In this document: piece after piece, positions 1-58,369 of the stretch | Layout: the number at the start of each line of letters is the position of its first letter | How positions within the stretch are numbered: the first letter of the stretch is position 1 | Made by a program: the position numbers and the translations under genes | Notes under the pieces: model-generated | Told to the model about the DNA's origin: nothing | What the model saw: the letters and a program-made list of their open reading frames with translations, nothing else | Database searches by the model: none | NCBI GenBank assembly: GCA_028712895.1 | Contig: JAQTPL010000008.1 | Location: forward strand, 1-58,369 | DNA from: a bacterium | Lineage (GTDB): Bacteria; CAYTYR01; UBA6262 | Direction: 5' to 3' | Length of the DNA: 58,369 nt

Positions 1-2
1 CA

Positions 3-209
3 GTAATTGCCGCCATGATCTTATCCCGGGAAACGTTTAAAAAGATAAAGCAAAACTTATTTTGGGCTTTTTTCTATAATGTGTTATGCATCCCGCTGGC
101 GATGATGGGTAAATTACACCCGGTAATGGCCGAGATCGCTATGTTTGCCTCGTCATTATTCGTAGTTGGTAATTCGCTGCGCTTAAAAAAAATAAAAATG
201 GAGTCATAA
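3..209 (+). CDS. P-type (CopA-like) cation-transporting ATPase, C-terminal fragment cut by window start
   Basis: Frame is open to the window edge; C-terminal pattern SRETFKKIKQNLFWAFFYNVLCIPLAMMG...MFASSLFVVGNSLRL is typical of the last TM helices of P1B ATPases. Confidence 0.8.
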   Translation, partial: VIAAMILSRETFKKIKQNLFWAFFYNVLCIPLAMMGKLHPVMAEIAMFASSLFVVGNSLRLKKIKMES

Positions 210-212
210 ATA

Positions 213-1166
213 ATGGGTATAGTGAATAAGATCTTTATTCTTTATCACAGCTTGATGATATTTGCTAATGATAAGAAATCGATCCGCGCTCTGGGCCAGT
301 ACCGGGATAATATGTCTTTCAACGCGCTTTCCAGGGTGGTCAAAAGCGAAGATCCCGAGATCAGGATATTAGCTATGGAAAGCTTAAGCCGGTTAGGATT
401 AAAAGCGACGATCCCATTATTTGTCACTTCTTTAAAAGACCCTAACCGCCTGGTCAGTATCGCCGCTTCCAATATTTTGATCAGGACCGGGAAAGACGTA
501 GTGCCGGTTTTAATAGAGGATCTCAAACATGAAGAGTTTGAGCAACGGGCCCAGATCATAGAAATATTAGGCAAGATCGGGGAGACCAGTGCTATTCCTG
601 CTATTACTCCCCATATTAAAGAAGATGAAGCAGTCGTTCGCCTGGCGACAGCCTTAGCTTTGGCCAGGATAGGAGATAAAGGGTCGATCTCACTGATATT
701 GCAGGGCATAAAAGAAAATAAAATATATTTCAGCTTTACTCCCAGCGGCCTGGAAGATGATCTCAAGTCTATGGACCTGTATAAGAAACTTTTTGCCGCC
801 TATCCTTTAGCTATGTCCAATCATAAAGAGGCGAAAAAGACTTTACTAAAACTATTGGATACGAATTATGGCTGGACCAGGTGTTTTATTATCAGGATGT
901 TCGCGGATATCGGTGTCCCTGAGGATATAGAGCGGATCTCCAGCATGATTCAAGACGAAGACATATGGGTACGCCGGGCGGCAGTAGAAGTCCTGGGAGA
1001 GATCGGCACCTCCGCAGTCATCCCGGTGCTGATAAAAGCTTCTAATGATAATGACAGCTGGGTAGGCGCATCAGCTACTACAGCGATCGACAAGATCAAG
1101 GCTAAAGGAAACAGCGGACAGCGAACAGAAGACAGCGGACAGAAAACTAATGAAGATCAAAGATAG
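213..1166 (+). CDS. HEAT-repeat domain protein
   Basis: Repeated A-x-x-A-L-x-x-I-G-D/E units (RLATALALARIGDKGSI, WVRRAAVEVLGEIGTSAVIPVLI). C-terminal tail NSGQRTEDSGQKTNEDQR is encoded by a 7-nt repeat. Confidence 0.75.
   Translation: MGIVNKIFILYHSLMIFANDKKSIRALGQYRDNMSFNALSRVVKSEDPEIRILAMESLSRLGLKATIPLFVTSLKDPNRLVSIAASNILIRTGKDVVPVLIEDLKHEEFEQRAQIIEILGKIGETSAIPAITPHIKEDEAVVRLATALALARIGDKGSISLILQGIKENKIYFSFTPSGLEDDLKSMDLYKKLFAAYPLAMSNHKEAKKTLLKLLDTNYGWTRCFIIRMFADIGVPEDIERISSMIQDEDIWVRRAAVEVLGEIGTSAVIPVLIKASNDNDSWVGASATTAIDKIKAKGNSGQRTEDSGQKTNEDQR
1111..1145. repeat. Heptamer tandem array ACAGCGG/ACAGCGA/ACAGAAG/ACAGCGG/ACAGAAA
   Basis: Five consecutive 7-nt units read directly; overlaps the 3' end of the HEAT gene. 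Confidence 0.85.
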
Positions 1167-1794
1167 AACTAGTAAAATAATTGCGTTGCTGCGGCAGGAA
1201 TATCCGCACGCAAAGATAGCGCTGAACTTTTCCAATCCTATGGAATTACTGGTAGCGACTGTTCTTTCCGCGCAATCGACGGATGTGACGGTAAATAAGG
1301 TTACCCCGGCAATTTTTAGAAAGTATAAAAATGTTAATGCTTATGCCCAGGCTGATCTGAAAGAATTAGAGCGGGAAATATATTCTACCGGGTTTTATCA
1401 TAATAAAGCTAAAAATATTATTGCTGCAGCCAGGTTGTTGATGGCGCAATATAACGGGAAAATACCCGCGACCATGGATGAAATACTGGAACTGCCGGGA
1501 GTAGCGCGTAAAACCGGCAATATTATCCTGTTTAATGCTTATGGGGTGGTCGCCGGTATTCCCGTAGATACTCATGTCCGCAGGCTTTCCCAGCGTCTGG
1601 GCTTGACCAAGAAGAATGATCCGGAAAAGATCGAGCAGGACTTGATGAAACTGGTACCGCAGAAGCTCTGGGGTAAGTTTTCATATCTCCTGATCGATCA
1701 TGGCCGGAAGATCTGTGACGCCAAGAAACCAAAATGCCCGGCTTGCGTCCTGAACAAGCTTTGCCCAAGCTATCGGGTATTCTACCCGATTTGA
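1150..1794 (+). CDS. nth: Endonuclease III
   Basis: HhH motif LPGVARKTGNIIL, VDTHVRRLSQRLGL, C-terminal Fe-S cysteines CDAKKPKCPACVLNKLC. Confidence 0.93.
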   Translation: MKIKDRTSKIIALLRQEYPHAKIALNFSNPMELLVATVLSAQSTDVTVNKVTPAIFRKYKNVNAYAQADLKELEREIYSTGFYHNKAKNIIAAARLLMAQYNGKIPATMDEILELPGVARKTGNIILFNAYGVVAGIPVDTHVRRLSQRLGLTKKNDPEKIEQDLMKLVPQKLWGKFSYLLIDHGRKICDAKKPKCPACVLNKLCPSYRVFYPI

Positions 1795-1816
1795 GATTTC
1801 AAATTTGAAATTTGGG
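1789..1816. repeat. Heptamer array ATTTGAG/ATTTCAA/ATTTGAA/ATTTGGG
   Basis: Four 7-nt units directly spanning the nth stop codon. Confidence 0.75.
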
Positions 1817-1834
1817 ACAAAAGAGAATTAAATT

Positions 1835-2320
1835 ATGCCATTACAAGAATATAAGAAAAGAAGGGATTTTAAAAAGACCAAGGAGCCGAAAGGAACGGAT
1901 GGCAGTCCGGTCGCTAAGGCGACCTCGCGGATGGCAGATGGCAGTAATAGCCTGATCTATGTAATCCAAAAACATAAAGCGAGCCATTTGCATTATGACC
2001 TGCGGTTGGAAATGAACGGTGTGCTGAAGAGCTGGGCAGTGCCAAAAGAACCATCGGTAGATCCGGCAGTCAAGCGCTTGGCCATAGCAGTTGAGGATCA
2101 TCCGCTTGGTTATGAAAAATTTACCGGGATGATACCAGAAGGTGAATACGGTGCCGGCACAGTAGAAATCTGGGATAGGGGAACCTACCAGCTGCTGGAG
2201 CAAAGCGCTAAAGCCTATGTCTTGGAAATAACCGGAAAAAAATTAAAAGGGCTATATTACCTCGTAAAATTAAAACCGGGAGAAGATCTAAAAAATTGGC
2301 TTTTTTTCCGGAAAAAGTGA
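1835..2320 (+). CDS. LigD-type 3'-phosphoesterase domain protein (stand-alone)
   Basis: [31 protein letters not shown] and [28 protein letters not shown] motifs; no polymerase or ligase domain in the ORF. Confidence 0.88.
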
Positions 2321-2366
2321 TCGTTCTGGCAAGATTGAGACAAATCTAAAAAGGGGGGAGATAAGC

Positions 2367-3056
2367 ATGAAGAAGTATGGCGCAGAGTTTTTCGGCACTT
2401 TTTGGTTGGTGCTTGGCGGCTGCGGTAGTGCAGTATTAGCTGCGGCTTTCCCTAATGTAGGTATTGGTTTGCTTGGCGTGGCGCTGGCATTCGGCTTGAC
2501 TGTCTTAACCATGGCCTATGCTATCGGGCATATCTCTGGTTGTCACCTTAATCCGGCAGTTTCTATTGGTTTGTGGGCTGGCGGCCGTTTCCCGTCCAAA
2601 GAAATACTGCCTTATATAATTTCCCAGGTCTTAGGCGCAATGGCTGCCGGCGGAGTTCTTTACCTGATCGCCAGCGGTAAAGTTGATTTCAATGTATCTG
2701 CCGGGTTTGCCTCCAATGGTTATGGTATTCATTCTCCAGGAGGGTATTCATTACTCGCATCCTTTGTGACTGAAGTAGTTATGACTATGATGTTCCTGAT
2801 CATTATTTTGGGCGCCACTGATAAACGCGCGCCGCAAGGTTTAGCTCCGGTCGCTATTGGGTTAGGCCTGACGTTGATCCATCTAGTCAGTATCCCAGTG
2901 ACTAATACTTCGGTAAATCCCGCGCGCAGTACGGGAGTAGCTCTTTTTGTCGGTGATTGGGCAGTAGCGCAGCTATGGTTGTTCTGGTTTGCCCCGATCA
3001 TTGGCGCTATAATTGGGGCCATGATCTACCGTTTCATTGGCAGTGCAGAAAATTAA
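2367..3056 (+). CDS. aqpZ: Aquaporin / MIP family channel
   Basis: Two NPA boxes: [10 protein letters not shown] and TSVNPARS; six hydrophobic segments. Confidence 0.92.
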
Positions 3057-3074
3057 TAAGGAGTATGTTAAAAA

Positions 3075-4160
3075 GTGAAAACACGCGTAGCGGTAGCTAT
3101 GAGCGGAGGTGTGGATTCCTCAGTAGCCGCAGCGCTGCTGTTAAAAAAAGGATATGACGTGGTAGGGCTTACGATGCAGCTCTGGCCGCGTGAAGCGGCT
3201 GCTGAGTCTGAACCCGCTTGTTGCGGTATTGGGGCCATAGAAGACGCGAAACGTGTTGCCGCCAAATTAGGTATTCCGCATTATGTGATCAATTGCCGTG
3301 CTTTGTTTGAACAAAAAGTCATCCGTGACTTTTGCCATAATTACAAAATAGGGCAAACCCCGAACCCCTGTATCAGGTGCAATGAACTGATAAAATTTGA
3401 GTACCTACTGGATAAGGCGCACAAACTGGGTGCCAAATTCCTGGCTACCGGTCATTATGCTAAAATAAGATATGATCGCCGGAAAAAGACTTATGACCTG
3501 GTAAAAGCAAAAGATCCTAAAAAAGATCAGTCCTATTTTCTTTACACCCTAACCCAGGATCAGTTAAAATATATCCTGTTTCCGCTGGGTGAATATACTA
3601 AACCCGAGGTCAGGATTTTAGCCCAAAAGATCGGGCTACCAACCGCTCATCGTCAGGAAAGCCAGGAGATCTGCTTTATTCCGGATAATGATTATCGCCG
3701 GTTCCTGAAAGAGAGAATAGGCCGCGGCATCAGAAAAGGATCCATCACTGATACAGCCGGGAAAAGATTAGGTATACATCAAGGATTACCATTCTATACT
3801 ATCGGCCAGCGTAAAGGTTTGGGTATTGCCGCAGCGCACCCGTTATATGTCCAGGAAATCAATCACCGGAAAAATATCTTAGTGGTTGCGCCGGAAAGCG
3901 GAATATACCGGAAAAAACTTATCGCCAGCAAGATAATTTGGACCAGCCTGAAGAAACTAACTACTCCGCTTAAGGTTCAAGCTAAGATCCGTTCAGCGCA
4001 TAAAGCTGCGGATTGTACTATTGCCCTGTTGGGGAAAAATAAGATCAAGGCAGAATTCAGTGCCGGGCAATGGGCGATAACTCCGGGTCAGGCTATTGTC
4101 TTTTATCAAGGGAAAAAAATCATTGGCGGAGGGACGATTTTAAAGGCAGTTGATAGTTGA
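3075..4160 (+). CDS. mnmA: tRNA 2-thiouridine(34) synthase
   Basis: AMSGGVDSSVAA PP-loop; NPCIRCNELIKF; ATGHYAKI; DQSYFLYTL; GQRKGLGI. GTG start. Confidence 0.95.
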   Translation: MKTRVAVAMSGGVDSSVAAALLLKKGYDVVGLTMQLWPREAAAESEPACCGIGAIEDAKRVAAKLGIPHYVINCRALFEQKVIRDFCHNYKIGQTPNPCIRCNELIKFEYLLDKAHKLGAKFLATGHYAKIRYDRRKKTYDLVKAKDPKKDQSYFLYTLTQDQLKYILFPLGEYTKPEVRILAQKIGLPTAHRQESQEICFIPDNDYRRFLKERIGRGIRKGSITDTAGKRLGIHQGLPFYTIGQRKGLGIAAAHPLYVQEINHRKNILVVAPESGIYRKKLIASKIIWTSLKKLTTPLKVQAKIRSAHKAADCTIALLGKNKIKAEFSAGQWAITPGQAIVFYQGKKIIGGGTILKAVDS

Positions 4161-4215
4161 TGGTACGCTGCGCTGGTAGTTGACTGAAAAGACGCTAAAC
4201 TCGCAACTTGTACTT
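4148..4215. repeat. Inverted-arm heptamer element, unit AGTTGNN
   Basis: Left: AGTTGAT AGTTGAT ... AGTTGAC. The reverse complement of the right arm reads AGTTGCG AGTTTAG. Confidence 0.55.
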
Positions 4216-4228
4216 TATATGAGGTATT

Positions 4229-5143
4229 ATGCATAATCATCATGAAGAACGGCAAACAAATAAACAGGGACTGATCATAGCTTTTATTATCACTTTTGTG
4301 ATTATGATCGCGGAAATTATCGGTGGCTTAGTTTCGAATAGCTTAGCCTTGCTCAGTGATGCCGGGCATATGTTCACTGATGCTTTTGCTTTAGGTTTGA
4401 GCTTGTGGGCTATTAAAATGGCACAAAAACCGTCTACCCATAATAAGACTTTCGGATATCACCGCCTGGAGATCTTAGCCGCGCTGGCCAATGGGCTATT
4501 GCTGGTATTGATCAGTATTTGGATATTTTATGAAGCGTATCAGCGGTTTTTCAACCCGCCGGAAATTAAAAGCGGTTTAATGCTGATAGTCGCCTTCATC
4601 GGGCTGATCGGTAATTTCATTGGGATCACCATTCTCCAGAAGTCCAGCCAGAATAATTTAAATGTGAGAGGGGCCCTGCTCCATATGCTGGGAGATACGC
4701 TGTCTAGCGTAGGGGTTATAATTGGCGGGGTTTTTATAGCTTTTACTGGCTGGAAAATGATCGATCCGATCGTTAGTATCCTGATCAATGGATTTATTAT
4801 TCACAGCGCTTTTCAACTGATCTTTGAAAGCGGAGAGGTATTGCTGGAAGCCGTGCCCAGGGGATTAGTTTTGCAAGAAGTGGTAGGGGAGGTTAAAAAA
4901 GTATCAGGAGTCAGGGATATGCACGATCTGCATATCTGGACCATTACCAGCGGCTTGCACGCCTTGAGCGGACATATACTTATCGATGACCAGCAGGTCA
5001 GTACCGGGGCAGTCATTCTGCAGGAAGTGAAAGAAGTGCTGGAACATAAGTTCAGTATTACTCATACCACCTTACAGCTGGAATCAGAAGCTTGCGGGGA
5101 AAGTTTGATATGTCACCAGGAAAAGACAAACAAAAAAAATTAA
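4229..5143 (+). CDS. czcD: Cation diffusion facilitator (Zn/Co/Cd efflux)
   Basis: SNSLALLSDAGHMFTDAFALGLSLWA, HMLGDTLSSVGVI, HDLHIWTITSG. Confidence 0.92.
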   Translation: MHNHHEERQTNKQGLIIAFIITFVIMIAEIIGGLVSNSLALLSDAGHMFTDAFALGLSLWAIKMAQKPSTHNKTFGYHRLEILAALANGLLLVLISIWIFYEAYQRFFNPPEIKSGLMLIVAFIGLIGNFIGITILQKSSQNNLNVRGALLHMLGDTLSSVGVIIGGVFIAFTGWKMIDPIVSILINGFIIHSAFQLIFESGEVLLEAVPRGLVLQEVVGEVKKVSGVRDMHDLHIWTITSGLHALSGHILIDDQQVSTGAVILQEVKEVLEHKFSITHTTLQLESEACGESLICHQEKTNKKN

Positions 5144-5943
5144 CTTTTATATTGCTTAAAATGGATAAGGTGCTGATCGCTTTCAGTGGAGGAGTGGACA
5201 GCACCTTTCTTGTTTATCTGGCCAATCAAATCTTGCCAGGTAAAGTGCTAGCCGTAACTGCAGTGTCTGAGACTTATCCGGTCAAAGAATTGAAAGAAGC
5301 CAAAGTTTTAGCTAAAAAAATAGGGATCAGGCACCTGGTCATAAAGACCCGTGAACTGAAAAATAAGAAATTCAAGGCTAATACAACTGAGCGCTGCTAC
5401 TACTGTAAGAAGGAATTATTTAGTACACTAAAAAAGATAGCGGCTAAACATAAAATTGAGCATGTAGTTGACGCTGCCAATATTGATGACTTGAAAGATT
5501 ATAGGCCAGGCTCCAGGGCTAGCCGGGAATTAGGGATTAGGCACCCTTTACAAGAAGCCGGTTTGACAAAAAAAGATATCCGGCAAATGTCCCGTAGAGC
5601 TAGCCTGCCGACTTGGAATAAACCAGCTTTAGCCTGCTTAGCATCACGAATACCCTATGGGTACGAAATTAAAGGAAAAAACCTGGCCAGGATAGACCAA
5701 GCCGAAGAGTTTTTGCGGACGCTTAAATTACGGCAGGTCAGGGTACGGGATTACGGGAGGATGGCCCGGATCGAAGTGGAACCCGCAGGCTTACCAGAGA
5801 TCTTGAAAAACCGCAAAAAAGTAATCCGGTATTTTAAACAACTAGGATATCTTTATATTACCCTGGATTTGGCAGGATACAGAATGGGGAGTTTGAATGA
5901 AGAGCTAAAGAAAGTCCGCGGGTCACGAGTCCACGAGTCTTGA
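5110..5943 (+). CDS. larE: ATP-dependent sacrificial sulfur transferase LarE
   Basis: AFSGGVDSTFL; TERCYYCKKELFSTL; DAANIDDLKDYRPGSRASRELGIRHPL. Likely start at MSPGKDKQ; C-terminus runs into a repeat (VRGSRVHES). Confidence 0.88.
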   Translation: MSPGKDKQKKLTFILLKMDKVLIAFSGGVDSTFLVYLANQILPGKVLAVTAVSETYPVKELKEAKVLAKKIGIRHLVIKTRELKNKKFKANTTERCYYCKKELFSTLKKIAAKHKIEHVVDAANIDDLKDYRPGSRASRELGIRHPLQEAGLTKKDIRQMSRRASLPTWNKPALACLASRIPYGYEIKGKNLARIDQAEEFLRTLKLRQVRVRDYGRMARIEVEPAGLPEILKNRKKVIRYFKQLGYLYITLDLAGYRMGSLNEELKKVRGSRVHES

Positions 5944-5994
5944 TAATTATTAAATATAAAAACCAGACTCGCGACTCGGAGACTCGAGACTGTT
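5916..5994. repeat. Inverted-arm heptamer/octamer element, unit GTCNCGA
   Basis: Left GTCCGCGG-GTCACGA-GTCCACGA-GTCTTGA. Right-arm reverse complement GTCTCGA-GTCTCCGA-GTCGCGA-GTCT. AT-rich core between. Confidence 0.8.
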
Positions 5995-6011
5995 TTAAGA
6001 TTAAGAATTTC

Positions 6012-6040
6012 TTGCAAAAAGTTTATCTTTGGGATATAGT
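6012..6040 (+). promoter_or_regulatory. Sigma70-like promoter
   Basis: TTGCAA (6012-6017), 17-nt spacer, TATAGT (6035-6040). Confidence 0.6.
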
Positions 6041-6078
6041 AAATCCAGTAGTAACCCTTTTTATTTTGAGAGGATTTT

Positions 6079-7332
6079 GTGGCTAAAAAAATGATCAATG
6101 TCTGGCTGATGCAAGAGCATGAGTACTTATTCAAAAACACTGTTATTCCTGAATTCCAGCAGCAGCATCCGGATATTGATATTATTTTAACCACGACCAG
6201 CTGGCATTTCCTATGGGATAAAGTGGTGATGTTTTCCAAGCGGAAACAAGGCCCGGATGTCCTGCAAATAGGCAGCACATGGAATGGGGTGCTGGCTGAA
6301 ATCGGCGCCTTGAAAGATATTACCGAGAACCTAGTCTCTATCGGTGGGTTGGATATATTCATCAATGAAGCAGCTAAGACCTGTGTTTTTCCCGGTACTG
6401 GGCGGGTTGCTTCTGTCCCCTGGTACTTAGATGCCAGGGCTTTATTTTACCGGCAGGAGATATTGGATATTCAGGGCTTTACCGCGCATGACCTGGGGAC
6501 CTTTGAGGGCTTGGAAAAAGTAAGCGCTGCGGTACATAACTTCAAAGCCGGCGATAAGACTATAGCCGCCTTTGGTCTCTCCGGCCAGAAAGACGCGCAA
6601 CTGATCCATTCCCTGTCTCCCTGGATCTGGAATAATGGGGGAGATTTTATGACCCCGGACGGCAAAAAAGTCAGTTTTAATTCTCCTGCAGCTTTAACCG
6701 GATTGGATGCTTATTTCAGGTTTATTAATACCTATTGTGATAAAGCTTCGATCATGCAGGGGTATGAAACTTTCTTGGAGAATTTTTTCCGTAAAGGGAA
6801 TAGTTGCCTGGCCTATACCGGGCCCTGGGTCAACAATACCTATCTTAATCCCCAGCATGAGTTTTATAACCGGTTTAGCCAGCATATCGAAGCTACTTTA
6901 ATGCCCGGAGGACCGGGCGGACGGTTTACTTTTTTAGGGGGCAGCAACCTGGCTATTTCAGAATTTTCCAGGCGTCCGGACGAAGCCTGGGAACTGATCA
7001 AATTCCTGACCCAGTTACCGGTACAGGAAAGGTTCTGCGCCACCAATCATCAATTACCAAGTTTAACCGCATCTTATAAGAACAAAGGCGGTATCGATAA
7101 CACCCCGCAAAAAATATTCAGGAATGCGGTCCAACATGGCCGGACTTTCCCTAATAATGCTAACTGGGCGCAGATCGAGGATATCCTCATCGAATATATT
7201 CATCGTCTCCTGTTCAGCATTGCAGAAGGTATTTATACGGCAGAATTAATGCAGGAAAGCATTCAGGAAGCAGCTGTTAAAAGTAACGCGCTATTAGCCC
7301 AGGAAGAACAATGGCGCAGGGAGAAAAATTGA
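6079..7332 (+). CDS. Family 1 extracellular solute-binding-like protein without signal peptide
   Basis: SBP-like pattern (VWLMQEHEYLFKNTVIPEFQQQHPDIDI, GPDVLQIGSTW, GGSNLAIS, WELIKFLTQ). GTG start with an in-frame TGA just upstream; N-terminus MAKKMINVWL is not a signal peptide. Confidence 0.75.
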   Translation: MAKKMINVWLMQEHEYLFKNTVIPEFQQQHPDIDIILTTTSWHFLWDKVVMFSKRKQGPDVLQIGSTWNGVLAEIGALKDITENLVSIGGLDIFINEAAKTCVFPGTGRVASVPWYLDARALFYRQEILDIQGFTAHDLGTFEGLEKVSAAVHNFKAGDKTIAAFGLSGQKDAQLIHSLSPWIWNNGGDFMTPDGKKVSFNSPAALTGLDAYFRFINTYCDKASIMQGYETFLENFFRKGNSCLAYTGPWVNNTYLNPQHEFYNRFSQHIEATLMPGGPGGRFTFLGGSNLAISEFSRRPDEAWELIKFLTQLPVQERFCATNHQLPSLTASYKNKGGIDNTPQKIFRNAVQHGRTFPNNANWAQIEDILIEYIHRLLFSIAEGIYTAELMQESIQEAAVKSNALLAQEEQWRREKN

Positions 7333-8576
7333 CAAGAGCAGTGATCAATGTCTGGTTAACACATGAACATGAGCAACTGGTCCGGCATGCTATTATGCCG
7401 GATTTTAAGAAAAAATTTCCAGACATTGATGTGGTATTGACAACAACAGGATGGCGTTTCTTATGGGAAAAAGTTGCGATGTTCTCCAAAAAGAAACAAG
7501 GGCCGGATGTACTGCAATTCGGCAGTACCTGGAACGGCGCTCTGGCTCAGTTAGGAGCTTTACGCGATCTGACTAGTCAGGTCAACCAGTTGGGCGGCCT
7601 GAATAGCTTTATTCCGGCCAGCAGCAGGCTCTCTACTTTTCCCGGCAGTAATAATATCTCCTCAGTTCCGTGGTATGTAGATGTGCGCGCCTTGTATTTC
7701 CGCAAAGATGTATTGGGTGAACACTCAATCGCCGCTCGCGACCTCGACACCATGGATGATTTGATCCAGACCTGCGAAAAAGTACATCATACCAAAATAG
7801 ACAACAAGGAAGTTGCGGCTTTTGGCGTATTTGGCAATAAAGATTCCCAAATTGTGCATAATATTGCTCCCTGGATTTGGAATTACGGCGGCACTTTCCT
7901 GCGTGCAGACGGGAAGGAAGCTGCTTTTTATGAACCAGCGGCTTTAAAAGGCTTGGAAATCTATTTTGACCTGGTCAATATCTATAGCAAACCAGATTCG
8001 CTGGGCCAGAATTATGATGTCTTTACCGACGCCTACGCCGTTAAAGGAGATTATACCTTTGCTTGTTTAGGGCCTTGGCTGAATAATACATATCTTAATC
8101 CAAAATCCCCAACCTATAATAAAATAAGTGCCAGTATCCATCCCTTGATCATGCCGGCTGGGCCGGCCGGGCGTTTCACCTTTATGGGTGGCAGTAACCT
8201 GGCCATTTCTTCCTTTTCTCATCATCCTGAAGAAGCCTGGTCTTTTATTGAGTTTCTCCTGCAACGTAAAGTACAGGAACAATTCTGCGCTGCTAATAAC
8301 CAGCTGCCCAGCTTATTGGACTGCTATACTCCTGCTTATCTCATGGATACGACTCGCAACAAGGTTTTTAAGGAATCGGTACGTTACGGCCGCGGTTTTC
8401 CCAACAGTCCTTATTGGGCGCCGATAGAAGATATTTTAATAGATTACGTCTATGATATGTTTATTACGATCAGGTCCCAGGGTTATTCCAAGCAGGTGTT
8501 AAAAGAGAAAACTTTCGAGGCAGCAGTGAAATGCAATCTAATCCTTAAAGGGGATCCTTTTATATTAAGAAGATAA
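7311..8576 (+). CDS. Family 1 extracellular solute-binding-like protein, tandem paralog
   Basis: Co-linear similarity with the preceding ORF over the full length; N-terminus MAQGEKLTRAVINVWL lacks a signal peptide. Confidence 0.75.
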   Translation: MAQGEKLTRAVINVWLTHEHEQLVRHAIMPDFKKKFPDIDVVLTTTGWRFLWEKVAMFSKKKQGPDVLQFGSTWNGALAQLGALRDLTSQVNQLGGLNSFIPASSRLSTFPGSNNISSVPWYVDVRALYFRKDVLGEHSIAARDLDTMDDLIQTCEKVHHTKIDNKEVAAFGVFGNKDSQIVHNIAPWIWNYGGTFLRADGKEAAFYEPAALKGLEIYFDLVNIYSKPDSLGQNYDVFTDAYAVKGDYTFACLGPWLNNTYLNPKSPTYNKISASIHPLIMPAGPAGRFTFMGGSNLAISSFSHHPEEAWSFIEFLLQRKVQEQFCAANNQLPSLLDCYTPAYLMDTTRNKVFKESVRYGRGFPNSPYWAPIEDILIDYVYDMFITIRSQGYSKQVLKEKTFEAAVKCNLILKGDPFILRR

Positions 8577-8583
8577 CAAAGCC

Positions 8584-8693
8584 GTTACTGGTCGCTAGTC
8601 GCTGGTAGCTAGTTAAAAAAAAGAAACAAGCTCTGATCCGGAGCCTGTTTCCTTGTTTTTTACTAGCGACTAGTTACTAGAAACTAGCGACTG
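8584..8693. repeat. Inverted-arm heptamer element, unit GTNNCTA, around a hairpin terminator
   Basis: Left: GTTACTG GTCGCTA GTCGCTG GTAGCTA. Right-arm reverse complement: GTCGCTA GTTTCTA GTAACTA GTCGCTA. Confidence 0.9.
8613..8662. terminator. Bidirectional rho-independent terminator between convergent genes
   Basis: AAACAaGCTC-TGATCCG-GAGCcTGTTT stem with A-tract before and T-tract after. Confidence 0.75.
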
Positions 8694-8695
8694 TT

Positions 8696-9799
8696 TTACT
8701 GTATTTCCGCAGTTATACTGCTATTGGTGACGGCAGTCACTTTTACCTTAATTCCTTCAACCTTAGTTTCCAGCTTTTGGGCAATGGCCGGCAGATTTTT
8801 TATCTCTGCTCCTATCTTAATATCCGCTATCCCCTGGCTAAAGCTTTCGGTTTGAGCAGATCTTACTTCGATCATATTCCGCAGTCCTTTAATGACCGCA
8901 TCTAATTGATTCAAAGAAGCAACATTCTGTACGCTAACCGCAATAAAATTAAATAATTTCAAACGTTGGTCCAATACTCTGGTCAGGTCCTCAGCAGCGA
9001 TCTCCGCTGCCCGTTTCAAGGCTTCCCGGCTCGCTGCTTTCCGGGTACTGCTTACGCCTCCGCTGGAAAATGAGTTGCTGTAGATTAAATCCGCCTGCCC
9101 GGTCTTCACCACCTTAAAACTTATGGTTGCCCGGTAAGAGACCAAGCCTCCTGGTACCTGGTCAGTATTAAAGGACGACATGGAATTACCGGTTATCATT
9201 ACATCGGCCTTAGCAGCGATTTCATCAAGCTCTACGATTTTATACTGTAGGGCTAAAAGCTTGTTACTCAAGACTAATGCGCTGATCCTTTCAGGTTCCG
9301 GTACCCCGTCAATATGGTCCATGATCACTACCCCGATGCGCAAGTTGGAAGTCGTGGGCATTGGCGGAGCCGTCAGCCCTAAGAGATTGAGGTCCTTGTT
9401 AACCGCTTCAATTTTAACCAAAGCCTCTATTTTAGTTTTGTAAAGATCACCTTCCCGACCGGAGCTGAGGATCTTGTATTTTTTAATATATCCGTTTGTT
9501 TTGGAGAGAATTTGCTGGTCTACCATGAGTGCTTTTTCCACCCGGGTGGCAGCATTGACATAAACACCAACAGTCATTTCCACGGCATTACGCTGGGCTT
9601 CACCCAGGGCCCGTTTTTTGGCATCCAGCAAGTCATTGTCAAAAATTGCCGCCAAGCCTTCCGCTTGTACCACTTCAGTGACTTCTTTTTCTCTCTTATT
9701 CTTATTGGCAGAGTTGATATTGGGCCGGCCAGTAGCGCAAGCGCTGAAGAGCAGGCTGCCTAATAGTATTGCGCACAAAAATTTTTTCAAAATAATCAC
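8696..9799 (-). CDS. LPP20 / FlgT-N-like lipoprotein
   Basis: Lipobox LLFSACATG; VQAEGLAAIFDNDLLDAKKRALGEAQRNAVEMTVGVYV segment. Confidence 0.65.
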   Translation of the reverse strand: MIILKKFLCAILLGSLLFSACATGRPNINSANKNKREKEVTEVVQAEGLAAIFDNDLLDAKKRALGEAQRNAVEMTVGVYVNAATRVEKALMVDQQILSKTNGYIKKYKILSSGREGDLYKTKIEALVKIEAVNKDLNLLGLTAPPMPTTSNLRIGVVIMDHIDGVPEPERISALVLSNKLLALQYKIVELDEIAAKADVMITGNSMSSFNTDQVPGGLVSYRATISFKVVKTGQADLIYSNSFSSGGVSSTRKAASREALKRAAEIAAEDLTRVLDQRLKLFNFIAVSVQNVASLNQLDAVIKGLRNMIEVRSAQTESFSQGIADIKIGAEIKNLPAIAQKLETKVEGIKVKVTAVTNSSITAEIQ

Positions 9800-9822
9800 C
9801 TCATACCTGGAGTCGGGATTGA

Positions 9823-10269
9823 CTATTTAAATTTCATCCTGGTCATTTGTGCCAGTCTCTTCTTGGAAAGGCGTAAGGTTACGACACAACCGTCGTCAGC
9901 AGTCCATTCGGTCTTGATGACTTCAGCGCCTTTAACTGAGTCGTTGACCAAGGCGGAAATACTGGAATCCTTTTCCATGGCTTGGGAGACGGTAATTCCG
10001 CCTTCTATTTGCAAGCCTTTGATAATGCCGACCATTTCATATTGGGCCATGGTAATAGCCGCCGTACGGCTGGTGGCCTGCTTTTGGGTCTTATTATCCA
10101 GCTGCTGGTCAGCGGCTCCGATACCGATAGTCTGGATAAAATCACTATCCTGGATTTCGCCATCCAGGGTTTTCTTTAACTCCCCGCCTTTAGTGTGGGT
10201 TTGTACGCTGCTACAAGCAGTTAGCAACAAAAAACCCAATCCCAAAAGGATAATCAGTGACTTTTTCAT
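9823..10269 (-). CDS. LPP20-family lipoprotein
   Basis: Lipobox LLTACSS; QTIGIGAADQQLDNKTQKQATSRTAAITMAQYEMV. Confidence 0.65.
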   Translation of the reverse strand: MKKSLIILLGLGFLLLTACSSVQTHTKGGELKKTLDGEIQDSDFIQTIGIGAADQQLDNKTQKQATSRTAAITMAQYEMVGIIKGLQIEGGITVSQAMEKDSSISALVNDSVKGAEVIKTEWTADDGCVVTLRLSKKRLAQMTRMKFK

Positions 10270-10350
10270 ACTTACCTCCTTAATTTACATACGTGTTTTT
10301 GCTGTTTCTATTTTACTCTCAGGGTAAGACGTTGTCAATATGAAAGCAGA

Positions 10351-11592
10351 TTAGTTCTTGTTGGTGTCCCTGCCTGCCGACATTCCAGTGGCGGGTGGTG
10401 TCTGGAGACTCTGACTAAGCTGCTGGAGTCTTTCTTTTTTCACCTGTTCAAATTGGGCCTTGGCTTGGCTGGGGATAGAAGAGGCCTCGGGCAGCTTTAA
10501 GGCCAGGAAATTAATAAATTGCCGGCCTTGCATAAGGCGAAAATCTAAATGCGGACCGGTAGAAAGCCCGCTGGACCCAACATAGCCAATCACTTCCCCC
10601 CGCGTTACCTTGGCTCCGCTTCTGATCCCTTTCGCGTATTTGCTTAAATGCCCATACGTAGAAATATAACCATTAGGATGCCGGATCTTGATGAAACGGC
10701 CGAAGCCGCCTTCCCAACCGGCAAACATGATAGTGCCATCGCCGATCGTAGCTACTGGTGTGCCGGTAGGGGCAGAGTAGTCTATCCCCAGATGCGGGCG
10801 GTAGATCTTCAGGATCGGATGCCAACGCCGGCGGGTAAAAAAAGAGGAAATACGACGATAGTTCAATGGTGACCGCAAGAAAGCTTTACGCAGGGATTTG
10901 GCATCGCTGGCATAGAAGTCCTTGTGTCCAGAGGGATCTTCAAAGAAAAAAGCCAGGTGCTCTTGGTCGCTATTAATGTAGCGGGCGGCAAGGATCTGCC
11001 CATTCTTCACAAAGTTGCCATTGGCGTAATACTTTTCATATACCACCGAGAACGTATCATCAATCCGTGGATCAGTCAGGAAATCTATTTCATAACTAAA
11101 GATATCGGCAAAGCTCAGCACCAATTCCGGTGATTCGCCGGAGGAGGTCATAGCCTCATAAAGGTTGTTTTTTATCGATCCTTGCAAAGTGTTTATCTTT
11201 TTTTCCAGGGGGGTATCTATTTTATTGATAAGATAGTTTTGTTGAGTATCCAGTGATATCTCATACCTGCTTACCGGACTGACATAGTAGATGAACTTAA
11301 CAAAAGAGCCAATATCTTTTAGAGAAACTATTTCATAAACATCGCCGGCTTTGCATTTGCGCAGATCGAAAACAGTTCCTATTACTTTAATAATAGACTT
11401 TGACTGAAGTTCAGTCAAAGCTGTCTCTGCCAGGGAACTGCTCAGGGTGTCGCCTTCCTCTAAGGTATAGGTTTGAGACTGCAGGGGAGGGTATTGGCGC
11501 TGATAGTCGAGATGTCTTCGGTACGCAATACCTGCCCCAGCGATTATTATAACCACAACTAGTAGTATAGCCAGTAGTTTTTTAGTCATCAT
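10351..11592 (-). CDS. M23-family metallopeptidase (LytM domain)
   Basis: HLGIDYSAPTGTPVATIGDGTIMFAGWEGGFGRFIKIRHPNGYISTYGHLS...GEVIGYVGSSGLSTGPHLDFRL. Start at MMTKK; the ORF can extend to 11625. Confidence 0.9.
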   Translation of the reverse strand: MMTKKLLAILLVVVIIIAGAGIAYRRHLDYQRQYPPLQSQTYTLEEGDTLSSSLAETALTELQSKSIIKVIGTVFDLRKCKAGDVYEIVSLKDIGSFVKFIYYVSPVSRYEISLDTQQNYLINKIDTPLEKKINTLQGSIKNNLYEAMTSSGESPELVLSFADIFSYEIDFLTDPRIDDTFSVVYEKYYANGNFVKNGQILAARYINSDQEHLAFFFEDPSGHKDFYASDAKSLRKAFLRSPLNYRRISSFFTRRRWHPILKIYRPHLGIDYSAPTGTPVATIGDGTIMFAGWEGGFGRFIKIRHPNGYISTYGHLSKYAKGIRSGAKVTRGEVIGYVGSSGLSTGPHLDFRLMQGRQFINFLALKLPEASSIPSQAKAQFEQVKKERLQQLSQSLQTPPATGMSAGRDTNKN

Positions 11593-11634
11593 GCTATATG
11601 TATCTTTTCTGGCGCTTTTTGTCAAATAAAAAGA

Positions 11635-11663
11635 TGGACAAATATTTTTAATGTTGATATAAT
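11635..11663 (+). promoter_or_regulatory. Sigma70-like promoter
   Basis: TGGACA, 17-nt spacer, TATAAT. Confidence 0.65.
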
Positions 11664-11684
11664 TCAGGTCATAAGCAATAGAAA

Positions 11685-12878
11685 ATGAGGTATGCGGAGG
11701 TTATAATGAGGAAACTATGGTACCTGAGTTTACTCATATTCTTAGCCTTACCAGGATACGCTGTGGCCGCGGATTGGCCGATGTTCCGTCATAATGCCGG
11801 TCATACCGGATATGTTGAAGAGCCTGCCGGGAAAGTTTGGAGTTACCCTACCAGCAAGGAAATAATATCCAGCCCCGTAGTTAAAGAGGGGCTGGTTTTT
11901 TTTGGCGGCTATGATAAACGGGTCTATGCCCTGGATGCAAAGACCGGGGAAAAAAAATGGGATTTTGTCACCGGAGATAAAGTAAAATCTTCCCCGGCCG
12001 TGAGCGAAGATCTGGTATTTGTCGGTAGTATGGATAAAAAAATATATGCGCTTAATGTCCAGACCGGAGAAAAAGTCTGGGATTATTTAACCGGTAAAAA
12101 GATCGAATCTAGCCCGGTCACCGGCGAGATCGGGTTCCCGGCCGCGCCGCCTGTCACTCCGGAAGAAAAAGTTGACCCGCAAAAAAATTCTGTCAAGATC
12201 GTTTTGGTCGGTTCTACCGACGGGAAATTGTATTGCCTGAAAGCCGAAACCGGGGAGAAGATATGGGAATTCAAAGCCAATGATGAAATATTTTCCTCGC
12301 CGGCGCTCAAAGATAATATTGTTTATCTGGCTACCGGGGGAGGCCGGATATATGCCATCGATGGCGCCAGTGGCAAGATCCTTTGGGAAAACAGAAAATT
12401 AAGCGGAAATTTCTTAGAATCATCTCCCGCTGTTACCGGCGGGCTGGTCTTTATCGGCTCTACTGGCAGCCGGATGTACGCCTTAAAAAAGGAAAATGGG
12501 GAAAAAGTTTGGGAATTTGTGACTGAAGGCGGCTATGTTTGTTCTTCGCCGGCAGTGGTTAACGGCAAAGTATATTTTGGGGCCAGTGATGCCAAGGTCT
12601 ATTGCCTCTCTGCTTCCAGCGGCGAAAAGCTCTGGGAATACAAAACTGAAAAGCTGGTCTATGCTTCTTCTCCCGCTATAGTAAATGGTGTGCTCTATAT
12701 AGGAGCGACTGATAACCGTTTATATGCCTTAGCTGCTGACACTGGTTTAAAATTATGGCAGTTTACCTGCGGCAAACCAGTTAACAGCGCGCCGGCAGTC
12801 GTGGACGACATAGTCTATTTTGGCAGTGAAGATGGCCTATTTTATGCCCTGAACGCAAAAGCAGGGATTAAGTACTAA
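11685..12878 (+). CDS. PQQ-binding-like beta-propeller repeat protein
   Basis: Signal peptide plus repeated G-x-x-Y-A-L-D-A-x-T-G-E-K-x-W units. Confidence 0.87.
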   Translation: MRYAEVIMRKLWYLSLLIFLALPGYAVAADWPMFRHNAGHTGYVEEPAGKVWSYPTSKEIISSPVVKEGLVFFGGYDKRVYALDAKTGEKKWDFVTGDKVKSSPAVSEDLVFVGSMDKKIYALNVQTGEKVWDYLTGKKIESSPVTGEIGFPAAPPVTPEEKVDPQKNSVKIVLVGSTDGKLYCLKAETGEKIWEFKANDEIFSSPALKDNIVYLATGGGRIYAIDGASGKILWENRKLSGNFLESSPAVTGGLVFIGSTGSRMYALKKENGEKVWEFVTEGGYVCSSPAVVNGKVYFGASDAKVYCLSASSGEKLWEYKTEKLVYASSPAIVNGVLYIGATDNRLYALAADTGLKLWQFTCGKPVNSAPAVVDDIVYFGSEDGLFYALNAKAGIKY

Positions 12879-12907
12879 TACATAGTAAAAAATATGAAGG
12901 TCTACCC

Positions 12908-14662
12908 TTGAAAGTTACAGCCATCAAAGCCCTACTACAGTATCTGGAACAGGAAAGAGTGAGATACATATTCGGTATCCCTGGCGGGCCGTTAATGCCG
13001 CTATATGATACTTTGTATGATACCCCGAATATTACTCCGATCCTGTCTAAACATGAAGAGGGCGCAGCTTTTATGGCTAATGGTTATGCCCGGGTGAGCG
13101 GCGAATTAGGGGTATGTTGCGCTACTACTGGCCCTGGGACCACAAATTTATTTACCGGTACGGCAGTATGTTACACTGATTCAGTACCGGTTTTATTTAT
13201 TACCGCCCAGGTAGCTACGGCTGCTTTTGGCAAGGGGGCTTTTCAGGAAACCACCAGCCACACTATCAATGTCGTAGAAATGATGCGCTATATTACCAAG
13301 TTCAGTGCCATGCCAGCCAACGAGCATGAAATGCCTGAATTAGTCAAAGCCGCCATCCGCAGCGCGTTAACCGGCACTCCTGGTCCAGTCCATATTAATA
13401 TTCCCGCTGATTTTATGACCAAAGAAATTGACCACACTCTATTACCTAGTGATTCCTACCATGTCCGTAATCATTCCTTTGACCGCGTGGCTGTAAAAGA
13501 AGCAGCCCGCTATTTACTGCAGGCGCAACGGCCCGCCATGTTGATCGGTAATGGTGTCAATATTGCCCGGGCGAACCAGGAAGTGCGCGACTTGGCTGAA
13601 CGGCTGATCATCCCCGTGGCCACCACCCCTAAAGGCAAGAGCGCGTTTCCGGAGAATCATTTACTTTCACTGGGAGTGTTCGGTTTTGGCGGGACCCCGC
13701 TGGCTGACAAATATTTGCTCAGCGAAGATGTGGATGTCCTGCTCTGTATTGGCACCAGCCTGGGGGAAGTATCCACTCATGCCTGGGACCAGCGCTTGAA
13801 TCCCCGCCTGGCCCTGATTCAGGTGGATATCGATGCTGAACAACTAGGCAAGAACTATCCGGTCACCGTGGGAATTACCGGGGATGCCAAGGCGGCCCTG
13901 GCTGAAATTCTCTACCAGATAAACCGTGACTTGAAATGGCTCACGTATACGCCCCGCATCAGCGCTAAGGATATTTATTTTTTTAAGAAACAGTATCAAA
14001 CGTTCATAAATGAAGAAAAAATGTATGCCGAAGATATACCGCTTAAACCGCAGCGCCTGATCAAGGACCTCCGCGATAGTTTACCCATAGATGCCATTGT
14101 TTTCTGCGATATTGGCAACCACTTAGCTTGGGCCATTCATTATTTTCAAACCTACTTACCGCAAACATTCTTCCATAATTTTGATTTCGGGGCCATGGGG
14201 TATGCTACTGCTGCGGCTATCGGTGGCAAGCTGGCGGCTCCCAATCGGCCGGTAATTTCTATTATCGGCGATGGCTGTTTTGCTATGAATGGTATGGAAG
14301 TGGCGACGGCTGTTAATTACAATATCCCGGTCATCTGGGTAGTATTCAATGATGCCCGCCTGGGCATGGTTTATCACGGGCAGCAACTCCAATTTAAGGA
14401 GCGGTACCTGGCTTCTTCTTTCCAACGGATGGATATTGCCAGGATCGCGGAGAGCCTTGGCGCCCAGGGGGTTAAAGTAGAGCGGCCGGGAGAATTAAAA
14501 CAGGTCATGCCCCAGGTACTAGCTTCCAAGAAACCTACGGTTATTGATTGCACGATAGATGCCGAAGAGATACCGCCGATACAATCACGGATCCAAGCGC
14601 TCAACCGTTTCTTTGGGCGTACTCCGATTAGAGAGAGGATACATGGCAAAAAGGATTTTTAG
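12908..14662 (+). CDS. Thiamine pyrophosphate-dependent enzyme (acetolactate synthase large-subunit-like)
   Basis: FGIPGGPLMPLYD, HEEGAAFMANGYARVSGELGVCCATTGPGTTN, GDGCFAMNGMEVATAVNYNIPVIWVVFND. No small subunit nearby, so the substrate is uncertain. Confidence 0.8.
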   Translation: MKVTAIKALLQYLEQERVRYIFGIPGGPLMPLYDTLYDTPNITPILSKHEEGAAFMANGYARVSGELGVCCATTGPGTTNLFTGTAVCYTDSVPVLFITAQVATAAFGKGAFQETTSHTINVVEMMRYITKFSAMPANEHEMPELVKAAIRSALTGTPGPVHINIPADFMTKEIDHTLLPSDSYHVRNHSFDRVAVKEAARYLLQAQRPAMLIGNGVNIARANQEVRDLAERLIIPVATTPKGKSAFPENHLLSLGVFGFGGTPLADKYLLSEDVDVLLCIGTSLGEVSTHAWDQRLNPRLALIQVDIDAEQLGKNYPVTVGITGDAKAALAEILYQINRDLKWLTYTPRISAKDIYFFKKQYQTFINEEKMYAEDIPLKPQRLIKDLRDSLPIDAIVFCDIGNHLAWAIHYFQTYLPQTFFHNFDFGAMGYATAAAIGGKLAAPNRPVISIIGDGCFAMNGMEVATAVNYNIPVIWVVFNDARLGMVYHGQQLQFKERYLASSFQRMDIARIAESLGAQGVKVERPGELKQVMPQVLASKKPTVIDCTIDAEEIPPIQSRIQALNRFFGRTPIRERIHGKKDF

Positions 14663-16298
14663 GTTAAAATCTTTATTTGAAAAAATTGTCTTTGGCCTGA
14701 GCCCGGTATTAGTCGCAGCTCTAATATTAATGGGTATGCTGAACTATGACATTGCCAAAAGTTTTATCTTCTTGTCTATTGGTAATTTATATCCGGCCGT
14801 ACCGGTAAAATGGCTGGTAACTGCTTCTATCCTGGCCATCTCCAGTATCGGTGTGATCGGGATGTTTATTGTGACCAGGATGATCCTTAAACCATTATAT
14901 GACCTATTGCGGAATATACAGCTTATTAAACAAGGCATCCCGGAACCATTGATCGAGATCAAATCACATGATGAGATTTGTAAGATCGCCAATACGCTTA
15001 ATGAAATGACTGTTGAGCTAAAACAAAATATGGGCCAGCTACAACAGAAGATTGACCATATTGCCGCCTTGCATGAGCTTAGCGAGGCCTCTTCCAAGCG
15101 GCTGGACGAAGAAAAAATACTTCGGATCGCCTTGTCTACCGGCATTAAAGGTTTGGGCTTTGAACGTGGTGTGCTCTATCTGGTCAATACGGAAGAACAG
15201 GTGATCGAGGGGCGCCTCAGCGTAGGCATGACTGATTTTGTCAGTGAGCGGGAAATACAAAAAAGACGGGTGCCTTTATACGGTACCGATATTCTCAGCG
15301 ATGTGGTCAGGCATAACCGTGCCTACAATGTGGTTGACCCTGCTCATGATGTCCGCTGTAACCGGCAGTTTATGAACGAAACCAAGACCAAGGCGTTTTG
15401 CCTGGTGCCGATCAGGACCAGCGATAAAGTGATCGGTATGTTCTCTGCGGATAATTATTTCAGTTCTCACCCGATCCATGATGAACAAGTAGGGAATCTG
15501 GCTACCTTTGCCAACACTGCCGGCTTGGCGGTGGAAAATGTGCGGCGCTATAATGAACTGCAAACCCAGTATGAAGAATTACAAATACTGGATACACTGA
15601 AATCCAACTTCGTAGCTAACATCACTCAAGAATTACGGACTCAGCTTACCCCGGTCAAAGGATATGTGGACGCCCTGGTAGACGGCACTCTGGGAACCCT
15701 TCCTGAAGAGCAGCTGAAAGTCCTGAGGATCGTCAGGGAAAATGTCAACGCAGTCGTCAGCCGAGTCAATCAATTAGTGGATTTTGCCCTGGTGGAGCAG
15801 AAAGAACTGAAGAGTGAATTACAGCCCTTTGACCTGGTAAAAGTGATCCAGCTGTGCGCTGACAAGATCGAAGATGAAGCAGCAGGAAAGGGTTTGAAGT
15901 TTTATCGTTTCCTGCCGGAGAGCCTGCCGGCCGTGAACGGCGACCCGGAGCAAATTGAAAAAGTATTAAACAGCTTATTGCATAATGCGGTCAAGTTCAC
16001 ACTGGAAGGATATATTGCGCTGAAAGTGCAACGTCATGATGACTTGGCTAAGGTCGAGATCACGGATACAGGTATTGGTATATCCGGAGAGGAAACAGAT
16101 AAAATATTTGAGAAATTCTACCAGGTGGACGGGAGTACTGCCCGTAAGCATGGCGGTATGGGAATTGGCCTGTCCCTGGTGAAAGGTATTTTAGAAGAGC
16201 ATAATTCCAGTGTCGAGGTCAGCTCTAAAGTGGGAGAAGGGTCTACCTTTACTTTCACCTTACCCATCGCCAGCGATACTCAAGACCCGAAAATATAG
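14643..16298 (+). CDS. Sensor histidine kinase (HAMP-GAF-HisKA-HATPase)
   Basis: Two TM segments, GAF-like middle, C-terminal DTGIGISGEETDKIFEKFYQVDGS..GGMGIGLSLVKGI. HisKA His is replaced: ANITQELRTQLTPVKGY. Confidence 0.85.
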   Translation: MAKRIFRLKSLFEKIVFGLSPVLVAALILMGMLNYDIAKSFIFLSIGNLYPAVPVKWLVTASILAISSIGVIGMFIVTRMILKPLYDLLRNIQLIKQGIPEPLIEIKSHDEICKIANTLNEMTVELKQNMGQLQQKIDHIAALHELSEASSKRLDEEKILRIALSTGIKGLGFERGVLYLVNTEEQVIEGRLSVGMTDFVSEREIQKRRVPLYGTDILSDVVRHNRAYNVVDPAHDVRCNRQFMNETKTKAFCLVPIRTSDKVIGMFSADNYFSSHPIHDEQVGNLATFANTAGLAVENVRRYNELQTQYEELQILDTLKSNFVANITQELRTQLTPVKGYVDALVDGTLGTLPEEQLKVLRIVRENVNAVVSRVNQLVDFALVEQKELKSELQPFDLVKVIQLCADKIEDEAAGKGLKFYRFLPESLPAVNGDPEQIEKVLNSLLHNAVKFTLEGYIALKVQRHDDLAKVEITDTGIGISGEETDKIFEKFYQVDGSTARKHGGMGIGLSLVKGILEEHNSSVEVSSKVGEGSTFTFTLPIASDTQDPKI

Positions 16299-16330
16299 TA
16301 AAAACTTAATCCAGCCACCTTAAAATTAGC

Positions 16331-16359
16331 TTGACAAGATATAGTTTGTATGATATTGT
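16331..16359 (+). promoter_or_regulatory. Sigma70-like promoter in intergenic region
   Basis: TTGACA, 17-nt spacer, TATTGT. Confidence 0.55.
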
Positions 16360-16365
16360 TACATT

Positions 16366-16445
16366 GTGAAAATCAAATACGCTTAATTATCTGCTCCCGG
16401 GAGGTCTCTCCGTGGCTTTCCTCCTTAAGGGAGCAGATTTTTTTT
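16366..16445 (+). ncRNA. Candidate small RNA ending in a strong terminator hairpin
   Basis: Own promoter upstream; 10-bp outer stem ATCTGCTCCC/GGGAGCAGAT followed by 8 T; inner GGAGG/CCTCC pairing. Confidence 0.45.
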
Positions 16446-16475
16446 GTTAGGGTCGTCGTTTACCCGCCACAACTT

Positions 16476-16777
16476 CCGCAAATATGAATAAATATAGGTA
16501 ACAAGTCCCAAGGGTCCGGTTATCCATATTTATTTATATTTGCGGGAACTATTTTTCCCTGATTCAAGGCGCGAGGAGTACGGCGTAGTAGAACTACGTA
16601 AACGACGAGCAACAACGAAACAGGGAAAAAGAGCCCCGCCCGTAGGGAAGGATGTCTTTGGCCGACTACTGCGTCGCTCCTCCTTGACGTATCTTTAGAT
16701 ACGCTAGCGTCGTCGCTTCTTGTATTCGACACAAACCCATTTCTTCAAATATTAATAAATATGGACAATCGGACCCT
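16476..16777. repeat. ~300-bp nested palindromic intergenic element
   Basis: 16476-16494 vs 16527-16545 inverted (18/19). 16511-16542 vs 16746-16777 inverted (29/32). Internal hairpins CGTAGtagaaCTACG and GTATCtttaGATAC. Confidence 0.7.
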
Positions 16778-16785
16778 CAAATCTC

Positions 16786-16814
16786 TTGCAAAAAAGTTCC
16801 TATCGTTGTAAAAT
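16786..16814 (+). promoter_or_regulatory. Sigma70-like promoter
   Basis: TTGCAA, 17-nt spacer, TAAAAT. Confidence 0.5.
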
Positions 16815-16823
16815 AATCATATT

Positions 16824-18641
16824 ATGAAAAATGTCTACGTCGTACTGGGATTTCATGCCCATGAAGCAAGCAAGGAAATAGGCAACCAGATCTTACAGGA
16901 AGCGGTAGATCCGGACATCAAAAAAATGCTTCCTTTTGATAATGTGTTGGCGAAGAATAGCCCGCTAGTGCGGGACACCTTCCTGGCCTTGATCCAGCTT
17001 TCAAAAAACTTCAATATTCCCATCTGTCTGGCCGCCTCAAACGAGATCCTGATCCAGTTACGCAATATTGCTCCTGAAACCTTTACCAAGCTGCGCGAAG
17101 CTTACCAGGACCGCTCTATTTATCCCATCCTGAATTTTGCCTATGAAGCGCATATCCTCTTTACCAGTCCCGAAGAAGTGGCTGATGAAGTGCGCATGAA
17201 TAGTGAATGCATTGAAGATATACTGGAAGTTACCCTGGCCCGCTACGTCAAGCATAAAGGAGTATTTCCCCCAGAGTGTTCCATAGACGGCAAGAAAACC
17301 AATGCCTTTACCCAGGCAGGTTTAGAATATGTCCTGGCGCCGCATTTGGAAGGCCAGTTCTTTAGTTTTACCGTGACTCCGCCGGGTACGGTGGAATTTA
17401 CGCCGCTGCAATTTGAAAACGGTGTGGTAGTTTTCCCCCGTAATCATAAAGCTTCGGAAGGATTATGGCAAGTATTGACCAGGTTAAAACCGAAATGGGC
17501 GGCGCAGCAGGGGTATCTGCTTGGCGAATACCCGGTTTTCACCGAAGAGTATACCACCGGCCAGTATCTGAAATATCCGCTCAGCCTGCAGGAGGCGATT
17601 GACGAATATACGGAAATATTGCGGCAAGTGATTAAGGATGCCCCTGACCAGGGCGTGATCTTTTCCATGCAAAAGCTGGATATGCTGAATTTCGGCGAGT
17701 GGGCTTTGGGTATTATCGGTGCTGCCTGGATGAATGTTATCTCTGATAATGTAGCCCAGATCCGGTTCGTTACGCCGGACACTATCCTTGAGGAGAAGCA
17801 GAAATCAACGTTCCCTAAGATCAGGTTTGATGAGATCAGCTGGTTCCCGGAAAATCGGGTGATCGTTAATATTGACGGGCAGTATCCGCCGCTAGGCGTA
17901 GCTGAATACAATGGTTATAAGGTCGGAGAGAAGCTTTGGAAAAGGTGGCCTTTTATCTTCTGGGAACCAGGACGGCAAGTGGCTACTATTATTCATTCCT
18001 TGTATAATTCCTATGGGCATAAAGGCACGTGCAAGCTTAAAGTCCGGGAGATGCTGCAACAGAATTTAATGACGGTGGATATCGAAGAACAGTATGCTTT
18101 GCATTTGCGGATGATCAAGAGGGCCAGCAACTGGACTCCCACCCTGGATGAAGATCCATTGCGGGCAGTCTTCCTGCATGCCTATTATATTTTACGGCGC
18201 ATGTCCGTAGCCAATCTTGATCCAGCCCGGTTCCAGCGTATTTCTGATGAAACCCTGACCGGCTTAGATGCGACTCTGGAAATTCTACTGGGGCAGAGGA
18301 TCTTACTGCTACAATCGAATATTAAAAAAATGGAACAAACTAAGTTGACTTCTTACCCTCTGGCTTATACCTATTTAAGCGGCGCAGCGATCTGGAAAGA
18401 CAAAGCATCATTTGCTCTGAAAAATGCCCAAAACCTGAACCGGTCCGGCAAAAATGTCCAGGAGCTGGTGACCCATCTTTGCGAATGCTGCAAAGCGGTT
18501 TGCCTGTGCTTAGATAGTATCAAGCATACCACGAAGGACCTGCCAGAACAGGAATTCGTGTATACAGAAATGTATAAGCAACTATATAAGACATTCCCAC
18601 CGAAGCTGCATGCCTCCCTGGATATGTTATTGTTCAAATAA
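16824..18641 (+). CDS. Glycoside hydrolase family 57-like protein
   Basis: N-terminal VVLGFHAHEA, PPECSIDGKKTNAFTQAGLEYVLAP, and overall GH57-like layout. Confidence 0.6.
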   Translation: MKNVYVVLGFHAHEASKEIGNQILQEAVDPDIKKMLPFDNVLAKNSPLVRDTFLALIQLSKNFNIPICLAASNEILIQLRNIAPETFTKLREAYQDRSIYPILNFAYEAHILFTSPEEVADEVRMNSECIEDILEVTLARYVKHKGVFPPECSIDGKKTNAFTQAGLEYVLAPHLEGQFFSFTVTPPGTVEFTPLQFENGVVVFPRNHKASEGLWQVLTRLKPKWAAQQGYLLGEYPVFTEEYTTGQYLKYPLSLQEAIDEYTEILRQVIKDAPDQGVIFSMQKLDMLNFGEWALGIIGAAWMNVISDNVAQIRFVTPDTILEEKQKSTFPKIRFDEISWFPENRVIVNIDGQYPPLGVAEYNGYKVGEKLWKRWPFIFWEPGRQVATIIHSLYNSYGHKGTCKLKVREMLQQNLMTVDIEEQYALHLRMIKRASNWTPTLDEDPLRAVFLHAYYILRRMSVANLDPARFQRISDETLTGLDATLEILLGQRILLLQSNIKKMEQTKLTSYPLAYTYLSGAAIWKDKASFALKNAQNLNRSGKNVQELVTHLCECCKAVCLCLDSIKHTTKDLPEQEFVYTEMYKQLYKTFPPKLHASLDMLLFK

Positions 18642-18684
18642 ATATCTGGTTGTGCTTGCGCGCTCGAGGAACAGGACAGCAAAT

Positions 18685-20835
18685 ATGAGCCAGCCTAATA
18701 AGTCCCCGGTACCTATCGAGCTGATCAGTGACCTCTTACTGAATTTGCAAGCCACGTTAAAATCATTGCGTTTATATCCGCTGCAACATCCACTTCTGGT
18801 AAGTTCTGTCGATAAGCTTAAGCAGGCTATAAACCAGTTTTTTACTAGGGTGGACACTCTGCGTTTACGGCTGAAAAGGCAGTATATTTTTGTCAGCGGT
18901 CAGCCGATCAATAAGGGTGATGAAGTATTAGAGACCCTGTCTATACAGATCTACCGCTTGGGTATCAGGGAGCTGACTTTTAACCAGGGCTTAACCGATG
19001 ATGAGTTGATCAAGTTCCTGCAATTCCTTAATACCGATCCTGCCCAGATCCTGGAAAAAGAGGGGGGAGAATCTTTTTGGGAGGCAGCGCAGTTTACCTC
19101 GATCAAGATCAATGAAACCTTGCGGCAGGAAATATTCCGGATTAGCGAATACGGCGAAACCCGGGAGCAGAAAGCGGGTTCCAGTGATAACTTGAGCGCC
19201 GTGATCCTGCTCGCTGATTTTTTGGGCGGCCAGGAGAAAACTCCATCCCGCGAAGCCTTTCACCTGCTGGGAACACTAATGTCCCAGCCGGTCCGCTTGG
19301 CTGGCATGCTGCAGGCTTTAGCCCGTACTGAAGGAAGCGATCCGGGAGGGGCCTCTGAAAAAGAGTATATAATAAAAGCCTTTGGCAAGCTGATATCCCT
19401 GGTACAGCAGCAACCTATTGACCAGCAAAAAAATCTTTATCAGCAGCTAGCCCAGTGTCTCGGGGCTTTTGAGCCAGGTATAAAAAAAGCGCTGCTGGAA
19501 CATATTTCTGCCGACGCCAAAAATGATCCTGCTTATAGCCAGGTGCTGGCAGAAATACCGGCCAAAGTCCTGGGTCCGCTGTTGCAGGGACAGCTGGATT
19601 CAGGTACCAGCCAGGCAGAAATAGCGGCGCTGGTTAACGGTTTACCGCTGAGCACCCAGGGCAAGAGTTCACTATTCAGGGAGTTAAAAATTGCCGATCA
19701 CCTGGAACTTGCCGAGAAAGCAATGTCACCAAAGCCGCAGCAACAGGTAGCTCTTAGCCCGGCTGAAATTACGGAAATACAGTATCAAGTGCCGCCGGAC
19801 ATTAACAGTATATTAGCAGACTTAAGCCATTATACAGAGCAGGAACTTAACGAAATTGTTAAACTTTCCCAGATCAATACACCGTCTGAAAGAGAAGAGG
19901 CCTTCTTGCAGGTTATGACGGAATTGCTCAGGATCGAGCCTAACCAGGAGAAAAACAGGGACTTGGCTCAAACGTATGAAAATCGGGTCAGGATATATCT
20001 GGATAATAATATAATTGATTGGGCGGTAAAGTATTTGCAGGTAGTAAGGGATTTAGCGGAAGATCCTGCTATCTCGACTGAAAGCAAGAAGTCGGCCCGG
20101 CAATTATTACTTAGCCTGGGCACCAAGGAAGTAGTCCAAAAACTGGTTGATACGGTTAAAAATATAGAAAAGGATGATGCTGTTTATGTGCAGATCCAGA
20201 AGTATCTGACCCTCTTGCCGGGTGACAGCACTCCCTTCCTGATTGAATTGCTGGGAGCAGAGGAAATACTGGCTGTCCGGAGATTATTATGCCAGGTGAT
20301 CAGTGAAGTTAGTAAAGACAACCTGGAATATTTATGGAATAGATTAACTGATCCTAACTGGCATCTGGTGCGTAATATTGTGCTTATTTTAGGACTTATC
20401 AATAATGACCGCAGCCTCAGCCGGCTTGGCGATTTATTAAAACACGCCAATGCCCGGGTCCGGGTGGAAGTGATCAAAAGCCTGGGATTAAGCAGTAATC
20501 CCAGTGTTTTTTACTACTTATTGAAAGGGCTCAAGGATAAAGACGAGCAAGTTAAAATTGTGGCGATTGAATGGCTGGGCAACATCCAGGACCAGCGGGC
20601 CATCCCGGTTCTCTTGCAGTTAGTGAAAAAATTCGATCCCTTCGGTTGGAGTTTAAACCTGAAACGGGAGGCTTTAGAATCGCTGGGTTTATTAAAAGCC
20701 CAGGAAGCAGGACCTTTTTTAGAAAAACTGGTTCAGGGTAGGTGGGTTGGTTTTATCGGGTCCAGGAAAACATTATTGCCGGAAGCGGGCAAAGCCCTGG
20801 AGCAGATCAAAGGGAAGAAAAAAGATGATCAATAA
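18685..20835 (+). CDS. HEAT-repeat protein with N-terminal domain shared with the next gene
   Basis: C-terminal HEAT units (HANARVRVEVIKSLGLSSNPSVFYYLLKGLKDKDEQVKIVAIEWLG). Confidence 0.7.
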   Translation: MSQPNKSPVPIELISDLLLNLQATLKSLRLYPLQHPLLVSSVDKLKQAINQFFTRVDTLRLRLKRQYIFVSGQPINKGDEVLETLSIQIYRLGIRELTFNQGLTDDELIKFLQFLNTDPAQILEKEGGESFWEAAQFTSIKINETLRQEIFRISEYGETREQKAGSSDNLSAVILLADFLGGQEKTPSREAFHLLGTLMSQPVRLAGMLQALARTEGSDPGGASEKEYIIKAFGKLISLVQQQPIDQQKNLYQQLAQCLGAFEPGIKKALLEHISADAKNDPAYSQVLAEIPAKVLGPLLQGQLDSGTSQAEIAALVNGLPLSTQGKSSLFRELKIADHLELAEKAMSPKPQQQVALSPAEITEIQYQVPPDINSILADLSHYTEQELNEIVKLSQINTPSEREEAFLQVMTELLRIEPNQEKNRDLAQTYENRVRIYLDNNIIDWAVKYLQVVRDLAEDPAISTESKKSARQLLLSLGTKEVVQKLVDTVKNIEKDDAVYVQIQKYLTLLPGDSTPFLIELLGAEEILAVRRLLCQVISEVSKDNLEYLWNRLTDPNWHLVRNIVLILGLINNDRSLSRLGDLLKHANARVRVEVIKSLGLSSNPSVFYYLLKGLKDKDEQVKIVAIEWLGNIQDQRAIPVLLQLVKKFDPFGWSLNLKREALESLGLLKAQEAGPFLEKLVQGRWVGFIGSRKTLLPEAGKALEQIKGKKKDDQ

Positions 20836-22273
20836 AAATATTTCTTTTTTTACAAATCAAAACCTGCGCTCAATTGCGCGCCGGCTGCTCAAGCAAATCC
20901 CGGCGACTATTAAAAATGCGCAGATCTATCCGCCCGATCATCCCTATTTTGTCAATTCCCTGGAGTCGGTGCAGGAGACCCTGACCGAACTATTTAAATA
21001 CCGTCCCGAAGCTACCTTTAGCATTGTGGAAAATGAATTATACTTTGGCCGGATGGCTTTGGTAGAAGATACGCTGAGCCTGCGCCAGTTTATTTTTGAA
21101 TTTGAAAAACGGAAGATCAATAGCTTAACCTTTATGGCTGCCGTGACCAACGATGAGTTAGTCGCTTTTATGCAGCTCCTGGGCCGGGAGTTCACGGAAA
21201 ACTGTGATTCCGCTTTGCTATCTGGTAAAATGAGAGAGAGAAACATCACCAATATCCAGCTTGGCGCACTGCTCATGACAGAAGATGCCGCCAGCCAGGA
21301 AGATGGCCGGCGCGCAGAGATGAAGTTTGATGCCGCGGCCAGGAAAAAAGCCCAAGGCAGTTTTTTCGGCAGTATTGATGTGATCAAACAAGTCATGCAT
21401 AATGTAGAAAATAACCAGGGATTTGCTTTAAATAATGTGCATCAAGTGGTTACTGATATTGCCAGTGCTATTGACCAAAATGATAAATATCTTTTAGGCT
21501 TGACCACCATGAAAAATTTTGATGAATATACTTTTAACCATTCCGTGAACGTGGCGATCTTGTCCTTGTATCTTGGTAAGCTGCTGGGCTTGGATTTAGA
21601 GCAATTGCGTTTGCTGGGAGAAGCGGCTATGCTGCATGATGTGGGGAAGGTGCGTATTCCCAAAGAAATCCTCAATAAGCAGGGCAAGCTAACTCCAGCC
21701 GAGTGGGAAGTAATGGAAAGCCATAGCACCGAGGGGGCAGAAGTGCTGAGCCAGATAACCGGCATCAGTGAACTTAGCCTGGTAGTGGCTTTGGAGCATC
21801 ATATGCGTTATGACCTGAGCGGTTATCCTAAACCGGCAAAACTCAAAGAAACAAATCTGCTGGCCCGTTTAGTTACAATTTGTGATGTCTATGATGCTGC
21901 CACCAGCCTGCGGGTCTATCATGCTCCGGCCCTGCCGGCCAGTATCATTGGTTTAATTATCAGCAAAAAAGGAAGCTTTTTTGACCCGGTCCTGGCTAAG
22001 GCTTTTGTCCAATTAATGGGCCTTTACCCGGTCGGGAGCCTGGTCAGGCTTAACAATAATGCCTTAGCAGTGGTATATGCTAACAATTTGAGTAATATCC
22101 TGCGCCCGAAAGTAATCTTGGTCAACCAGCAAACAGCCGGTCAAGACCCGGTTATTATTAGCCTGGAAGACATTGACCGCGGGACAAAAACATTTAAGTA
22201 TTCCATAGTCGAAGCCTTGGCGCCGCAAGCCTATAATATAGATGTGACTGAATATTTTTATGCGCAGGGTTAA
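20825..22273 (+). CDS. HD-GYP domain protein
   Basis: AAMLHDVGKVRIPKEILNKQGKLTPAEWEVMESHSTEGAEVL and HHMRYDLSGYP. Confidence 0.88.
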   Translation: MINKNISFFTNQNLRSIARRLLKQIPATIKNAQIYPPDHPYFVNSLESVQETLTELFKYRPEATFSIVENELYFGRMALVEDTLSLRQFIFEFEKRKINSLTFMAAVTNDELVAFMQLLGREFTENCDSALLSGKMRERNITNIQLGALLMTEDAASQEDGRRAEMKFDAAARKKAQGSFFGSIDVIKQVMHNVENNQGFALNNVHQVVTDIASAIDQNDKYLLGLTTMKNFDEYTFNHSVNVAILSLYLGKLLGLDLEQLRLLGEAAMLHDVGKVRIPKEILNKQGKLTPAEWEVMESHSTEGAEVLSQITGISELSLVVALEHHMRYDLSGYPKPAKLKETNLLARLVTICDVYDAATSLRVYHAPALPASIIGLIISKKGSFFDPVLAKAFVQLMGLYPVGSLVRLNNNALAVVYANNLSNILRPKVILVNQQTAGQDPVIISLEDIDRGTKTFKYSIVEALAPQAYNIDVTEYFYAQG

Positions 22274-22305
22274 TTGACAAACAAGTATTAAAGAGAGGAG
22301 AGTAA

Positions 22306-23511
22306 GTGAAAAAGAAACTTTTGTTGGCCGTTTTTTTCTTCCTGGTCTGGCTTTTACCCGCGACTGTTTTTGGCGCGGCAGAAACATTAAAATTAACGAT
22401 TAAACCGGTCAAAAAACGTTATACTGTTTTTGAGCCGGTGCAGATCCAATTTATGATCAAGAATAGCAGTAAGCAACCGGTTAATTTAAATAATCTTTCC
22501 TGGCCTAATGGGGCCCGTTGGCTTTACGCGTTAAAGATATATGATGGGAAACAAAACAGGATCATGCCGGTTGGGCAATATGTGTTCCGCAAACAACCTA
22601 CTTCAGAAGAGATTACTGTGATCAATTCCGGAGAAGTATTTGAACACTATATGGCTGTTGAAGAGATGTATAACCGGTTAGGTCCCGGCACCTACACGAT
22701 GATCGGCCTTTATCATAATTATCGTTATAATTTGGATACCGACCAGCAATTATGGACCGGAGAGATAACCAGCAAGCCGGTGGAGGTGGAAATAGAACCA
22801 ATGGCCACTGAGACCTTGGATGTATATATAAGTAATTTGCGGCAGGGAGATGATGCTCAGCAGCAAGTGACGGCTATGCAGATATTGAGTTTACACCGGG
22901 ATTCCAGGGCAATTTCGTTCCTGCGGAACATTGCTCTGCAGGAAACAAATCCGAATAATACTGAAGCAGTCAAGGCTCTGGGCCTGATCGGGGATGCGGC
23001 TATTCCGGCCTTATCCTCACTATTAACTAACCTGGACCAAAGCCGCTGGCCGGAAATAATCTTTGCTTTGGGAATGACTAAAAGTACCAGGGCTATACCT
23101 TATTTAGTACCATTACTGCTGGTCAAGCAAGAGGAAAATATTAGCGCCTGGGCGCTTCAGGCCTTGGCTAGTATTGAAGATATACAAGCCCGGGACTTGA
23201 TCGTGCAAAAATTAAAAGACCCGCGTGAGACCATCCGCCAAATAGCGGTAGAAGCCCTGGGCAAAGGCCGGGATCCCAGGTCGATCCCGGTGCTGATAGA
23301 AATGCTGAAGACTGAATTCCGGGCGAATGTGCGCCGCCAGATCGCCAAAGCACTTTATTTATTAAGCGGGGAAGTCTATCCATATAAAGACTATCAGGGA
23401 AAAATCACGGCTTTTAATCCTAAAAAAGATTTAAGCCAGGATGAAAAGGATGCTTTGCATGACTACCTTGCCAGAGATCGTCAGGTCAGCGAGCCTGAGG
23501 ATTCCGAATAG
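22306..23511 (+). CDS. Secreted HEAT-repeat protein
   Basis: Signal peptide; C-terminal HEAT units (ETIRQIAVEALGKGRDPRSIPVLIEML). Confidence 0.7.
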   Translation: MKKKLLLAVFFFLVWLLPATVFGAAETLKLTIKPVKKRYTVFEPVQIQFMIKNSSKQPVNLNNLSWPNGARWLYALKIYDGKQNRIMPVGQYVFRKQPTSEEITVINSGEVFEHYMAVEEMYNRLGPGTYTMIGLYHNYRYNLDTDQQLWTGEITSKPVEVEIEPMATETLDVYISNLRQGDDAQQQVTAMQILSLHRDSRAISFLRNIALQETNPNNTEAVKALGLIGDAAIPALSSLLTNLDQSRWPEIIFALGMTKSTRAIPYLVPLLLVKQEENISAWALQALASIEDIQARDLIVQKLKDPRETIRQIAVEALGKGRDPRSIPVLIEMLKTEFRANVRRQIAKALYLLSGEVYPYKDYQGKITAFNPKKDLSQDEKDALHDYLARDRQVSEPEDSE

Positions 23512-24979
23512 GATCGCGCTTAAATACCAAGGGAAAAATATTACCTACCAGCAATTATACCGGCAGGTAAACACGCTGGCTGTTAACCTACAGCAACATG
23601 CGCATTTGGCCAAAGGTGAGCGTGTCGGCATTTTGCTGAAAAACTGCCCGGAATATGTTGTCGCCTATTTTGCCTGCCTGGAAATAGGTGCCGTAGTAGT
23701 ACCCCTCAATACTTTCCTGACGGGAGCAGAATTAGGTTACATTTTAAATGATTGCCAGGTTAAACTGCTGCTTACGGCGGAAACATTCTTGCCGACCGTA
23801 AAAAAGATACAGTATATTTATACTTCGACTCTCAATATTGTTTGTATCGGCAAAAAATCGCCGGGGATCTTTTCGTGGCAGGAAATGACGAAATCGCAGC
23901 CCATTAACTGGCCGGTCTTGCCAGGCAAGAAAGATGATCTGGCCGTAATTCTTTATACTTCGGGAACTACCGGATATCCCAAAGGGGCTATGCTCACTCA
24001 TGATAATCTGATCGCTAACATTCACGGGTGTGCCAAGGCGATCGCCCTTAAAGACAGCGATTGTTTTATCCTGTTCCTGCCCATGTTCCATGCTTTTAGT
24101 TTTACTGTCTGTATTCTTTTGCCGCTTTTTATCGGGGCAAAAACCGTTATTTTAGAATCAGTGATGCCCTTCCACCGGGTGCTCAAAAGTTTAGTTATGG
24201 ACCGCATTACCGTATTTGTATCTATTCCCGTGGTCTATAAACTGTTACTCAAAGCCAAGATCCCAGCGTTTTTCTTTTTCTGGATTTTACCGCTGCGTAT
24301 CTGCGTTTCCGGCGGGGCTCCTCTTCCTCCGGAAGTCCAATCTGGCTTTGAAAGAAGATTCAGGATACCTTTATTAGAAGGATATGGTTTATCCGAAGCT
24401 TCTCCCGTAGTGACTATTAATCCCTTATCTGATGTCCGCCGGCCCGGATCTATCGGCAAACCATTGCCGGGCGTGAAGGTGGCGATTGTCGATGAAAACG
24501 GCAAAGAAGTAGAAGCTAATGAAGTAGGGGAAATTACCGTACAAGGTCCTAATATCATGCAAGGATATTACAATGCCCCGGAACTGACCGCTCAAACCTT
24601 AAAGGGCGGCTGGCTATTTACCGGGGACATGGGCAGAATGAACCAGGATGGGTATATCTATATTTGTGACCGCAAAAAGGACATGATCCTGGTGCATGGC
24701 ATGAATGTATACTCGCGGGAAGTGGAAGATGTCATTCTCTCCCATTCCCGGGTGTTAGAGGTTGCTGTGATCGGTAAGAAAGATGAGCATCATGGCGAGA
24801 TCCCTATTGCTTTTGTTGTCCTCAAGGAAAATATGACCCTGTCAGCCAAAGAGATTATCCAGTACTGCCGGACCCATCTGGCAAATTATAAAGTTCCCCG
24901 CCAGATACGTTTTCTAAAACACCTGCCCAAGACCGCTACCGGTAAAATTTCCAAGAAAGATCTAAGAGTCATAGTATAA
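23459..24979 (+). CDS. AMP-dependent acyl-CoA synthetase / ligase
   Basis: ILYTSGTTGYPKGAMLTHDN; GYGLSEASPVVTIN; GWLFTGDMGRMNQDGYIYICDRKKDMILVHGMNVYSREVE; KTATGKISKKDLR. Confidence 0.9.
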   Translation: MTTLPEIVRSASLRIPNRIALKYQGKNITYQQLYRQVNTLAVNLQQHAHLAKGERVGILLKNCPEYVVAYFACLEIGAVVVPLNTFLTGAELGYILNDCQVKLLLTAETFLPTVKKIQYIYTSTLNIVCIGKKSPGIFSWQEMTKSQPINWPVLPGKKDDLAVILYTSGTTGYPKGAMLTHDNLIANIHGCAKAIALKDSDCFILFLPMFHAFSFTVCILLPLFIGAKTVILESVMPFHRVLKSLVMDRITVFVSIPVVYKLLLKAKIPAFFFFWILPLRICVSGGAPLPPEVQSGFERRFRIPLLEGYGLSEASPVVTINPLSDVRRPGSIGKPLPGVKVAIVDENGKEVEANEVGEITVQGPNIMQGYYNAPELTAQTLKGGWLFTGDMGRMNQDGYIYICDRKKDMILVHGMNVYSREVEDVILSHSRVLEVAVIGKKDEHHGEIPIAFVVLKENMTLSAKEIIQYCRTHLANYKVPRQIRFLKHLPKTATGKISKKDLRVIV

Positions 24980-27900
24980 TGAAAGATTTATCCAGTGCTA
25001 CTATTTTTAGTGACCAGCCTGTTTTTGCCGCTATTCTGGCGGCTTTACAGGCCAACCAGAAGCCTGAAGTGGCTGGCTTGGCTGGGGTCAGCAAAGCTCT
25101 CTTCGCGCAGGCTCTCGGGCGATGCCTAGGCCGTCCGCTGCTTATTATCGGGGAGGAAGAGGCTAGCCTGAAGTTCTATGAGGACCTGCTTCTTTTTGCC
25201 GGCCCAGAAGAAGTGGATATTTTCCTGGATGAGGAATACGGCTATTTGCAATTACTGGAAGCCATCAGGAGTAAAACCAGTTTCTTTTGCGTCACCAGCC
25301 GTGAAGCGTTGTCCCAGGCTGTTATGCCTTTAGATCAATACGAGCAATTACGCCTGTCTTTAACTGCCGGACAAAGTATAGACCTGGAAAAACTTACCAG
25401 TAATCTGGTTGCGGCTGGGTACCAACGCTCTCCTTTTGTGGAAAAGCCGGGTGAGTTTTCTGTCCGCGGCGGTATCCTGGATGTATTTATCCCGCTGGCT
25501 GAGCATCCTGTCCGGCTGGAATTTAACGGTGATCTACTGGAAAGCCTGCGGCAATTTGAAAGTTTTACCCAGCGGTCGGTACATACGTTGGAAAAAATTG
25601 CCATTCTCCCTTTACGTTCGGACAGTACTAATTCTCCGCTCTGGTCGGCCTTTAAAAAAGAAGGTGTTCTGGTAAAAAATGAATTATTTAGCCCCTTGGC
25701 AGGATTACCGCCGGATTTTCTGGCGCAGGAACTATCTTTTACCCTGACTAGTTCGCCTCAAACCCTGGTTTTTGATTTTCAGCCCATGGAAAATTTTCAT
25801 GGCTCTATATCCCTGCTCAGGGAAAGGCTGCAGCAATGGCAGGCCCAGGGGTATGCCGTCACCCTGGTAGCTGATAATACCGGGCAACAACAGCGTTTGC
25901 AGGAATTACTGGCCGCGGCTGCTGATTTTTGCCGGCTGCAGATCGGAGTTATTTCCGGGGGATTTGTATCCACCAGCTTGAAATTGGCCGTAGTCAGCGA
26001 TGATGAAATATTCGGCCGGTACCTGGAACGCAAGTATTTGGCCAGGATAAAAAAACCTGCGCCGCTGGCATTGAATCCATTTACTGATTTAAAAGAACGT
26101 GATTATATTGTGCATGAGACCTATGGCATAGGTGTTTATGAGGGCATCCAGCGCCTGGTGATCGGGAACAAAGAAGAAGATTTTTTGTCTTTAAAGTATG
26201 CCGCCGGCGACCGTCTCTATGTTCCGGTAGAGCAAATGAATTTAGTACAAAAGTATATTTCCGCCGGGGCTCATCCCGGCATGGCCCGGCTCAAAATGTA
26301 CCGCCTGGGAGGCAATACCTGGCAACGGGTCAAGGAACAAATCAAAGAATCGACCCTGCAGCTGGCCAAGGAATTATTAGGACTATATAGTGAGCGGTCT
26401 ATTATTGAAGGCAAAACCTTTAATACTGATACTCACTGGCAGCAGGAATTTGAGGCGGCTTTCATTTATGAAGAAACCCCGGACCAGCGGCAAGCTATCC
26501 AGGCAGTGAAAAACGATATGTCCGGGGCTAAGCCTATGGATCGGCTGGTATGCGGCGATGTCGGTTACGGTAAGACAGAGGTGGCGATGCGGGCGGCTTT
26601 TGTGGCGGTGAACAATAATAAGCAGGTAGCAGTGTTGGTTCCGACTACTATTTTGGCCGAACAGCACCTGAACACGTTCCGGGAACGGTTGGCCGATTAC
26701 CCAGTGCGGGTGGAAATGCTGTCCCGCTTCCGCGGTAAAGCTGAACATGACCGGGTGATCAAAGACCTGGGGAAAGGGTTGGTGGACATTATTATCGGTA
26801 CCCACCGCCTACTGCAAAAAGATATTAAATTCAAGGATTTGGGGCTCCTGGTAGTGGATGAAGAACAGCGGTTTGGGGTAAGCCATAAGGAGAGGATCAA
26901 ACAGATCTGCAGGAATGTGCATGTTTTAACCCTGACGGCGACTCCTATTCCCCGGACCTTGGAAATGTCCTTGAGCGGTATCCGTGATGTCAGCCTGATC
27001 AATAATCCCCCGGAAGGACGCCTGCCGGTTTCCACGTATGTGATGGAACATAATGATGAAGTCCTGCGCCAGGCTATTCTCCATGAGATCTCCCGTTCCG
27101 GGCAGGTGTTTTATGTACACAATCGGGTCCAGACCATCGAGCGGTGCGCCAGGAAATTAGCAGAATTAGTGCCAGAAGCCAAGTTCAGGGTGGCGCATGG
27201 CCAGATGAATTCCCGGGCCTTGGAAAAGATAATGCTTGACTTTATGGCCAGGAAATTTGAGGTGATCATCGCCACTACTATTATCGAATCAGGATTGGAT
27301 ATGCCTAATGTCAATACCCTGATCGTGGATGATGCTACGAGGTTCGGGTTGGCTGACTTATACCAATTACGGGGCCGGGTAGGCCGGTCCAGCCGGCGGG
27401 CCTACAGCTATTTTTTCTATCCTCATGATTTTGTTTTTACTGAGGATGCTGCGGCCCGGCTGAAAGCGATCCAGGAATTCACCCAACTTGGTTCAGGTTT
27501 CAAAATAGCCATGCGGGATCTGGAATTACGGGGTGCCGGTAATCTATTGGGCAAAGAGCAAAGCGGTTATATTTCCAAGGTTGGGTTCGACTTATATTGC
27601 AAACTTTTACAGGAGAATATCCAACGCCTGAAAGGCCAGGAAAAAGAGATTACCATTACCCCCAGTATCAACTTACGGATCAAAGCTTATTTGCCGGCGC
27701 CCTATATCAGTGATGAACTGTCCCGCATGGAGATATATAAAAAACTGTCACAGGTGAATACGCTGGCTGAACTGCAGGAAATTCACAGCGAGATCAAAGA
27801 CCGCTATGGCCCATTACCCCTGGAAGCGCTGAACCTGAGCGAGATCATAGAATTACGCGTCTTGTGCCAGGGATTGCTGATCGAGGAAATTAACGAGCAA

Positions 27901-28074
27901 GAGGACCATTGGGAATTCATATTCCATCCCCAAACCAAGGTAAAGGGTACCGCTTTAGTGCAACTGGCCAGCCGCTTTCCCGGGCAGGTGCGTTTCCAGG
28001 CCGGTCCGCCTTTTACTTTGGTGGTAAAAAAGGGGCCCCGTGTAATATTGAGAAATATCTTGCAGAGACTCTGA
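24979..28074 (+). CDS. mfd: Transcription-repair coupling factor
   Basis: UvrB-like N-terminus, RNAP-interaction/CarD-like region (DYIVHETYGIGVYEGIQRL), RecG-like helicase motifs GDVGYGKTEVAMRAAF, VDEEQRFGVSHKERIK, TATPIPRTLEMSLSGIRD. Confidence 0.95.
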   Translation: MKDLSSATIFSDQPVFAAILAALQANQKPEVAGLAGVSKALFAQALGRCLGRPLLIIGEEEASLKFYEDLLLFAGPEEVDIFLDEEYGYLQLLEAIRSKTSFFCVTSREALSQAVMPLDQYEQLRLSLTAGQSIDLEKLTSNLVAAGYQRSPFVEKPGEFSVRGGILDVFIPLAEHPVRLEFNGDLLESLRQFESFTQRSVHTLEKIAILPLRSDSTNSPLWSAFKKEGVLVKNELFSPLAGLPPDFLAQELSFTLTSSPQTLVFDFQPMENFHGSISLLRERLQQWQAQGYAVTLVADNTGQQQRLQELLAAAADFCRLQIGVISGGFVSTSLKLAVVSDDEIFGRYLERKYLARIKKPAPLALNPFTDLKERDYIVHETYGIGVYEGIQRLVIGNKEEDFLSLKYAAGDRLYVPVEQMNLVQKYISAGAHPGMARLKMYRLGGNTWQRVKEQIKESTLQLAKELLGLYSERSIIEGKTFNTDTHWQQEFEAAFIYEETPDQRQAIQAVKNDMSGAKPMDRLVCGDVGYGKTEVAMRAAFVAVNNNKQVAVLVPTTILAEQHLNTFRERLADYPVRVEMLSRFRGKAEHDRVIKDLGKGLVDIIIGTHRLLQKDIKFKDLGLLVVDEEQRFGVSHKERIKQICRNVHVLTLTATPIPRTLEMSLSGIRDVSLINNPPEGRLPVSTYVMEHNDEVLRQAILHEISRSGQVFYVHNRVQTIERCARKLAELVPEAKFRVAHGQMNSRALEKIMLDFMARKFEVIIATTIIESGLDMPNVNTLIVDDATRFGLADLYQLRGRVGRSSRRAYSYFFYPHDFVFTEDAAARLKAIQEFTQLGSGFKIAMRDLELRGAGNLLGKEQSGYISKVGFDLYCKLLQENIQRLKGQEKEITITPSINLRIKAYLPAPYISDELSRMEIYKKLSQVNTLAELQEIHSEIKDRYGPLPLEALNLSEIIELRVLCQGLLIEEINEQEDHWEFIFHPQTKVKGTALVQLASRFPGQVRFQAGPPFTLVVKKGPRVILRNILQRL

Positions 28075-28122
28075 AAGTGTGATATAAATAAAATTTAATT
28101 ACATGGAAAATAGGGGGTATTG

Positions 28123-28998
28123 ATGAATGGCAGTAAGAAAGTAATCCTGGCCACTATTGCTTTGCTTATTTTGGTCCTGGCTGGTTGTGCGCGCAAACAA
28201 ACAGTTTTAGCTAATATTGGCTCTAAAGTTGTAACCAGCACTGATTTTACCGACCGGTTAAAGCAGTTGTCACCGCAGTATCAGGCTATGATCCGGACCG
28301 ATGAAGATAAAAAAACCATGCTGGATGCGCTGGTAAAAGAGCAATTAATAGTGCAAGAAGCCAAAGAGCGGAACCTCGATAAGGAAAAAACTATCCAGGC
28401 AAGGATCAGTATGATCGTTGACCAGATCCTCCTGGAAGAAATGATCAAGAACGTCAGAGAATCACAGCTGAAACCCAGTGAAGCTGAAGCTAAGAACTAT
28501 TATGACCAGCATAAAAGCGAGTTTACAGCCCAGGAGCGGGTAAAAGTAGCCCATATCCTGGTGCAGGAACAGAGCCAGGCGGAACTGGTATTGGCGCAAT
28601 TGAAAAAAGGTGCTGATTTTAGCCAGCTGGCCAGGGAAGTTTCCTTGGATACTAATTCCGGCAAAGCCGGCGGAGAAATGGGCTATTTTAGTAAAGGTGA
28701 AATGGTCCCGGAATTTGAAAAAGCAGCCTTTGCTTTAACTACTCCGGGACAGCTTAGTGGCCCGGTCAAAACCCAGTTCGGTTATCATCTGCTCAAGCTG
28801 ATGGGCAAGAAACCTGCCGGGGAAAAGAGTTTTGAAGAAGCCAAGGCAGATATCGAACGGATAGTGGAGAAAAATAAATTTGACCAATGGCTGGAAGGTT
28901 TGAAGAAAAAATGGCACGTCAAGATCAATGCTGATAAATTAAAAGAAATTAACATTGCCGCAGGTCCTTCTGCCGGCAATAGTGAAGGAGTAAAATAA
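28123..28998 (+). CDS. PpiC-type peptidyl-prolyl isomerase lipoprotein
   Basis: Lipobox LVLAGCA; VKVAHILVQEQ...GGEMGYFSKGEMVPEFEKAAFAL. Confidence 0.88.
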   Translation: MNGSKKVILATIALLILVLAGCARKQTVLANIGSKVVTSTDFTDRLKQLSPQYQAMIRTDEDKKTMLDALVKEQLIVQEAKERNLDKEKTIQARISMIVDQILLEEMIKNVRESQLKPSEAEAKNYYDQHKSEFTAQERVKVAHILVQEQSQAELVLAQLKKGADFSQLAREVSLDTNSGKAGGEMGYFSKGEMVPEFEKAAFALTTPGQLSGPVKTQFGYHLLKLMGKKPAGEKSFEEAKADIERIVEKNKFDQWLEGLKKKWHVKINADKLKEINIAAGPSAGNSEGVK

Positions 28999-30026
28999 TG
29001 AACAGAGTCAGATTGGCAAAAGTAATTGGATTGATCACCCTGCTTGGTTTGCTGGGCAGCAGCATGTTGCTGGCTAAAGTAGTGAATAAGACCGTAGCTG
29101 TAGTGAATAATGAGATTATTACCCTGGAAGATTTCAATAAAAAGACCGGGCCGATGATCGAGCAATACCGCCAGGCGTATAAAGGCGCTGATGCCGAGGA
29201 AAAGCTCAAGGAAATGAAAAAAGAGATGCTGAACCAAATGGTGGAAGAAAAACTCCTGCGGCAGGAAGCCAAAAAGCAAAATATTATCGTGACCAAGCAG
29301 GACATCCAAAAAGGCGTTGATGAGGTTAAAAAGCGGTTCAAGCCAGACAATAATTACCAGGAATATAAAGATGAACTAAAGCGCCAGGGATATACGGAAA
29401 AAGTCTTTGAGAATGATATTAAAGAGCAGTTGATGGTCATGCAGTTGATCGACAAAGAGATCAAAAGCAAGGCGGTTTTGCCTACCGAGGCTGAAGTCCA
29501 GAAATATTATGATGAACATAAAAAAGAGCTCAAACAGGATGAACAAGTTCGGGCGCGCCATATCCTGGTCCGGGTAGAAGAAAAAGCTGATCTGAAAACC
29601 CAGTCAGCGGCCTTGAAAAAGATCAAGGAAATCCAAGACAAAATAAAAAAAGGTAATGATTTCTCTGCTTTAGCCAAGGAATATTCAGACGATCCAGGTT
29701 CCAAGGAAAATGGCGGAGACCTGGGATTTTTCACCAAGGAGACTATGGTTCCTGAATTCAGCAAAGCTGCTTTTGCTCTGAAACCGGGACAGGTAAGCGA
29801 TGCGGTAAAAACTTCCTTTGGCTATCACTTGATCAAAGTAGAAGAAACTAAGCCAGCCAAACAGCTGGCGCTTGATGACGAAGTGCCTGTTGGCAACGGC
29901 AAGAACGTAAAAATAAAAGAGTATGTCCAGAACATGCTCTACCAGCAGTCCATGGAAAAGAAATTTGAGGAATGGCTCAAGGATTTGAAGGGTAAATCAA
30001 AAATCGAAACCCATGAGTTGGAATAA
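28998..30026 (+). CDS. SurA/PpiC-type peptidyl-prolyl isomerase
   Basis: Signal peptide; VRARHILVRVEE, NGGDLGFFTKETMVPEFSKAAFALKPGQVS. Confidence 0.88.
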   Translation: MNRVRLAKVIGLITLLGLLGSSMLLAKVVNKTVAVVNNEIITLEDFNKKTGPMIEQYRQAYKGADAEEKLKEMKKEMLNQMVEEKLLRQEAKKQNIIVTKQDIQKGVDEVKKRFKPDNNYQEYKDELKRQGYTEKVFENDIKEQLMVMQLIDKEIKSKAVLPTEAEVQKYYDEHKKELKQDEQVRARHILVRVEEKADLKTQSAALKKIKEIQDKIKKGNDFSALAKEYSDDPGSKENGGDLGFFTKETMVPEFSKAAFALKPGQVSDAVKTSFGYHLIKVEETKPAKQLALDDEVPVGNGKNVKIKEYVQNMLYQQSMEKKFEEWLKDLKGKSKIETHELE

Positions 30027-30107
30027 TAATACGACTTCGTCGTCGTTCCTGGAATTCGACTCAAATGACTTTCAAATGATAAGAGATTTAGGGAGACAGG
30101 ACACTAT

Positions 30108-31115
30108 ATGGTTGAACAGGAAAAACCAGTTTTAGGGATCACGATCGGCGATGCTGCCGGTATTGGACCCGAAATTATCGCCAAAGCTTGCCTGGAGCCG
30201 GAGATCTACCATCTTTGCCGGCCTATCTTGATCGGGGATATCAAGGTTTTCCAGGATTCCAAGCGTTTCCCGGTGAAAAGTTTTTCAGTGAAGGCGATTA
30301 GCAAACCCAGTGAGGCGGTATTTGAGTTTGGACGTATTAATATTATTAATGTTGATACGATCAATATGGCTGAGCTAAAGATCGGGCAAGTCCAGAAAAT
30401 GTGCGGCCAAGCAGCGGTAGAATATATCAAAGAAGCTGTCCGGTTGGCTCTGGCTGGCGAGATAAAAGGAGTAGTAACGGCGCCGATCAGCAAAGAAGCC
30501 ATGCACTTGTCTGGATTCAAATATAATGGCCATACTGAACTCTTGGCTGAATTAACCAATACCAGTAAATTCGTAATGCTCTTGACTGGCGGCACGCTAA
30601 AAGTAATTTTATTAACCAGGCATATGGCCTTGAAAGATGTCAGTAAGAATATTACCGCGGAAAAAATAATGGAAGCGATAGAGTTGGGAGATAAAGGCCT
30701 CAGATTTTTCGGCATTGATTCACCCCGGATCGTAGTCTGCGGTTTAAATCCGCATATGGGTGAAGGCGGTATTTTAGGAAGTGAAGAAAAAGATATTCTT
30801 ATACCGACAGTGAATCAGGCGAAAAAGAAAGGCTACCATGTAGACGGGCCGATTTCCAGTGATTCGGCTTTTTATTATGCTGCCGGCGGCAGGTATGACC
30901 TGGCTATTGCCATGTATCATGACCAGGGCATGATCCCGATCAAGTTGCTGGCTTATAAAAGAGGCGTGAATATGACCCTGGGGTTGCCCTTTGTGCGCAC
31001 TTCGCCTTGTCATGGTACGGCTTTTGACCTGGCCGGAAAATGGGTCGCTGATTCAGGCAGTATGCTGGAATCTTTAAAAGTAGCGGCCAAAGCCTGCCGT
31101 TTTGGTGATAAGTGA
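30108..31115 (+). CDS. pdxA: 4-hydroxythreonine-4-phosphate dehydrogenase
   Basis: GITIGDAAGIGPEII; GLNPHMGEGGILGSEEKDILIP; YHDQGMIPIKLLAYKRGVNMTLGLPFVRTSPCHGTAFDLAG. Confidence 0.93.
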   Translation: MVEQEKPVLGITIGDAAGIGPEIIAKACLEPEIYHLCRPILIGDIKVFQDSKRFPVKSFSVKAISKPSEAVFEFGRINIINVDTINMAELKIGQVQKMCGQAAVEYIKEAVRLALAGEIKGVVTAPISKEAMHLSGFKYNGHTELLAELTNTSKFVMLLTGGTLKVILLTRHMALKDVSKNITAEKIMEAIELGDKGLRFFGIDSPRIVVCGLNPHMGEGGILGSEEKDILIPTVNQAKKKGYHVDGPISSDSAFYYAAGGRYDLAIAMYHDQGMIPIKLLAYKRGVNMTLGLPFVRTSPCHGTAFDLAGKWVADSGSMLESLKVAAKACRFGDK

Positions 31116-31918
31116 AAAAATGGGGTCAAGTATTCCTGCATGATAAACGTGTAGCTTTAGATATAATCACAGCTGCATCTTTGACAAAAAATGACCGGGT
31201 AATAGAGATTGGTCCAGGCCGGGGTGTGTTAACTAAGCTTATTGCTCCTTTGGTAAATCAATTGATAGCCGTAGAGATCGATCCGCGTTTAGTTCGGGAG
31301 CTGCAAGGAAGTCTTAAGCCGTATCCCCAAGTGGTGGTCTTGCAGCAAGATATTATGAGTTATCAACTGCCGTCGGAATTGATGACTGTCCCGTTTAAGG
31401 TTACGGCTAATGTCCCGTATTATATTACTTCCCCGATAATTTTCCAATTACTGGATTGGCATCTGGCCAATCCTCAATTTAGCCAGGCTATTATCATGGT
31501 CCAGAAAGAAGTGGCCCAGCGCCTGGCCGCTGTTCCCGGAGGCAAGGAATACGGTGTGATCTCAGTTATGCTGCAATTTTACGCCGATGTTCAGATCATT
31601 CGTATCGTGCCGGCTAATTGTTTTAGTCCTGTCCCAAAAGTCGATTCCGCAGTTATTAAAATAGATTTTCTGTCACAGCCGCGGGAAAAAGTGGCCAAGG
31701 TTACGACCTTTAAAAAAGTAGTCAAAGCTGCTTTTGCCCAGAGACGAAAGACTATCCTAAATAGTTTGAAACACAACTATGGCTTGGACGCGGATTTGCT
31801 TGAACAAGGTTTGAAAGAAGCAGGAATAGGATCCGGCCGGCGTGCTGAAACCCTCAGCATTGCTGAATTCGCTCGATTATCCGAGGTGATTGATGAAAAG
31901 CAAAAAAGTAACAACTGA
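31112..31918 (+). CDS. rsmA: 16S rRNA dimethyladenosine transferase
   Basis: GQVFLHD, VIEIGPGRGVLTKL, ANVPYYITSPIIF, FSPVPKVDSAVI. Confidence 0.92.
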   Translation: MKKWGQVFLHDKRVALDIITAASLTKNDRVIEIGPGRGVLTKLIAPLVNQLIAVEIDPRLVRELQGSLKPYPQVVVLQQDIMSYQLPSELMTVPFKVTANVPYYITSPIIFQLLDWHLANPQFSQAIIMVQKEVAQRLAAVPGGKEYGVISVMLQFYADVQIIRIVPANCFSPVPKVDSAVIKIDFLSQPREKVAKVTTFKKVVKAAFAQRRKTILNSLKHNYGLDADLLEQGLKEAGIGSGRRAETLSIAEFARLSEVIDEKQKSNN

Positions 31919-32996
31919 TTTTTTTATTTTATTTGCTTTTATAACAGTTATTACCCTGGGTCACTATTTCAGCCCTGTTGATAATGTTTTTTTACATAAT
32001 GTTTTCCGTAAATTATATTTTATCCCGATCATATTTGCCGCCTTTAAGCTCGGGCCGATAGGAGTGGTTGCGTCAGCCTTGATCAGTAGTTTTTTTTACA
32101 TGTTAAGGATCTGGCCGCCTCCCCCGCAATTGGGCAGCAGCTGGATGTTAGATAATTGCTTGGAAATTATTCTCTATATTATTGTTGGGTTAACAGTCAA
32201 TATATTGGTCCAGTTTGAAACTAGAGGTAAAACAGCTTTGGAAAAAGCCCACCGGGACCTGCTGAAAAAAGAGCAAATGAAGTCTAAGTTCATCTCCATA
32301 GCTTCCCATGAATTCCGTACCCCGCTAACTGTGCTTAACGGTTACATCAGTCTTTTTGAGTTAGGCATGTTTAAAGGCAAAGACGATGAGTTTAAGCAAA
32401 AATGCGGCAAAGCCAAGGAAATTATTAACCGCTACCTCCAAACAATCGATAATGTCCTGGACATGGTTAAAACCGAGCAAAAAGATAAATTGGAAAAACG
32501 AGACCAAACCAACTTAAATGACTTGATTAAAGAAGTTTATAGCGACCTCGAGATATTTGCGCAGAAGCGCAAGCAGTCCCTGGTCCTGGATCTGGACCAA
32601 AAATTACCCTTGGCGAAGATGAACAAGCGGGAAATGAACCAGGTATTGACTAACCTGGTCATGAATGCGATAAAATTCACACAGGATGAAGGCAAGATCA
32701 CGATCAAGACTAAGACCTTCCCGGATAGGATCCAGGCTGAGATCACCGATACCGGCATTGGCATCCCGGAAAATGAGTTTGAAAATATTTTTGAAAGCTT
32801 TTATGAAGTGAAGTCTGATGACCAGCATTCATCCGGTACTTTTGAATTCAAAAGCGGCTCGCTGGGTTTGGGTTTAACCCTGGTCAAAAGGATTATCGAA
32901 AACTATCAGGGTAAGGTGTGGGTAGAGAGTGTAGTGGGTAAGGGCAGCACGTTCTATTTTACTGTGCCCTTGGAAAAAGCAGAGGGGAAAAAATGA
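31893..32996 (+). CDS. Membrane sensor histidine kinase
   Basis: Several N-terminal TM helices; H-box SHEFRTPLTVLNGYISL; DTGIGIPENEFENIFESFYE; LGLGLTLVKRI. Confidence 0.88.
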   Translation: MKSKKVTTDFFILFAFITVITLGHYFSPVDNVFLHNVFRKLYFIPIIFAAFKLGPIGVVASALISSFFYMLRIWPPPPQLGSSWMLDNCLEIILYIIVGLTVNILVQFETRGKTALEKAHRDLLKKEQMKSKFISIASHEFRTPLTVLNGYISLFELGMFKGKDDEFKQKCGKAKEIINRYLQTIDNVLDMVKTEQKDKLEKRDQTNLNDLIKEVYSDLEIFAQKRKQSLVLDLDQKLPLAKMNKREMNQVLTNLVMNAIKFTQDEGKITIKTKTFPDRIQAEITDTGIGIPENEFENIFESFYEVKSDDQHSSGTFEFKSGSLGLGLTLVKRIIENYQGKVWVESVVGKGSTFYFTVPLEKAEGKK

Positions 32997-33418
32997 GCCA
33001 GTATAGCGAAAAAGTAATGGAACATTTCCGGAATCCGCACAATGTGGGAGAGATGGAAAACCCGGATGGCGTTGGTCATGTCGGGAATCCTGTGTGCGGC
33101 GACATTATGGAGCTATATATTAAGGTAAAGGACAATATTATCACTGATGCCAAATTCAAGACCTTTGGTTGCGGTGCAGCTATTGCTACCAGCTCAATGG
33201 TCACTGATATGGTGAAGGGCAAAACCATCTCTGAGGCGCTGGTCATCTCCAACAAAGCTGTTGCCGAAGCTCTGGGTGGCTTACCTCCGGTCAAGATGCA
33301 TTGCTCTGTCCTGGCTGAACAAGCGCTTAAATCAGCCATTGATAATTATTACAAGAAGATCGGCAAGCCTTCCCCGGTCAATCCGGAAGATATATGTGAT
33401 GAGCACTGCACAAAATAG
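32993..33418 (+). CDS. Fe-S cluster assembly scaffold (IscU/NifU N-terminal type)
   Basis: MEHFRNPHNVGEMENPDGVGHVGNPVCGDIMELYIKV, FKTFGCGAAIATSSMVTDMVKG, KMHCSVLAEQAL. Confidence 0.93.
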   Translation: MSQYSEKVMEHFRNPHNVGEMENPDGVGHVGNPVCGDIMELYIKVKDNIITDAKFKTFGCGAAIATSSMVTDMVKGKTISEALVISNKAVAEALGGLPPVKMHCSVLAEQALKSAIDNYYKKIGKPSPVNPEDICDEHCTK

Positions 33419-33427
33419 TAGTTTTGT

Positions 33428-33473
33428 TAACCCTGTTAAGTTAATAAAATCAACTTGACAGGGTTACTTTTTT
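33428..33473 (+). terminator. Rho-independent terminator overlapping the next promoter
   Basis: TAACCCTGTtAAGTT..AACTTgACAGGGTTA stem followed by a T6 tract; TTGACA 33455-33460 lies in the 3' stem, then a 17-nt spacer and TATTGT 33478-33483. Confidence 0.75.
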
Positions 33474-33483
33474 ATGGTATTGT

Positions 33484-33500
33484 CTACTTATTAGATAGAG
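33484..33500. promoter_or_regulatory. Putative Rrf2-type operator (site A)
   Basis: CTACTTATTAGATAGAG just downstream of the -10; matches sites upstream of the rrf2-like gene and the OAH sulfhydrylase gene. Confidence 0.5.
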
Positions 33501-33538
33501 ATTATATAATATTTATTCGTTGGAAGGAGTTAGTGGTT

Positions 33539-34756
33539 ATGGCTAAGACCTATGAAGAAATAAATGAAAAGATCAAAAAAGGACAGGCAGTAGTAGTGAC
33601 GGCTGAAGAAATAATTGATATTGTCGCAGAAAAAGGTTTAAAAAAAGCTGCCCATGAAGTAGATGTGGTCACTACCGGGACTTTTGGCCCAATGTGTTCC
33701 AGTGGCGCTTTTTTAAATTTTGGGCACTCCACTCCACGCATTAAATTAGGCGGGGGACATGCGTACCTGGGTACGGTGCCGGTTTATACCGGCTTAGCCG
33801 CGGCTGATGTTTATATCGGAGCGACAGCTATACCTGATGATGATCCGCGTAATAAAGTATATCCCGGCGAATTTAACTATGGCGGCGGGCATGTGATAGA
33901 AGACCTGATAGCCGGTAAGGACCTGGTATTAAACGCTTCAGCGTACGGGACAGACTGCTATCCGCGGAAAAAGCTGGAGACCCTGATCAATATTCAGGAC
34001 ATTAATGAAGCAATCCTCTTCAGTCCGCGTAATGCTTACCAGAATTATAATTGCGCCGTAAACCTGACTGATAAGATCATTTATACGTATATGGGTGTCT
34101 TGCAGGCTAATCTTGGTAACGCCAATTTCTGCAGCGCGGCGCAGTTGTCCCCGCTGCTGAATGACCCTTTATATAAAACTATCGGCATAGGTACCAGGAT
34201 CTTCCTGGGCGGCGGTATTGGGTATGTCGCCTGGAATGGTACCCAGCATAATCCGGCGGTAAAACGTAAAGATAATGGGGTTCCCCAGGCTGGAGCCGGT
34301 ACCTTGTCCGTGATTGGTGATCTCAAGCAGATGGATCCAAAATACCTGCGTGGTGCTTCTTTCCTGGGGTATGGGGCAACCTTGACCGTCGGTATAGGCG
34401 TACCCATCCCGATACTGAATGAAGAGATCTGTCAATATACCGCGGTCCGGAACCAGGATATTTGGTGCCAGATCGTAGATTATGGCAAGAATTACCCTAA
34501 CAATATTCCCGGCAGCTTGGGTGAGGTGAATTACGCCCAATTGTTCAGCGGGGAAGTAGAATGCCAAGGCAAAAAAATCCCTGCTGCCCCGATATCCAGC
34601 TACTCGGTAGCCAGAGAGATCGCGGCGACGTTAAAAGACTGGATCAAAAAAGGAAGTTTCGAATTAACCAAGCCAGTGCAAACCTTGCCTGGACCGGGAA
34701 ATGGGATCGTGTCCAAAGTCTTAAAAGAAAGACCAGTGTCCCCAACCCTTGAATAA
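33539..34756 (+). CDS. Homocysteine biosynthesis protein, DUF39 family
   Basis: TGTFGPMCSSGAFLNFGHSTPRIKLGGGHAYLGTVPVYTGLAAADVYIGAT; next to a NIL/ferredoxin ORF as in the known pair. Start at MAKTYEE. Confidence 0.85.
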   Translation: MAKTYEEINEKIKKGQAVVVTAEEIIDIVAEKGLKKAAHEVDVVTTGTFGPMCSSGAFLNFGHSTPRIKLGGGHAYLGTVPVYTGLAAADVYIGATAIPDDDPRNKVYPGEFNYGGGHVIEDLIAGKDLVLNASAYGTDCYPRKKLETLINIQDINEAILFSPRNAYQNYNCAVNLTDKIIYTYMGVLQANLGNANFCSAAQLSPLLNDPLYKTIGIGTRIFLGGGIGYVAWNGTQHNPAVKRKDNGVPQAGAGTLSVIGDLKQMDPKYLRGASFLGYGATLTVGIGVPIPILNEEICQYTAVRNQDIWCQIVDYGKNYPNNIPGSLGEVNYAQLFSGEVECQGKKIPAAPISSYSVAREIAATLKDWIKKGSFELTKPVQTLPGPGNGIVSKVLKERPVSPTLE

Positions 34757-34798
34757 AGATATATAATAATCTGTGTAATCAACTCGTAAGGAGGAAAT

Positions 34799-35212
34799 AT
34801 GGCTATCTGCAGAAGAGTAGTATTAAGATTTCCTAAAAATCTGGTAGAGAAACCTTTCGTTTATCATTTAGTAAAAGATTATAATTTGCAATTTAATATT
34901 CTTAAGGCCCAGGTAACTCCGTCTGAAGAAGGGATCATGTCCCTGGAGCTGAAAGGGCAGAAAGATAATTATAACAAAGGGATAGAATTCCTGACCAAAG
35001 CCGGTGTGACCATTGAGCAGCTGGGCCAGAATATCAGCAAAAATGACAAACTTTGCACCCAATGCGGATTATGTATTTCGGTTTGCCCGACACCAGCCTT
35101 GGTCCTGGACCAGAAAACCCGTCAGGTCAGCTTTAACAGCAACCATTGTATAGCCTGCGAAATGTGCGTAAAGGTCTGTCCGGTCAAAGCTATGGAAGTA
35201 AAATTTGATTAA
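34799..35212 (+). CDS. NIL domain plus 4Fe-4S ferredoxin protein
   Basis: N-terminal NIL-like segment; CTQCGLCISVCPTPAL and CIACEMCVKVCPVKAM. Confidence 0.88.
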   Translation: MAICRRVVLRFPKNLVEKPFVYHLVKDYNLQFNILKAQVTPSEEGIMSLELKGQKDNYNKGIEFLTKAGVTIEQLGQNISKNDKLCTQCGLCISVCPTPALVLDQKTRQVSFNSNHCIACEMCVKVCPVKAMEVKFD

Positions 35213-35325
35213 ATACGATTACACGCTTGCCTGCCGGCAGGGATTAAAAAGAAGATTACCCAGATAAAGCAACAGTTCGTAATCGGTGTAATCGTTTTTA
35301 AAAATCTGTGTAATCAGTTCTGAGC
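35208..35325. repeat. Inverted 9-nt-period element, unit GATTACNCN / GTAATCNGT
   Basis: Left GATTAAATACGATTACACG and AGATTACCC; right GTAATCGGT GTAATCGTT ... GTGTAATCAG. Confidence 0.7.
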
Positions 35326-35341
35326 AAAGCGAGGAAAAATT

Positions 35342-36259
35342 ATGGATAAGCCGGAAATCGCTAAAAATGTACTGGGCCTGATCGGGAACACTCCCCTTGT
35401 CCAGCTGCAAAAACTTCCCGGGCCAGATGATGCCAAAGTGCTGGTTAAGGTTGAGTATTTCAATCCCGGTGGCAGCATTAAGGACCGGATCTGCCTGGCT
35501 ATGATCAATGACGCAGAAAAAAGGGGTTTAATAAAACCAGGCGGGACTATTGTCGAACCGACTAGCGGGAATACCGGTGTGGGCCTGGCAATGGTAGCAG
35601 CGGTGAAAGGTTACCATCTGATCCTGACCATGCCGGAAACAATGAGCGTGGAAAGGCGCAAACTGCTGGCTTTTTACGGGGCAGAAGTTGTCCTGACCCC
35701 GGGTGACGAGGGGATGAAAGGATCGATCAGAAAAGCTATGGAATTGAAAGAAAAGAATGATTATTTCATGCCACAACAATTCAATAATCCGGCTAATCCG
35801 GAAATACACAGGCAGACCACTGCCCGGGAGATCATCCGGGCCACGGATGGTAAATTGGATGCCTTTATAGCTGGGGTCGGGACCGGCGGGACTCTTACCG
35901 GCGTGGGAGAAGTCTTAAAAAAAGATGTTTCTGCTTCCATAAAAATAGTGGCAGTAGAACCAGAGAACAGTGCGGTCCTGAGTGGGAAAGAACCGGGGCC
36001 TCATCATATACAAGGGATAGGCGCGGGATTTATTCCCATGGTTATGAATGCTAAGATCGTGGATGAGATAATTACTGTATCTGATGAAGATGCTTTTACA
36101 GTAACCAGAAGATTAGCTGAAGAAGAAGGGTTATTGGCAGGTATATCTGCCGGTGCTAATGTTTTTGCCGCTTTAAAAGTAGCCAAAGACTTGGGTAAAG
36201 GAAAAACAGTAGTGACTATTTTGCCTGATACTGGAGAACGATATTTGAGCGTCTTGTAA
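35342..36259 (+). CDS. cysK: Cysteine synthase A (O-acetylserine sulfhydrylase)
   Basis: [54 protein letters not shown]. Confidence 0.92.
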
Positions 36260-36331
36260 CTGTTCTTCGCTTTGACTGGCACCCGTATTTCGTTCTTACT
36301 GTTCTTTGTTTTGACTATTTTAAAAAAGTAC

Positions 36332-36360
36332 TTGACAAGATTTTGATAGTATGATATATG
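36332..36360 (+). promoter_or_regulatory. Sigma70-like promoter of the rrf2-like gene
   Basis: TTGACA, 17-nt spacer, TATATG. Confidence 0.5.
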
Positions 36361-36363
36361 TAT

Positions 36364-36390
36364 ATTAAGTTGATAGAGATAGTAGTTATT
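36364..36390. promoter_or_regulatory. Putative Rrf2-type operator (site C, autoregulatory)
   Basis: ATTAAGTTGATAGAGATAGTAGTTATT downstream of the promoter. Confidence 0.5.
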
Positions 36391-36409
36391 GATGAAAGGT
36401 AACTAAACA

Positions 36410-36859
36410 GTGAAAATATCGTTTCGTGGGGATTATGCTTTAAAAGCCATATTGGATTTGGCTTTACATTATAATAAAGGTTTAGTCAGGATCCAAGAGA
36501 TCGCTGAACGGCAGGATATTCCCATTAAATATTTGGAACAGATATTACTCGCTTTAAAAGGCGCCGGCTATTTAAACAGCCAAAGGGGAGCTAAAGGAGG
36601 ATATTATTTGGCCAAGGATCCCAAAAAGATCAAGTTAGGAGAGATTATCCGGTTAATGGAAGGTCCGATTTCTCCCATCACCTGCGTCAGCAAAAGCTGC
36701 TACAAACGTTGTACTGAAGAGACTAAGTGCGTTTTTCGGCCGCTTTGGAATAAGATAAGATCATTAACCGAGGGGGTGGTGGATAAGGTAAGTTTTGCGG
36801 ACATGTGCCGGGATTATGAAGCAAAGAACAAGAAAAAATTAGATATGTACTACATTTAA
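36410..36859 (+). CDS. Rrf2-family transcriptional regulator
   Basis: YALKAILDLALHYNKGLVRIQEIAERQDIPIKYLEQILLALKGAGYLNSQRGAKGGYYLAKDP. Confidence 0.92.
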   Translation: MKISFRGDYALKAILDLALHYNKGLVRIQEIAERQDIPIKYLEQILLALKGAGYLNSQRGAKGGYYLAKDPKKIKLGEIIRLMEGPISPITCVSKSCYKRCTEETKCVFRPLWNKIRSLTEGVVDKVSFADMCRDYEAKNKKKLDMYYI

Positions 36860-36874
36860 TTTTTTTAACTAATT

Positions 36875-36893
36875 CTCTACTTAGTTGATAGAG
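36875..36893. promoter_or_regulatory. Putative Rrf2-type operator (site B)
   Basis: CTCTACTTAGTTGATAGAG, partly palindromic (CTCTA...TAGAG). Confidence 0.55.
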
Positions 36894-36900
36894 TTAATAG

Positions 36901-38220
<1,320 letters not shown>

Positions 38221-38240
38221 CCCTTAAATTTTAAAATGAG

Positions 38241-39176
38241 GTGAATCAAATGAGCAGAATTTATGAAGATATAACCAAGACTGTAGGCCGCACTCCACTG
38301 GTAAAATTAAATCAAATGGCAAGGAACAGCACAGCTAATATACTGGTAAAACTGGAATCTTTTAATCCTCTATCCAGCGTCAAAGATCGCATTGGCGTAG
38401 CCATGATCGAGGCCGCAGAAAAAGCCGGGGTATTGGACCATACTAAAGTCATTATTGAACCGACTAGCGGTAATACTGGTATTGCTTTGGCTTTTGTAGC
38501 CGCCGCTAAAGGATACAAGCTTATCCTGACCATGCCTGAAACTATGAGCCTGGAACGGCGGCAACTGCTGAAGATATTCGGGGCAGAACTGGTACTGACC
38601 GAAGGGGCCAAAGGTATGCGCGGCGCTGTAGAAAAAGCAGAGGAGCTGGCAAAAAGCACGCTAAATAGTTTTGTGCCTCAGCAGTTCAATAATACGGCTA
38701 ATCCGGAAATTCACCGGAAAACCACGGCCGAGGAAATCTGGGATGATACTGATGGTAAAGTTGATTACTTTATTGCCGGTATTGGCACAGGCGGTACGAT
38801 CACTGGCGTAGGAGAAGTACTGAAAAAAAGGAAGCCGCAGGTAAAAGTAATCGCGGTAGAGCCTAAAGATTCCCCGATATTAAGCGGCGGTAAACCAGGC
38901 CCGCATAAGATCCAGGGAATCGGCGCCGGCTTTGTACCCAATATCCTGAACACCAAGATCTATGACGAAGTAATACAGGTGACCAATGAAGATGCCGGTA
39001 AAATTGTCCGTCAGTTGGCTAGGGAAGAGGGCATATTGGCCGGCATTTCCAGCGGCGCAGCACTGTGGGTGGCTTTACAAATTGCCCAGCGGCCGGAAGC
39101 AGTCGGCAAAACCATTGTAGTGATCTTGCCGGATACCGGGGAGCGATATCTCTCAACGTGGTTGTTCAGTGAATAA
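38241..39176 (+). CDS. cysK: Cysteine synthase A paralog
   Basis: [54 protein letters not shown]. Confidence 0.92.
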
Positions 39177-39186
39177 GTACATGATT

Positions 39187-39358
39187 CGGTAACGGTGTAC
39201 TTAGTATACTCGGTGTACGGTGAACGGATACGAAGCCCGAAGAAACACAAGGTCTTTTCGGGCCTCGAAACCGCAACCGAATGACGAGATTCTCAATCGG
39301 GCATCGTAACCGTAACCGAAAACCGAGGTTCCAAATCGGGCATCGACACCAAATACCG
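39187..39358. repeat. Complex inverted repeat element, unit CGGTNA(N)
   Basis: Left CGGTAA CGGTGTA .. CGGTGTA CGGTGAA CGGATA; core GCCCGAA..TTCGGGC; right ACCGCAACCGAATGACG .. ATCGTAACCGTAACCGAAAACCG. AATCGGGCATCG occurs twice directly. Confidence 0.75.
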
Positions 39359-39377
39359 TAGGACGAGATCTAAGGAG

Positions 39378-40559
39378 TTGTTAATGAGTAAGGGAAAAAG
39401 TGCCGTAAAAGTAGATAAAAAATATTTTAATTTGGCTGAGTCACCCAACGAACTATCATTGGAGTCTGGGGAGAAGCTTGGTCCGATTAAAGTGGCTTAT
39501 GAAACCTATGGCACGCTTAACGAGGATAAGAGCAACGCTGTATTGGTAGAGCATGCCTTTTCCGGCGACGCCCACGCGGCAGGATATCATGAGGGAGACG
39601 ATAAACCCGGTTGGTGGGATGACCTGATCGGTCCCGGCAAAGCTCTCGATACTAATAAGTATTTTATTATTTGCTCCAATATTATAGGTGGTTGCAAAGG
39701 CAGTACCGGTCCCTCTTCTATCGATCCTAAAACCGGTAAGCCTTATGCTTTGGATTTTCCGATAATTACGGTTGGAGATATTGTGAAAGTGCAAAAGCAC
39801 TTGATCGATCATCTGGGCATTAAGAAGTTGTTAAGCGTCATCGGCGGTTCAATGGGCGGGATGCAGGTTTTGCAGTGGGTAGCTTCTTACCCTGAGAATG
39901 TTCTTTCGGCTATCCCGATAGCCACGACTTTAAAACACTCTCCCCAGCAGATCGCTTTTGATGAGGTTGGCCGTCAGGCAGTAATGGCTGATCCAGCGTG
40001 GCTAAACGGCAATTATTATGATTTTGGACAACCGGAGCGGGGATTGGCTATAGCCCGGATGATCGGGCATATTACCTATATGAGTGACCGCTCCATGGAA
40101 GAAAAATTTTCCCGTAAGCTGAAAGAAAAGAGCAAGAATCTTAAATTTACCTCTGATTTCGAGGTAGAAGGTTATTTGAAATATCGCGGTGATGCTTTTG
40201 TTAAGCGGTTCGATGCTAATTCTTATCTCTATATAACCAAAGCAATGGACTATTTTGATCTTTCTGGAGATAAATTAATTCCTAAAAAGAAGAAACCCAA
40301 GATCAGATTTTTAGTGATCGCTTTCAAATCCGATTGGCTCTATCCTGCCTACCAATCACAGGAAATAGTCAAACTGTTGAAAGCGCGCAATATTAGGACC
40401 ACCTATTGCGAGATAGATTCGACCTACGGCCATGACGCTTTCCTGGTCGAGATCGAGAAGGAATCACACCTGATCAAACATTTCTTGCGCAGCGTGTCCG
40501 GCTCGCTGGCAAACGGCGAGGCAGGGGAAAATGGGGAGACGGATGAATATTCAATCTAA
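39378..40559 (+). CDS. metX: Homoserine O-acetyltransferase
   Basis: [55 protein letters not shown]. Confidence 0.93.
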
Positions 40560-41145
40560 TGGCATAAGTTTTGAGCATAGGCTCATTGCCGGTCTGGTTA
40601 AACCACAGGCCACTGTCCTCGATCTTGGCTGTGGAGATGGTGAATTGTTATCTTATTTGACCAAGAAGAAACAGGTAGAGGGCCAGGGCATAGAAATTGA
40701 CGAGCAGGCTATTTATAAATGCGTGGCTAGAGGCTTGAGCGTATTCCATGGTGACTTGGATTCAGGGCTAAAAGACTGGGGTGATAAGGCCTTTGATTAT
40801 GTTATCCTGGACCAAAGTCTCCAACAAGTGATTCATCCTGATACGGTCTTACAGGAAGCATTACGATTAGGGAAGGAAGTGATCGTGGGATTTCCCAACT
40901 TTGTTCAGCTTAAAGCACGCTGGCAACTGGCTCTTCGCGGTCATGTGCCGGTGACTCCGGCGTTACCTTTTGAGTGGTTTAACACGCCTAATTTGCATTT
41001 TCTGAGTTTGCTGGACTTTGAAAATTATTGCACGAAACGGGGAATAAGCGTACGGGAAAAGATCTTTATCAGTGGCAACCGGACCATCAAGTTCCTGCCC
41101 AATCTACGGGCAGAGACAGGAATATTTCTAATTAAGAAGGATTGA
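40543..41145 (+). CDS. metW: Methionine biosynthesis protein MetW (methyltransferase fold)
   Basis: [52 protein letters not shown]; overlaps the metX 3' end. Confidence 0.92.
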
Positions 41146-41147
41146 TC

Positions 41148-42506
41148 ATGACTAAGGTTAATAGTATTTTGGAAACTATAGGCCGGACACCACTTATAAA
41201 ACTGAACAACCTGACTAATGATATTAGGTCGATAATTTATGCCAAGGTCGAATTCTTCAACCCTGGTGGGAGTGTCAAGGATCGTATCGGGCTGGCTATG
41301 ATCGAAGCAGCTGAAAAAGTTGGCCAACTAAAGCCGGGTGGCACTATTATTGAGGCTACTGCTGGTAATACCGGTGTGGGCTTGGCCCTGGTCGCGGCGG
41401 TAAAGAAATACCGGTGCATCTTTGTTATGCCTGATAAAATGAGCCAGGATAAGGTTAATCTCTTGAAAGCTTATGGCGCAGAAGTGGTGATCACGCCAAC
41501 CTCTGTTCCGCCTGATTCGCCAGACAGCTATAACGGGGTAGCGGACCGGCTGTCCAGGGAAATTCCCGGAGCTTTCCGGCCGAACCAATTTGCCAATCCC
41601 AATAATCCTCAAGCGCATTATCTTTCTACCGGCCCGGAAATTTGGGAAGACAGCACAGGTCAGGTAGAGGTTTTTGTCGCCGGGATGGGTACAGGGGGAA
41701 CAATTTCAGGCACGGCCAAATACCTGAAAGAACAAAATCCCGACATTATTGTAGTAGGCGCTGATCCAGAGGGATCTATTCTCTCTGGTGACAATCCGCA
41801 TTCCTATAAAGTAGAAGGCATAGGAGAAGATTTTATTCCCAAAGCTTTTAACCGGCAATTAGTCGATGAAATGATCAGGGTAAATGATAAAGAGTCATTC
41901 AATATTGCCCGCCGTTTGGCCAGAGAAGAGGGTATTTTAGCTGGAGGATCAGCTGGTACAGCTTTAGCCGCAGCCCTGAAATACGCACAGCGCCTGGAAC
42001 AGCCGAAGTTCATTGTGGTTCTGCTGCCAGACACGGGGAGAAATTATTTATCAAAAATATTCTCCGACGTGTGGATGCGGGATAATGATTTTTGGGAAGG
42101 GGCAACAGCTAAACGGGTGGAGGTCAGGGATATCTTGTCGGCCAAACAGGAGCTGCCGGCTTTGATCTCGCTAAATCCAAAAGATAATTTGAATACCGCG
42201 GTTAAAGTAATGCATGCCTATGGTATCTCCCAACTGCCGGTTATAGATAATGGCCAGTTGGTCGGCAGTCTGGATGAAGCGTCATTAATGAAGTTTTCGC
42301 ATGACAGCATTGATTTCGACCGGCAGGAGATAGGGCCGATGATGGGAAAAGCTTTGCCTGCCGTAGATGAAGAAACAGAGATAGGAGAAGCTTACCGGGT
42401 CTTGCTTTCCGGAAGTACTGGGATAATTATTACCAAGAGCGGTTATCCATTAGGGGTGCTGACCAGGACAGATCTGATAAATTATTGGATCAGCCAGAAG
42501 GAGTAG
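41148..42506 (+). CDS. Cystathionine beta-synthase / CBS-domain cysteine synthase
   Basis: [43 protein letters not shown]-terminal CBS pair (AVKVMHAYGISQLPVIDNGQLVGSLDE). Confidence 0.9.
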   Translation: MTKVNSILETIGRTPLIKLNNLTNDIRSIIYAKVEFFNPGGSVKDRIGLAMIEAAEKVGQLKPGGTIIEATAGNTGVGLALVAAVKKYRCIFVMPDKMSQDKVNLLKAYGAEVVITPTSVPPDSPDSYNGVADRLSREIPGAFRPNQFANPNNPQAHYLSTGPEIWEDSTGQVEVFVAGMGTGGTISGTAKYLKEQNPDIIVVGADPEGSILSGDNPHSYKVEGIGEDFIPKAFNRQLVDEMIRVNDKESFNIARRLAREEGILAGGSAGTALAAALKYAQRLEQPKFIVVLLPDTGRNYLSKIFSDVWMRDNDFWEGATAKRVEVRDILSAKQELPALISLNPKDNLNTAVKVMHAYGISQLPVIDNGQLVGSLDEASLMKFSHDSIDFDRQEIGPMMGKALPAVDEETEIGEAYRVLLSGSTGIIITKSGYPLGVLTRTDLINYWISQKE

Positions 42507-42508
42507 AC

Positions 42509-43606
42509 ATGAAATTTGAAACCAAAGCCATACATGCGGGGCAGAACCCTGATCCTCAAACCGGAGCGGTTATAGTCCCTATTTATCAAACCTCCACCTT
42601 CCGGCAAGAAGCGGTCGGAAAGCATAAAGGCTATGAATACTCGCGTACCGGTAATCCGACCAGAAAAGCTTTAGAAGAGGTGCTGGCTACCCTGGAATCA
42701 GGTAAATTCGGCCTGGCTTTTGCTTCCGGAGCAGCGGCAACCGCAGCTGTATTTAATCTTTTGCAACAAGGTGATCACATAATAGTAGGTGATGATATTT
42801 ATGGAGGTACTTACCGCCTGCTGGAAAAAGTGTTCAAACGCTGGGGATTAAAAGTTACCTATGCCGATGTTGATGACCTTAATTCCTTTGCTAAAGCTGT
42901 CAGGAAAAAGACCAAGATGGTTTGGATCGAAACGCCGACTAATCCTCTTCTAAAGATTACTGATATAAGAAAACTGGCTGCTAGACTCGAGTCTTACAAA
43001 GTGTTATTGGCGGTGGACAATACCTTTGCCAGTCCTTATTTCCAGCGGCCGCTGGATCTGGGGGCGGATATTGTAGTGCATAGCACCACCAAATACCTGG
43101 CTGGCCATAGCGATTTGGTAGGCGGGGCTGTTATAACGAATAGGGAAGACCTGTACCAAGCACTCAAATTTTACCAGAATGCCGCAGGCGCTGTCCCCGG
43201 TATTTGGGATAGCTGGCTGGCTTTGCGCGGCATAAAAACCCTGGCAATTAGGATGCGCGAACATGATCTTAATGCTAAATACCTGATTAGCTTTTTGCGT
43301 AAACATCCACGTATTGAAAAAGTATATTACCCCGGCTTTGGCGGTATGATCAGCCTTGAATTAAAAGGAGGCTATGCAGCAGTAGAAGAATTCCTGGCTA
43401 AACTGAAAATATTCCTGCTGGCGGAAAGTTTGGGCGGGGTGGAGTCATTGGTCTGTTATCCGCCCAGAATGACTCATGGGGCCATACCCAGGGAAGAGAG
43501 ATTAAAAAGAGGGATCAAAGATAATCTGGTAAGATTATCAGTCGGTATTGAAGACAAAACCGATTTAATAGAAGATCTTAAACAGGCTTTAACCCAAGGT
43601 AGATAA
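42509..43606 (+). CDS. Cystathionine gamma-synthase/lyase family PLP enzyme
   Basis: KAIHAGQNPDPQTGAVIVPIYQTSTF, YSRTGNPTRKALEE, HSTTKYLAGHSDLVGG, VRLSVGIEDKTDLIEDLKQAL. Confidence 0.92.
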   Translation: MKFETKAIHAGQNPDPQTGAVIVPIYQTSTFRQEAVGKHKGYEYSRTGNPTRKALEEVLATLESGKFGLAFASGAAATAAVFNLLQQGDHIIVGDDIYGGTYRLLEKVFKRWGLKVTYADVDDLNSFAKAVRKKTKMVWIETPTNPLLKITDIRKLAARLESYKVLLAVDNTFASPYFQRPLDLGADIVVHSTTKYLAGHSDLVGGAVITNREDLYQALKFYQNAAGAVPGIWDSWLALRGIKTLAIRMREHDLNAKYLISFLRKHPRIEKVYYPGFGGMISLELKGGYAAVEEFLAKLKIFLLAESLGGVESLVCYPPRMTHGAIPREERLKRGIKDNLVRLSVGIEDKTDLIEDLKQALTQGR

Positions 43607-43693
43607 AGGTCAATATAATCAGGAACCTGCCACTTCCCCGGGAAGGGAAATAGTGTTATAAAAATAGCAGGTATTTTTATTAAGCGCTTGACA

Positions 43694-43716
43694 TAGGGTA
43701 GGGGGGTATGGTATTT
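43694..43716. promoter_or_regulatory. CsoR-type operator overlapping the cus-operon promoter
   Basis: TAGGGTAGGGGGGTATGGTATTT after TTGACA (43688-43693); G-tract plus TATGGTAT resembles known CsoR operators. Confidence 0.65.
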
Positions 43717-43738
43717 TTATACTGGGAGGTACATAACT

Positions 43739-44038
43739 ATGAATAGATTAAAGAAAACCCAGCAGACGACGCATAACGAGCAATTAGAGTTTTTAAGAAA
43801 GATCGAGGGGCAAATTCGCGGGATCCAGAAAATGATCGAAGAAAAGCGCTATTGCGTTGATATTATGACGCAATTACATTCTATCATTGGCGCTTTGTAT
43901 CGTATTGAGAATGAGATATTTAAAAAGCATATAAACGGTTGTGTGATCAATTGTTTGCAGGGAAAATCAGAACTGGAAAAACAGAAAAAGATAGATGAAG
44001 TAGTGGATTTGATCGCGAGGTTCAGGAAGGCGGCTTAA
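43739..44038 (+). CDS. csoR: Metal-sensing transcriptional repressor, CsoR/FrmR family
   Basis: FLRKIEGQIRGIQKMIEEKRYCVDIMTQLHSIIGALYRIE...HINGCV (C-H-C arrangement). Confidence 0.9.
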   Translation: MNRLKKTQQTTHNEQLEFLRKIEGQIRGIQKMIEEKRYCVDIMTQLHSIIGALYRIENEIFKKHINGCVINCLQGKSELEKQKKIDEVVDLIARFRKAA

Positions 44039-44039
44039 T

Positions 44040-45287
44040 ATGAGGTGGAAATTAGTAATAGCGGTTTCTATACTGCTAGGGCCAGCTGGCTTGCTTAAAG
44101 CTGCCGACCAGCAGGTTCTTTCACTGTCTGAAGTGATTGCCACCGCGTTAAAGGATAATCCACAACTGAAAGCCGCACAACAAAAGCTTAAAGCCAGCCA
44201 AAGCCGGGTGAAGTCAGCTTATGGTTTACCAGATCCCTGGGTAGGATTAGAGTACCAAAATGTGCCCAAAGGTACCGCTCATTTCCAGGACGCGGATATG
44301 AAGATGTACACCATTTCTCAGGAAATACCCTGGCCTGGCAAGCTTTCTCTAAAAGCTAAGGTGAACCTGAGCCAGTCTGGCCTTATTGAATCTGAATATA
44401 AAGCTAAAGAAAGGGATATTATTTCCCAGGTAAAGCAGTCCTATTATGAGTTATATCTGGCATATAAGTTAATCGATATAAACAAGGAAAACTCAGCCTT
44501 AACAGAACAAATAGTAAAAGTTGCTGAGCGCAAGTATATGGTTAACAAAGCCAGTCTGGCTGAAGTGCTTAAAATACAGGTAGAGGTGGCTAAATTAAAT
44601 AATCAGTTGATCACTCTGGAAAACCAGAGACAAGTCGCCCAAGCCAAGCTTAACACTCTCTTAAATCGTGATGTCTCCACAGAAATTGGTATTCCTGAAT
44701 ACCAGGAGGAAAAGCCTTTCCCGTATTCCTTGGAAGGATTATATAGTTTAACTAAAATTAACCGGCCGGAGCTGTTAGGCGCCACCTTGGCTATCAGGCA
44801 GAGCAGCCTTAATCTATCACTAACTAAACGTGAATACTTGCCTGATTTTATGCTGACTTATAAACAGCGTTTTGACACCGGGGATATGGCCAACGGCTGG
44901 GACGGTATGTTCAATGTTACGGTCCCTTTATGGTTCTGGCAAAAGCAAAATAGCATGGTTAACGAAATGCAGGCAGAAAAAGAAATGGCTTTGGCAGATT
45001 ATAAAGCTATGGAAAACATGGCGCTCCTGGAAGTAAAACAAATGTACCTGAAGCTTGATGCGGCACAACGGCAGATAGATTTGACGAAAAACAGTATCCT
45101 GCCGCAGACGGAACAAGTGTTAAAAATATCCCGCACCGGCTATGAGTCAGATAAAGTGGAGTTCCTGGACCTGTTGGACAGCCAAAGGATGTACCTGGAG
45201 GCAGAGCAGGATTATTATATGAGCCTGGTGGACTATCAAATGACCAAAGCAGAATTAGAACAAATAGTGGGGGTGGATTTACCATGA
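44040..45287 (+). CDS. TolC-family outer-membrane efflux protein
   Basis: Signal peptide; DNPQLKAAQQKLKASQSRVKSAYGLPDPWVGLEYQNVP; coiled-coil repeats. Confidence 0.9.
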   Translation: MRWKLVIAVSILLGPAGLLKAADQQVLSLSEVIATALKDNPQLKAAQQKLKASQSRVKSAYGLPDPWVGLEYQNVPKGTAHFQDADMKMYTISQEIPWPGKLSLKAKVNLSQSGLIESEYKAKERDIISQVKQSYYELYLAYKLIDINKENSALTEQIVKVAERKYMVNKASLAEVLKIQVEVAKLNNQLITLENQRQVAQAKLNTLLNRDVSTEIGIPEYQEEKPFPYSLEGLYSLTKINRPELLGATLAIRQSSLNLSLTKREYLPDFMLTYKQRFDTGDMANGWDGMFNVTVPLWFWQKQNSMVNEMQAEKEMALADYKAMENMALLEVKQMYLKLDAAQRQIDLTKNSILPQTEQVLKISRTGYESDKVEFLDLLDSQRMYLEAEQDYYMSLVDYQMTKAELEQIVGVDLP

Positions 45288-46531
45288 AAAAACTAATAAT
45301 ATTGTTACTGGCTTTGATATTGGTGATCGGCGGGGTAGTTTTGTATAAATATAAATCAGGGGGACAACCGGCTGGTAAAAAAGTTTTGTTTTACCGAAAC
45401 CCGATGAATCCCGAAATTACTTCACCGGTAGCGATGAAGGATTCCATGGGTATGGACTATATACCAGTGTATGAAGAAGAAAAAGAAGAGAAAAAGATCC
45501 TCTATTATCGTAATCCGATGAACGGTTCTATCACTTCACCGGTACCGATGAAAGATGATATGGGTATGGATTATATACCGGTATATGAGGAACGGAAAAC
45601 ATCTATGGATACCGACTCAACAGGACAATCGGTTACTGTCAAGTTGAAGAGTGATGAGATATCCCGGGCGCAGGTAGCCAGCGTGCCAGTTAAGATAAGA
45701 GATTTATTTAAAGAAATTCGTACTGTAGGAAGGATAGCTTATGACCCGGATCTGGTTGTGGCGCAGCAGGAATATTTAACCAGTCTCGAGACTGTAAAAA
45801 AACTGGAGAATAGCCTTGACCCGGAAGCCATAAAGCGCGCCAACAGTATGGTGGAACAGGCAAAATACCGGCTAACGTTATTAGGAATGAGCATGGCGCA
45901 AATTATGGAGATTGAGCGATCCGGATCAGTACAAAACAATTTAGTTATAGCTGGCCATTCGGTCTGGGTTTATGCTGATGTTTACCAGGAAGATGCCCCG
46001 CTGGTTAAGGCTGGCGATAAAATAGATGTATTTACCGAAGCGGTTTCCAGTGAGATCTTTCCAGGGGTAATTAAGGCCATTGACCCGGTCCTGAATGAAA
46101 TGACCCGCTCAGTAAAAATCCGGGCGGAAATTGCCAATCATGAGTTTAAACTGAAACCGGGAATGTATGTGAACGCGGTTATTAATATTAATCTCGGGGA
46201 AAAGCTGGCAGTTCCCAAGGAAGCGGTGCTGGACACAGGATTGCGCAAGGTTGTCTGGATAGATAAAGGAGACGGTAACTATGAGCGAAGGGATATTGAG
46301 ATTGGGACAGAAGCCAGTGCCACTGGCGGAGACAGTTTGCAGAAATATTATCCGGTTCTAAAAGGACTCAAGAATAGCGAAAAAGTAGTAAGCCGGGCCA
46401 ATTTCCTGGTCGATTCGCAAAGCATTATCAGCGGAACAGGAATAGGCTCTGCTTATAGCGGTGCTATTACCAGTGAAACTAAAAAAGATAAACAAACAAC
46501 CGAAAGTATGCCGTTCGAACATATACATTAA
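45284..46531 (+). CDS. cusB: Efflux RND periplasmic adaptor (CusB-like) with two N-terminal heavy-metal-binding motifs
   Basis: FYRNPMNPEITSPVAMKDSMGMDYIPVYEE and YYRNPMNGSITSPVPMKDDMGMDYIPVYEE; barrel-sandwich and C-terminal domains. Confidence 0.92.
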   Translation: MKKLIILLLALILVIGGVVLYKYKSGGQPAGKKVLFYRNPMNPEITSPVAMKDSMGMDYIPVYEEEKEEKKILYYRNPMNGSITSPVPMKDDMGMDYIPVYEERKTSMDTDSTGQSVTVKLKSDEISRAQVASVPVKIRDLFKEIRTVGRIAYDPDLVVAQQEYLTSLETVKKLENSLDPEAIKRANSMVEQAKYRLTLLGMSMAQIMEIERSGSVQNNLVIAGHSVWVYADVYQEDAPLVKAGDKIDVFTEAVSSEIFPGVIKAIDPVLNEMTRSVKIRAEIANHEFKLKPGMYVNAVININLGEKLAVPKEAVLDTGLRKVVWIDKGDGNYERRDIEIGTEASATGGDSLQKYYPVLKGLKNSEKVVSRANFLVDSQSIISGTGIGSAYSGAITSETKKDKQTTESMPFEHIH

Positions 46532-46557
46532 TATAGAAAATAGTAATTGGAGTAATT

Positions 46558-49500
46558 ATGATCGGTAAAATAATTGAAATGTGTTTACGTAAAAGATTTA
46601 TCGTAATTGCCGCCTTTGGATTAATTGTATATTTCGGCTGGATGGCAATGCAGCATACGCCTGTGGATGCAATCCCTAATATCGGCGATATGCAGATAAT
46701 CGTTATTGCTGATTGGCCGGGACGCAGTCCGCAGGATGTGGAAGACCAGGTAGTGTATCCTTTGACTACCAGATTGCTGGGTATACCTAAGATAAAAGCT
46801 ATCCGTAGCGGTTCTGCCTTTGGCGTAGGCATGGTCAATATTATTTTCGAGGATGGAGTTGATTATTACTGGGCGCGCACCAGAGTGCTGGAACGGTTAA
46901 ACAGCGTGCAAGGAACATTGCCCATGGGAGTAATGCCTATGCTGGGGCCGGATGCCACTGCTCTGGGACAGATATTTTGGTATACTGTGGAAGGGGATGG
47001 GTATGACCTGGGAGAGCTGCGTTCCATCCAGGATTGGTATGTAAGATACCAGTTAAATGCCGTGTCTGGAGTCAGTGAAGTAGCCAGTGTTGGTGGTTAC
47101 GTGAAACAATATCAAATTGATGTTGATCCAATGAAATTAGTATCTTACAACGTAAGTTTAAATAATTTGATGATGGCGGTCCAGCGTTCCAATAGTGATA
47201 TCGGCGCCAAGGTTTTTGAAGAAGGGGGCATGGAGTTCATTATCCGCGGTGTTGGTTTTATCAAGAAAGTTGAAGATATAGAAAATATTGCCATTATAGC
47301 CTCGGATAAAGGGGTTCCTGTCCTGGTCAAGAATGTAGCCAAGGTTACCCTGGGCCCTGATTTCCGGCGCAATGCACTGGATAAGAACGGCCAAGAAGTT
47401 ACCGGTGGCGTAGTGTTAATGCGTTATGGGGCTAACCCCCGGCAGGTGATAGAAGCAGTAAAGAAGAAAATAGCGGAAATTTCACCGGGCTTACCCAAAG
47501 GTGTAAAAATTGTTCCATTTTACGATCGTTCAGGACTTATCCAGGATACAATCAATACTTTAAAATCTGCCTTAGGGCAAGAAATACTGATCACTATTGT
47601 AGTGATCGCGGTTTATATGCTGCATTTCTGGGGTAGTTTGATCATTTCCCTGGTTTTGCCGATCGGAGTACTCTTTGCCTTTCTAATTATGTATTTTTTA
47701 GGGATCGATGCCAATGTGATGAGCTTAGGCGGTATCGCCATCGCTATAGGGGTGATGGTTGATTCCGGTATTGTAATGACTGAAAATATTTACCGGCATC
47801 TGGTCATAGCCAGGGAAAACAAAAGTGGAGCTAAACTAACCAATGGAGAAAGACTGGAAGTTTGTATTACCGCGGCCAAGGAAGTAGGGCCGGCAGTGTT
47901 GACTGCCCTGTTAACCACTATTATTGGTTTTATTCCTGTATTTACCTTGACCGGCCAAAGTGGGAAATTATTTCTGCCTTTAGCTTATACTAAAACTTTA
48001 GCTATGCTGGGAGCAGCTCTCATCGCTATTACGCTAATTCCAACCTTGGGCTATTATTTATTACGCGGGAAGTTGCGCTCGGTGGAAAGTAATGCTACTA
48101 CCAGGTTACATCAAAAAACTTACGAACCAATACTGCGCTGGGCCCTCCGGCACAAAAAGTCAGTTACCTTTATTGCTTTAGCTATAATTTTAGCCGGAGT
48201 GATCTCCGGCCCATTGATCAAGCGTGAATTTATGCCTCCTCTGAATGAAGGTGACCTGCTATTTATGCCGGTACTGCTGCCGGGTGCTTCTTTAACCCAG
48301 GTCCTGGAGGTCATGCAGAAACAAGATGAAATTATAAAGAATAACTTCCCTGATGAGGTAGAGTGGGCAGTTGGAAAATTAGGAAGGGCTGAAACTGCCA
48401 CAGATCCGGCTCCGGAAACTATGTTGGAAACGATCATCCATTTAAAGCCGAAAAAATTATGGCGCAAGGGAATGACCCGTGAAAAGCTATCCGAGGAAAT
48501 AATAGAAGCTACCAGGATGCCGGGAGTCAGCCCGATCATGACCCAGCCGATACGTAACCGCATTGACATGCTAGCCACCGGGATACAAACGCCGGTCGGG
48601 GTCAAAGTTTCCGGTCCGGACCTGAAAATAATTGAAAACCTGGCTATCCAAATTGAGCAGATATTATCCGGGGTAAAGGGGGCGGTGAGCCCTTTTGCCG
48701 AAAGGTTCGGAAATCGGCCGTATTTTTCCATTGAGATAGATCGCGAAAAGATCGCCCGTTATGGATTAAGGATACAAGATGTACAGGATATCATCATGAC
48801 GGCTATCGGCGGTGAAAATATTTCCACCACCGTGGAAGGCAGGGAACGTTATCCGATCCGGATCAGGTATATGCGGGAATTACGGCAGGGAGCGGAGGAT
48901 TTTAAGAAGATCTATGTCCCTACTCCTATGGGGATGCAAATCCCCTTGTCAGAATTAGCAACTTTGAAAAAAACACTCGGCCCGGCTATGATCGGCAGTG
49001 AAAACACCATGCCGTATGCCCGCGTTTTTGTGAATGTGAACCAGGATGATGTCGGGCTAGTTGATTTTGTTCATAATGCCCAGAAAGTGGTGCAGGAAAA
49101 AATTAACGCAGGAGAACTGATAATACCGCAAGGATACTTTGTCACTTGGAGCGGCCAGTATGAATCAGAGATCGAAGCCGGAAAAAGACTGCAAATGGTA
49201 TTGCCGGTTACCCTGATCGTGATCTTGATCATCCTATATTTAGCTTTTGATAATATGGTTGATCTGGCCATCGTAGCCACCGGCTTGCCCATATCCCTGA
49301 TGGGAGGATTGTTCTATTTGTATTTGCTGGATTTTAAGATGAGCGTGGCAGTTTGGGTGGGATTTATAGCGCTTTTTGGCATAGCTACGGATAACGCCGT
49401 ATTGATCATTGCTTATTTGCAGGAGCTTTTCCGGGAAAAGAAAATCAGCACGTTAAAAGAGATAGAAGATATCACGGTGCAAGCCGGCTTGATCAGGCTG

Positions 49501-49716
49501 CGTCCAGCCATGATGACCACGGTAACTACTATTATTGCTCTTATCCCGGTGATTTTTTCTACCGGCACCGGGAGTGAAATTATGAGACCGATGGCTTCGC
49601 CTATATTTGGCGGACTGCTCATAGCAACTGCTGCCAACCTGATCTATGTGCCGGTCCTGTATGCCTGGAAAAAAGAAAGACAATTAAAGAAAGAGCAACA
49701 AAAGAATGTCAGCTGA
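46558..49716 (+). CDS. cusA: Heavy-metal efflux RND transporter (CusA-like)
   Basis: HTPVDAIPNIGDMQIIVIADWPGRSPQDVEDQVVYPLTTRLLGIPKIKAIRS; IAIAIGVMVDSGIVMTENIYRH. Confidence 0.95.
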   Translation: MIGKIIEMCLRKRFIVIAAFGLIVYFGWMAMQHTPVDAIPNIGDMQIIVIADWPGRSPQDVEDQVVYPLTTRLLGIPKIKAIRSGSAFGVGMVNIIFEDGVDYYWARTRVLERLNSVQGTLPMGVMPMLGPDATALGQIFWYTVEGDGYDLGELRSIQDWYVRYQLNAVSGVSEVASVGGYVKQYQIDVDPMKLVSYNVSLNNLMMAVQRSNSDIGAKVFEEGGMEFIIRGVGFIKKVEDIENIAIIASDKGVPVLVKNVAKVTLGPDFRRNALDKNGQEVTGGVVLMRYGANPRQVIEAVKKKIAEISPGLPKGVKIVPFYDRSGLIQDTINTLKSALGQEILITIVVIAVYMLHFWGSLIISLVLPIGVLFAFLIMYFLGIDANVMSLGGIAIAIGVMVDSGIVMTENIYRHLVIARENKSGAKLTNGERLEVCITAAKEVGPAVLTALLTTIIGFIPVFTLTGQSGKLFLPLAYTKTLAMLGAALIAITLIPTLGYYLLRGKLRSVESNATTRLHQKTYEPILRWALRHKKSVTFIALAIILAGVISGPLIKREFMPPLNEGDLLFMPVLLPGASLTQVLEVMQKQDEIIKNNFPDEVEWAVGKLGRAETATDPAPETMLETIIHLKPKKLWRKGMTREKLSEEIIEATRMPGVSPIMTQPIRNRIDMLATGIQTPVGVKVSGPDLKIIENLAIQIEQILSGVKGAVSPFAERFGNRPYFSIEIDREKIARYGLRIQDVQDIIMTAIGGENISTTVEGRERYPIRIRYMRELRQGAEDFKKIYVPTPMGMQIPLSELATLKKTLGPAMIGSENTMPYARVFVNVNQDDVGLVDFVHNAQKVVQEKINAGELIIPQGYFVTWSGQYESEIEAGKRLQMVLPVTLIVILIILYLAFDNMVDLAIVATGLPISLMGGLFYLYLLDFKMSVAVWVGFIALFGIATDNAVLIIAYLQELFREKKISTLKEIEDITVQAGLIRLRPAMMTTVTTIIALIPVIFSTGTGSEIMRPMASPIFGGLLIATAANLIYVPVLYAWKKERQLKKEQQKNVS

Positions 49717-49778
49717 CGACGCGGGCATATTAATTATATATAACTTCGGATGTAAAGAATCTTTCAAGGGGCCTTAAA

Positions 49779-51948
49779 ATGATTAAAGATCCTGTTTGCG
49801 GCATGGAAGTGGACGAAAGAACAGCCATAAAATTAGAAAAGGATGGCCAGACCTATTTCTTTTGTGGCGAAGAAGATAAGAACAAATTCATTGCTCAATC
49901 CCGGATGAAAATGCCTGAGATGAAACATGGAGAGCAGCAAATGAATCACAATATGCACGCCGTACATGAGGGGCATATGCCCACGGGAGGTCATGCTTCT
50001 CATCATGCTCATATGGTCGCTGATTTCAGGAAAAGGTTCTGGGTGTCTTTAGCGTTAACTCTCCCTATTCTTATTTTTTCACCGCTGATCCAGAGGTTTT
50101 TTGGTCTTAGGGACGCGATCCGATTCGCCGGCGATATGTATGTTCTCTTTGGTTTGTCTTCCATAGTATTTTTTTATGGCGGCTGGCCGTTTCTCAAAGG
50201 ACTATTTGTCGAGCTCAAAAAGAAACAACCAGGCATGATGACCCTGATAGCAATAGCCATAGCAACGGCGTATATATACAGTTCTGCTGTTGTATTCGGA
50301 CTAACCGGAAAGATGTTTTTCTGGGAGCTGGCTACGCTAGTGGATATTATGCTTCTTGGCCATTGGATAGAAATGAAATCAATTATGGGCGCTTCAAGAG
50401 CGCTGGAAGAATTAGCGAGACTTATGCCTTCTGAGGCGCATAAAATAATGCCAGATGGAAGCACCAAAGACGTAGCTTTAGATGAATTGAACGTCGATGA
50501 CAAAATTATCATAAAGCCAGGAGAAAAAATCCCGGCAGATGGTGATATAGTTGAAGGTGAAAGTTCGGTTAACGAAGCCATGCTTACCGGTGAATCGAAG
50601 CCTGTCTCTAAGAAAGTTGGAGGCAAGGTTATTGGCGGCTCTATTAATGGCGAAGGTTCATTGACTATTGAGATCAAAAAAACCGGTAAAGATTCTTTTC
50701 TTTCACAGGTAATTGAATTGGTTAAGCAAGCTCAAGCCAGTAAGTCAAAAACTCAGGATCTGGCAAATCGGGCTGCCTTATGGCTGACTGTCATAGCTCT
50801 TTCCGGAGGAGCGATAACCCTATTTGTATGGCTTGTTTTAGTTCATAAGGATTTTGCTTTTGCTCTTGAGAGAACGGTTACGGTTATGGTTATTACTTGT
50901 CCTCATGCCTTAGGCTTAGCTGTCCCACTCGTAGTGGCGGTCTCAACCGCGCTGGCTGCCGGGAACGGGTTACTCATACGCAATAGGATGGCTTTTGAAA
51001 AAGCTAGAAACATACAGGCAATTATATTTGATAAGACAGGTACTCTTACTAAAGGGAAATTTGGAGTAACTAACCAGATTATCTTTGCCAATGATATCAA
51101 AGAAGAAGAGCTTTTAAAATATGCTGCTTCCGTAGAAGCGCGCTCCGAACATCCTATCGCTAAAGGAATAACATCATCAGTAAAAGAAATATTTTCTGTG
51201 GAAGGATTTAAAGCTATTACTGGCAAGGGAGCGGAAGGTAAGGTAAACGGCAAAGACATAAAAGTTGTAAGCCCGGGCTATCTAAGAGAGAATAATATAT
51301 CTATAACCGATGAAAGGATCAAGGAGCTTTCTTCTCAAGGCAAAACCATTATATATGTAATGATTGACGGAAAGCTTAAAGGCGCGATAGCCTTAGCCGA
51401 TATTATCCGGCCGGAATCAAAAAAAGCAATTATGATTCTCAAAAGTATGGGAATTAAATGCATGATGCTGACTGGAGACAATAAACAGGTGGCTGAATGG
51501 GTTTCGAAAGAGATTGGCTTGGATGAATTCTTTGCGGAAGTTTTGCCTCAGGATAAAGCCGCAAAAATTAAAGAGGTGCAGTCCAGAGGCTTGATAGTGG
51601 CCATGACCGGGGATGGGATAAATGACGCTCCCGCCTTGGACCCAGGCGGATGTGGGCATTGCGATCGGGGCTGGGACTGATGTAGCAGTGGAAACTGCGG
51701 ATATCATTCTAGTCAAGAGTAATCCTCTAGACGCGGTAGCGATCCTGGGACTGTCGCGGGCTACTTACCGTAAGATGGTACAAAATTTAGTATGGGCAAC
51801 CGGATATAATTTATTTGCCATTCCGTTGGCAGCCGGAGCGCTATATAACCAGGGGATAATCTTGAGCCCGGCTATGGGAGCGGTTTTGATGTCGTTAAGC
51901 ACGGTCATTGTCGCAATAAATGCAAGGTTCTTAAAAATAAAGCAGTAG
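49779..51948 (+). pseudogene. copB: CopB-type copper-translocating P-type ATPase, interrupted by a 1-nt frameshift near 51638
   Basis: YHS domain, His/Met-rich linker, CPH motif (VITCPHALGLAVPL), DKTGTLTKG; frame 49779-51680 continues as frame 51622-51948 ([29 protein letters not shown]). Confidence 0.88.
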
Positions 51949-51972
51949 TTTAAAAATACAAGGAGGTGCATT

Positions 51973-52128
51973 ATGTGGGGACACATGGGTGTTCAGGGAA
52001 TGAATATGGGTTATGGCGCGGCATTTGGCATGCTGCTCTGGCTGGCTATAATTATCTGGTTGATTATTTTTACGATCCTGGTACTTGGGAAAATGGATAA
52101 AATTATTAAGCTGCTTGAAAAGAAATAG
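51973..52128 (+). CDS. Small Met-rich single-TM protein, 51 aa
   Basis: AGGAGG SD; MWGHMGVQGMNMGYGAAFGMLLWLAIIIWLIIFTILVLGKMDKIIKLLEKK; not in the supplied ORF track. Confidence 0.75.
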   Translation: MWGHMGVQGMNMGYGAAFGMLLWLAIIIWLIIFTILVLGKMDKIIKLLEKK

Positions 52129-52156
52129 AAACTATAACAAGATAAAGGAGAAATAT

Positions 52157-52726
52157 ATGAAAAAGATAATGATATTGCTTTCGTTTTTAGCGGTTGTCCC
52201 AATGGTCTTTGCCGCCGATATGGTAATGCTGAAATGCCCGGTAACCGGCGAAAAGATAGATCCTAAAACAGCGGTAACTTACGAGCATAAAGGAAATACT
52301 TATACTTTCTGCTGCGCTGGTTGCATAGAGCAGTTCAAAAAAGAACCAGAAAAGTATATTGCTATTGCTCCGCCTTTATCCGGTGCAGTAAAAGATGGGG
52401 TAAGAGAAATAACCGTTATTGCTAAAAAATATGAATTTCTGCCTGATCCTATTGGAGTAAAACAAGACGAAAAAGTAAGATTAAAAATAACCGCTACTGA
52501 CACAGCTCATGGGATCGGTATTAAGGAATACAACATTGACCAGAAATTGCCGGTAGGCAAAGAGCAAATAGTGGAATTTACGGCGGACAAGGTGGGCATG
52601 TTTACGATTAAATGTACTGTCTTCTGCGGCTCGGGACATGGCAGTATGAAAGGCCGGCTGGTTGTTCAACCGCTGCCGGATAAAATGAACATGCCGGATC
52701 ATTCGGGAATGGATCATAGTCATTAA
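52157..52726 (+). CDS. Periplasmic YHS plus CuA-like cupredoxin domain protein
   Basis: Signal peptide; CPVTGEKIDPKTAVTYEHKGNTYTFCCAGCIEQFKKEPEKYI; CTVFCGSGHGSM matches CxxxCxxxHxxM. Confidence 0.82.
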   Translation: MKKIMILLSFLAVVPMVFAADMVMLKCPVTGEKIDPKTAVTYEHKGNTYTFCCAGCIEQFKKEPEKYIAIAPPLSGAVKDGVREITVIAKKYEFLPDPIGVKQDEKVRLKITATDTAHGIGIKEYNIDQKLPVGKEQIVEFTADKVGMFTIKCTVFCGSGHGSMKGRLVVQPLPDKMNMPDHSGMDHSH

Positions 52727-52767
52727 TGAGAAAGGGGCTTAACCGCTCATTTTCATTGATTTAATAC

Positions 52768-52796
52768 TTGACAAGAATAGTCATATATAGTATAAT
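52768..52796 (+). promoter_or_regulatory. Consensus sigma70 promoter of the rrf2-nifS cluster
   Basis: TTGACA, 17-nt spacer, TATAAT. Confidence 0.85.
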
Positions 52797-52816
52797 ATCC
52801 ATGAGGTAATAAAATC

Positions 52817-53224
52817 ATGTTAAAGATATCAACCCGTTGCCGTTATGGATTATTAGCTATGGTAGAGTTAGGCCAATGTTATGGCCAAGCCCCGGTATCA
52901 GCCCAGGAGATATATAAAAAACAGCGCGTTCCTAAGTTCTATTTGCAGCAATTGCTGGTTAAGCTGAGAAGGAATGGATTAGTGGAAAGCATAAGGGGGA
53001 CTAGGGGCGGGTTTGTCCTTAAAAAAGATCCAAAAACGATCAAGATATTAGATATCGTGAAAGCAGTAGAAGGCCCGGTCCAGTTAATCTCTTGTACCAA
53101 GCAATCAAGGGACAAGTGTTGCAGTAAGATTAAGGAATGCTTAACTCGGCCGGTTTGGGTAGAGTTACATGAAGTAGTGAATAGAGTGTTGAGTGAACGA
53201 ACTTTGCACGATTTAATGAGGTGA
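52817..53224 (+). CDS. Rrf2-family regulator (IscR-like cysteines)
   Basis: STRCRYGLLAMVELGQCYGQAPVSAQEIYKKQRVPKFYLQQLLVKLRRNGLVESIRGTRGGFVL; CTKQSRDKCCSKIKEC. Confidence 0.9.
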   Translation: MLKISTRCRYGLLAMVELGQCYGQAPVSAQEIYKKQRVPKFYLQQLLVKLRRNGLVESIRGTRGGFVLKKDPKTIKILDIVKAVEGPVQLISCTKQSRDKCCSKIKECLTRPVWVELHEVVNRVLSERTLHDLMR

Positions 53225-53228
53225 AACT

Positions 53229-54401
53229 GTGGATGTTAAACGACGTTACTTTGATTATGCCGCGACTACTCCGATGCATCCGGAAGTAATTAAATCTATA
53301 CAGCCCTATTTTGATAAAGTGTACGGCAATCCGTCCAGTCTACATATTTTTGGACAGGAAGCACAGGCAGCCATCACCCAATCCCGGGATTTGATCGCTA
53401 AATATATTAATGCCAAAACTGAAGAGATCATTTTTACCAGTGGGGGCACGGAAGCGGATAATTTTGCCTTGATCGGGGTTTTTGAAGCTAATGCTAAAAA
53501 AGGCAACCATATTATTACTACTAATATTGAGCATCACGCGATCCTGGAAACATGTAAGTTCCTGGAAAAGCACCGTGGCGCAAAAATAACTTATGTGCCG
53601 GTGGATAAATATGGGTTGGTTGATCTGGAAGCAGTTATTAAGGCTATCACTCCGCAGACTATCTTGATCTCAGTAATGCACGCTAATAATGAGATCGGTA
53701 CTATAGAGCCGATAGCCGGTATAGGGAAAGTAGCCAAAGAAAAAGGTATATATTTTCATACAGATGCCGTACAGACCTTTGGCAGCCTGGATCTGGATGT
53801 AGAAAAACTGAATATTGACTTATTAAGCGCCAGTGCCCATAAATTATACGGACCCAAGGGCGTAGGGCTCTTATATATTAGGAAAGGCGTGCGTATCCTG
53901 CCGTTTCTTCATGGCGGAGAGCAGGAAAGAAGGCGGCGCGCCTCTACGGAAAATGTACCTGGTATCGTAGGCTTTGGCAAAGCAGTAGAACTGGCAATAG
54001 AGGAAAAACAGGAACGCCACCAGCATGTGACTATTTTGCGGGATAAACTGATCAAAGGAATATTAGAAAAGATCAATGAATCAGAATTAAACGGGCATCC
54101 TACTAAACGGCTGCCTAATAATGTTAATGTGACTGTAAAATATATAGAAGGGGAATCGATGTTGATCAACCTGGACCTTGAAGGTATTGCCGCTTCCACT
54201 GGTTCAGCTTGCTCCAGTAGTTCATTAGAGCCTTCTCATGTGATAAAGGCACTCGGTGTCAGCCCGGAAGTCGCGCACAGCAGCCTGCGGTTTAGCCTGG
54301 GCCGGCTCAATACTGATGAGGATGTTGACTATTTGCTCGAAGCTTTACCAAGGATCGTTAAGAAATTAAGAGAAATGTCACCGCTTTACAAGAAAAAGTA
54401 A
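53229..54401 (+). CDS. nifS: Cysteine desulfurase NifS/IscS type
   Basis: YFDYAATTPMHPEV; HHAILETCKFLEKHRG; HTDAVQTFGSLDLDVEKLNIDLLSASAHKLYGPKGVGLLYIRKGV; STGSACSSSSLEPSHV. Confidence 0.93.
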   Translation: MDVKRRYFDYAATTPMHPEVIKSIQPYFDKVYGNPSSLHIFGQEAQAAITQSRDLIAKYINAKTEEIIFTSGGTEADNFALIGVFEANAKKGNHIITTNIEHHAILETCKFLEKHRGAKITYVPVDKYGLVDLEAVIKAITPQTILISVMHANNEIGTIEPIAGIGKVAKEKGIYFHTDAVQTFGSLDLDVEKLNIDLLSASAHKLYGPKGVGLLYIRKGVRILPFLHGGEQERRRRASTENVPGIVGFGKAVELAIEEKQERHQHVTILRDKLIKGILEKINESELNGHPTKRLPNNVNVTVKYIEGESMLINLDLEGIAASTGSACSSSSLEPSHVIKALGVSPEVAHSSLRFSLGRLNTDEDVDYLLEALPRIVKKLREMSPLYKKK

Positions 54402-54430
54402 AAACGAATTTAAATAACTGGAGGTATACC

Positions 54431-54658
54431 ATGAGAGAAAAAGTACTAAAGAGCCTGGAAAAGATAGCAAAGATGCTGGGTGCAGATGGCGGCAGTGTAG
54501 AATTGGTAGATATCGATGAAGAACAAGGCTTAGTCAAAGTAAAATTGCTAGGTGCTTGTATGGGCTGCCCCATGGCGACAATGACTTTAAAGAACGGTAT
54601 AGAGCGCATCTTGAAAGAAGATGTTCCGGAAGTTAAAAAAGTAGAAGCAGTAAACTAG
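54431..54658 (+). CDS. NifU C-terminal (Nfu) Fe-S carrier protein
   Basis: GADGGSVELVDIDEEQGLVKVKLLGACMGCPMATMTLKNGIERIL. Confidence 0.92.
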   Translation: MREKVLKSLEKIAKMLGADGGSVELVDIDEEQGLVKVKLLGACMGCPMATMTLKNGIERILKEDVPEVKKVEAVN

Positions 54659-54724
54659 CTCGTTTAACGGTTAGGGTAACGAAGCCCGAATCGGGCCTCG
54701 AAACCGTACACCGTGTAACGAGTT
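54659..54724. repeat. Inverted repeat element, CGGTNA(N)/AGCCCGA family
   Basis: CTCGTTTAACGGTTAGGGTAACGA-AGCCCGAATCGGGCCT-CGAAACCGTACACCGTGTAACGAG; same core as 39.2 kb. Confidence 0.75.
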
Positions 54725-54743
54725 TCCAAAGGTGGTGATTATC

Positions 54744-54815
54744 ATGAGAGCAAGAGTATCCAGAAAGTATTTCCTTCGTCCAGTAGCTCATTGCTGTGGC
54801 GGAAAACGAACATAG
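54744..54815 (+). CDS. Candidate 23-aa leader peptide with adjacent cysteines
   Basis: GGTGGTGA upstream of ATG; MRARVSRKYFLRPVAHCCGGKRT then TAG; not in the ORF track. Confidence 0.45.
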   Translation: MRARVSRKYFLRPVAHCCGGKRT

Positions 54816-54853
54816 CCCTCTGGAGTTAATAGCTCTGGTGGGCGTAAATCAGA

Positions 54854-54884
54854 CCTGTCAGCCCGCTTTTGGCGGGCTGGCAGG
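54854..54884. promoter_or_regulatory. Strong hairpin directly upstream of the nadA ribosome-binding site
   Basis: CCTGTCAGCCCGC-TTTTG-GCGGGCTGGCAGG, 13-bp stem with one G-U; no T-tract follows. Confidence 0.65.
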
Positions 54885-54902
54885 AACACAAAGGTTGAGG
54901 AA

Positions 54903-55829
54903 ATGGTGAATATCTCAAGATTGCTGAATGAAATAAAAATTATTGCCAAAAGAAAGAACGCCGTGATCCTGGCGCATAATTATCAATTACCGGAAGTGCA
55001 GGAAGTGGCGGATTTTGTCGGTGACTCACTGGAGTTAAGCCTAAAAGCCAGTGAAACACAGGATGAAATAATTGTTTTTTGCGGGGTTTATTTTATGGCC
55101 GAGACCGCGGCCATTATTTCCCCGGCCAAAACAGTCTTAATACCTGACCACACTGCCGGTTGTCCTATGGCCGCCATGATCAACGTTGAAAATATTAGAG
55201 AATTGAAAAGACTGCATCCCCAGGCCAAAGTAGTTTGCTATGTCAACTCTACTGCTGCGGTAAAAGCTGAAAGTGATATTTGCTGTACTAGTTCTAATGC
55301 CCTGAAAGTAATAAATTCCCTAACCGATACTGCTGAGATCATCTTTGTTCCTGATAAATATTTAGGCAGTTATACACAGTTGAAAGTCCCGGATAAGAAA
55401 TTTATAATTTGGGAAGGGTATTGCCCGACTCATGTCCGGATTACAAGCGATGATATCCTGAAAATGAAGAGAAAATACCCAGAGGCCCTGGTGATGGTTC
55501 ATCCGGAGTGCAGGAGTGAAGTAGTAAGGTTGGCTAATGCGGTGGTTTCGACCGGCAGTATGAGCGCGCTAGCCCGGGAGAAAGAAACGCAGGAGATTAT
55601 TGTCGGCACAGAAGTCGGTATGCTGCACCGGTTGAAAAAGGAAAATCCTGACCGGCAGTTTTTCCCGGCCAATCCCCAGGCCGTATGCCCTAATATGAAA
55701 TTAATTACCCTGGAAAAGATATACTGGTCATTGCAGGATATGATTTACCCGGTAAAAGTAGAAGAGCCAGTTCGCAGTAAAGCGAAACTGGCTATTGATA
55801 AAATGATAGCTGTCTCCAAACAGGATTGA
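54903..55829 (+). CDS. nadA: Quinolinate synthase
   Basis: AVILAHNYQLPEVQEVADFVGDSLELS; TAAVKAESDICCTSSNA; GYCPTHVRI; TEVGMLHRLKKENPDRQFFPA. Confidence 0.94.
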   Translation: MVNISRLLNEIKIIAKRKNAVILAHNYQLPEVQEVADFVGDSLELSLKASETQDEIIVFCGVYFMAETAAIISPAKTVLIPDHTAGCPMAAMINVENIRELKRLHPQAKVVCYVNSTAAVKAESDICCTSSNALKVINSLTDTAEIIFVPDKYLGSYTQLKVPDKKFIIWEGYCPTHVRITSDDILKMKRKYPEALVMVHPECRSEVVRLANAVVSTGSMSALAREKETQEIIVGTEVGMLHRLKKENPDRQFFPANPQAVCPNMKLITLEKIYWSLQDMIYPVKVEEPVRSKAKLAIDKMIAVSKQD

Positions 55830-55859
55830 TTAGGGGTGCTGAATTTATCAGCAGTCCTA

Positions 55860-56282
55860 TTATTTAATATCCGGCCCTGTGATCTTTTCATGGATCAGTA
55901 CAACCGCAATACAAGCTAACGGGGTAGCGACCAGTCCGGTTAATAGCCAGGACATAATAAGTTTGGTATCCAAGTTGGTATTATAGGTGATCAAAAGCGG
56001 TGGTACAGTAATAGCCCACAGCAATATTCCCAAGAAAAACCCCTTCGAAATCCCCTTACCAGGAATGCCATGTTGCAGAACTGTAAACATTAAAGCATAG
56101 ATAAGCCCGCTGGAAAAGTTTCCCAAAAGCGTTTGAACCAGCCAAACATTGCTCAAGGGTTTGATCAACTCCGGTGTATGGGCATAGAAATTCTTAAAGA
56201 GAATGGTGAATAGGGCATTGATAAAATAGGAAACAGTAGCTACTACTATTCCCGCCAGCAACCATTTGGCTACATTTTTCAA
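55860..56282 (-). CDS. Hypothetical membrane protein, about four TM helices
   Basis: Hydrophobic segments; stand-alone ORF with an SD-like upstream region. Confidence 0.6.
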   Translation of the reverse strand: MKNVAKWLLAGIVVATVSYFINALFTILFKNFYAHTPELIKPLSNVWLVQTLLGNFSSGLIYALMFTVLQHGIPGKGISKGFFLGILLWAITVPPLLITYNTNLDTKLIMSWLLTGLVATPLACIAVVLIHEKITGPDIK

Positions 56283-56306
56283 ATTCTGCCTCCTTTAATA
56301 AAAAAG

Positions 56307-56344
56307 ATTACACAGATTACAAATAACGATTACGCTGATTCAAG
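56307..56344. repeat. 9-nt-period array GATTACACA/GATTACAAATAAC/GATTACGCT/GATTCAAGT
   Basis: Same unit as the 35.2-kb element, single orientation. Confidence 0.65.
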
Positions 56345-56420
56345 TAAATATATTGAATTGCTGTGAACATAATATATCAGAATTCAGGCTTGCTGTAAAT
56401 AGGTAAATTGACAAAAGTTG

Positions 56421-57092
56421 TCAGGATTCCAAGGTTTCCAGATGGTGTTTCACTACTTTGCCTTCTACCATATAAATAACATCTTCGGCGATGTTGGTAG
56501 TATGGTCACAGATCCTCTCTAAATGGCGGGCTACCAGCAGCAGGGCTACTGCCCGGGGAGCGGTGGATGAGTCTTTGGCAATATAATCATTGATCAGTTC
56601 TGACTGGACCAGGTTGCGCAGGTTGTCAGCTTCCGGATCGCGCAAAATAACTTTTTTAGCCAGTTCCACATCCTTATGCACAAAAGCATCGATCGCGTCC
56701 TTGACCATACTTTGGGCCAGCGTAGCCAGTTTGGGAATATCGATCAAAGGCTTAAGCTGGGGCTTGCCAGCTATTTCCAAACCGCGCTGGGCGATATCCA
56801 CCGCCAGGTCGGCAATGCGTTCCAGGTCAGTACAGATTTTCATCGTCATAGTAATAAAACGCAGGTCAATCGCCATAGGTTGGTGCAAGGCCAGCAGGTC
56901 CAGGCATTTTTCGTCAATTGCCAATTCCATCTCATCTATCTTTTTATCCTCGGTTATTACCTGGTTGGCTTGTTCAACACTGCGGGCTTTTAAAGCTTCC
57001 ACCGATTTAAAGATCGACTCCTCGGTTAAGCTGCCCATGCGTAAAACTTCTTTGCTCAAGTCAGCTAATTCTTCGTCAAAATGCCGTTGCAT
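56421..57092 (-). CDS. phoU: Phosphate transport regulator PhoU
   Basis: MQRHFDEELADLSKEVLRMGSLTEESI; LHQPMAIDLRFITMTMKICTDLERIADLAVDIAQRG; ARHLERICDHTTNIAEDVIYMVEG. Probable start at MQRHFDEEL; the ORF extends to 57125. Confidence 0.93.
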   Translation of the reverse strand: MQRHFDEELADLSKEVLRMGSLTEESIFKSVEALKARSVEQANQVITEDKKIDEMELAIDEKCLDLLALHQPMAIDLRFITMTMKICTDLERIADLAVDIAQRGLEIAGKPQLKPLIDIPKLATLAQSMVKDAIDAFVHKDVELAKKVILRDPEADNLRNLVQSELINDYIAKDSSTAPRAVALLLVARHLERICDHTTNIAEDVIYMVEGKVVKHHLETLES

Positions 57093-57109
57093 GATTTCCT
57101 CCCTATAAG

Positions 57110-57203
57110 ATAGTTCATAGTTCATAGCTGGTAGCTCGTAGGAAAAAACAATTATTGTTTTATTGTTCTCACTATCAGCTATGAGCTACGAGCTTCGAGC
57201 TGT
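57110..57203. repeat. Inverted-arm heptamer element, unit RTAGYTC
   Basis: Left ATAGTTC ATAGTTC ATAGCTG GTAGCTC GTAGGAA. Right-arm reverse complement ACAGCTC GAAGCTC GTAGCTC ATAGCTG ATAGT. Confidence 0.9.
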
Positions 57204-57207
57204 ATTA

Positions 57208-57960
57208 TTAGCCAAATCTTCCCGTAAGATAATCTTCCGTCCGGTTATCTTTTGGATTAGTGAATATTTGTGACGTTTCCCCGAATTCTACCAAGTCTCC
57301 CAGCAGGAAATACCCGGTGTAATCAGATACCCGCGCGGCTTGCTGCATATTATGCGTCACGATAATGATGGTATATTGTTTTTTAAGTTCATGCATCAAG
57401 TCTTCTATTTTTGAAGTAGAGATCGGGTCCAGCGCTGAACAGGGCTCATCCATTAAAAGGATCTCCGGCTCCATAGCTGCCAACCGGGCAATACACAACC
57501 GTTGCTGCTGCTCTCCAGACAGGGTTAGCGCATTATCTTCCAATTTGTCTTTAACCTCGTTCCACAGGTGCACTGATTCCAGGCTCCAGTGCAGTTTTTG
57601 TTCGGTAATAGCTCTATCCAATATACCATGGACCTTTAAACCATAAAGAACATTGTCTTTAATGCTTAAGGGAAAGGGATTGGGGCGTTGAAAGACCATT
57701 CCCACTTTTTTACGCAGGGCTAACAGGTCGGTTCCCGGTCCATAGATATTTCCCCCATTTATATTGACAATACCCTTAATATGCACATCCTCGATCAGGT
57801 CATTCATGCGATTGAGAGAACGCAGGAACGTAGATTTCCCGCAGCCGGAAGGGCCGATCAAAGCGGTGATCTTCTGCTGTTCGATATTAAGGGTAATATC
57901 CTTTAAGGCCTGGAAATTACCATAAAACAAATCCAATTTTTTTACTTCTATTATGCTCAT
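57208..57960 (-). CDS. pstB: Phosphate ABC transporter ATP-binding protein
   Basis: [79 protein letters not shown]. Confidence 0.94.
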
Positions 57961-57975
57961 GTAATTTCTCCGAAA

Positions 57976-58060
57976 TTAGCTCATAGCTCTTAGTTCATAG
58001 CTCATAGGAAACGGTTTGAAACAATTACTAACGGCTATGAGCTACGAGCCACGAGCTATT
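57976..58060. repeat. Inverted-arm heptamer element, unit RTAGCTC (second copy)
   Basis: Left TTAGCTC ATAGCTC TTAGTTC ATAGCTC ATAGGAA. Right-arm reverse complement ATAGCTC GTGGCTC GTAGCTC ATAGCC. Confidence 0.9.
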
Positions 58061-58064
58061 TTTA

Positions 58065-58369
58065 CTAGCCGAACCTTCCCGAAATATAATCATTCGTTCT
58101 CTGATCAGTCGGGGTGGTAAATAACTTCTCCGTTGCATCAATTTCGATCAATTCACCGCTCAGGAAAAAAGCAGTACGGTCCGCTACCCTGGCTGCTTGT
58201 TTGGTATTATTGGTCACCAGGATGATCGTGTAATCCTTTTTCAGTTCGCGCAGGGATTCCTCGATCTTCATAGTGGAGATCGGGTCCAATCCGGAGCAGG
58301 GTTCATCTAGTAGAATGAATTCCGGTTTCAGGGCCAGGATGCGGGCGATACAGAGCCGTTGTTGTTGGC
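58065..58369 (-). CDS. pstB: Second PstB-like ATPase, partial (cut by window end)
   Basis: Reverse frame open to the edge: [77 protein letters not shown]...YISGRFG. Confidence 0.9.

Follow-up and report, generated by a model that had tools for sequence, protein, structure and literature searches.

Inverted heptamer arms in a bacterial gene spacer: a probable gene-less member of a PF05635 (S23)-associated class of mobile-type elements

The window analyzed here is a stretch of 58,369 nucleotides (contig JAQTPL010000008.1, assembly GCA_028712895.1), and the element of interest lies in a 119-nt spacer flanked by two convergent protein genes. The upstream gene, for an extracellular solute-binding protein (SBP_bac), occupies 7311–8576 on the forward strand, and the left arm begins 7 nt past its stop codon; the convergent gene, at 8696–9799 on the reverse strand, matches FlgT_N only weakly, under the curated cut-off, and has its stop 4 nt past the right arm. 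The left arm (8584–8611, forward strand) consists of the heptamers GTTACTG, GTCGCTA, GTCGCTG and GTAGCTA, then GT. The right arm (8664–8691, reverse strand) reads in reverse complement as GTCGCTA, GTTTCTA, GTAACTA and GTCGCTA. Between them is a G+C-rich hairpin (8623–8651) with a T-run to 8661, as in an intrinsic terminator. The initial annotation had described just this layout, with four GTNNCTR heptamers in each of two inverted arms around a hairpin; its start at 8584 stands, and its end at 8693 was 2 nt too far. The two-unit pattern GTNNCTRGTNNCTR occurs six times in the window where 0.15 are expected, a number reached in none of 100 shuffles. An Rfam search of the window gave no family reaching its gathering score. 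A plain terminator reading was rejected, as the arms are outside the hairpin and arms elsewhere often have no terminator between them; that the element is not an ordinary terminator, REP or CRISPR had been rightly recognized.

Comparable arrays with other words had been claimed for at least seven more spacers of the window, and this holds for at least three gene-less elements. Two have the word TAGCTCR: one at 57110–57204, whose right arm is nearly identical to that of a PF05635-bearing copy (C61:48976-49296, locus L247), and one at 57977–58058, with inverted arms. The third, at 5913–5991, has inverted arms of the word GACTCG. Longer-period spacer repeats of a different type, with a 39-nt period and the words CGAAACCG / CGGTGTACGG, are found at 39170–39400 and 54663–54740. 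The words GATTACACAGATT / GTGTAATC, present at 35205–35350 and 56306–56347, replace heptamer arrays in some orthologous spacers.

Across the 1.93-Mb source genome a three-unit GTNNCTR pattern has 63 matches and a reversed control pattern has none. Two congeners gave 24 and 43 matches, the pattern recurred weakly in one family member (5), and it was rare in the remaining genomes searched. We surveyed periodicity in 1.25 Mb of the source genome; the comparisons drew on a further 0.62 Mb from two sister genomes. The 1.25 Mb contained 111 noncoding period-7 islands (5 of these are N-masked contigs) against 8 in total in shuffled sequence, and other periods gave 5–17 islands each, save the harmonic 14 (41). 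About ten words could be told apart by eye (GTNNCTR, TAGCTCR, GCGTATA, TTTTGAG, GTTCGTA, GGCGGAT, GACTCGC, CTAAATT, CAGCGGT and ATGCTGA), and the view that the element is one of a class spread genome-wide in many words is borne out. Inverted pairs are common among the genome's period-7 arrays. In its canonical form the GTNNCTR element is [GTNNCTR]x4-GTTTAAA...TTTTTAC-[YAGNNAC]x4-TG, with a loop of 8 to 387 nt from arm to arm, and terminal inverted repeats are common to many copies, as in DNA transposons and MITEs. One four-heptamer GTNNCTR arm (L279:589-616, and L215 at C60:79280-79307) apparently lies within a conserved ORF in both species; the ORF resembles valyl-tRNA synthetase.

The GTNNCTR pair with the 387-nt loop (C72:14007-14449, L245) encloses a 118-aa ORF of PF05635 (23S_rRNA_IVP), a family whose solved relative is 2GSC. 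A conserved protein co-occurring with the arrays was what the initial annotation had proposed to look for, and PF05635 is such a protein. In the source genome four of five PF05635 genes stand between inverted arms, each with one private word (GTNNCTR at L245, TAGCTCR at L247, GCTGGAA at L246, GTTCGTA at L249). The window copy has no S23/IVP ORF between its arms.

To score arms at such genes, the 170 bp preceding each PF05635 match was aligned to the reverse complement of the 170 bp following it, counting scores of at least 14. A collection-wide four-unit scan, with chance matches mixed in, served as a source of loci and not of counts. In a first set, 47 of 59 PF05635 loci passed (median score 20), a figure that leaves out six partial or far-diverged matches and becomes 47/65 with them; as controls, none of 69 further ORFs from these loci passed, and 3.6% of 4008 pairs formed across genomes did. 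A second set came from genomes reached via named loci (Terriglobus, Geomonas, Marichromatium, Marinobacterium, Aestuariicella, Aliifodinibius, Chryseobacterium, Aliterella, Omnitrophota and others), and here inverted arms were found at 22 of 27 PF05635 loci and 2 of 29 neighbouring ORFs. Taken together the two sets, which span many phyla, have arms at 69/86 PF05635 genes versus 2/98 neighbouring ORFs (Fisher p=1.6e-31), leaving 17 of the 86 PF05635 loci with no detectable arms. The heptamer word at armed loci is locus-specific. Arms at S23 loci match themselves at 0.575 for lag 7 and 0.533 for lag 14, with 0.24–0.34 at other lags, and the best period is 7 in 37 of 47 armed loci and 8 in 6. PF05635 is also present in 14 of 15 genomes with four-unit GTNNCTR matches versus 18 of 40 from a relatives search (p=0.002), a comparison that is supporting only because the 15 were hand-picked for their arrays.

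The cargo seen between arms was PF05635 only, once accompanied by a HepT/MntA pair, and no known transposase. In that composite (L241:2611-3798 on C60, also L249) GTTCGTA arms surround a broken PF05635 gene and the HepT/MntA toxin-antitoxin pair, so the composite may have captured other genes; genome G001 has a related arrangement (L269/L285). Another arrangement of the PF05635 family is found in genome G012 (L263, L275), with 19 partial matches, mostly in close opposed pairs (e.g. C7:104028-104554), at which no heptamer arms were detected.

Gene-bearing and gene-less copies can have the same word. This is the case for GTAGCGN in genomes G041 and G042, with 8 and 13 matches in several places and none for the control. 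Terriglobus albidus has 38 arm matches, all with the unit order GTTGCTR GTTGCTR GTTCCTR GTTGCTA (control 0), and two of its PF05635 genes carry these same arms. In the source genome no PF05635 copy was found with its commonest words, GCGTATA and TTTTGAG. What gene-less copies hold between their arms is for the most part unrelated to the interior of the S23-bearing copy. Word similarity tracks S23 protein similarity mainly above ~70% identity (Mantel r=0.24, p=0.0005); the tracking fails below this level, and words therefore change faster than the protein. A slow lock between protein and word was rejected, since words are common mainly to S23 proteins more than ~70% identical.

Sister genome G002 has two PF05635 elements in unrelated places (L250/L267) that share 85% identity across the whole element, from one arm's outer edge to the other's; the likeness stops there and the flanks are unrelated. 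Arm-bounded likeness of this kind is also seen at Terriglobus L367/L389. Thus it is the S23-bearing siblings, and not the window copy, that are observed as repeat-bounded copies with unrelated flanks. We compared 270 spacers that are orthologous (mean identity 84%). An array is present on at least one side of the comparison in 76: 17 with the same word, 11 with different words and 48 with an array in one species, subject to at least one misassigned 'same' call (L341) and to some 'one only' spacers whose counterpart has a weaker array. Arrays therefore turn over fast between these related genomes, as had been predicted. Some sites are clearly empty (L284:810 vs L233). No target-site duplication was certain at the compared sites, and one is possible (5 bp, TAAGT, at L284:810). 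Divergent spacers number 0/76 among the array-bearing and 11/194 among the arrayless (p=0.04). Locus L283 of G001 has extra inner arms and looks like an element nested in another; L244 of G000 has single arms. One run of neighbouring genes (L282 vs L216, G001:C55 vs C61) has many spacers with differing words between species.

At the window site the corresponding spacer of sister genome G001 contains a similar hairpin (AAACAGG.TC...CTGTTT), no GTNNCTR arms and, on one side, a different heptamer word. The two hairpins align with a score of 14, against at most 13 in shuffles. The window terminator is likely orthologous to that of G001, a judgment from sequence that stops short of certainty because hairpins of this kind look alike. 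A terminator without these arms at this site in the sister species is not explained by the mere insertion of a ready-made unit; either the arms are replaceable around a retained interior, or insertion occurs so near terminators that both orders occur.

As RNA the window element folds at −52.3 kcal/mol (z=−6.67). Its terminal inverted repeats can form a stem, in blocks of 5–6 bp with internal loops at the N,N positions. These positions do not covary between left and right arms: of 75 units aligned, 14 agree there, fewer than the 25.7% that shuffling gives on average, and for these positions a hairpin kept by compensatory change was rejected on this count. Comparison of species shows 4/156 changes in the frame bases (G,T,C,T) and 21/117 at N,N,R (p=2e-5). 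The word frame in each arm is therefore constrained or very young, and exact pairing is not kept. A constrained frame with free N,N positions fits heptamers recognized singly, by S23 or by something else.

We conclude that the window element probably belongs, as a member without the gene, to a class of mobile-type elements associated with S23; it cannot be classed as a MITE of a known transposase. The family would consist of small dispersed selfish elements whose full form is an arm, a PF05635 (S23/IVP four-helix-bundle) gene and an inverted arm, each arm having about four tandem heptamers of a word private to the subfamily, and the window copy would be gene-less and non-autonomous. S23, a pentameric four-helix bundle related to Avd, may recognize the arms as DNA or as a transcript hairpin, and such recognition would enable copying in trans. 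By analogy with 23S rRNA intervening sequences (IVSs), the arms of the transcript may fold into a long bulged stem that is cut by RNase III, and we propose that insertion near gene ends would therefore be tolerable. The cutting and joining of DNA are assumed to be host activities. Movement by S23 and excision of an RNA stem are both inferred. No reverse transcriptase was seen in the source genome, and where its Y1 transposases carry repeats, these are unrelated to the arms. No RVT_1 match was found in the genome (94% complete), for which reason a reverse-transcribed element was rejected. Two PF01797 (Y1 transposase) genes are present, neither with heptamer arms. One of them (L332, C13:5313-5639) is flanked by its own, different long inverted repeat, ATATCTTGACATCTTGACAACGTCCC, and is a separate mobile element. 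No recombinase or reverse transcriptase tied to the arms was found in the source genome. Weighing against the account are this absence, the want of a certain target-site duplication, the commonest words with no PF05635 copy, the unrelated interiors, the sister-species terminator without these arms, the 17 PF05635 loci at which no arms were detected and the failure of words to follow S23 relatedness below ~70% identity.

A wider reading, which we hold tentatively and at slightly under even chances, has PF05635 proteins define a phylum-crossing class of mobile element for which no transposase or reverse transcriptase of its own is known, whose ends are about four tandem heptamers of a word that changes fast and is private to the subfamily. 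The period-7 arrays scattered through the spacers of many bacteria would then be gene-less copies, and the 23S rRNA IVS would be the case that landed in rRNA. In the IVS of Coxiella burnetii the S23 ORF is preceded by GACAGAT heptamers in strain-dependent number, and a 28-bp terminal stem is present; RNase III removes the IVS, which has been called a selfish element (PMC4990558). Like the S23 class, this IVS has a PF05635 gene, terminal inverted repeats and tandem heptamers adjoining the ORF, and the 28 bp of the Coxiella stem is the length of four heptamers. Known 23S IVSs, however, are inside 23S rRNA genes, whereas S23-class copies are dispersed between protein genes, many of them gene-less, with the word varying by subfamily. 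The window copy cannot be filed as a 23S IVS because it is outside rRNA and without an ORF. The source genome bin has no 23S gene that could hold an IVS of its own.

Other known systems are alike in part. Beggiatoaceae TAACTGA repeats are also intergenic tandem heptamers in many copies, but almost all are direct, of one word and mostly just upstream of start codons (PMC4679880). Avd of diversity-generating retroelements is structurally related to PF05635 (2GSC) (PMC10053308); the source genome differs in that no reverse transcriptase was found. The account of Geobacter metallireducens describes several classes of paired tandem 7–8-nt repeats on opposite strands at variable distance, noted as putative (global-)regulator sites, some at a fixed distance from insertion sequences (PMC2700814). 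As described there, they resemble the source genome in having paired opposite-strand short tandem repeats of several word classes, and differ in their words; no PF05635 link was noted there, and the likeness is one of layout alone. In the published literature, preprints being outside the search, no paper came up that connects dispersed heptamer arms with PF05635.

Four other explanations were weighed. If the heptamer were the site of a host DNA- or RNA-binding protein, with S23 genes merely traveling along, then the conserved G,T,C,T frame (4/156 vs 21/117) and the lack of covariation between arms would both be expected, and the Geobacter classes 1–3, for which such sites were proposed, look alike (PMC2700814). 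We think such a host regulatory array unlikely, as it fits poorly with about ten unrelated words in a single genome, word changes at orthologous sites, the absence of divergent promoter spacers among the 76 with arrays, and PF05635 inside such arms in distant phyla. That avoidance of divergent spacers, the strong fold and the position between convergent genes around a terminator would suit an RNA device of benefit to the host, an extended transcript hairpin for 3′-end stabilization or RNase III processing. This is also rather improbable: the variable positions pair no more than chance (14/75 against 25.7%), arrays are lost and gained fast, and loops span 8 to 387 nt.

Growth by foldback, in which polymerase slippage and template switching would act at terminator hairpins without any mobile element, draws on the terminator enclosed by the window arms, which is probably orthologous in the sister species. 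We regard it as very unlikely, given that arm-to-arm match is no better than chance, many arm pairs enclose an S23 gene, and L250/L267 are precise copies with unrelated flanks. Slippage plus inversion, an origin offered in the initial annotation, is likewise unsupported because the units within an arm differ and are not mutual copies, neither arm tracks the other, and the 38 Terriglobus arms all keep one unit order. Least credible of all, at a very slim chance, is a REPIN-type identity with a Y1 (RAYT-like) transposase as the mover. Like REPINs, the arms are dispersed inverted pairs in gene spacers with a variable spacer, and two PF01797 genes are on hand, but REPIN/RAYT systems differ in that neither Y1 gene here has heptamer arms and one has its own inverted repeat. 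REPINs are not known to have tandem heptamers.

An S23-associated mobile-type class would tie a puzzling DNA pattern of many bacteria to PF05635, a widespread family without an assigned function. The link gives a testable identity to PF05635 and to the 23S IVS, whose origin has been in question since its first description (PMC4990558 cites 1990), and may explain repeats that other annotations list as putative regulatory sites. S23 elements may also reveal movement of DNA without a recognized recombinase. The cultured strain Terriglobus albidus DSM 26559 holds both gene-bearing and gene-less copies, so the proposal can be tested at the bench. At two T. albidus loci (L399, L367) hairpins directly adjoin the outer end of the right arm, which suggests insertion beside terminators.
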